Positions 1 to 26,449 of a stretch of 26,449 nt of DNA are shown piece by piece. The position numbers were made by a program, and so were the translations under genes. Origin of the DNA: a virus; IMG/VR virus record IMGVR_UViG_3300032240_001487, positions 1-26,449 of that record; one strand, given 5' to 3'. The notes beneath the pieces are model-generated. The model had not been told where the DNA came from. It saw only the letters and a list, made by a program, of their open reading frames with translations, and did no database searches. Each line of letters opens with the position of its first letter. Position 1 is the first letter of the stretch.

Positions 1-534
1 ATTATGAATATGGCCAAAGACATGAAGCTTAAGTTTAAGTTGTTCAGTGATTGTGGTGAATAAATTGGCGCATCCAACGTGAGTACCTTGAATAGTTTTA
101 TCAAGGATAGACATAGGTGGGCCATGAGAGATCAAAACATTAGTATCTTTGGGAATCAAATCCCAATGTTGCTGGATAGCTGATCCACGCTTGCGATTAA
201 ATGCCCAATCAAAGAATTCTGGCTGAACAGGAGAACCCCAAAAGTTTAAACCTTCGATTGTAACGCCTTCGTCTTGCAAGTAATGTATGCCCGGTGGTAT
301 GATTGCGTTAATTTCAGAACGGCTCGCCTTCTCCATCCAAATATCATGGTTGCCAGCGATAGCAAGCTTGTATTTGTGTGGCAAAGCACCAAACCAATTA
401 AAAAATTCGACGCATTCAAAGTAATCTCCACGGTTACAGAAGTCTCCAGAGTGGATAATCATATCTCCATCTGGAATTTTGTTCTTAATGTGTCCGTGAA
501 GACCGTGCGTGTCAGATATGCAAATAATTTTCAT
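1..534 (-). CDS. calcineurin-like metallophosphoesterase, partial (C-terminus beyond left edge)
   Basis: The minus-strand frame is open from an ATG at 532-534 to the window edge, giving 178 residues with no stop. It shows the metallophosphoesterase metal-binding blocks in order: SDTHG near the N-terminus, HSGDF at about 28-32, AGNHDIW at about 59-65, then SHGPP and FGHIHN near the edge. These are the Asp, His and Asn ligands of a two-metal phosphoesterase site. The family includes nucleotide phosphodiesterases and protein phosphatases, and the substrate here is unknown. The start codon overlaps the stop of the upstream gene as ATGA, which suggests translational coupling in one minus-strand operon. 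A few residues after the last histidine motif are probably missing. Family assignment is firm; the role (nucleotide or RNA-end metabolism) is inference. Confidence 0.88.
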   Translation of the reverse strand, partial: MKIICISDTHGLHGHIKNKIPDGDMIIHSGDFCNRGDYFECVEFFNWFGALPHKYKLAIAGNHDIWMEKASRSEINAIIPPGIHYLQDEGVTIEGLNFWGSPVQPEFFDWAFNRKRGSAIQQHWDLIPKDTNVLISHGPPMSILDKTIQGTHVGCANLFTTITEQLKLKLHVFGHIHN

Positions 535-740
535 TCAAATTCGATCATCCATCTTGAATCATTTTGTAAAAAGTCCCAAAGAATATTATACTCTGGCGAA
601 TCCTTGTCTTTTATGTCAAGTATAAGCGCAGTCATTTCGATTTCTTCTTCTATCTTCTCATGAAGATGGTCAATGTCTTTTTGCAAACGCAAAACGTGAC
701 CTTCAAGATTTTTTGGGATTTTTAGTTTTTGGTTTTGCAC
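531..740 (-). CDS. small hypothetical protein, 69 aa
   Basis: I do not recognise this protein. It is a charged, helical 69-residue product with a heptad-like stretch (LRLQKDIDHLHEKIEEEIE) that could form a short coiled coil, followed by an acidic tail. The likely start is GTG at 738-740, overlapping the end of the upstream gene by 38 bases. An internal ATG at the MTALILD segment is a shorter alternative. Its stop overlaps the ATG of the metallophosphoesterase as ATGA. The tight overlap on both sides supports a real gene, but no clear Shine-Dalgarno is visible before the GTG. Confidence 0.6.
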   Translation of the reverse strand: MQNQKLKIPKNLEGHVLRLQKDIDHLHEKIEEEIEMTALILDIKDKDSPEYNILWDFLQNDSRWMIEFE

Positions 741-1029
741 TTTTTTTGGTAGGTTTTTGTTTATACTTCTCTGTATCTATGCCATAGTAATTGCCGACAA
801 GACAAAATGCCGCTAAAAGAAGCTCGTAATATTCCATGTCTTCTTTTTCCCAATCTACAAAATTTTTCTGCGACTTATATCTATCTAAAGTTTGTTTGGT
901 GCATCCTAAATGGAATTTAATACTCGCCACAGCTATTGTGTCAAGCATATCGTCATTAATAATTTCACGCAAAACAGATTCTACTGTTGGGTACTTTAAA
1001 TAGTCTTCGTTTAACTTTAAATTTTTCAT
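703..1029 (-). CDS. hypothetical protein with possible HTH, 108 aa
   Basis: The start is placed at the ATG at 1027-1029 because an AAGGA Shine-Dalgarno lies just upstream, inside the end of the preceding gene. The frame stays open upstream to 1068, but that extension would overlap the upstream gene and lacks a signal. The middle (SIKFHLGCTKQTLDRYK) looks like a helix-turn-helix of the kind seen in small packaging or regulatory proteins. It is followed by an aromatic helical segment and a Lys/Pro-rich tail (KPTKKSAKPKTKNPKKS) that could bind nucleic acid. A small-terminase-like or regulatory role is possible, but the gene sits far from the large terminase and on the other strand. Function is not assigned. 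Confidence 0.7.
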   Translation of the reverse strand: MKNLKLNEDYLKYPTVESVLREIINDDMLDTIAVASIKFHLGCTKQTLDRYKSQKNFVDWEKEDMEYYELLLAAFCLVGNYYGIDTEKYKQKPTKKSAKPKTKNPKKS

Positions 1030-1030
1030 A

Positions 1031-1213
1031 CTATTCCTTAGAGTGATCAGTATTAAACCAAATGTCAAGAGTTGCCGTTAAAAAATCGTGAAATTCATCA
1101 TCTTCTTCGACAGAATTAAAATGAATGTTGCGTTTTGCAAGTTCTTGATAGACCGCATTGGTCATGGCGGCAATATCTTCTTTGTAGATTTCTTTATTGG
1201 TTGTTATGCTCAT
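1031..1213 (-). CDS. small hypothetical protein, 60 aa
   Basis: This 60-residue acidic protein is predicted to be mostly helical (AAMTNAVYQELAKRN, then an acidic stretch and FHDFLTATLDIWF). It has no motif I recognise. Its ATG overlaps the stop of the upstream 186-aa gene as ATGA, and its own stop is followed within one base by the next ATG. These couplings are the main evidence that it is expressed as part of the minus-strand operon. Confidence 0.65.
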   Translation of the reverse strand: MSITTNKEIYKEDIAAMTNAVYQELAKRNIHFNSVEEDDEFHDFLTATLDIWFNTDHSKE

Positions 1214-1770
1214 GCGATTTTATGGAAAAAGTTAGCGATTGCTGTGAAAAATTTATATCTGTAGCGAGAAAATTTGCGGTAAGTACGAGTATGGAAAATA
1301 TACTTATTATACCAAAGATTATGATTTCTCATAAGTTCTTCTTTCCACTCTTTCTCTCTTTCTAATCTTTCTTTATTTGATTCTTTAGTGAATTTTACCA
1401 AAACGATGTTTTCGCAAATACCGTTAGTGAAAGTAGCTTCATATTCTTCCCAGCAATCCCAAATGTCAAGCACGTTCCGATGAGAAGTATAGAAATTAAC
1501 CTTACCATGATGAATAACTTGTTCAAGATACTCACCGCTTCTTTCCATATGACCGAAATTCCAACCATCAGATGATTTTTCTGGTTTAACATATTCGTTA
1601 ACTTTGTATTTTTTGACAAAAAGTTTTTTGTCTTGTAAGATATAAGTTTGTAACAAATTTTCCAAATCTTTAGTTTGAAAATCGCCATCATTTGAGTTTA
1701 GACCAAGGCAAATCATTTCCTCTGAGTAAGGAAGATTGTCGCTAACGATAAGTGTGTCGAACATTCCCAT
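1210..1770 (-). CDS. conserved phage hypothetical protein (MGMFD/FQTK type), 186 aa
   Basis: The protein opens with MGMFDTLIVSDNLP and has DFQTKDLENLLQTYIL at about residues 30-45. This pairing recurs in many phage and prophage proteins of unknown function: a GMFD start, a proline, an FQTK block, then a short beta strand and Lys-rich segment. The C-terminal part is charged, then basic and aromatic (about residues 125-186). The start could be the first ATG (1768-1770) or the second, two codons later; neither has a clear Shine-Dalgarno. It lies 4 bases after the AbrB-like gene and overlaps the 60-aa gene by 4 bases. The family resemblance is from memory of the pattern and carries no functional information. 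Confidence 0.72.
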   Translation of the reverse strand: MGMFDTLIVSDNLPYSEEMICLGLNSNDGDFQTKDLENLLQTYILQDKKLFVKKYKVNEYVKPEKSSDGWNFGHMERSGEYLEQVIHHGKVNFYTSHRNVLDIWDCWEEYEATFTNGICENIVLVKFTKESNKERLEREKEWKEELMRNHNLWYNKYIFHTRTYRKFSRYRYKFFTAIANFFHKIA

Positions 1771-1774
1771 AAGA

Positions 1775-2014
1775 TTATTTATTTATTTTGGAAAGGAGAT
1801 ATCCGTCTCCTGACGGAATTAAATCAACACTATCTCCTTCATTAAGTCCAGCCTTTTTGAGCATTTTTTTTGGAATTTTAATAAAGTAACCTTCTTCGTC
1901 TTGAAGAACAGGCACTTGCACCTTATTTTTCTTTTTAAAAATTTCGTCGATTCTGTTTGCGAACTCGTCAGAAGAAATAGAAGATGGGCGGCGTTTTGAT
2001 CCTTTTCCGTTCAT
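1775..2014 (-). CDS. AbrB/MazE-like swapped-hairpin protein with phage GKGSKRRP-type N-terminus
   Basis: The C-terminal half (about residues 32-77) reads as a SpoVT/AbrB-type swapped hairpin: VPVLQDEEGYFIKIPKKML, then AGLNEGDSVDLIPSGDGYLL. The I-P-K-x-(M/L)-x-K-x-G-(L/I)-x-x-G-D pattern is characteristic of AbrB and MazE DNA-binding antidotes. The N-terminus (MNGKGSKRRPSSISSDEF) resembles the start of small phage proteins with a GKGSKRRP box. It is the first gene of the minus-strand operon, beside the divergent intergenic region. A dimeric DNA-binding regulator of that region is plausible but inferred. No partner toxin is visible next door. Confidence 0.75.
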   Translation of the reverse strand: MNGKGSKRRPSSISSDEFANRIDEIFKKKNKVQVPVLQDEEGYFIKIPKKMLKKAGLNEGDSVDLIPSGDGYLLSKINK

Positions 2015-2066
2015 AAGTTATAGTAGTTCAAGAGGTGGTTTTTCCAGTTAAAGTGTAAAATTAATT
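2015..2066. promoter_or_regulatory. divergent intergenic region
   Basis: This 52-base AT-rich gap separates the minus-strand operon from the plus-strand late genes, so it should hold start signals for both directions. On the plus strand TGTAAAAT at 2054-2061 resembles the late-promoter-like motif seen before other genes here, but it lies only 5 bases before the ATG. No convincing -35/-10 pair was seen on the minus strand. Confidence 0.45.
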
Positions 2067-2432
2067 ATGGAAGATCAGATGAATTCTTTTGTGTCTCAAA
2101 ATTCGGTACTTTTGGTAGCGGGCGTTGTCTCATTGCTATTTAAAGAGTTTATTATTAACATTGTCAAGAGTATTATCTTTAAAATGACCTCTGGACTTAA
2201 AGAAGATGACGTTCTTATGTTTTGGGACGGCACAAAAAGTCCTGCGAGAATCGTGAGAATCGGATTAATGTCAACAACTTTATTTATTTACGATGTAAAC
2301 GAAGAAGGAATGGTGACTGGTGGCAGTCGTTTGGTAATGCAGAACGTAAAACTCGAAAATGTCAAGTTCTTGAAACGCCTTTCGATGATTGACGATGCTG
2401 ATCTCAAACAATTCAAAAAAAGTGTAAAATAA
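2067..2432 (+). CDS. membrane protein with MscS-like beta domain, 121 aa
   Basis: A hydrophobic segment at about residues 12-37 (SVLLVAGVVSLLFKEF onward) is followed by a small beta-rich domain. Its pattern fits the beta domain of MscS mechanosensitive channels: LKEDDVLMFWDG, then a hydrophobic strand, GLMSTTLFI, and a late VMQNVKL matching the usual 'IPNxxL'. A full MscS has three membrane helices and a larger C-terminal domain, so this would be a minimal version with one helix. The gene starts the plus-strand series and is 4 bases before the tail-tube-like gene. It could be a lysis or membrane accessory protein, or a structural protein that only resembles this fold. The resemblance is by eye. 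Confidence 0.6.
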   Translation: MEDQMNSFVSQNSVLLVAGVVSLLFKEFIINIVKSIIFKMTSGLKEDDVLMFWDGTKSPARIVRIGLMSTTLFIYDVNEEGMVTGGSRLVMQNVKLENVKFLKRLSMIDDADLKQFKKSVK

Positions 2433-2436
2433 TCAG

Positions 2437-3228
2437 ATGGCTTACGTTACTTACGATAAAATCAGAGCGTATTTTACTAACGCTGATAGCGCCACTGACA
2501 ACATCTTATACGCAACTAGTTTAAGCGCATCAAATACAACTAGTTTAAAAAGAGTTAGAAGAATTGGTCAGCAAATGGACTACTATATCCAGACTGGCCC
2601 AAAAAACTCAAGCATTTCTGCGAATGTTCTTTTGGTTTCTGGAGAAATCAACAAGATTATCAACTTAACTGGAGATTCGGTTACTGGTTCGCTGATTAAA
2701 GTTCCAGATTACCAGTTCAACAAGTGTTATTTAAAGAGTTTCTCTGCATCGTTTGAACCTTGGAAGGTTGCATCTGCGGCGCTTCAGTTTGACTCTTATG
2801 GATTAGCGACTGGCTCTGGAATTTACTCGTACGCAGAGCAACAAGCAGGAACTGGAAGCATTTTACTCTCTCCTTTAAGAGCAACAACAATTCAATTCAC
2901 TGCTCCAAATTTTTCCCACACTCCAATCTCTCAATATGAGAATATTTCTTTTGATATTCAAGTCGATAGAGTTCCAAACTTTGTTATTGGCTCGGAATAT
3001 CCAGAAAAAGTTAGTGTTTCTAAGATTACAAAATCTTTGCAAGTAAATGGACTATGCAATGCGGACTGGTTAGCGGACTATCAACCAAATACAACAGTAA
3101 CCTGTACAATTACAATGTCGGATGCTACTGTTTTTTCGGTAGCTGGCGTTTTATCTAATCAAACCTTCTCTGTTGATTCAAATGGAGTAGCTAAAGGAGG
3201 ATTACAGATTATTGAAGAGATGGTTTAA
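2437..3228 (+). CDS. virion structural protein, probable tail tube protein
   Basis: This 263-residue protein is rich in alternating polar/hydrophobic beta strands and short of charged helices, as expected for a structural protein. A middle block (VPDYQFNKCYLKSFSASFEPW, about residues 89-109) and a later one (FDIQVDRVPNFVIG) resemble tail-tube-type proteins, in which a strand pattern repeats around an aligned tube. No signal peptide or catalytic motif is visible. The ATG is 4 bases after the previous stop, with no clear Shine-Dalgarno. It is followed closely by phoH, so it belongs to the same late transcription unit. Tail tube is the best reading; another tail or baseplate protein is possible. 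Confidence 0.6.
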   Translation: MAYVTYDKIRAYFTNADSATDNILYATSLSASNTTSLKRVRRIGQQMDYYIQTGPKNSSISANVLLVSGEINKIINLTGDSVTGSLIKVPDYQFNKCYLKSFSASFEPWKVASAALQFDSYGLATGSGIYSYAEQQAGTGSILLSPLRATTIQFTAPNFSHTPISQYENISFDIQVDRVPNFVIGSEYPEKVSVSKITKSLQVNGLCNADWLADYQPNTTVTCTITMSDATVFSVAGVLSNQTFSVDSNGVAKGGLQIIEEMV

Positions 3229-3234
3229 CACTTT

Positions 3235-4014
3235 ATGGCAAAAAAAGCCCCTAAGAACAAGAAAACCAAACCTGCGGGAATCACAATCCCACAACTAAAA
3301 CAAGAAATCAAATTTAAAGAAAGAAAATTTAAGTTTTCAGATAAGCAACAAGACTTATTAAAAATACTTTTAAACGAGCAGACCAAAATCTCTTTCATCG
3401 CTGGACCAGCGGGAACATCAAAGACATTTATGGCTGTTTACGCAGCATTAAACCTCATTAGTAACAATGATAAAGAAATTATTTACATCAGAACAATCGC
3501 AGAGAGTGGAGAAAAGTCTCTAGGTGCACTACCCGGAACAGTTGGTGACAAATTCCAACCTTACCTGATTCCTCTTGAGGATAAAGTTCATGAAATTATT
3601 GAAGTTACTGATGCTCACCGTCTTAAAGACGATGGAAGACTTACAGCAGTACCAGTAAACTTCCTAAGAGGCAGCACATTCACTGATAAAATTATCATTG
3701 CTGACGAAGTGCAAAACTTTACAGCTAAAGAGATTACAACTCTCTTAACTAGAATTGGAGAAGGCACAAAAATCTTTTTATGCGGAGATTTTATGCAATC
3801 GGACATTAAAGTTAAGAATGGTTTCCTCGATTTTTTTGATCTTTTCACTGGAGAAGACTGCATGGAGAAAGGAATCTATACTTTTGAGTTCTCTGAAGAA
3901 GATATTAAAAGAAGCGAAATCTTAAAATTTGTTGTAAAGAAGATTAATAACATTAATCTCCGTTATAGAATAAAAGATGAGCAGCGCAACGTCAAAAACG
4001 TCTCAGTTGAATAG
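3235..4014 (+). CDS. phoH: PhoH-like P-loop ATPase
   Basis: PhoH-family ATPases are common in phages and are thought to be RNA-associated helicase or nuclease-linked ATPases; their phage role is unresolved. Here Walker A is GPAGTSKT at residues 57-64 and Walker B is IIIADEVQN at about 153-161. Between them lies the family block TIAESGEKSLGALPGTVGDK, and after them the sensor-like FLCGDFMQSD. The length of 259 residues fits the phage PhoH family, with a Lys-rich N-terminus ahead of the core. The final 38 bases overlap the next gene. Serine replaces the usual glycine in the P-loop (GTSKT instead of GTGKT), which may be a family variant and should still bind ATP. Confidence 0.93.
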   Translation: MAKKAPKNKKTKPAGITIPQLKQEIKFKERKFKFSDKQQDLLKILLNEQTKISFIAGPAGTSKTFMAVYAALNLISNNDKEIIYIRTIAESGEKSLGALPGTVGDKFQPYLIPLEDKVHEIIEVTDAHRLKDDGRLTAVPVNFLRGSTFTDKIIIADEVQNFTAKEITTLLTRIGEGTKIFLCGDFMQSDIKVKNGFLDFFDLFTGEDCMEKGIYTFEFSEEDIKRSEILKFVVKKINNINLRYRIKDEQRNVKNVSVE

Positions 4015-4321
4015 TTGGGCAAATATTATCAAGGTATTTGGCGGAATTTTGATCGCCTGTATATTGTATTACCTAAATACAACGTATGTAAAGAAGGATG
4101 ATTTTAATCCTGTTGCTTTAGAGATGAAGGTTCAGGCAGAGCAAATATCTTACGTTAACACAGAAGTAAAAAATATTTCTCGACGCCTTTCAAAGATAGT
4201 AGATGATGAAGGAAAGCCAGTTAATACGGACAAAATGGTTGAAATACAGAAAGATATAACTAAGATATTAGTAAAGCTGGAAAATCTTAACGATAAGGTT
4301 GACAGCATATCTAAAAAATAA
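3977..4321 (+). CDS. membrane protein with coiled-coil tail, 114 aa
   Basis: A single membrane helix lies at about residues 17-35 (IIKVFGGILIACILYYL), followed by KK and then a long charged helical region to the end with heptad spacing of Ile, Leu and Val. The likely topology is a short N-terminus inside and a C-terminal coiled coil outside, or the reverse. This architecture occurs in holin-, spanin- and virion-associated membrane proteins, but no diagnostic motif fixes one. The start at 3977 lies inside the end of phoH; the next methionine would remove the membrane helix, so the overlap is probably real. The stop is followed one base later by the zinc-ribbon gene. Confidence 0.7.
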   Translation: MSSATSKTSQLNSWANIIKVFGGILIACILYYLNTTYVKKDDFNPVALEMKVQAEQISYVNTEVKNISRRLSKIVDDEGKPVNTDKMVEIQKDITKILVKLENLNDKVDSISKK

Positions 4322-4322
4322 T

Positions 4323-4700
4323 ATGGCTATCACTTTCTGTTCATCGTGCGGCGCAAAACATGAGTATGTAGGATTTGCACCAAACTTTTGCTCGAAATGC
4401 GGCAATCCCTTTAACTCAAAAGCTATTCAACAGCCAACAGTAAAAGCACAGCAGAAACCAACTGCTATTCGTGGTTCGCAAGTAGAAGACGATGACGAGG
4501 ATTCTTCGGATATTGAGGAGCTTCCACACATAGAGTCGTTAGACGTTGAAATCGAAATGGAAGGAGGGTTTAAATCCTTCAACCTAGAAGATCTTCAACG
4601 GAATCCCATGCAAGCGCAAGCTAGAAAGTTTAAAGCAAAGCGTTCTGATGGTATTGATGGCCTATCTCCTGAAAAATATGGAAGCTCTAAAGCTGGGTAA
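4323..4700 (+). CDS. zinc-ribbon protein, 125 aa
   Basis: Two CxxC pairs, FCSSCG at residues 5-10 and FCSKCG at 22-27, form a compact zinc ribbon of the kind found at the start of many phage and host regulatory proteins. It is followed by a low-complexity Gln/Lys linker, an acidic stretch (VEDDDEDSSDIEEL) and a C-terminal part (DVEIEMEGGFKSFNLEDLQ) that may fold separately. The ATG at 4323 is preferred over a TTG in frame at 4299, because the TTG would overlap the upstream gene. The gene overlaps the start of the sigma-like gene. A role in binding nucleic acid or polymerase is plausible from the neighbour but is inference. Confidence 0.78.
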   Translation: MAITFCSSCGAKHEYVGFAPNFCSKCGNPFNSKAIQQPTVKAQQKPTAIRGSQVEDDDEDSSDIEELPHIESLDVEIEMEGGFKSFNLEDLQRNPMQAQARKFKAKRSDGIDGLSPEKYGSSKAG

Positions 4701-5385
4701 AATCACTTACGACGATAAGAAAGATGTAATAGACAAAATCATTGAGAAGCACAGATATATCTGGCAGCTCAAAGCTATTTGTTGGATGGATTACGAAGAT
4801 GTTGCACAGATTGTGCGCTTTCACATCTCAAAGAAGTGGCATATGTGGAAGCAAGATCGCCCACTTGAACCTTGGGTCGCTAGAATAACTTCTAATCAGA
4901 TTAAAAATCTGCTTCGCAATAATTATTTTAACTATACTCGCCCATGTTTAGGCTGTAAGTTTAATCAAGGTAACGAACCACCAGCTTGTTCGATTACGCC
5001 AAGCGGAAGACAATGCTCTGAGTGTCCTTTATATAGAAAATGGGAGAAAACAAAGAAGAGTGCATACGATGTTAAGCTTTGTGTGTCTATCGAAAGTCAT
5101 ACAGATGCTGTTCATTCAATGCGAGATCAGAATTTTGACATTTTATCTAGCGCCGCCCGCCTTCACGAAGAAATGAGATTGTACTTAGCTCCTAAACAAT
5201 ATAGAGTTTATACGAGACTTTTTGTTGATGGAGTAGATGAAGAAAAAGTAGCTGCTGAAATGGGTTATAAGACAAATGAGAAAGGCAAAAAAGCTGGATA
5301 CAAACAAATCAAAAATCTTAAGAAGCTATTTAGGCAAGTAGCTTTAAAAATTTTACAATCGGAGGACATTTTAAGTGGAAGCTAA
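4678..5385 (+). CDS. sigma-70-family-like factor, candidate phage late sigma factor
   Basis: Residues about 30-85 read like sigma region 2: CWMDYEDVAQIVRFHISKKW, then RPLEPWVARITSNQIKNLLRN. This is the helix pattern that binds core polymerase and the -10 element. Residues about 170-227 (LAPKQYRVYTRLFVDGVDEE, VAAEMGYKT, then a recognition-like helix) read like region 4. Between them is a cysteine cluster at about 90, 93, 104, 113 and 116, a probable zinc-binding insert. T4 gp55 shows that phages use small sigma factors for late genes. The start is uncertain: ATGs at 4648, 4657 and 4678 are in frame, and 4678 gives the shortest overlap with the zinc-ribbon gene. No good Shine-Dalgarno separates them. 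Confidence 0.75.
   Translation: MEALKLGKITYDDKKDVIDKIIEKHRYIWQLKAICWMDYEDVAQIVRFHISKKWHMWKQDRPLEPWVARITSNQIKNLLRNNYFNYTRPCLGCKFNQGNEPPACSITPSGRQCSECPLYRKWEKTKKSAYDVKLCVSIESHTDAVHSMRDQNFDILSSAARLHEEMRLYLAPKQYRVYTRLFVDGVDEEKVAAEMGYKTNEKGKKAGYKQIKNLKKLFRQVALKILQSEDILSGS
5361..5377 (+). promoter_or_regulatory. strong ribosome binding site fixing a GTG start
   Basis: A GGAGG sequence just upstream of the GTG at 5375, inside the end of the sigma-like gene, decides the start of the 358-aa gene. It is one of the strongest Shine-Dalgarno matches in the window. Confidence 0.65.
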
Positions 5386-6451
5386 AGAAGAAGCAACAGA
5401 TATTTCTTTTACAAACGAAGAAGCAGCAAAAATTAGAGACTTAGCCAAACAATTTCCTGATTTAAATACTATCACGCGCAAATTCTTTGCTAACGAAAAG
5501 CTAGATGGTCGATCTAAACAAGGAATCGCCATCAGATCATTCTTAGCGAGCAATAAAATTTCTTACAAAACATCAAAGTACGAGAAAGCGGCGGATATTC
5601 AATTTACCGATTCTCAAAAAGAGTTTATTATTGACCAGACAGCTATTGGACTGTCGGCAGTTAGAATTGCAGAACTTCTTTTTCCTGATCGTAGAATCGT
5701 TAACCTTGGAGTTGAGCAAAGAGCTGTTGCAAATTTTGTTAGAACTGCAAACGTTGAAGGCCAACTAGAATCTGAAACTGCTATTGGGGTAAAGTATTTA
5801 GTTCCACGTTCTGTTGAGCGTGTGGTGAATAAAATTAATCAAGCTACTGGCGAAAAAATTGATAAAGAAAAACTTAGCCGTCAACATAAGATGTGTATTG
5901 AGAAGCTAACAATCCATTTAGCTAACTCTCGGTTCCAAAAGATCATTAATTGTTATACGTCTCAAGAAGATCGTGATATTTTTGAAGAAGAATTCATTAG
6001 AATGACTTGGGATAAGCCGGACCTTACTGCTGACGAAGTTAATTTGTACATGAACGTGTGCAAAGAAATCATTAACTTAGAAACTACTTCAAGACACTTA
6101 GATAAGCTCAATAAAATGTTTGAAGATACTCAAGAGCAGAACGAAATGAGTATTCGTCTTGCGGAAATCATCAAAGCAAAAAGCGGCGAGTACCATCAAT
6201 GCGAAGGTCGCGTCGAAAGTCTTATCAAAAAACTTCAAGGCGACAGATCAGGACGCATTAACGCTAAACAAAAAGAAAATGCTTCTATCTTAGCTATTGT
6301 TCAGCTATTTCAAGACGAAGAAGAGCGCGCTAACATGATCAAGATCGCAGAAATGCAAAAGACTCTTGTTAGAGAAGAAGCTGGCAAGCTTGAAAGCATG
6401 GTAGAGTGGAAAGCTCGTATCTTGGGCATATCATTAGATGATGCCGTTTAA
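5375..6451 (+). CDS. conserved phage protein, candidate small terminase or packaging/regulatory protein, 358 aa
   Basis: The start is GTG at 5375 with a GGAGG upstream, overlapping the sigma-like gene by 11 bases. The first 125 residues seem to hold two related helical modules: one with FTNEEAAKIRDLAKQF and KLDGRSKQGIAIRSFL, one with FTDSQKEFIIDQTAIGLSAVRIAELLF. Both look like DNA-binding helix bundles. The rest is long and helical, with coiled-coil character at about residues 235-340. Position directly upstream of a nuclease and the large terminase makes a small-terminase or packaging role attractive, but small terminases are usually much shorter. I recall similar proteins in T4-like environmental phages, without a proven function. 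Confidence 0.7.
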   Translation: MEAKEEATDISFTNEEAAKIRDLAKQFPDLNTITRKFFANEKLDGRSKQGIAIRSFLASNKISYKTSKYEKAADIQFTDSQKEFIIDQTAIGLSAVRIAELLFPDRRIVNLGVEQRAVANFVRTANVEGQLESETAIGVKYLVPRSVERVVNKINQATGEKIDKEKLSRQHKMCIEKLTIHLANSRFQKIINCYTSQEDRDIFEEEFIRMTWDKPDLTADEVNLYMNVCKEIINLETTSRHLDKLNKMFEDTQEQNEMSIRLAEIIKAKSGEYHQCEGRVESLIKKLQGDRSGRINAKQKENASILAIVQLFQDEEERANMIKIAEMQKTLVREEAGKLESMVEWKARILGISLDDAV

Positions 6452-7412
6452 GTGCAAAGAATGTAATCAAGATTTTTCAAGCGAACGCAGTCTTCATACG
6501 CACTTGAAGAAGCATAAGATGTCGCTTGGAGACTACTACTGTGCCCATTACCCGAAGAAAAACCTCTTAACTGGTACAAAGTTAAGCTTCAAGGATAAAG
6601 AGTCTTATTTTGAAAAGGATTTTGAGAACAGAGAACAGTTATTGAAGTGGTGTAACTTTGAAAAAGCAGAAGTTGTTAAACCGTACATCAAAGAGCTACT
6701 TAAAAAGCGTATCACTAACAAAGAATTAGCTGTTGCGCCTAGTCATATCGAAATTGAGACAAGCGAACTGCCAAGCATTGACTGTTTCAAGAAACATTAC
6801 GGTTCTTATTCAGCAGTTTGTTCTGAGATTGGCGTAAAACCAATGTTCTCTAAAAATATTCACAAAGATTTTTACTTAGATCACTCTAACGTTAATATAT
6901 TCATTGATACAAGAGAGCAACAGCCATTACAGTTCAAAAATCAAAGAGAAGTTAAACTAGATTTTGGAGATTATACCGCTGGTGGTCAAAATTACTCTAA
7001 AACATTTGTCGATAGAAAATCAGAAAATGATTTTAAAAGCACTTTAGTTAGTGAAAATTTTGATAGGTTTAAAAGAGAGATCGAAAGATGCAAATCTATG
7101 GATTGTTTCTTATTTATTGTAGTAGAGTCTAGTTTTGATCAGATCAAAAATAATAATGACTTTACTCCTCACAAATCTAACCTAAAATTTGTATATCATA
7201 ATATGCGTTTGCTGCAACAAGAGTTTCACAAGAACTGTCAATTTGTTTTTTCTGGTAACAGGAAAAATAGTATAGCGTTAATACCTAAACTTCTCGTTTG
7301 CGGCCCAAAACTTTGGGAAACAGACGTTCAATACTTCATAGAAAAGGATCAATCATGGCTTGGATCGTTGGCGACCAAAAAAGAAAAAGCGTTTACAATA
7401 GCAATAAAGTAA
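6438..7412 (+). CDS. C2H2 zinc finger / ERCC4-type nuclease
   Basis: Three parts are visible. Residues 6-26 form a classical C2H2 finger (C6, C9, H22, H26). Residues about 108-135 (ELPSIDCFKKHYGSYSAVCS, then EIGVKP) resemble the small DNA-binding repeat found beside homing-type nucleases. Residues about 151-215 match an ERCC4 (XPF/Mus81) nuclease core: IFIDTREQQPL, LDFGDYT and VDRKSENDF, which carry the acidic residues and the (E/D)RKxxxD signature. Asp replaces the usual Glu before RK. Such nucleases cut branched DNA or nick duplexes. The gene overlaps its upstream neighbour by 14 bases and the terminase by 58. ATG at 6438 or 6441 may start it. Roles in resolving replicating DNA before packaging, or in mobility, are both possible. 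Confidence 0.85.
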   Translation: MMPFKCKECNQDFSSERSLHTHLKKHKMSLGDYYCAHYPKKNLLTGTKLSFKDKESYFEKDFENREQLLKWCNFEKAEVVKPYIKELLKKRITNKELAVAPSHIEIETSELPSIDCFKKHYGSYSAVCSEIGVKPMFSKNIHKDFYLDHSNVNIFIDTREQQPLQFKNQREVKLDFGDYTAGGQNYSKTFVDRKSENDFKSTLVSENFDRFKREIERCKSMDCFLFIVVESSFDQIKNNNDFTPHKSNLKFVYHNMRLLQQEFHKNCQFVFSGNRKNSIALIPKLLVCGPKLWETDVQYFIEKDQSWLGSLATKKEKAFTIAIK

Positions 7413-9226
7413 ACGAAGAGATTTTAAAGAAAGAAGGCTTTCTGGAAGAACGCGAAGCTAAGATTCTTCTATATAAATTTCTCCGCAGCAATATTTCATT
7501 CTCTTCTGAGATTATTTGCGGCGTAAAACCATTTCCATTTCAGCATCTTGCAATCAAAACAATGTTTGAAACAGATTATTCCATGATGGTATGGAGCCGT
7601 GGTCTTTCTAAGAGCTTTACTTGTGCAGTTTTTGCTGCATTAGATGCGATTTTGAATCAAGGTGTTCATATTGGCATCGTAAGTAAAACATTTCGTCAAG
7701 CAAAGATGATTTTCCGCAAGATTGAAGAAATCGCGGATAAGCCAAATGCTATTTTCTTAAAGCAAGCTATCACAAAAGTATCTAAAAGTTCTGATGAATG
7801 GACAATGGAGTTTGGTCGCAGTAAAATTACCTGTTTGCCTCTTGGCGATGGCGAAAAGCTTCGTGGTTTTCGCTTTCACCGTATGATGATCGACGAATTC
7901 TTGTTGATGCCAGAAAGAATCTTTAACGAAGTTATTATTCCGTTTCTTTCTGTCGTACAAAACCCAACAGAGAGAAAAGAAGTATATGATTTAGAAACTC
8001 AACTAATAGCTAAAGGAGATATGACTGAAGAAGAGCGATTCAGATGGCCAAATAATAAAATTATTGTACTGTCGTCCGCTTCTTATCAGTTTGAATATAT
8101 GTATAAGCTTTATAAGCAATACGAATCGCTTATTAAGTTTCCTGAAAAGGATGGAAAAGGTGGATCAACAAGAGCAATCTTGCATTTCGCTTATGATGTA
8201 GCTCCTCACGGTCTTTATGATGAGAGTTTGCTGACTCAAGCAAAATCAACAATGTCTGAATCGCAATTCCAAAGAGAATTTGGCTCTAGATTTATGGATG
8301 ATTCTTCTGGCTACTTTAAATTAAGCAAGATGCACGAATGTACGATCAAGCCGCTTGAAGGACAAGCGATTGAAGTGGCTGGGCAGAAAGGTTCTGATTA
8401 TATTTTAAGCTTCGATCCTTCGTGGGCAGAAAATGAATCGTCTGACGACTTTGCGATGAACCTTATTAAACTAGATGTTCCTAATCGCAAAGGAATTCTT
8501 ATACACAACTACGCTGTATCAGGAACTAATCTTAAAAAGCACATTGAATACTTAGCTTATTTGATGAATAACTTCAATATTGTTGGAATGTGCGGCGACT
8601 ATAACGGTGGCGTACAGTTTATCAACGCTGCAAACGAAAGCGAAGTGTTTAAACAAAGCAAAATTGAAATCAAAATGTTTGAAGCTGACTTCGATTCGTC
8701 AGAAAAGTATCAAGACGAGATTCGCAAAGCAAGACGAGCGTATAACTTAAAAGACACTCGCATCTGTTACCTTAGAGTGCCAACAAGCTCTTGGATTCGT
8801 TACGCTAACGAGTTATTGCAATCTAATTTTGATCATAGAAAGATGCTGTTTGCTGCGGAAGCTGTTGATAACGACTTCACCGCGCAAAAGAACAAGACCA
8901 TCCCAATTAAAACGATTAAATTCTTCCGTGATCAAGAAGATAATCAAACAAATGATGCAAAGATGGTTGATTTCGTTGATCATCAATCTGATTTGATCGA
9001 ATTAGTTAAAGCGCAGTGTTCTCTAATCATTCCTACAACAACAGCTAATGGTCACCAGAGTTTTGACCTTCCGCCAGAGCTTAAAAGACAAAGCGGAGCA
9101 GAAAAAACGCGTAAAGACTCATATTCTTGCTTAGTTTTAGGCAACTGGATGATGAAAATCTATTTTGATATGATGGATTGTCCAGAACAACAGGCTCAAA
9201 CTTTTACTCCGTTCTTCGTGCGGTAA
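7355..9226 (+). CDS. terminase large subunit
   Basis: This is the ATP-driven DNA-packaging motor and headful nuclease. The ATPase half shows a Walker A-like SRGLSKSF at residues 81-88, Walker B RMMIDEF at 176-182 and a coupling motif LSSAS at about 239-243. The nuclease half has an RNase H-type fold with acidic residues in SFDPSW (D354), CGDYNGG (D415) and FVDHQSD (D542 or D546). The length of 623 residues fits T4 gp17-like proteins. The start is ATG 7355, preceded by an AAAAGGA Shine-Dalgarno six bases away; the frame is open upstream to 7298 but without such a signal. It overlaps the nuclease gene by 58 bases. The portal follows after a 58-base gap. Confidence 0.93.
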   Translation: MAWIVGDQKRKSVYNSNKVNEEILKKEGFLEEREAKILLYKFLRSNISFSSEIICGVKPFPFQHLAIKTMFETDYSMMVWSRGLSKSFTCAVFAALDAILNQGVHIGIVSKTFRQAKMIFRKIEEIADKPNAIFLKQAITKVSKSSDEWTMEFGRSKITCLPLGDGEKLRGFRFHRMMIDEFLLMPERIFNEVIIPFLSVVQNPTERKEVYDLETQLIAKGDMTEEERFRWPNNKIIVLSSASYQFEYMYKLYKQYESLIKFPEKDGKGGSTRAILHFAYDVAPHGLYDESLLTQAKSTMSESQFQREFGSRFMDDSSGYFKLSKMHECTIKPLEGQAIEVAGQKGSDYILSFDPSWAENESSDDFAMNLIKLDVPNRKGILIHNYAVSGTNLKKHIEYLAYLMNNFNIVGMCGDYNGGVQFINAANESEVFKQSKIEIKMFEADFDSSEKYQDEIRKARRAYNLKDTRICYLRVPTSSWIRYANELLQSNFDHRKMLFAAEAVDNDFTAQKNKTIPIKTIKFFRDQEDNQTNDAKMVDFVDHQSDLIELVKAQCSLIIPTTTANGHQSFDLPPELKRQSGAEKTRKDSYSCLVLGNWMMKIYFDMMDCPEQQAQTFTPFFVR

Positions 9227-9238
9227 ATAAAAAGTCTT

Positions 9239-9259
9239 AAAAGTACTTTTGATACTTTT
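9239..9259 (+). other. small inverted repeat between terminase and portal
   Basis: AAAAGTACTTTT at 9239-9250 is a perfect 12-base palindrome. AAAAGTA can also pair with TACTTTT at 9253-9259 around a seven-base loop. The stems are short and AT-rich, so a weak terminator, processing site or operator are all possible. Confidence 0.35.
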
Positions 9260-9261
9260 AG

Positions 9262-9269
9262 TGTAACTT
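9262..9269 (+). promoter_or_regulatory. late-promoter-like motif upstream of portal
   Basis: TGTAACTT lies 15 bases before the portal ATG within an AT-rich leader. It is a weaker member of the TGTAAAxT group found before several genes in the window. Confidence 0.35.
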
Positions 9270-9284
9270 TTATTATATAATCAT

Positions 9285-11276
9285 ATGTCGCGTTCATATA
9301 ACAAGAAGTCGGACTATTGGAGCAAGTTCAAAAAGCCAGAAAACGGACCGCTTCCTGTTCACAACAACTACGAACCAAAGCTTTTAGGTGAATCTTACTT
9401 CACAGAAGTAGCTAATGCTTCTTATAGTCGTACAGTTCAAGGTAACGTTGACCCAGCACAAAGCACAAAGATTCCAAGAAATGGAACTGACCAAAATATT
9501 CGTCGTTATGCTCTTTTGAGTCAAGGAATTCTTCCTTATCAGTTTTCTAAAGATGGAGTTGATATTCGTGATGCTATTTTACTCTGTCAAAAGGCTTACG
9601 CCAACGTTGCTTTAGTCAGAAACACAATCGACATTGCTACAGAGTTCGCTAATACAGAAGTTTATCTTGAAGGTGGTACTGCGCGTAGCAGAGAATTCTT
9701 TACTAAATGGTTTGAGAAAATCAAACTGTGGAAACTTAAAGACCAATACTTTCGCGAATATTATCGCAGCGGAAACATCTTCTATTACCGCATCGACGGT
9801 AAATTTAAAGCAGAAGATTTTAAACTTTTATCTGGTTTGAGCGAAAATGGAGTTGTTAATAACAAAGTTCCTCTTCGTTATATCTTAATTAATCCATACG
9901 AAATCGTCGCTAAGATTTCCGCTTCATTTAATGACGCTGTTTACGAAAAACTTCTTTCTGAATACGAGTTAGAAAGACTTAAGAATCCAAAAGACGATGC
10001 TGATAGAGAATTATTCAAGTCTCTTCCTCCTGATATGCAGAAGAAGATCAAAGATAAAGCTTATTTCAGAGATGGATTAAAGATTAAGCTCGATCCAAAA
10101 TTCTTGTTATATTCTTTCTATAAGAAACAAGATTATGAACCATTCGCAATTCCATTTACCTTCCCAATCATGGAAGATGTTAATGCGAAATTGGAATTAA
10201 AGCATATTGATCAAGCTATTTCTCGCACAGTAGAAAATGTATTGCTCTTAATCACTATGGGCGCTCCTCCTGACGAGGGCGGCATCAATCCAGCGAACAT
10301 GGCGGCAATGCAATCGCTGTTTATGAACGAAAGTGTTGGCAGAGTTCTCGTTTCTGACCATACAACAAAAGCTGAATTCATTATTCCTGATTTAAAAAAA
10401 GTTGTTGGCGAAGAAAAATACAAGATTCTTAATCAAGATATTAAAGAAGGCTTAATGAACGTTCTTGTTGGCGATGACAAGTATAATGGACAGACCGCAA
10501 AAATTGGTTTCTTCATGGAACGCCTCAAAGAATCGCGCAACTGTTTCTTGAACGATATTCTTCAACCAGAAATTATTCGCATCTCAAAAGATTTAGGTTT
10601 CAAAGCTTATCCTACTGCTAAATTTAAAGAAATTGATCTCAAAGATGAAATTCAATATATGCGTACAGTTAGCCGTTTGATGGAACTGTCGATTATCACT
10701 CCAGAGCAAGGTATCGAAGCTATGAACAATGGCAAATTACCTTCTCCGGAAGAATTAACGGCGGCACAAGATAAACTTGTAGAAGAAAGAAAGAAAGGAC
10801 ACTACAATCCTCTTGTTGGCGGCGTTCCAATGGCCGAAGATCCAAATGCGCCTCAACCAGTTGCTCCTGTTGTTGCTGGAAAACCAATTAATAAAATTTC
10901 CAAAACACCAACAGCTAAACCAAAGAACTCTACCTCTGGCAGACCGTTAGGGACAAAGTCAAAAGCATCTACTTCTGATATTCAATCTACTGTTTATGCA
11001 GTCGATGCTTTCATGAAAGCTTCTGAAACATTCACTGCTGAAAAATTTGGCGTAGCTAAACTTAACGACCAGCAAAAATCGAGTGTAGTCGAGTTATGTA
11101 AAAAGGTTGTTGCCGCTTCTAATAAAGAAGAATGGACAACAACAATGCAAGCTTGTGTACAAGATTTAAGCAACATTGAAAAGCTTGAACCAATGAAAGA
11201 AATCACTGATACAGCTGATGAATTTTTATTGGACGAATATTCTGCGGCCATTTTGTATCATTCTGCTGTAAAGTAA
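9285..11276 (+). CDS. portal protein
   Basis: The portal forms the dodecameric ring at the head vertex through which DNA enters. Family-typical segments appear in order: a basic N-terminus (SYNKKSDYWSKF), a clip/wing region around YRSGNIFYYRIDGKF and YILINPYEIVAKI, a long helical stem region (DQAISRTVENVLLLITMGAP), and the crown-side helices (GFFMERLKESRNCFLNDILQ). At 663 residues it is longer than T4 gp20 (524). The extra length lies at the C-terminus: a Lys/Pro/Ser/Thr linker at about residues 535-565, then a helical acidic domain of about 95 residues. Its position between terminase and protease/scaffold agrees with the role. Confidence 0.9.
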   Translation: MSRSYNKKSDYWSKFKKPENGPLPVHNNYEPKLLGESYFTEVANASYSRTVQGNVDPAQSTKIPRNGTDQNIRRYALLSQGILPYQFSKDGVDIRDAILLCQKAYANVALVRNTIDIATEFANTEVYLEGGTARSREFFTKWFEKIKLWKLKDQYFREYYRSGNIFYYRIDGKFKAEDFKLLSGLSENGVVNNKVPLRYILINPYEIVAKISASFNDAVYEKLLSEYELERLKNPKDDADRELFKSLPPDMQKKIKDKAYFRDGLKIKLDPKFLLYSFYKKQDYEPFAIPFTFPIMEDVNAKLELKHIDQAISRTVENVLLLITMGAPPDEGGINPANMAAMQSLFMNESVGRVLVSDHTTKAEFIIPDLKKVVGEEKYKILNQDIKEGLMNVLVGDDKYNGQTAKIGFFMERLKESRNCFLNDILQPEIIRISKDLGFKAYPTAKFKEIDLKDEIQYMRTVSRLMELSIITPEQGIEAMNNGKLPSPEELTAAQDKLVEERKKGHYNPLVGGVPMAEDPNAPQPVAPVVAGKPINKISKTPTAKPKNSTSGRPLGTKSKASTSDIQSTVYAVDAFMKASETFTAEKFGVAKLNDQQKSSVVELCKKVVAASNKEEWTTTMQACVQDLSNIEKLEPMKEITDTADEFLLDEYSAAILYHSAVK

Positions 11277-11279
11277 TTC

Positions 11280-12893
11280 ATGGCGTTTAAGTATAAAACG
11301 AAATTGGATAACATTTCTGTGGCTTGTCACAAAGTCGGCAGTAAAGATTTCCAAATTTCTAAAGCTTCTCTTGACGAGCTGAAAAAGCTCTCTCCAAATA
11401 TCAACTTTGAAGATAATCCTGATTTGTTAGGAGTATCTTTTAACTTAGCTGTACCAAATATGGTCAACCATAACGGCGATGGTATTTCTGGAGCTACTGC
11501 TGCCAAAATTGCAAAGAGATTTGTTAATAAATACTTAAATATTGAGCATAATAAGAAGCGCGTTATTGGTCATATCACTAACTATGGATTTAATAGATTA
11601 AGTGATAACACTCCAATGTCAGAAGAAGAAGCTGGTAAAACATTAGATCCATTTTATTTATCAGTCGCAGGAGTTATTTATAAAACAGTAGATTCATCTT
11701 TTACTTCGTTGATGATTCGCAATTCTGATCCTGCTGATTCATTCAAAAACTCGATTTCAGCAAGTTGGGAAATTGGTTTTAGCAGTTATTATTTAGCTGT
11801 TGGAAGTGAAAATTTAAAAGAAGCAGATATCATTACTGATCCAGAAACGATTGCAGAATACTCGAAATATTTAAAGTGCAGAGGTGGTAACGGAAGACTT
11901 CAAGATGGCACTGTTATCAATAGAGTTATTGTTGGAGAAATCTATCCGTTAGGAGGAGGATTCACTACAAATCCAGCTGCACAAGTTAATGGCGTAGTGG
12001 CATTTGATTCCAACGTTTCAGTCTCATTGCAAGATTCCGAAGACCAAACTACAGAGGAACAACAACAAGATTTAGAGATGCAAGATTCATCAAATGATTA
12101 TCGTCATGAAGTGATGGCATTTTTGGCGAATAAAAAATCAAATTCCATTTTAGAGATAAAAAATGTAAAAAATATAAACCATATGGACTTAGAAAAACTT
12201 ATCGTAGAACTCAAGAGTGCTCTTCTTGAGAAAAAGTTCGGTGAAGAAGCTGTCGCTTCAATGACCAGCCAATTCACAGAAGCTATCAAACAAAAAGACG
12301 CAGAATACCGCGAGTCTCTCGCTGCTGAAAAAACTGCTAAAGAACAAGCTCAGAAGCTTTACGACGAAACCGTCGCTTCTGTTGAACAAATGAAAGCTTC
12401 TTTAGCGGCAACTCAAGAAGAGTTAAACAAAATTAAAGAACAGAAGACTCAAGAAGAAGCCGTTGCTCGCCTCAATGCTCGCGTTAGCGAACTTGATGCT
12501 GCTTACGAACTCTCTGATGAAGACCGCAAGGTTATCATTGGCGAAGTTCAAGCTCTTGACTCTGTTGAAGAAGCTTTTGCTTCTTACAAGGAAAAATTTG
12601 GTGTTGTATGGAAACACAAGAACAAAGACTTCATCAAGGCGCAAGCCGCTGAAATCGAAAAGAAGATTTCAGAACAAGTTGAAGCTCGTCTTAAAGAAGT
12701 CAGCAAAGCCTCTGTCGCTACCGTTGTTGAAACAAAGATAGAAGAAAAGAAAGCTGATATCACAGCCGCTCTTGAGAGCGCTGTCGCCACAAACACCGCG
12801 CCAGATAGCTCTGTATCTGTCGAAATCAACTTCCGCGATAAGTTTGCACAAGCTTTTTCGCGTGAAAACATTAGCGTAAGCTATTCTAAATAA
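11280..12893 (+). CDS. prohead protease fused to scaffold (core) protein
   Basis: The N-terminal part (about residues 1-235) looks like a prohead serine protease: NMVNHNGDGI, LNIEHNKKRVIGHI (candidate catalytic H90 or H98) and NSISASWEIGF (candidate Ser 158-162). It would mature the capsid proteins. After a Gln/Glu-rich linker at about 252-275, the region from about residue 302 is a long charged coiled coil (MDLEKLIVELKSALLEKKFG onward) typical of head scaffold proteins, ending in a small basic segment. T4 uses separate genes 21 and 22; here both lie in one frame of 537 residues. An in-frame ATG at 12183 with an AT-rich leader probably also yields free scaffold. The start is 3 bases after the portal stop. 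Confidence 0.82.
   Translation: MAFKYKTKLDNISVACHKVGSKDFQISKASLDELKKLSPNINFEDNPDLLGVSFNLAVPNMVNHNGDGISGATAAKIAKRFVNKYLNIEHNKKRVIGHITNYGFNRLSDNTPMSEEEAGKTLDPFYLSVAGVIYKTVDSSFTSLMIRNSDPADSFKNSISASWEIGFSSYYLAVGSENLKEADIITDPETIAEYSKYLKCRGGNGRLQDGTVINRVIVGEIYPLGGGFTTNPAAQVNGVVAFDSNVSVSLQDSEDQTTEEQQQDLEMQDSSNDYRHEVMAFLANKKSNSILEIKNVKNINHMDLEKLIVELKSALLEKKFGEEAVASMTSQFTEAIKQKDAEYRESLAAEKTAKEQAQKLYDETVASVEQMKASLAATQEELNKIKEQKTQEEAVARLNARVSELDAAYELSDEDRKVIIGEVQALDSVEEAFASYKEKFGVVWKHKNKDFIKAQAAEIEKKISEQVEARLKEVSKASVATVVETKIEEKKADITAALESAVATNTAPDSSVSVEINFRDKFAQAFSRENISVSYSK
12164..12185 (+). promoter_or_regulatory. candidate internal start for separate scaffold protein
   Basis: Inside the protease-scaffold gene an AT-rich stretch (roughly 12121-12182) contains TGTAAA at 12164-12169 and leads to an in-frame ATG at 12183, codon 302. 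The protein from there starts MDLEKLIVELKSAL, like a free scaffold. No strong Shine-Dalgarno is visible. Confidence 0.5.
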
Positions 12894-12902
12894 TAACAAT
12901 AA

Positions 12903-12928
12903 AGTAAATATATAATAAGGAAAACAAT
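12903..12928 (+). promoter_or_regulatory. leader of decoration protein gene with AAGGA ribosome binding site
   Basis: AGTAAATA at 12903-12910 resembles a T4-type late promoter. It is followed by an AAGGA Shine-Dalgarno seven bases before the ATG at 12929. Strong translation would fit an abundant head protein. Confidence 0.45.
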
Positions 12929-13549
12929 ATGGCTATTCGTCTCTTACCATTCCGTCAACTCAACGAGTTTGACGTGGTCAATATGTACGCCCTTGTTGAC
13001 GCTGCCGTTAACGAGAGCACAACAGGCGTTGGCAGCGGTGACGCAGGTGTTTTCGTTAAAGTTTCCGCAGGTAACTTTGACTTAGACCCAGTTTCATACG
13101 CTTCTGACTCATACCTCGGCAAAACCGATTACCCACACATCGGCGCTGCCCAATATCCAAAGGTTAACCTCAAGGTTACCCCAGCCGCCTCTGGCGATCT
13201 CACAAACTGCCTCGGAATCACACTCCGTCAAACTGCTAAAACAGATGAAAACGGCGAAAAGCTTCTCTATTACCGCCAAAAAGCGGAAGAGCTGATGTGC
13301 GTTCTCCCTGGTCAAGCTGTTCCAGTCGCTACTCGCGGTATCTTCTCACTCGGCGCTAACGCCATCGACGGTACTCTCACAGTTGGCTCTGGCTTCAAAC
13401 TTTCCGCCAATGGTGGTAAAGTTACAGGCTGCGCTCACAGTGACGCTGGCAAACTCGGCCTTGTTCTTGGAACAGGCTCACGCACAACTCTTAACGGTAT
13501 CGCTGACCAATTCAATGGTGGCTTTGCTGTCGTCGGTCTGCGTATGTAA
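12929..13549 (+). CDS. probable head decoration/stabilisation protein
   Basis: This 206-residue protein is Gly-, Ala- and Val-rich with a beta-sheet pattern and no catalytic motif. The block LPGQAVPVATRGIFSLGANA (about residues 130-149) resembles small capsid-decorating proteins that trimerise on the shell. It sits directly between the protease/scaffold gene and the major capsid gene, the usual place for such a protein. It shares with the capsid gene a clear preference for C-ending codons, as expected for a protein made in large amounts. An AAGGA site seven bases before the ATG supports the start. Another minor capsid role cannot be excluded. Confidence 0.7.
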   Translation: MAIRLLPFRQLNEFDVVNMYALVDAAVNESTTGVGSGDAGVFVKVSAGNFDLDPVSYASDSYLGKTDYPHIGAAQYPKVNLKVTPAASGDLTNCLGITLRQTAKTDENGEKLLYYRQKAEELMCVLPGQAVPVATRGIFSLGANAIDGTLTVGSGFKLSANGGKVTGCAHSDAGKLGLVLGTGSRTTLNGIADQFNGGFAVVGLRM

Positions 13550-13562
13550 TTGAACAATAAAA

Positions 13563-13583
13563 TATAAAAGGAAAAAATTTATA
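13563..13583 (+). promoter_or_regulatory. leader of major capsid gene
   Basis: TATAAAAG at 13563-13570 matches six of eight bases of the T4 late promoter TATAAATA and overlaps an AAAAGGA Shine-Dalgarno about eleven bases before the ATG at 13584. If this is a real -10 element, the transcript start would lie close to the gene. Confidence 0.35.
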
Positions 13584-14723
13584 ATGAAAATCACATTAAA
13601 GCGCACACCAGAACAGATTGAGCTTATCAAAGCTATGGCTAGCCGCAACCGTACCGTCGCTTACGACGCGCAAGTTGCTCTCGCCTCCTTCATTGGACCT
13701 GTACTTGCAGAAGTTATCAACAACGCTCCTACACTGAGCAACTTGTTCACAACTCTGCCATTTAACGCCGATGACAATCCTAGCATCCCGCTCGACCTCT
13801 ACTTCGACATTAACGACGAAGACTATATCACAGTATATTCTCAGTCCGTCGCTGGTGGTCTTCCAACCAATCAAGTTCTCCCAACCACATCCGAACTGAA
13901 AGTTGCTACTTACGGCCTTGACAGCGCTCTGTCGTTTGATCGTAAATACGCCGCTAAACATCGTATGGACATTGTTGCGAAAACATTCACCCGCATGGCT
14001 CAAGAAGTTCTCTTGAAACAGGAACGCACTTCCGCTTCGTTGGTAATGGCCGCTCTTGCTGCCGCTTCCACAAACGGCAAGCAACACGTTCAAAAAGCTA
14101 ACCAAGCTGGTCGTTTCCTCTTGGCTGACTTGAACGAACTCCTCACACTCGCCAAGCGTATCTCCACATCGTGGGCTAACGGCACTCCTGCTGGTGGCGC
14201 TCGCGCTGGTTTGACCGACATTCTGGTTTCTCCAGAAATCGTTGAGCAAATCCGCTCGATGGCTTATAACCCAATCAACACCGTTGCTGGTATCACACCT
14301 TCTGGTGGTTCGGGCACTACAGTTGGCATTCCTGCCACTGACGAAATGCGCTCGGCTATCTACGGCGCTAGTGGTATCCCAAGCTTCTACGGTGTCTCGA
14401 TTCTTGAGTTTATTGAAATGGGCAAAGGCCAAAAGTTCAATACCATTTTCGACACTGCTGCTGATGTCACAACCTTCACAAAGGCTGATGGCACAAGCTC
14501 TGGTGACTTCACTGGTTCTACCCAAGAAATCATCGTTGGTATTGACCGCAGCCGCGAGTCTCTCCTTCGTGTTGTCGCTACCGATCCAGATTCCAACTCG
14601 GAATTTACGCTCGTTGCTGACGACCAATACAGCATCCGCCAAAATAAGATCGGTTATTTCGGCTCGATGGAAGAAGGCCGCATCATTCTTGACAATCGCG
14701 CCCTTGTTGGCAAGATTGTCTAA
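13584..14723 (+). CDS. major capsid protein
   Basis: The 379-residue protein has the layout of an HK97-fold capsid subunit: a helical N-terminus, a long extended segment (PSIPLDLYFDINDEDYITVY), a helical spine (RKYAAKHRMDIVAKTFTRMA) and a P-domain/A-domain region with DILVSPEIVEQIRSMAYNP. It ends with a beta-rich C-terminus (QNKIGYFGSMEEGRIIL). The order portal, protease/scaffold, decoration, capsid supports the call. Codons are strongly C-biased compared with most other genes here, as expected for the most abundant virion protein. An intrinsic terminator follows 19 bases after the stop. I see no separate delta domain, in keeping with the separate or fused scaffold upstream. Confidence 0.88.
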   Translation: MKITLKRTPEQIELIKAMASRNRTVAYDAQVALASFIGPVLAEVINNAPTLSNLFTTLPFNADDNPSIPLDLYFDINDEDYITVYSQSVAGGLPTNQVLPTTSELKVATYGLDSALSFDRKYAAKHRMDIVAKTFTRMAQEVLLKQERTSASLVMAALAAASTNGKQHVQKANQAGRFLLADLNELLTLAKRISTSWANGTPAGGARAGLTDILVSPEIVEQIRSMAYNPINTVAGITPSGGSGTTVGIPATDEMRSAIYGASGIPSFYGVSILEFIEMGKGQKFNTIFDTAADVTTFTKADGTSSGDFTGSTQEIIVGIDRSRESLLRVVATDPDSNSEFTLVADDQYSIRQNKIGYFGSMEEGRIILDNRALVGKIV

Positions 14724-14742
14724 TAGAATAGTTCTTACGAAG

Positions 14743-14768
14743 CCCGCCTCGAAAGAGGCGGGTTTTTT
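14743..14768 (+). terminator. intrinsic terminator after major capsid gene
   Basis: A perfect eight-base stem, CCCGCCTC at 14743-14750 and GAGGCGGG at 14755-14762, closes a GAAA tetraloop and is followed by six T. It is the strongest terminator in the window and separates the head genes from the following unit. Confidence 0.95.
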
Positions 14769-14789
14769 ATTCTCTATATTCTAGAAAAG

Positions 14790-14797
14790 TGTAAACT
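14790..14797 (+). promoter_or_regulatory. late-promoter-like motif after the capsid terminator
   Basis: TGTAAACT lies 17 bases before the ATG at 14815 and just after a strong terminator, where a new promoter is required for the next gene if read-through is low. Confidence 0.45.
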
Positions 14798-14814
14798 GTA
14801 AGGTATCATCTAGT

Positions 14815-15210
14815 ATGGAAATATCAACTGGACAATCTGAAGTTAAAAAAAATCCGAGTCTTATGAGTGATTTAAACAACATTCAAGATAAGAACTCTAA
14901 GGAATATCGTGATAAAGTTCGTGAGTTAGAGACAGCTTTAGGAATTAAAGAGGTTAATGTGTTTGGTACAGCAAATCGCTCTATCTTTGAAGAAAATTTA
15001 AACGCAATGAGTGATATGCAAATGCAAGCGTTAGCACGCCGCCTTTATATTGACCAATCTGGTAGCAAACCAATGTTAAAGAAGCGTCTGATGAAACAGT
15101 TCGACGTTCAAAACATTCAAAGTCGCGGATATTTTTCTCCACAACCTAAACAAAAAGAGCTATTTTCTGAAGAACAGAAGATCGCTATGAATAAAATCTT
15201 AAATGGCTAA
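14815..15210 (+). CDS. small protein with SAP-like helical motif, 131 aa
   Basis: The central part (about residues 64-95: MSDMQMQALARRLYIDQSGS, then KPMLKKRLMKQF) resembles a SAP or LEM-like helix-extended-loop-helix, a small DNA-binding fold. The N-terminus is charged and helical; the C-terminus has PQPKQKELF and a short helix. It lies just after the capsid terminator with its own candidate promoter and overlaps the next gene by 8 bases. A head or head-neck role is likely from position, perhaps touching DNA at the portal, but this is inference. Confidence 0.65.
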   Translation: MEISTGQSEVKKNPSLMSDLNNIQDKNSKEYRDKVRELETALGIKEVNVFGTANRSIFEENLNAMSDMQMQALARRLYIDQSGSKPMLKKRLMKQFDVQNIQSRGYFSPQPKQKELFSEEQKIAMNKILNG

Positions 15211-15691
15211 TATCGAACAAGTAGCAAGCGGCATATTCTTCTACGAATTTGATGCGGATACAGCGGAAGCTAATATCAGCGTCATTTCTGGCTGGATTAC
15301 CGCAAACTTAGGCGAAATCAACAACTTAATTTTTACTAATTTCACAGGCGAAGATGCTGATCTTGGAAAAGAACAACAAGATATTCTCAAACATCTTTAT
15401 ATGGCGAGCTACTACAAAAAGAAGGCAAGAAACGTCATTAAATCTATTGGCTCTTCCTCTGGAAATGGGATTTTACAAATTCAAGATGAAGATAATCGTA
15501 TTATCTTTGTTAATACAAACGAAGTAAGCAAACAATTTCAATCTTTATCAAAAAGCCATATCGAAGAAGTTAATAAGCTCGTTTATGCTTATAATTCTTA
15601 CCAAGCAAGACCAACTCAAGTCGTAAACAAAAGTATGTTCAACGATGTTATGGGGTTAATCGCTACTGGAACAGGTTTCGTTATCTACTAA
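15203..15691 (+). CDS. hypothetical structural protein, possible head-tail connector
   Basis: This 162-residue protein is mostly helical, with an aromatic segment (GIFFYEFDADTAEA) near the start, an internal helix (LKHLYMASYYKKKARNVIKS) and a small beta-like stretch (IIFVNTNEV). The pattern of a helical core with a protruding loop resembles head-completion or adaptor proteins of tailed phages. Its place between the capsid gene and the tail-fibre cassette agrees. It overlaps the upstream gene by 8 bases and is followed by a terminator. I cannot assign it to a named family. Confidence 0.6.
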   Translation: MANIEQVASGIFFYEFDADTAEANISVISGWITANLGEINNLIFTNFTGEDADLGKEQQDILKHLYMASYYKKKARNVIKSIGSSSGNGILQIQDEDNRIIFVNTNEVSKQFQSLSKSHIEEVNKLVYAYNSYQARPTQVVNKSMFNDVMGLIATGTGFVIY

Positions 15692-15712
15692 GGTTAGTTT
15701 TAATTAAAATTC

Positions 15713-15741
15713 AAAAGCGCACCATTAAAAGTGCGCTTTTT
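15713..15741 (+). terminator. intrinsic terminator before the fibre cassette
   Basis: AAAAGCGCAC at 15713-15722 pairs perfectly with GTGCGCTTTT at 15731-15740 around an eight-base loop and ends in a T run. The A/T flanks make it potentially bidirectional. It closes the unit 14815-15691. Confidence 0.85.
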
Positions 15742-15742
15742 G

Positions 15743-15750
15743 TGTAAATT
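15743..15750 (+). promoter_or_regulatory. late-promoter-like motif before the fibre cassette
   Basis: TGTAAATT lies directly after the terminator stem and 19 bases before the ATG at 15770. It matches six of eight bases of the T4 late promoter. Confidence 0.45.
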
Positions 15751-15769
15751 TAAATGAACGCTGCTAACA

Positions 15770-16111
15770 ATGTCTGCTTCTACTTATAACATTTCCATAG
15801 AAACAAATACAGATTATTCTGTTAGTCTTATACTTAAAGATGCTGGAGGCGTACCAATCAATCTTACTTCTGCAACAATTGATGCAGAAATAAAACAGAA
15901 TTATTATTCACCAACTCTTGTTGCTTTCACAGTAACAAAAACAAATCCATCAGTTGGTTCGATCAAACTCGCTTTAACTGCAGCACAAACTGCGGCATTA
16001 CATCCGGGCGATTTGCAATATGATGTTTTAGTAAAATTTAATAATGGTACGTTTCAAAAAATCTTAAAAGGAATTGTTTCGGTAGCATCAGGCATAACAT
16101 CACTCTCATAA
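15770..16111 (+). CDS. small beta-sandwich virion protein, 113 aa
   Basis: The protein is almost entirely beta strands: NISIETNTDYSVSLILKDAG, then INLTSATIDAEIKQ, SIKLALTAAQTAAL and YDVLVKFNNGTFQKIL. This pattern recalls the Ig-like N-terminal domain of baseplate upper or fibre-attachment proteins. It opens the fibre cassette, directly after a terminator and candidate promoter, and its stop is one base before the next ATG. A baseplate or fibre-connector role is likely. An out-of-frame ATG at 15754 gives only a very short reading frame and is ignored. Confidence 0.65.
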   Translation: MSASTYNISIETNTDYSVSLILKDAGGVPINLTSATIDAEIKQNYYSPTLVAFTVTKTNPSVGSIKLALTAAQTAALHPGDLQYDVLVKFNNGTFQKILKGIVSVASGITSLS

Positions 16112-16112
16112 A

Positions 16113-16802
16113 ATGCCCAAAGTAGTTGAAATTACTCTATCTGGTAATGATGAAGGGCCGATTCAAATTATTGAAGCGGATCAATTCAACCATAACTCGC
16201 TTCCTGATTTACAAGGAGGAACTGGTGGACAATATTATCACTTAACAAGTGGTCAATATAATTTCGTCACTGGAATTTATGCAGATCAAATTGATCCGTC
16301 AGAAGATGTATTCTTTGAAAAGAATGTATCTGTCACAGGCACACTTCTTCTTGGTAGCGGAACAGATAATTACTTAAGTGGAATTCGCACAGCTGCTGAT
16401 GGCAGTTTTTCTCAAGCTGGAGACGCGCAATATTCCGAATTTATTTTAAAAAAAGAAACAACAACAACTGGAATTTATGAGTTGGCGTTTCCAAATCAAA
16501 TCAAGAAGTTAACTTTACCCAATAACACTTCATGGTTTTTTAAAGTGAGAGTTATAGGAAGATCAACTGCTGGCGCAACATCTACATTCAATGCAGAAGG
16601 TACAATTAAAAAAGGCATAAGCGCTGGATTCACGCAAATTGTTGGAGGAACAATTGTGAATGGAGTAACTGATGAGTTAGCGGTTGGCGGAATGTTAATC
16701 GACGCTGATACAACTTATGGTTATTTGAAGATTAGCGTTTTAGGGTTAGCAGCGACTACAATTCACTGGGTCGCATTTCTAGATTTAATACAAGTAAAAT
16801 AA
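16113..16802 (+). CDS. short tail fibre / receptor-binding protein, 229 aa
   Basis: The N-terminal third carries a fibre-type segment with LPDLQGGTGGQYYHLTSGQY, a motif recurrent in phage fibre proteins. From about residue 98 a C-terminal beta domain begins (QYSEFILKK, WFFKVRVIGRST, YLKISVLGLAATTIHW), probably the tip. The last part resembles the C-terminus of the 677-residue fibre downstream (LKLQVKGQAAATIKW), so the two likely share a receptor-binding fold. The gene starts one base after the previous stop. A tip or accessory fibre role is likely. Confidence 0.72.
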   Translation: MPKVVEITLSGNDEGPIQIIEADQFNHNSLPDLQGGTGGQYYHLTSGQYNFVTGIYADQIDPSEDVFFEKNVSVTGTLLLGSGTDNYLSGIRTAADGSFSQAGDAQYSEFILKKETTTTGIYELAFPNQIKKLTLPNNTSWFFKVRVIGRSTAGATSTFNAEGTIKKGISAGFTQIVGGTIVNGVTDELAVGGMLIDADTTYGYLKISVLGLAATTIHWVAFLDLIQVK

Positions 16803-16813
16803 CAATAAAATCG

Positions 16814-16845
16814 TGTAAATAATTCAACAACGGAGAATATAAAAA
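16814..16845 (+). promoter_or_regulatory. late-promoter-like motif and ribosome site before 677-aa fibre
   Basis: TGTAAATA at 16814-16821 is the best match in the window to the T4 late promoter TATAAATA (seven of eight). It is followed by GGAG about ten bases before the ATG at 16846. Confidence 0.5.
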
Positions 16846-18879
16846 ATGGCTATCTATTATACAGGCACACTAGTCGGAAATCAAATCAACTTTACAACAG
16901 GCTCTGCGTCGATTGTTGCCGCTGACCTCAAACAGTACGTTATCGACCAGACAGTGTCTGGTGGACAAACTGGTTTAACACCAAGCACAAAAGCTACATA
17001 CGACTTTACCACAGGTATTTCTGGTTACCTCAGTGGTCAAGCTTATGACCTAAGAGTAGCTACTGGCGTTATCTCCAACTTTACTGGTACTCTTGGTACA
17101 GCTTCATTCCGTGATATTACTACAACTATTGCTGATAATGGAACTGGCTTACCAACATCTGATACAGTATGGGATTTCAGCACAGGAATTTCTGGTTACC
17201 TTTCGATCAACGCTGGTAATCTTTATCAAGTTAATGTTTCTACTCCTGTTACAAATACAGCTAACATTAATTTAACTGGTCGCGTTAGTGGTCAAGTTTT
17301 CAATGATTATGTTCAAGTAGTTGCTGGAACTGGCCTTGATCTTTCTGTTGCTAGTGACGCAATCACAATTTCTCACCATGATACTTCTAGCGTAGCTGAT
17401 GTTACCGTTGCCGCTGCTGCTGGTTCTGCTATTACTGGTGTTGTATTTACTTTTGACCCATTCGGCCACGTTCTTACTGCTACTGGTCAAACCGCAGTTA
17501 TCGTTCGTAATCAAATTGCTAGCGGCGTAACAACAACCGCTCCGAGCGAAGGTTCTGTTCATACCTTGTCTGGTATGTTGAGAACTTTGATTAATGAGTC
17601 ATATGCTAGAAATCTTCAAGACGTAACAAATAGCGGAAATTCTACAACTAACGGTATTAATATCGGTGGCGATTTGGTTGCTAGCGGAAATGTAATTCTT
17701 GGTAGTGATGCTGCTGATACATTAACAGTTAATGCTGGACCAATTGTTTTAGTAAACTCTGTTCAAAGTTCTGATGCTCTTGTTTTCGGTCCAAATGATG
17801 CGACAAAAGTTTCGGCTTACAAATCTGACACAAATCTTTTAAGACTTGATGGTAGTTTAGTCATTACTGGTAACTTAACTGTTAGCGGTACTACAACCTA
17901 CATCAACACAACTCAGACAAACATCGGTGATAATATTATCACCTTGAATGCTGACTTTACTGGAGCTACCGCTACTGAAAATGCTGGTGTTGAAATTCAA
18001 CGTGGTGGAGAACCAAATACAATGGTTCGCTGGAATGAAGGTACTGATCGTTGGCAATTTACAAATGATGGTTCGACATACTACAATATGCCGATCACAT
18101 CGGAATACGCTATGTACGACCTTGCAGTCGCTGCTGGTGGAACGAACGATGCGATTATTCGTATTACAGGTTCTAATGGTGACGTAAATGACATTACTGT
18201 TAGCGGTTCTAGCGGAATTCTTGTTACTGACAATGGTTCTAATCTGATTGTTGTTTCTCATCAAGATACTTCTTCTGCTGTTAACACAGTTAGCACAAAT
18301 ACTCAAGGTGTTGTAATCCAAAGCTTCACTGGTCTAGTTGATACATACGGTCACGTTACTGGACTTGGTCTTCAAACAACTGACCTCGATGTTCTTTATC
18401 CTCGTACTGGTCAAGTAACACTTAATTATATTACCAATAATGGTACTAGTACAGCTAATGATCTTGTTATCGGTGGTGTAACAATTTCTGGAGCTGATCA
18501 AGCTAAATCTGATCATTTTGTTTTATACTGCACAACTACAGGTGATACTGTTACAGAGATGTTTTTAGAAGGAACATCTGGACGTATAGCTATAGCTAAT
18601 AATTCCGCAGCTTCTTTTAAAGGAACTATTACAGCTTTTGATACAACTAACGTAAAAGCCGCTTCTTGGTCTTACGATTGTTTAGTTGCTAATAAAGCTG
18701 GCAATACTGCTCTTGTCGCTAATGCTATCGTAACAAAGTTTGCTTCTGAAAATGGCGCAACTTGGGAAGTGTTTGTTGATGGAGATAATACAACTGATAC
18801 TCTTAAGCTTCAAGTTAAAGGTCAAGCAGCCGCTACAATCAAATGGACTGCCAGCGTAATTAGCTCTGTCGTTGCATAA
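16846..18879 (+). CDS. tail fibre protein, 677 aa
   Basis: The protein starts MAIYYTGTLVGNQINF, an N-terminal module shared with two fibres downstream, probably for baseplate attachment. Near-repeats YDFTTGISGYLSG and WDFSTGISGYLS lie at about residues 51 and 107. Two copies of a longer repeat follow, one with ISHHDTSS and FDPFGHVLTATG at about 174-213, one with VSHQDTSS and DTYGHVTGLGLQ at about 471-511. Between them is a common fibre block (TTYINTTQTNIGDNIITLNA, then VEIQRGGEPNTMVRWNE). The C-terminal 140 residues are beta-rich with a W near the end, like the 229-residue fibre. No collagen tract is present. Confidence 0.85.
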   Translation: MAIYYTGTLVGNQINFTTGSASIVAADLKQYVIDQTVSGGQTGLTPSTKATYDFTTGISGYLSGQAYDLRVATGVISNFTGTLGTASFRDITTTIADNGTGLPTSDTVWDFSTGISGYLSINAGNLYQVNVSTPVTNTANINLTGRVSGQVFNDYVQVVAGTGLDLSVASDAITISHHDTSSVADVTVAAAAGSAITGVVFTFDPFGHVLTATGQTAVIVRNQIASGVTTTAPSEGSVHTLSGMLRTLINESYARNLQDVTNSGNSTTNGINIGGDLVASGNVILGSDAADTLTVNAGPIVLVNSVQSSDALVFGPNDATKVSAYKSDTNLLRLDGSLVITGNLTVSGTTTYINTTQTNIGDNIITLNADFTGATATENAGVEIQRGGEPNTMVRWNEGTDRWQFTNDGSTYYNMPITSEYAMYDLAVAAGGTNDAIIRITGSNGDVNDITVSGSSGILVTDNGSNLIVVSHQDTSSAVNTVSTNTQGVVIQSFTGLVDTYGHVTGLGLQTTDLDVLYPRTGQVTLNYITNNGTSTANDLVIGGVTISGADQAKSDHFVLYCTTTGDTVTEMFLEGTSGRIAIANNSAASFKGTITAFDTTNVKAASWSYDCLVANKAGNTALVANAIVTKFASENGATWEVFVDGDNTTDTLKLQVKGQAAATIKWTASVISSVVA

Positions 18880-18915
18880 ATTGGGTGATGAATTTTGAAA
18901 TTAACATAAAGCAAT

Positions 18916-21417
18916 ATGGGAGTTTACCATCTAGGAGCAAGTCCGCAACAGATTGATTTTCAAATCGTCGATGTTGATACTGGCATTTTCTTAAATGCAC
19001 AGAGCGGTATATCCTATGATGCAACTCGTTTAAGCGGTCAGCTTTCATCTTACTATACAGACGCATCTCATTTAACTGGTACTTTAAATTTATCTTCTGG
19101 TATTTTTAGTACATTAGATGTTGATTCGTTTATTAGAAATGTATCAACTAAGTTCGTTGATTATACAGTTTCTACTGCTGACGATGTTATCATCTCAAGT
19201 TCAGCTGATCCAAAGACAATTAGTTTAATCTCTGCTTCTGGCAACGCTGGAAGACAGTTTGTAATCAAAAATAAAGGAGCTGGAACTGTTACTGTTAATG
19301 CTTCTGGAGTTGGTCAAATTGATGGGGCGAACACTTATTCTTTGCCGCAATATCAATCTATCGCTGTATTTAGTGATGGATTAACTTGGAACGCTGATGC
19401 TGGTAAACAAGGTATTCAAGGTATCCAAGGAATTCAGGGAACTCAAGGTCTGCAAGGACCGCAAGGTACTCAAGGAGTTCAAGGCACACAAGGCGTGCAA
19501 GGCGTGCAAGGTACTCAAGGTTTGCAAGGACCACAAGGTACGCAAGGCATACAAGGAACTCAAGGAATTACTGGTTCTCAAGGAATTCAAGGCGTGCAGG
19601 GAACACAAGGTATTACTGGTTCGCAAGGTGCAATAGGATCGCAAGGAACTGAAGGGCTTCAAGGCGTGCAAGGAACGCAAGGAGTTCAGGGAACTCAAGG
19701 AAGAACTGGTTTGCAAGGAGCAACAGGAGTAACTGGAGCGCAAGGAACTACTGGAGCTACAGGCGCGCAGGGAACAACTGGCACTAACGGTTCGCAAGGC
19801 ACTTCTGGTACTAATGGTTCGCAAGGCACATCTGGCACGAACGGCACGAACGGCACGAACGGCACAAACGGCACGAATGGTTCGCAAGGCGCGACAGGAG
19901 CAAGCGTCACAGGCGCACAAGGCACCACAGGCGCGCAGGGAACTTCTGGCGCAACAATTTTAGGAAACTCAAATACTTGGACAAATACCAATACATTTAA
20001 TTCTGGTATAACAATTGGAAAGAGCGGAACTGATTCGACAATTACCTTCCCAGCGCAAGCAAATGATCCGGGTTACATTAAGCATTACGAAAGCAATAAT
20101 ACTGCGATTATGTATTTTAATGCCTCTGATGATAGTAATGATTTTTTTTATTTTGGATATACTGGAGATACAGGAACATTTAGAGTAAGAACAGATGGTT
20201 ATCTATACACTCCATTTATTTATGATTTAAATGATACTAGTTATTATGTAAATCCAAATGGTACTTCGGTTCTTGCAACATTAAATGTTGGAACAATAAA
20301 CGCTACTAATAGTAACGGTAGAATTATAATGACTGGCAATCTTCATATAGATGCCTTTAATGGAAACGATTTATATTTAAATTATTACACTACCGCAAGA
20401 ACACGCGCGTATGTAAATACAGTTGAAAAATTTAGAGTTGATACAGATGGTATTGTTTACGCATTTGATCAATTAAGATCACCAATTTTTTACGATAATA
20501 ATGATACAGCATACTATTTAAATCCAAATGGCACATCAAATGTATATGCAATGGTTTCATATTCTTTGCAAGGTAATGGAAATGTAGGTGGTACAGGTTC
20601 CGCTTCTTGGCATCCATCTGGTATTTATTCAGCAGGATTTAATTGGTTATATGGTGGTATCAACGCTGGCGGAAGTAGCGTCACTAATATGAGTGAAGCT
20701 AGAGCAAATATTTTTTACGATTATAATGATTCATCTTATTATTGTGATCCTAATGGTACATCTAGAATTGGCGGTATTCAAATATCAGCCGCCAATGCAG
20801 GATCAACTGGAAATGGTATCAGATTCTATGGACTCAGTGGAGATGGAGCAGGATCATATAATCACGGCGCAATAATTGAAAGATTATGGGGAGATTCCGA
20901 TCAATCTGAATTATTAATTTTTAAAGGTAATGATCCAGATACATCAACTATTCACGATAGAATTCGTATAGCTGCAACAGGAAGAATTGTATTCCATTCT
21001 TTAAATAATTATATTGATGTTGATGGATATATTTCTGGAAATACAGGAAATATTAATGGTTCAGGTTATTTTAATGGAAATGATTTAATTGTAACTGGTA
21101 ATGTTACTGCATATTCTGATATCAAGCTAAAAGAAAATATTAAATTAATTGAAAATGCAGTTAGTAAAGTAAAACAGATTGATGGTGTTACATATAATAG
21201 AAATGATTTGGACGATAAGACACGTAGATATACAGGTTTGATTGCGCAACAAGTTGAAAAAGTTTTACCTGAAGCTGTAGAAAAAGATGAAGCTGGTTTA
21301 AGAAACTTAGCTTATGGTAATATGGTTGGTCTCCTCATTGAAGCAATTAAAGAGCAGCAATCAACTATCGAATCATTGATGCAACGCATTTTAGTGCTAG
21401 AAAACATTAAAAACTAA
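18916..21417 (+). CDS. tail fibre with collagen-like stalk and S74 autocleaving chaperone, 833 aa
   Basis: Domain order: an N-terminal attachment module (MGVYHLGASPQQIDFQIVD); a beta domain with ISASGNAGRQFVIKNKGAG; a collagen-like Gly-X-Y stalk at residues 163-347; a shaft with three repeats of the type YDxNDTxYYxNPNGTS; and a C-terminal Peptidase_S74 intramolecular chaperone from about residue 734 (SDIKLKENIK, then TGLIAQQVEKVLPE). S74 domains trimerise fibres and cleave themselves off just before the Ser of the SDxxLK motif, here Ser734. The start has no good Shine-Dalgarno. The collagen part uses Gln as the Y residue in most triplets. The closest family is host-recognition fibre or tailspike; the receptor is unknown. 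Confidence 0.9.
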   Translation: MGVYHLGASPQQIDFQIVDVDTGIFLNAQSGISYDATRLSGQLSSYYTDASHLTGTLNLSSGIFSTLDVDSFIRNVSTKFVDYTVSTADDVIISSSADPKTISLISASGNAGRQFVIKNKGAGTVTVNASGVGQIDGANTYSLPQYQSIAVFSDGLTWNADAGKQGIQGIQGIQGTQGLQGPQGTQGVQGTQGVQGVQGTQGLQGPQGTQGIQGTQGITGSQGIQGVQGTQGITGSQGAIGSQGTEGLQGVQGTQGVQGTQGRTGLQGATGVTGAQGTTGATGAQGTTGTNGSQGTSGTNGSQGTSGTNGTNGTNGTNGTNGSQGATGASVTGAQGTTGAQGTSGATILGNSNTWTNTNTFNSGITIGKSGTDSTITFPAQANDPGYIKHYESNNTAIMYFNASDDSNDFFYFGYTGDTGTFRVRTDGYLYTPFIYDLNDTSYYVNPNGTSVLATLNVGTINATNSNGRIIMTGNLHIDAFNGNDLYLNYYTTARTRAYVNTVEKFRVDTDGIVYAFDQLRSPIFYDNNDTAYYLNPNGTSNVYAMVSYSLQGNGNVGGTGSASWHPSGIYSAGFNWLYGGINAGGSSVTNMSEARANIFYDYNDSSYYCDPNGTSRIGGIQISAANAGSTGNGIRFYGLSGDGAGSYNHGAIIERLWGDSDQSELLIFKGNDPDTSTIHDRIRIAATGRIVFHSLNNYIDVDGYISGNTGNINGSGYFNGNDLIVTGNVTAYSDIKLKENIKLIENAVSKVKQIDGVTYNRNDLDDKTRRYTGLIAQQVEKVLPEAVEKDEAGLRNLAYGNMVGLLIEAIKEQQSTIESLMQRILVLENIKN
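19402..19956 (+). repeat. collagen-like Gly-X-Y coding repeat in 833-aa fibre
   Basis: About 185 codons of Gly every third residue, mostly GTQ, GIQ, GVQ and GLQ, then GAT and GTN. Glycine and glutamine codons vary from unit to unit so the DNA is not a simple perfect repeat, except for the tandem 9-mers near its end. Confidence 0.95.
19834..19878 (+). repeat. 9-base tandem repeat, five units
   Basis: GGCACGAAC occurs three times in a row, followed by GGCACAAAC and GGCACGAAT, encoding five Gly-Thr-Asn triplets. Slippage here would change stalk length in frame. Confidence 0.9.
20217..20766 (+). repeat. three coding repeats of a YDxNDTxYYxNPNGTS shaft motif
   Basis: Near-copies occur at about 20217-20270, 20487-20540 and 20708-20766. 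Each encodes a short segment with Y-D, N-D-(T/S), YY and PNGTS. Spacing is unequal, so they mark domain boundaries in the fibre shaft and are not simple tandem units. Confidence 0.85.
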
Positions 21418-21435
21418 TTTAAAATATATAAATTT

Positions 21436-21795
21436 ATGGCTATCACATATACATGGAAAGTAACAGGAATCAAGGTAAAAGATGAAGGCGCAAACAAAAA
21501 CGCCATCGTTCAAACCTACTGGAAAAAAATCGGTACAGACGAACACGGTAACGTTGGAGAATTCTCTGGCGCTACTCCTTTCACAAGCGCAAATACTCCT
21601 GCTGGAGATTTCGTTGCATTTGAAAGTCTTACAGAAGCGCACGTTATTCAATGGATTCAAGGCGTCGTAACTGGCAGCTACGAAGAACACGTTAACGAGC
21701 AAATCGCCAAGCAACTCGCTAAGAGCGATCCAGTAGAAATTAAAATGCCTTGGGATACTGGTGTTTCTCCTTCTGGTCTAGCTCCAACCCCATAA
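21436..21795 (+). CDS. small conserved tail-associated protein (MAITYTW type), 119 aa
   Basis: The protein starts MAITYTWKVTGIKVKD and contains VQTYWKKIGTDEHGNVGEFS followed by GATPF. This arrangement recurs in small proteins encoded among tail or fibre genes of environmental phages. Its biochemical role is unknown to me. It is a beta-strand N-terminal half followed by a helical segment (HVIQWIQGVVTGSYEEHVNE) and a proline-rich end. The gene sits in a short gap between two large fibre genes, 18 bases after the 833-aa fibre stop. It could be a chaperone, linker or capping subunit of the fibre; these are guesses. Confidence 0.75.
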   Translation: MAITYTWKVTGIKVKDEGANKNAIVQTYWKKIGTDEHGNVGEFSGATPFTSANTPAGDFVAFESLTEAHVIQWIQGVVTGSYEEHVNEQIAKQLAKSDPVEIKMPWDTGVSPSGLAPTP

Positions 21796-21823
21796 GGTTA
21801 GTTGAGTTTATACAATGAACGTC

Positions 21824-21845
21824 TTTTAACCGTAAATGGTTAAAA
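21824..21845 (+). other. AT-rich inverted repeat before the giant fibre gene
   Basis: TTTTAACC at 21824-21831 pairs with GGTTAAAA at 21838-21845 around GTAAAT. The stem is perfect but only two base pairs are G-C, and no T run follows. It may be a weak terminator, an RNA processing site or an operator. Confidence 0.4.
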
Positions 21846-21872
21846 TATAATTCATTTTATGCTCAATTTAAC

Positions 21873-21880
21873 TGTAAATC
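21873..21880 (+). promoter_or_regulatory. late-promoter-like motif before the giant fibre
   Basis: TGTAAATC lies 30 bases before the ATG at 21911, in the 115-base gap upstream of the giant fibre, the longest non-coding stretch in the window. Confidence 0.35.
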
Positions 21881-21910
21881 TAGTTATCGGATTAAGGTAA
21901 CTATAATAAC

Positions 21911-24900
21911 ATGGGTAAATACTACTTAGGTTCTCAAGTTGGTTCGCAGGTAAATTTCTCTGTAGCAGATGCTACTGGAGTTATTACTGATCTTAATTTA
22001 AGTGGTCTTTATCTTAGCAAAACTGGTCGTGCAGTTGATTCAGCTGCTCTTGAAGGAAATAATGCGGCTTATTATAGAAATGCTGGTAACTTAACTGGTT
22101 ATTTATTTGTTGATGAAACAGGAATTGCAAATGATGTTATTAATCAAATTGATCTTCCGCATAACTACCTTTCAATTACTGGTAAAGCTGCCGATTCTAA
22201 TCTTTTAGATGGGTATGATAGTTCCTTTTTTAGAGATGGAAATAATATTACAGGAAATGTAGTATTAAGCGGCGTTTTTACTGGTTTATTTAGCGGCGCA
22301 GTATCTCATACTGATTATGTTGATTTTCATACTGGAACAACATTTGGTTCACTTCCAGCTCGTTTGAAATGGAACGAATCTGATGGAACAATTGACCTTG
22401 GATTAAAAGGTGGAAATGCAGTTATTCAAATTGGGCAAGATAATGTTTCTTATGTATCAAATGCAGAAGCAACAACAATCAATAAAGGTGAAGTTGTTTA
22501 TCTTTATGGATCACTTTCTGATCATGCTTCTGTAAAAAGAGCTTCTAATACTCAGTTATTAACATCTTCAAAAGTTCTTGGTTTTGCTTTAGAATCAATT
22601 CCTCCAAGTGGTTTAGGATTTGTAATATCAGACGGTATTATTGATGGATTAAATCTCAGCGGATATTCTGCTGGTCAAGAAGTTTGGTTAGGATCAACAC
22701 CCGGCACTTATACTACAACTAAAGTAGTTGCTCCGGCTCATGCAATTTTAATTGGTACAATTACAAAAGCAGTAAATGTAAGCGGCGAAATTTTTGTTAA
22801 AGTTGTTGATGGAACCGATTTAGTTGACGTACATGATGTAGCTATTACTGGTTTAGCTAATAACGACTTTTTAATTTATAATAGTGGCTCTGGTCTTTGG
22901 GGTAATAAACAAGCTTCTGCTTCTATTATTGTTAATAATCCGTATCAAGGAATTTCTTCTACTAATGTTCAGGCTGCAATCAACGAATTAGAAAATGAAA
23001 AACTTTCTATCAGCGGAAAAGCTGTTGATTCAGATTTATTAGATGGAAATGATTCTACTTATTTTAGAAATGCCGCAAATTTAACTGGCGTTGCTACTCT
23101 TCCTTCTGGTTTCTTTAATTATCTTAATGTTACTGGAACTCTTGACGCTGATTCTTTTGTAAGAAACGTAAGCGTAAAAACTGGAAATTATATTTTAACA
23201 ACAAGTGACGATAACATTGTTTTCAATGCTTCTGTTCCAGTTACAGCAACTTTAATTTCTGCTTCTGCAAATGCTGGTCGTCAATTTGTTCTGACAAATA
23301 AATCTGCGTCTATTGTTACTGTTGATGCAACATACAATGGACAGATTGATGGCGCTAATGCTTATTATTTAGCTCAACATCAAACTCTTGTTTTAATTAG
23401 TGATGGAACAACTTGGAATTCTGCTTCTGGCTCGCAAGGCGTTCAAGGTATTACTGGTATTCAAGGTACGCAAGGAGTTCAAGGACTTCAAGGCGTTCAG
23501 GGAACACAAGGCGTACAAGGCACACAAGGAATTCAAGGAGTTCAAGGTTTGCAAGGCATTCAAGGTACTCAAGGAGTTCAAGGTTTAGTTGGACCTTCTG
23601 GTGCTGGTGGAACAATTGGTTATTACGGTTCATTTTATTCTACTACTAGCCAACTAATGGTTTCCGCCACTGGCGCTCAGGCAATTCGATTTGATAGTAC
23701 AAATATTGCAAATGGAATTTCAATTGCATCTAACGGAACTTATCTTACTAGAATTACATTTGCTCATGAAGGTATTTATACTTTAAATTTTGCTGGACAA
23801 TTGATTGATACTAATAACTCTAATCCAAATGTAGAACACGTTGCTACTTTTTGGTTAGTTAAAAATGGAGTTAACGCTTTAGCTACAACATTTGATACAC
23901 TAGTAAGCAAAAATGTTCCTACTCTTACAAATTGGCAATATCAATTTAATGCTGCAAATAATGATTATTACGAAATTTTCTGGAATGCTGATAACACAGC
24001 TGTAGAACTTGGTTATATTGGAGTTTTAAATAATCCAACTAGACCAACTGTACCTTCTGCTTATATTAATATTGATCAAGTTACTTATACTCAACTTGGC
24101 GCTCAAGGCGTGCAAGGTATTAGCGGTATTCAAGGAACTTTTGGTACTCAAGGTATAGTTGGCGCTCAAGGTATTCAAGGCGTTCAAGGAACAACTGGAA
24201 TTCAAGGCGCACAAGGTCTGCAAGGAGTTCAAGGAACTCAAGGTTTACAAGGAGTTCAAGGAGTTCAAGGCGTACAAGGTACGCAAGGAGTTCAAGGTGT
24301 TCAAGGTCTTCAAGGATTACAGGGTATTCAAGGAATAACTGGTATTCAAGGACAAACTGGTTCTCAAGGTACACAAGGAATTCAAGGAACTCAAGGAGTT
24401 CAGGGAACTCAAGGAGTTCAAGGTACACAAGGTGGACAAGGTATACAAGGAGTTCAAGGCAACCAAGGTACTCAAGGCGTGCAAGGCACTCAAGGTATCA
24501 CAGGCTCGCAAGGCACAACTGGCTCACAAGGCACTCAAGGAATCCAAGGTGTTCAAGGAACTCAGGGAGTTCAAGGTACTCAAGGTATCACTGGCTCTCA
24601 AGGTACAACTGGCGCTCAAGGTACTCAAGGCACTCAAGGTGTTCAAGGAACAACTGGTTCTCAAGGCACTCAAGGAACTCAAGGTACTCAGGGCACACAA
24701 GGTGTTCAAGGTGACAGAGGTATTGAAATTTCTACTTCTGCACAAGCTCCAGTTTCTGCTAATGTAAACGATCTTTGGTGGAATTCTACTGACGGTAATT
24801 TAAATATTTATTATAGTAATAACTGGGTAGAAGCTTTCTCTGCTATCGCTGGTCCTCAAGGTACAACTGGCTTGCAAGGTTTAACTGGAACGCAAGGATT

Positions 24901-26449
24901 AGCTGGAACATTTGGCGGCGCTGCTTTTGATTATACTTTTAGTGATTCAGTAACTGATTCTGATCCTACCACTGGCAAACTCCGTTTAAATAACGCTTCA
25001 TTCTCTTCTGCTAGCACATTATATATTAACGAAAATGATGACTTAAGTGTTTCTATATATAATTTCTTACAAACTATTGATGATTCTACTTCTGCGATCA
25101 AAGGTCACTTTACAATCACAGAAAAAACAAATCCTTCAAATTTTGTTTTATTTAGTATCACTGGAAATCATACTCATGCGACAAATTATTTTAAAGTACC
25201 AGTAAGTAAAATATCTGGAGTAAACTCGTTATCTAATAATGCTGATATTGTAATTACTTTTGCTAGAACTGGTGACGTTGGTGACACTGGTGCTCAAGGT
25301 ACACAAGGATTGCAGGGCGTTCAAGGATTGCAAGGCGTTCAAGGAACGCAAGGTGTTCAAGGATTGCAAGGCGTTCAAGGTACTCAAGGAATTACTGGTT
25401 CGCAAGGAGCAACTGGTTCGCAAGGCACTCAAGGTATCACAGGTTTACAAGGTGCAACTGGTTCGCAAGGCACTCAAGGTGTTCAAGGCGTTCAGGGTAC
25501 GCAAGGAATACAAGGAGCAACTGGTTCACAAGGAACAACTGGTAGCCAAGGAACTCAAGGTGTGCAAGGCACTCAAGGTATCCAAGGTATTACAGGTTTA
25601 CAAGGTACACAAGGAATTCAAGGTATAACTGGCGCTCAAGGTACAACAGGAGTAACAGGCGCTCAAGGAACTCAAGGAATTCAAGGCGTACAAGGTACGC
25701 AAGGTATTCAAGGAATTATAGGTTCACAAGGAACAAATGGTACTCAAGGAACTCAAGGAGTTCAAGGAACTCAAGGAGTTCAGGGAACTCAAGGTATTCA
25801 GGGACTACAAGGCGTACAAGGAACTCAAGGCGTAATTGGTTCTCAAGGTACTGCTGGATATATTGGTTCTGATGGCGCTCAAGGTCGTACAGGCGCTCAA
25901 GGTATTCAAGGATTACAGGGCGCTCAAGGTCTTAAAGGTACACAAATAACAACGCAAGATTCTGCTCCAGTTTCTGCAATTGTTAATGATCTCTGGTGGA
26001 ATTCTGTTACTGGTGTATTAATGATTTATTACTACGATGGCGACACTTACCAATGGGTAGATGCTGCTGCTGGCGTAGTTGGTTCACAAGGAGCTACTGG
26101 CGCTCAAGGCGCAACTGGACCACAAGGCGCAACTGGTGCTCAAGGAACTCAAGGAGTTCAAGGCACACAAGGTCTTCAAGGTTTACAAGGTCTTCAAGGT
26201 GTTCAAGGTGTTCAAGGTAGAACTGGACCACAAGGAACAACAGGTTCTCAAGGTATTACTGGTCAAACTGGTTCTCAAGGAGCAACTGGAGCAACAGGAA
26301 ATACAGGCGCTCAAGGAACTTCTGGCACAAATGGAACAAATGGAACCAACGGCACAAATGGAACTCAAGGTGCTGCTGGATCTAACGGAAGTAATGGATC
26401 ACAAGGTGCAACAGGATCAACTGGCGCAACAGGCGCAACAGGCTCAACA
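21911..26449 (+). CDS. giant collagen-like tail fibre, partial (C-terminus beyond right edge)
   Basis: The frame is open from ATG 21911 to the window edge, 1513 codons without a stop. Domain order: attachment module (MGKYYLGSQVGSQVNFSV); repeats of the type DSxLLDGxDSxxFR; a beta domain at about residues 190-301 (INKGEVVYLYGSL); a spacer with ISASANAGRQFVLTNKSAS, also in the 833-aa fibre; collagen tract 1 (507-566); a jelly-roll-like domain (567-729, with HEGIYTLNFAGQL); tract 2 (730-936); a NDLWWNS module; short tract 3; a beta domain (about 1001-1120); tract 4 (1121-1345); a second NDLWWNS module; tract 5 from 1388 to the edge. About 640 residues are Gly-X-Y, mostly with Gln as Y. Such stalks form trimeric rods. 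The receptor-binding tip probably lies beyond the window. Confidence 0.9.
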   Translation, partial: MGKYYLGSQVGSQVNFSVADATGVITDLNLSGLYLSKTGRAVDSAALEGNNAAYYRNAGNLTGYLFVDETGIANDVINQIDLPHNYLSITGKAADSNLLDGYDSSFFRDGNNITGNVVLSGVFTGLFSGAVSHTDYVDFHTGTTFGSLPARLKWNESDGTIDLGLKGGNAVIQIGQDNVSYVSNAEATTINKGEVVYLYGSLSDHASVKRASNTQLLTSSKVLGFALESIPPSGLGFVISDGIIDGLNLSGYSAGQEVWLGSTPGTYTTTKVVAPAHAILIGTITKAVNVSGEIFVKVVDGTDLVDVHDVAITGLANNDFLIYNSGSGLWGNKQASASIIVNNPYQGISSTNVQAAINELENEKLSISGKAVDSDLLDGNDSTYFRNAANLTGVATLPSGFFNYLNVTGTLDADSFVRNVSVKTGNYILTTSDDNIVFNASVPVTATLISASANAGRQFVLTNKSASIVTVDATYNGQIDGANAYYLAQHQTLVLISDGTTWNSASGSQGVQGITGIQGTQGVQGLQGVQGTQGVQGTQGIQGVQGLQGIQGTQGVQGLVGPSGAGGTIGYYGSFYSTTSQLMVSATGAQAIRFDSTNIANGISIASNGTYLTRITFAHEGIYTLNFAGQLIDTNNSNPNVEHVATFWLVKNGVNALATTFDTLVSKNVPTLTNWQYQFNAANNDYYEIFWNADNTAVELGYIGVLNNPTRPTVPSAYINIDQVTYTQLGAQGVQGISGIQGTFGTQGIVGAQGIQGVQGTTGIQGAQGLQGVQGTQGLQGVQGVQGVQGTQGVQGVQGLQGLQGIQGITGIQGQTGSQGTQGIQGTQGVQGTQGVQGTQGGQGIQGVQGNQGTQGVQGTQGITGSQGTTGSQGTQGIQGVQGTQGVQGTQGITGSQGTTGAQGTQGTQGVQGTTGSQGTQGTQGTQGTQGVQGDRGIEISTSAQAPVSANVNDLWWNSTDGNLNIYYSNNWVEAFSAIAGPQGTTGLQGLTGTQGLAGTFGGAAFDYTFSDSVTDSDPTTGKLRLNNASFSSASTLYINENDDLSVSIYNFLQTIDDSTSAIKGHFTITEKTNPSNFVLFSITGNHTHATNYFKVPVSKISGVNSLSNNADIVITFARTGDVGDTGAQGTQGLQGVQGLQGVQGTQGVQGLQGVQGTQGITGSQGATGSQGTQGITGLQGATGSQGTQGVQGVQGTQGIQGATGSQGTTGSQGTQGVQGTQGIQGITGLQGTQGIQGITGAQGTTGVTGAQGTQGIQGVQGTQGIQGIIGSQGTNGTQGTQGVQGTQGVQGTQGIQGLQGVQGTQGVIGSQGTAGYIGSDGAQGRTGAQGIQGLQGAQGLKGTQITTQDSAPVSAIVNDLWWNSVTGVLMIYYYDGDTYQWVDAAAGVVGSQGATGAQGATGPQGATGAQGTQGVQGTQGLQGLQGLQGVQGVQGRTGPQGTTGSQGITGQTGSQGATGATGNTGAQGTSGTNGTNGTNGTNGTQGAAGSNGSNGSQGATGSTGATGATGST
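22037..23080 (+). repeat. three DSxLLDGxDSxxFR-type coding repeats
   Basis: Copies at about 22037-22090, 22186-22240 and 23018-23075 encode variants of A-x-D-S-x-L-(L/E)-(D/G)-G-x-(D/N)-S/A-x-(Y/F)-(Y/F)-R, a motif common in phage fibre proteins. The first copy is the most diverged (DSAALEGNNAAYYR). Confidence 0.8.
23429..23608 (+). repeat. collagen-like tract 1 of the giant fibre
   Basis: Sixty codons with Gly every third residue, mainly GVQ, GIQ, GTQ and GLQ. It follows the spacer domain shared with the 833-aa fibre and precedes a jelly-roll-like domain. Confidence 0.93.
24098..24718 (+). repeat. collagen-like tract 2 of the giant fibre
   Basis: About 207 codons of uninterrupted Gly-X-Y with Gln predominant at Y and Thr, Val and Ile at X. 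One interruption-like unit reads GTFGTQ. It ends at GDRG before the first NDLWWNS module. Confidence 0.95.
24851..24913 (+). repeat. collagen-like tract 3 of the giant fibre (short)
   Basis: Twenty-one codons of Gly-X-Y (GPQGTTGLQGLTGTQ and on) between the first NDLWWNS module and a beta domain. Confidence 0.85.
25271..25945 (+). repeat. collagen-like tract 4 of the giant fibre
   Basis: About 225 codons of Gly-X-Y, the longest complete tract in the window, starting GDVGDTGAQ and ending GLKGTQ. X is mainly Thr, Ile, Val, Ala or Ser; Y is mainly Gln or Thr. Confidence 0.95.
26072..26449 (+). repeat. collagen-like tract 5 of the giant fibre, runs off the right edge
   Basis: At least 126 codons of Gly-X-Y. 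Near 26327-26362 it contains a GTN run (four Gly-Thr-Asn triplets) like that in the 833-aa fibre, and then shifts to GAT and GST triplets. Confidence 0.93.

Follow-up and report, generated by a model that had tools for sequence, protein, structure and literature searches.

The window analyzed here is the whole stretch of 26,449 nucleotides taken from a viral record (IMG/VR record IMGVR_UViG_3300032240_001487, positions 1 to 26,449). It includes a head gene cassette in which a protease and a putative scaffold are encoded in one open reading frame, joined by a variable linker and followed by two further genes (Table 1). The first of these was taken for a decoration protein in the original prediction; the second is the candidate for the major capsid gene, named from its position. 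Elsewhere the window carries a gene for a PhoH-like ATPase (3235-4014), a sigma factor-like gene, an ERCC4-type nuclease gene with an N-terminal C2H2-like zinc finger (6438-7412), which lies between the sigma-like gene and the terminase gene, and two long collagen-like tail-fiber genes (18916-21417 and 21911-26449). One of the tail-fiber genes has Collagen and Peptidase_S74 domains, and the other runs past the end of the window.

Table 1. Features of the protease-scaffold locus and associated genes, in coordinates of the window.
Feature	Position	Strand	Basis
Phage sigma factor-like protein, candidate promoter reader	4648..5385	+	PF04542 Sigma70_r2, 24.5 bits (cut-off 24)
Fused protease-scaffold ORF, 537 aa	11280..12893	+	One open fused ORF at 324/326 loci with both domains
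Protease domain, residues 1-250, T4 gp21/herpesvirus assemblin fold	11280..12029	+	AlphaFold model, pLDDT 82.8
Variable linker, carrier of the embedded promoter-like element	12030..12182	+	Alignment
DNA element constrained at synonymous sites	12129..12197	+	Codons 283-310, synonymous change observed/expected 0.13
Upstream (-30/-35 type) box ATTCCATT	12142..12149	+	Invariant in the window's clade; recurs before the MARNRVIYQ gene
-10-like box ATGTAAA	12163..12169	+	(A/G)TGTAAA enriched in pre-gene gaps; GTA codon in 104/104
Predicted transcription start, ~7 nt past the -10-like box	12174..12178	+	Box position
Internal start codon ATG302 of the putative scaffold	12183..12185	+	104/104 representatives
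Putative scaffold made from the nested start, 236 aa, largely long helices	12183..12893	+	Helices in low-confidence model; position relative to protease and head genes; codon shift
Next gene, putative decoration protein	12929..13549	+	Synteny
Major capsid candidate	13584..14723	+	Synteny and conservation

Relatives of the fused gene were collected from viral contigs. A scan of these contigs yielded 55 loci with 73-95% identity, and more distant cassettes were located with capsid and protease profiles. The whole-family set comprises 104 non-redundant representatives, 86 of them from a distant clade with approximately 40-45% protease identity to the window; the representatives share ancestry, so that counts among them are not independent trials, and all relatives are uncultured contigs. 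No relative of either the fused protein or the capsid protein was found among 50,697 phage records. Relatives of the head cassette (L208-L212) fall in metagenome bins assigned to Flavobacteriaceae, Verrucomicrobiales, Rhodospirillales and Patescibacteria; such binning is an unreliable guide to the host. The in-frame fusion is continuous at 324 of 326 loci, and both exceptions (L135 and L171) come from IMGVR_UViG_3300027140_000053, where alone the protease-scaffold frame is broken, probably through a local sequence error or mutation. In each of the 104 representatives, frame 0 is open and frames 1 and 2 are stopped, which indicates that the fusion is also maintained, alongside the DNA signal described below.

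Neither half of the fusion was recognized by sequence-profile searches. The protease had no match in Pfam, PHROGs or PDB, and its link to a known family is thus by fold only. A full-length model built from 13 close sequences reached a pLDDT of only 45 and gave an uninformative PDB search; it was replaced by a model of the protease domain built from 46 sequences. In VIA-align comparisons the best match to this model was T4 gp21 (5jbl; Z 9.6 over 133 residues, 3.2 A), the herpesvirus proteases scored Z 7-9 (Z 9.1 for the VZV protease), and unrelated rows scored 6.0 or less. Foldseek ranked the herpesvirus proteases first, and the BFVD matches were prohead proteases. Candidates for the catalytic histidine and serine are H90, H98, S160 and S162, which are invariant across the 46 sequences. 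As modelled, the protease half of the fusion folds like T4 gp21 and herpesvirus assemblin.

Its position, its predicted helices and its place before the head genes point to the second half of the fusion as a scaffold. The original prediction had also reported a change in codon choice past 12183, toward the C-ending codons of the capsid and decoration genes. Codon usage over the gene is indeed non-uniform: the third-position ratio C/(C+T) rises from 0.25 in the protease half to 0.44 in the scaffold (Fisher p = 8e-4), and the scaffold has the higher value in 90 of 104 relatives. The rise is graded, though, since the next two genes have ratios of 0.55 and 0.53 and the scaffold is thus intermediate, below the level of the capsid gene.

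Codon 302 had been singled out as an ATG preceded by an unusually AT-rich, leader-like stretch containing TGTAAA. Both the ATG and TGTAAA (12164-12169) are present as described, and the 54 nt before the ATG have a GC content of 14.8%. None of the 22,037 other coding 54-mers in the window is as low, and such values occur in 0.05% of all 54-mers. Loss of the ATG in relatives would have counted against an internal start; it is retained in all 52 close relatives compared and throughout the 104 representatives, down to about 40% amino acid identity.

The DNA around this codon is conserved at its silent sites. Among close relatives, synonymous change in codons 283-310 is by far the lowest in the gene, with values of about 1 elsewhere. 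Silent sites are frozen from 12129 to 12197 although close relatives share only about 70-75% of the nucleotides of this gene; the constraint sets in sharply at 12129 and ends at about 12197. This span would roughly match the footprint expected for RNA polymerase on a promoter. Near-invariant in close relatives, silent positions included, is the pattern AATAAAAAATCAAATTCCATT..(variable codon)..ATAAAAAATGTAAAAA(AT/CT/CA)ATAAACCATATGGACTTAGAAAAA. In the window's clade the signal before ATG302 consists of two boxes, ATTCCATT-N13-ATGTAAA. In the distant clade, TTTC(A/C)C-N16-TGTAA precedes the ATG in 86 of 86 representatives, with TTGCAC in place of TTTC(A/C)C in two and CGTAA in place of TGTAA in a few. 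The boxes of that clade lie exactly 16 nt apart, whereas the distance from the TGTAA box to the ATG is 19, 25 or 28 nt. Of the 215 codons that could be tested, those with the lowest synonymous ratios fall inside the two-box element. The valine codon in the box is GTA in 104 of 104 representatives, compared to 26% gene-wide. TATAAAC at 12173 was considered as a -10 box and rejected, as relatives show ACAATAAAC or ACTATAAAC at this position while TGTAAA is constant. The leader predicted for the window's clade is only about 7 nt long and has no Shine-Dalgarno sequence; neither GGA nor AGG occurs in the 50 nt before 12183.

The same signal is found at a second locus. In the window's clade, the exact ATTCCATT-N13-ATGTAAA pair is found once more in each large contig, in the gap ahead of a gene for a protein that starts with MARNRVIYQSEALYV (the MARNRVIYQ gene); the boxes there are constant between genomes and the spacer has diverged. 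Distant-clade genomes have that clade's form, TTTCA(C/T)-N16-TGTAA, before the same gene. The second site is non-coding in all 17 genomes examined and in most cases follows immediately on the stop codon of the gene before it. It lies 24-38 nt upstream of the ATG; in the distant clade this distance (24-28 nt) is the same as at the scaffold site. Few further matches to the two-box signal were detected genome-wide. The type of box shifts in step at the two loci between the clades, as expected of one factor reading two sites and not of a linker peptide. The MARNRVIYQ gene is a tentative candidate for the tail tube, as 1 of 14 members matches Phage_tube_2 (E 0.0095).

The boxes resemble no characterized promoter, and the label "promoter" therefore rests on comparison. 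Because the same signal, in its clade-specific version, precedes one other gene in non-coding DNA, the most fitting reading of the element is a late promoter within the fused protease-scaffold gene, followed by the scaffold's own start codon. A candidate for its reader is the sigma-like protein of Table 1, which may recognize the embedded promoter. In relatives this family is encoded roughly 7.6 kb upstream of the scaffold site, at the same relative place in both clades. We rate as about even the chances that the boxes form a promoter class of their own, which a phage sigma factor or activator recognizes and which serves just two genes, the scaffold within the protease gene and the tail tube-like gene, with boxes that have co-changed between the clades.

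The -10-like box has a wider distribution than the pair. The sequence (A/G)TGTAAA is enriched several-fold to tenfold or more in the gaps before genes, often just 6-8 nt from the ATG; instances in the window are the gaps before 2067, 2437, 14815, 15770 and 16846, and others were noted at L057-L075. Given this enrichment, TGTAAA is probably a general late -10 box, one letter different from the T4 late box TATAAAT. Its placement only 6-8 nt before start codons suggests that some late transcripts could be leaderless.

Taken with the comparative evidence, these features make it quite probable that two products are made in one frame: the fusion and a free scaffold, the latter from an embedded phage late promoter with ATG302 as its first codon. 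A long transcript from upstream would give the full-length protease-scaffold fusion. A second transcript would arise from the promoter in the linker, starting near 12176, and its first codon, ATG302, would yield scaffold free of protease. This transcript probably continues into the two following head genes, so that scaffold and shell protein would be made in excess of protease. The reader of the promoter is probably a phage-encoded sigma factor or activator, and the same factor would serve one other structural gene, the candidate tail tube gene.

The next gene and the capsid candidate are possibly both read from the embedded promoter. A TGTAA box before the next gene is not above chance in the distant clade (4 of 79), while 16 of 17 close and 27 of 77 distant relatives have a separate TGTAA motif for the capsid gene, so that control of the capsid gene by the embedded promoter is uncertain. 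The preceding gene (upstream of 13584 and in relatives) often ends in ATGTAAT in the close clade or TTGTAAC in the distant clade. Such an ending could conceal a further -10-like box across the stop codon, the arrangement seen at T4 gene 21.

Internal initiation of translation on one long mRNA, of the lambda C/Nu3 or Mu type, would also give a free scaffold; the unstructured, A-rich leader and the conservation would then belong to the initiation region. The ATG and first codons are conserved, with GAA at +3 frozen, the RNA around the start is unstructured, and nested scaffolds with internal starts are common among phages (PMC2628397). Against this, the window lacks a Shine-Dalgarno sequence, the same pair of boxes occurs in a non-coding gap before another gene, and the strongest constraint falls on two boxes, 19-50 nt upstream, that keep a fixed spacing of 16 nt but stand at varying distances from the ATG. 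We regard internal translation alone as unlikely.

Conservation of a peptide in the linker, such as a site for binding or for protease cleavage, could likewise account for conserved nucleotides, with scaffold freed by self-cleavage only. The peptides KISQN/NVK and KKSNSI/KNVK do recur, and L/I-x-E is the cleavage site of gp21-type proteases (PMC9026906). However, silent positions are frozen here: valine is invariably GTA and serine is never TCT, although TCT makes up 37%. The peptides moreover differ between the clades, whereas the DNA pattern persists and recurs outside coding DNA, and this explanation is very improbable. A DNA site unrelated to transcription (packaging, replication origin or recombination) is likewise very improbable. 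Most large contigs do hold two copies in opposite orientation, but both copies are directed toward a gene whose start codon is 19-38 nt away, their spacers differ, unlike recombination cores, and one of their boxes is TGTAAA, which is enriched in the gaps ahead of many genes. RNA structure at the site was rejected on fold z-scores of -0.5 to 2.0; with no downstream structure, and with the two slippery-like heptamers of the window's clade absent in that form from the distant clade, a programmed frameshift at the A6 runs (A_AAA_AAT) that would end the protease product early was rejected as well, its probability being negligible.

The original prediction of a nested, separately started scaffold within the protease gene of a T4-like head cassette has strong comparative support. 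It had drawn a parallel to lambda C/Nu3, where the nested scaffold is made by internal translation. That parallel holds for the in-frame nesting at the 3' end of the protease gene, which is shared also with Mu-like phages and KS10/BcepMu, and fails for the two-box, promoter-like DNA element that is also found before another gene. In KS10, a Shine-Dalgarno sequence (AGGA) precedes the start of the scaffold gene and no promoter was reported there (PMC2628397); the present site has promoter-like boxes and no Shine-Dalgarno sequence. The order of genes and the protease fold are those of T4 genes 21-22-23. T4, however, has separate protease and scaffold genes, and its TATAAATA late box overlaps the stop codon of gene 21, 35 nt ahead of gene 22; here the stop codon is gone and the putative promoter lies within an open linker. 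The T4-type late promoter also consists of TATAAATA alone, in contrast to TGTAAA with an upstream box at fixed spacing.

As the conserved signal resembles a promoter and the protease half folds like assemblin, the mechanism comes closest to that of herpesvirus UL26/UL26.5 (assemblin protease and scaffold ICP35), closer than to the internal translation start of lambda C/Nu3. In HSV-1, the UL26.5 promoter lies inside the UL26 portion of a fused ORF, and the transcripts are 3'-coterminal (PMC2949831; PMC4498786). Shared with this system are the protease fold and the 3'-terminal, in-frame nesting of the putative scaffold within the protease ORF; a promoter inside the protease coding region, as the comparison suggests, would be a further parallel. 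The differences are that the present virus is a phage, that its promoter would be of a bacterial two-box type, and that transcription is likely to run on into the head genes. These phages would thus combine the promoter position of T4 with the fused layout of the herpesviruses. In the open-access literature we found no report of an intragenic promoter for a phage scaffold, or of this combined layout in a phage.

Virus heads require many copies of scaffold and little protease. Lambda meets this need through internal translation; in T4 the two genes are separate and a promoter lies between them, and in herpesviruses the gene is fused and contains the promoter. A herpesvirus-like solution appears to be conserved in a large, abundant family of uncultured aquatic phages and would link the layouts of T4 and the herpesviruses. 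The locus would also clearly exemplify DNA in which a promoter and a protein sequence are preserved at once, and it predicts a testable pair of phage sigma factor and promoter. If the two-gene promoter class is correct, then together with the shared protease fold it would place nested protease/scaffold transcription of the herpesvirus type on both sides of the divide between tailed phages and herpesviruses.
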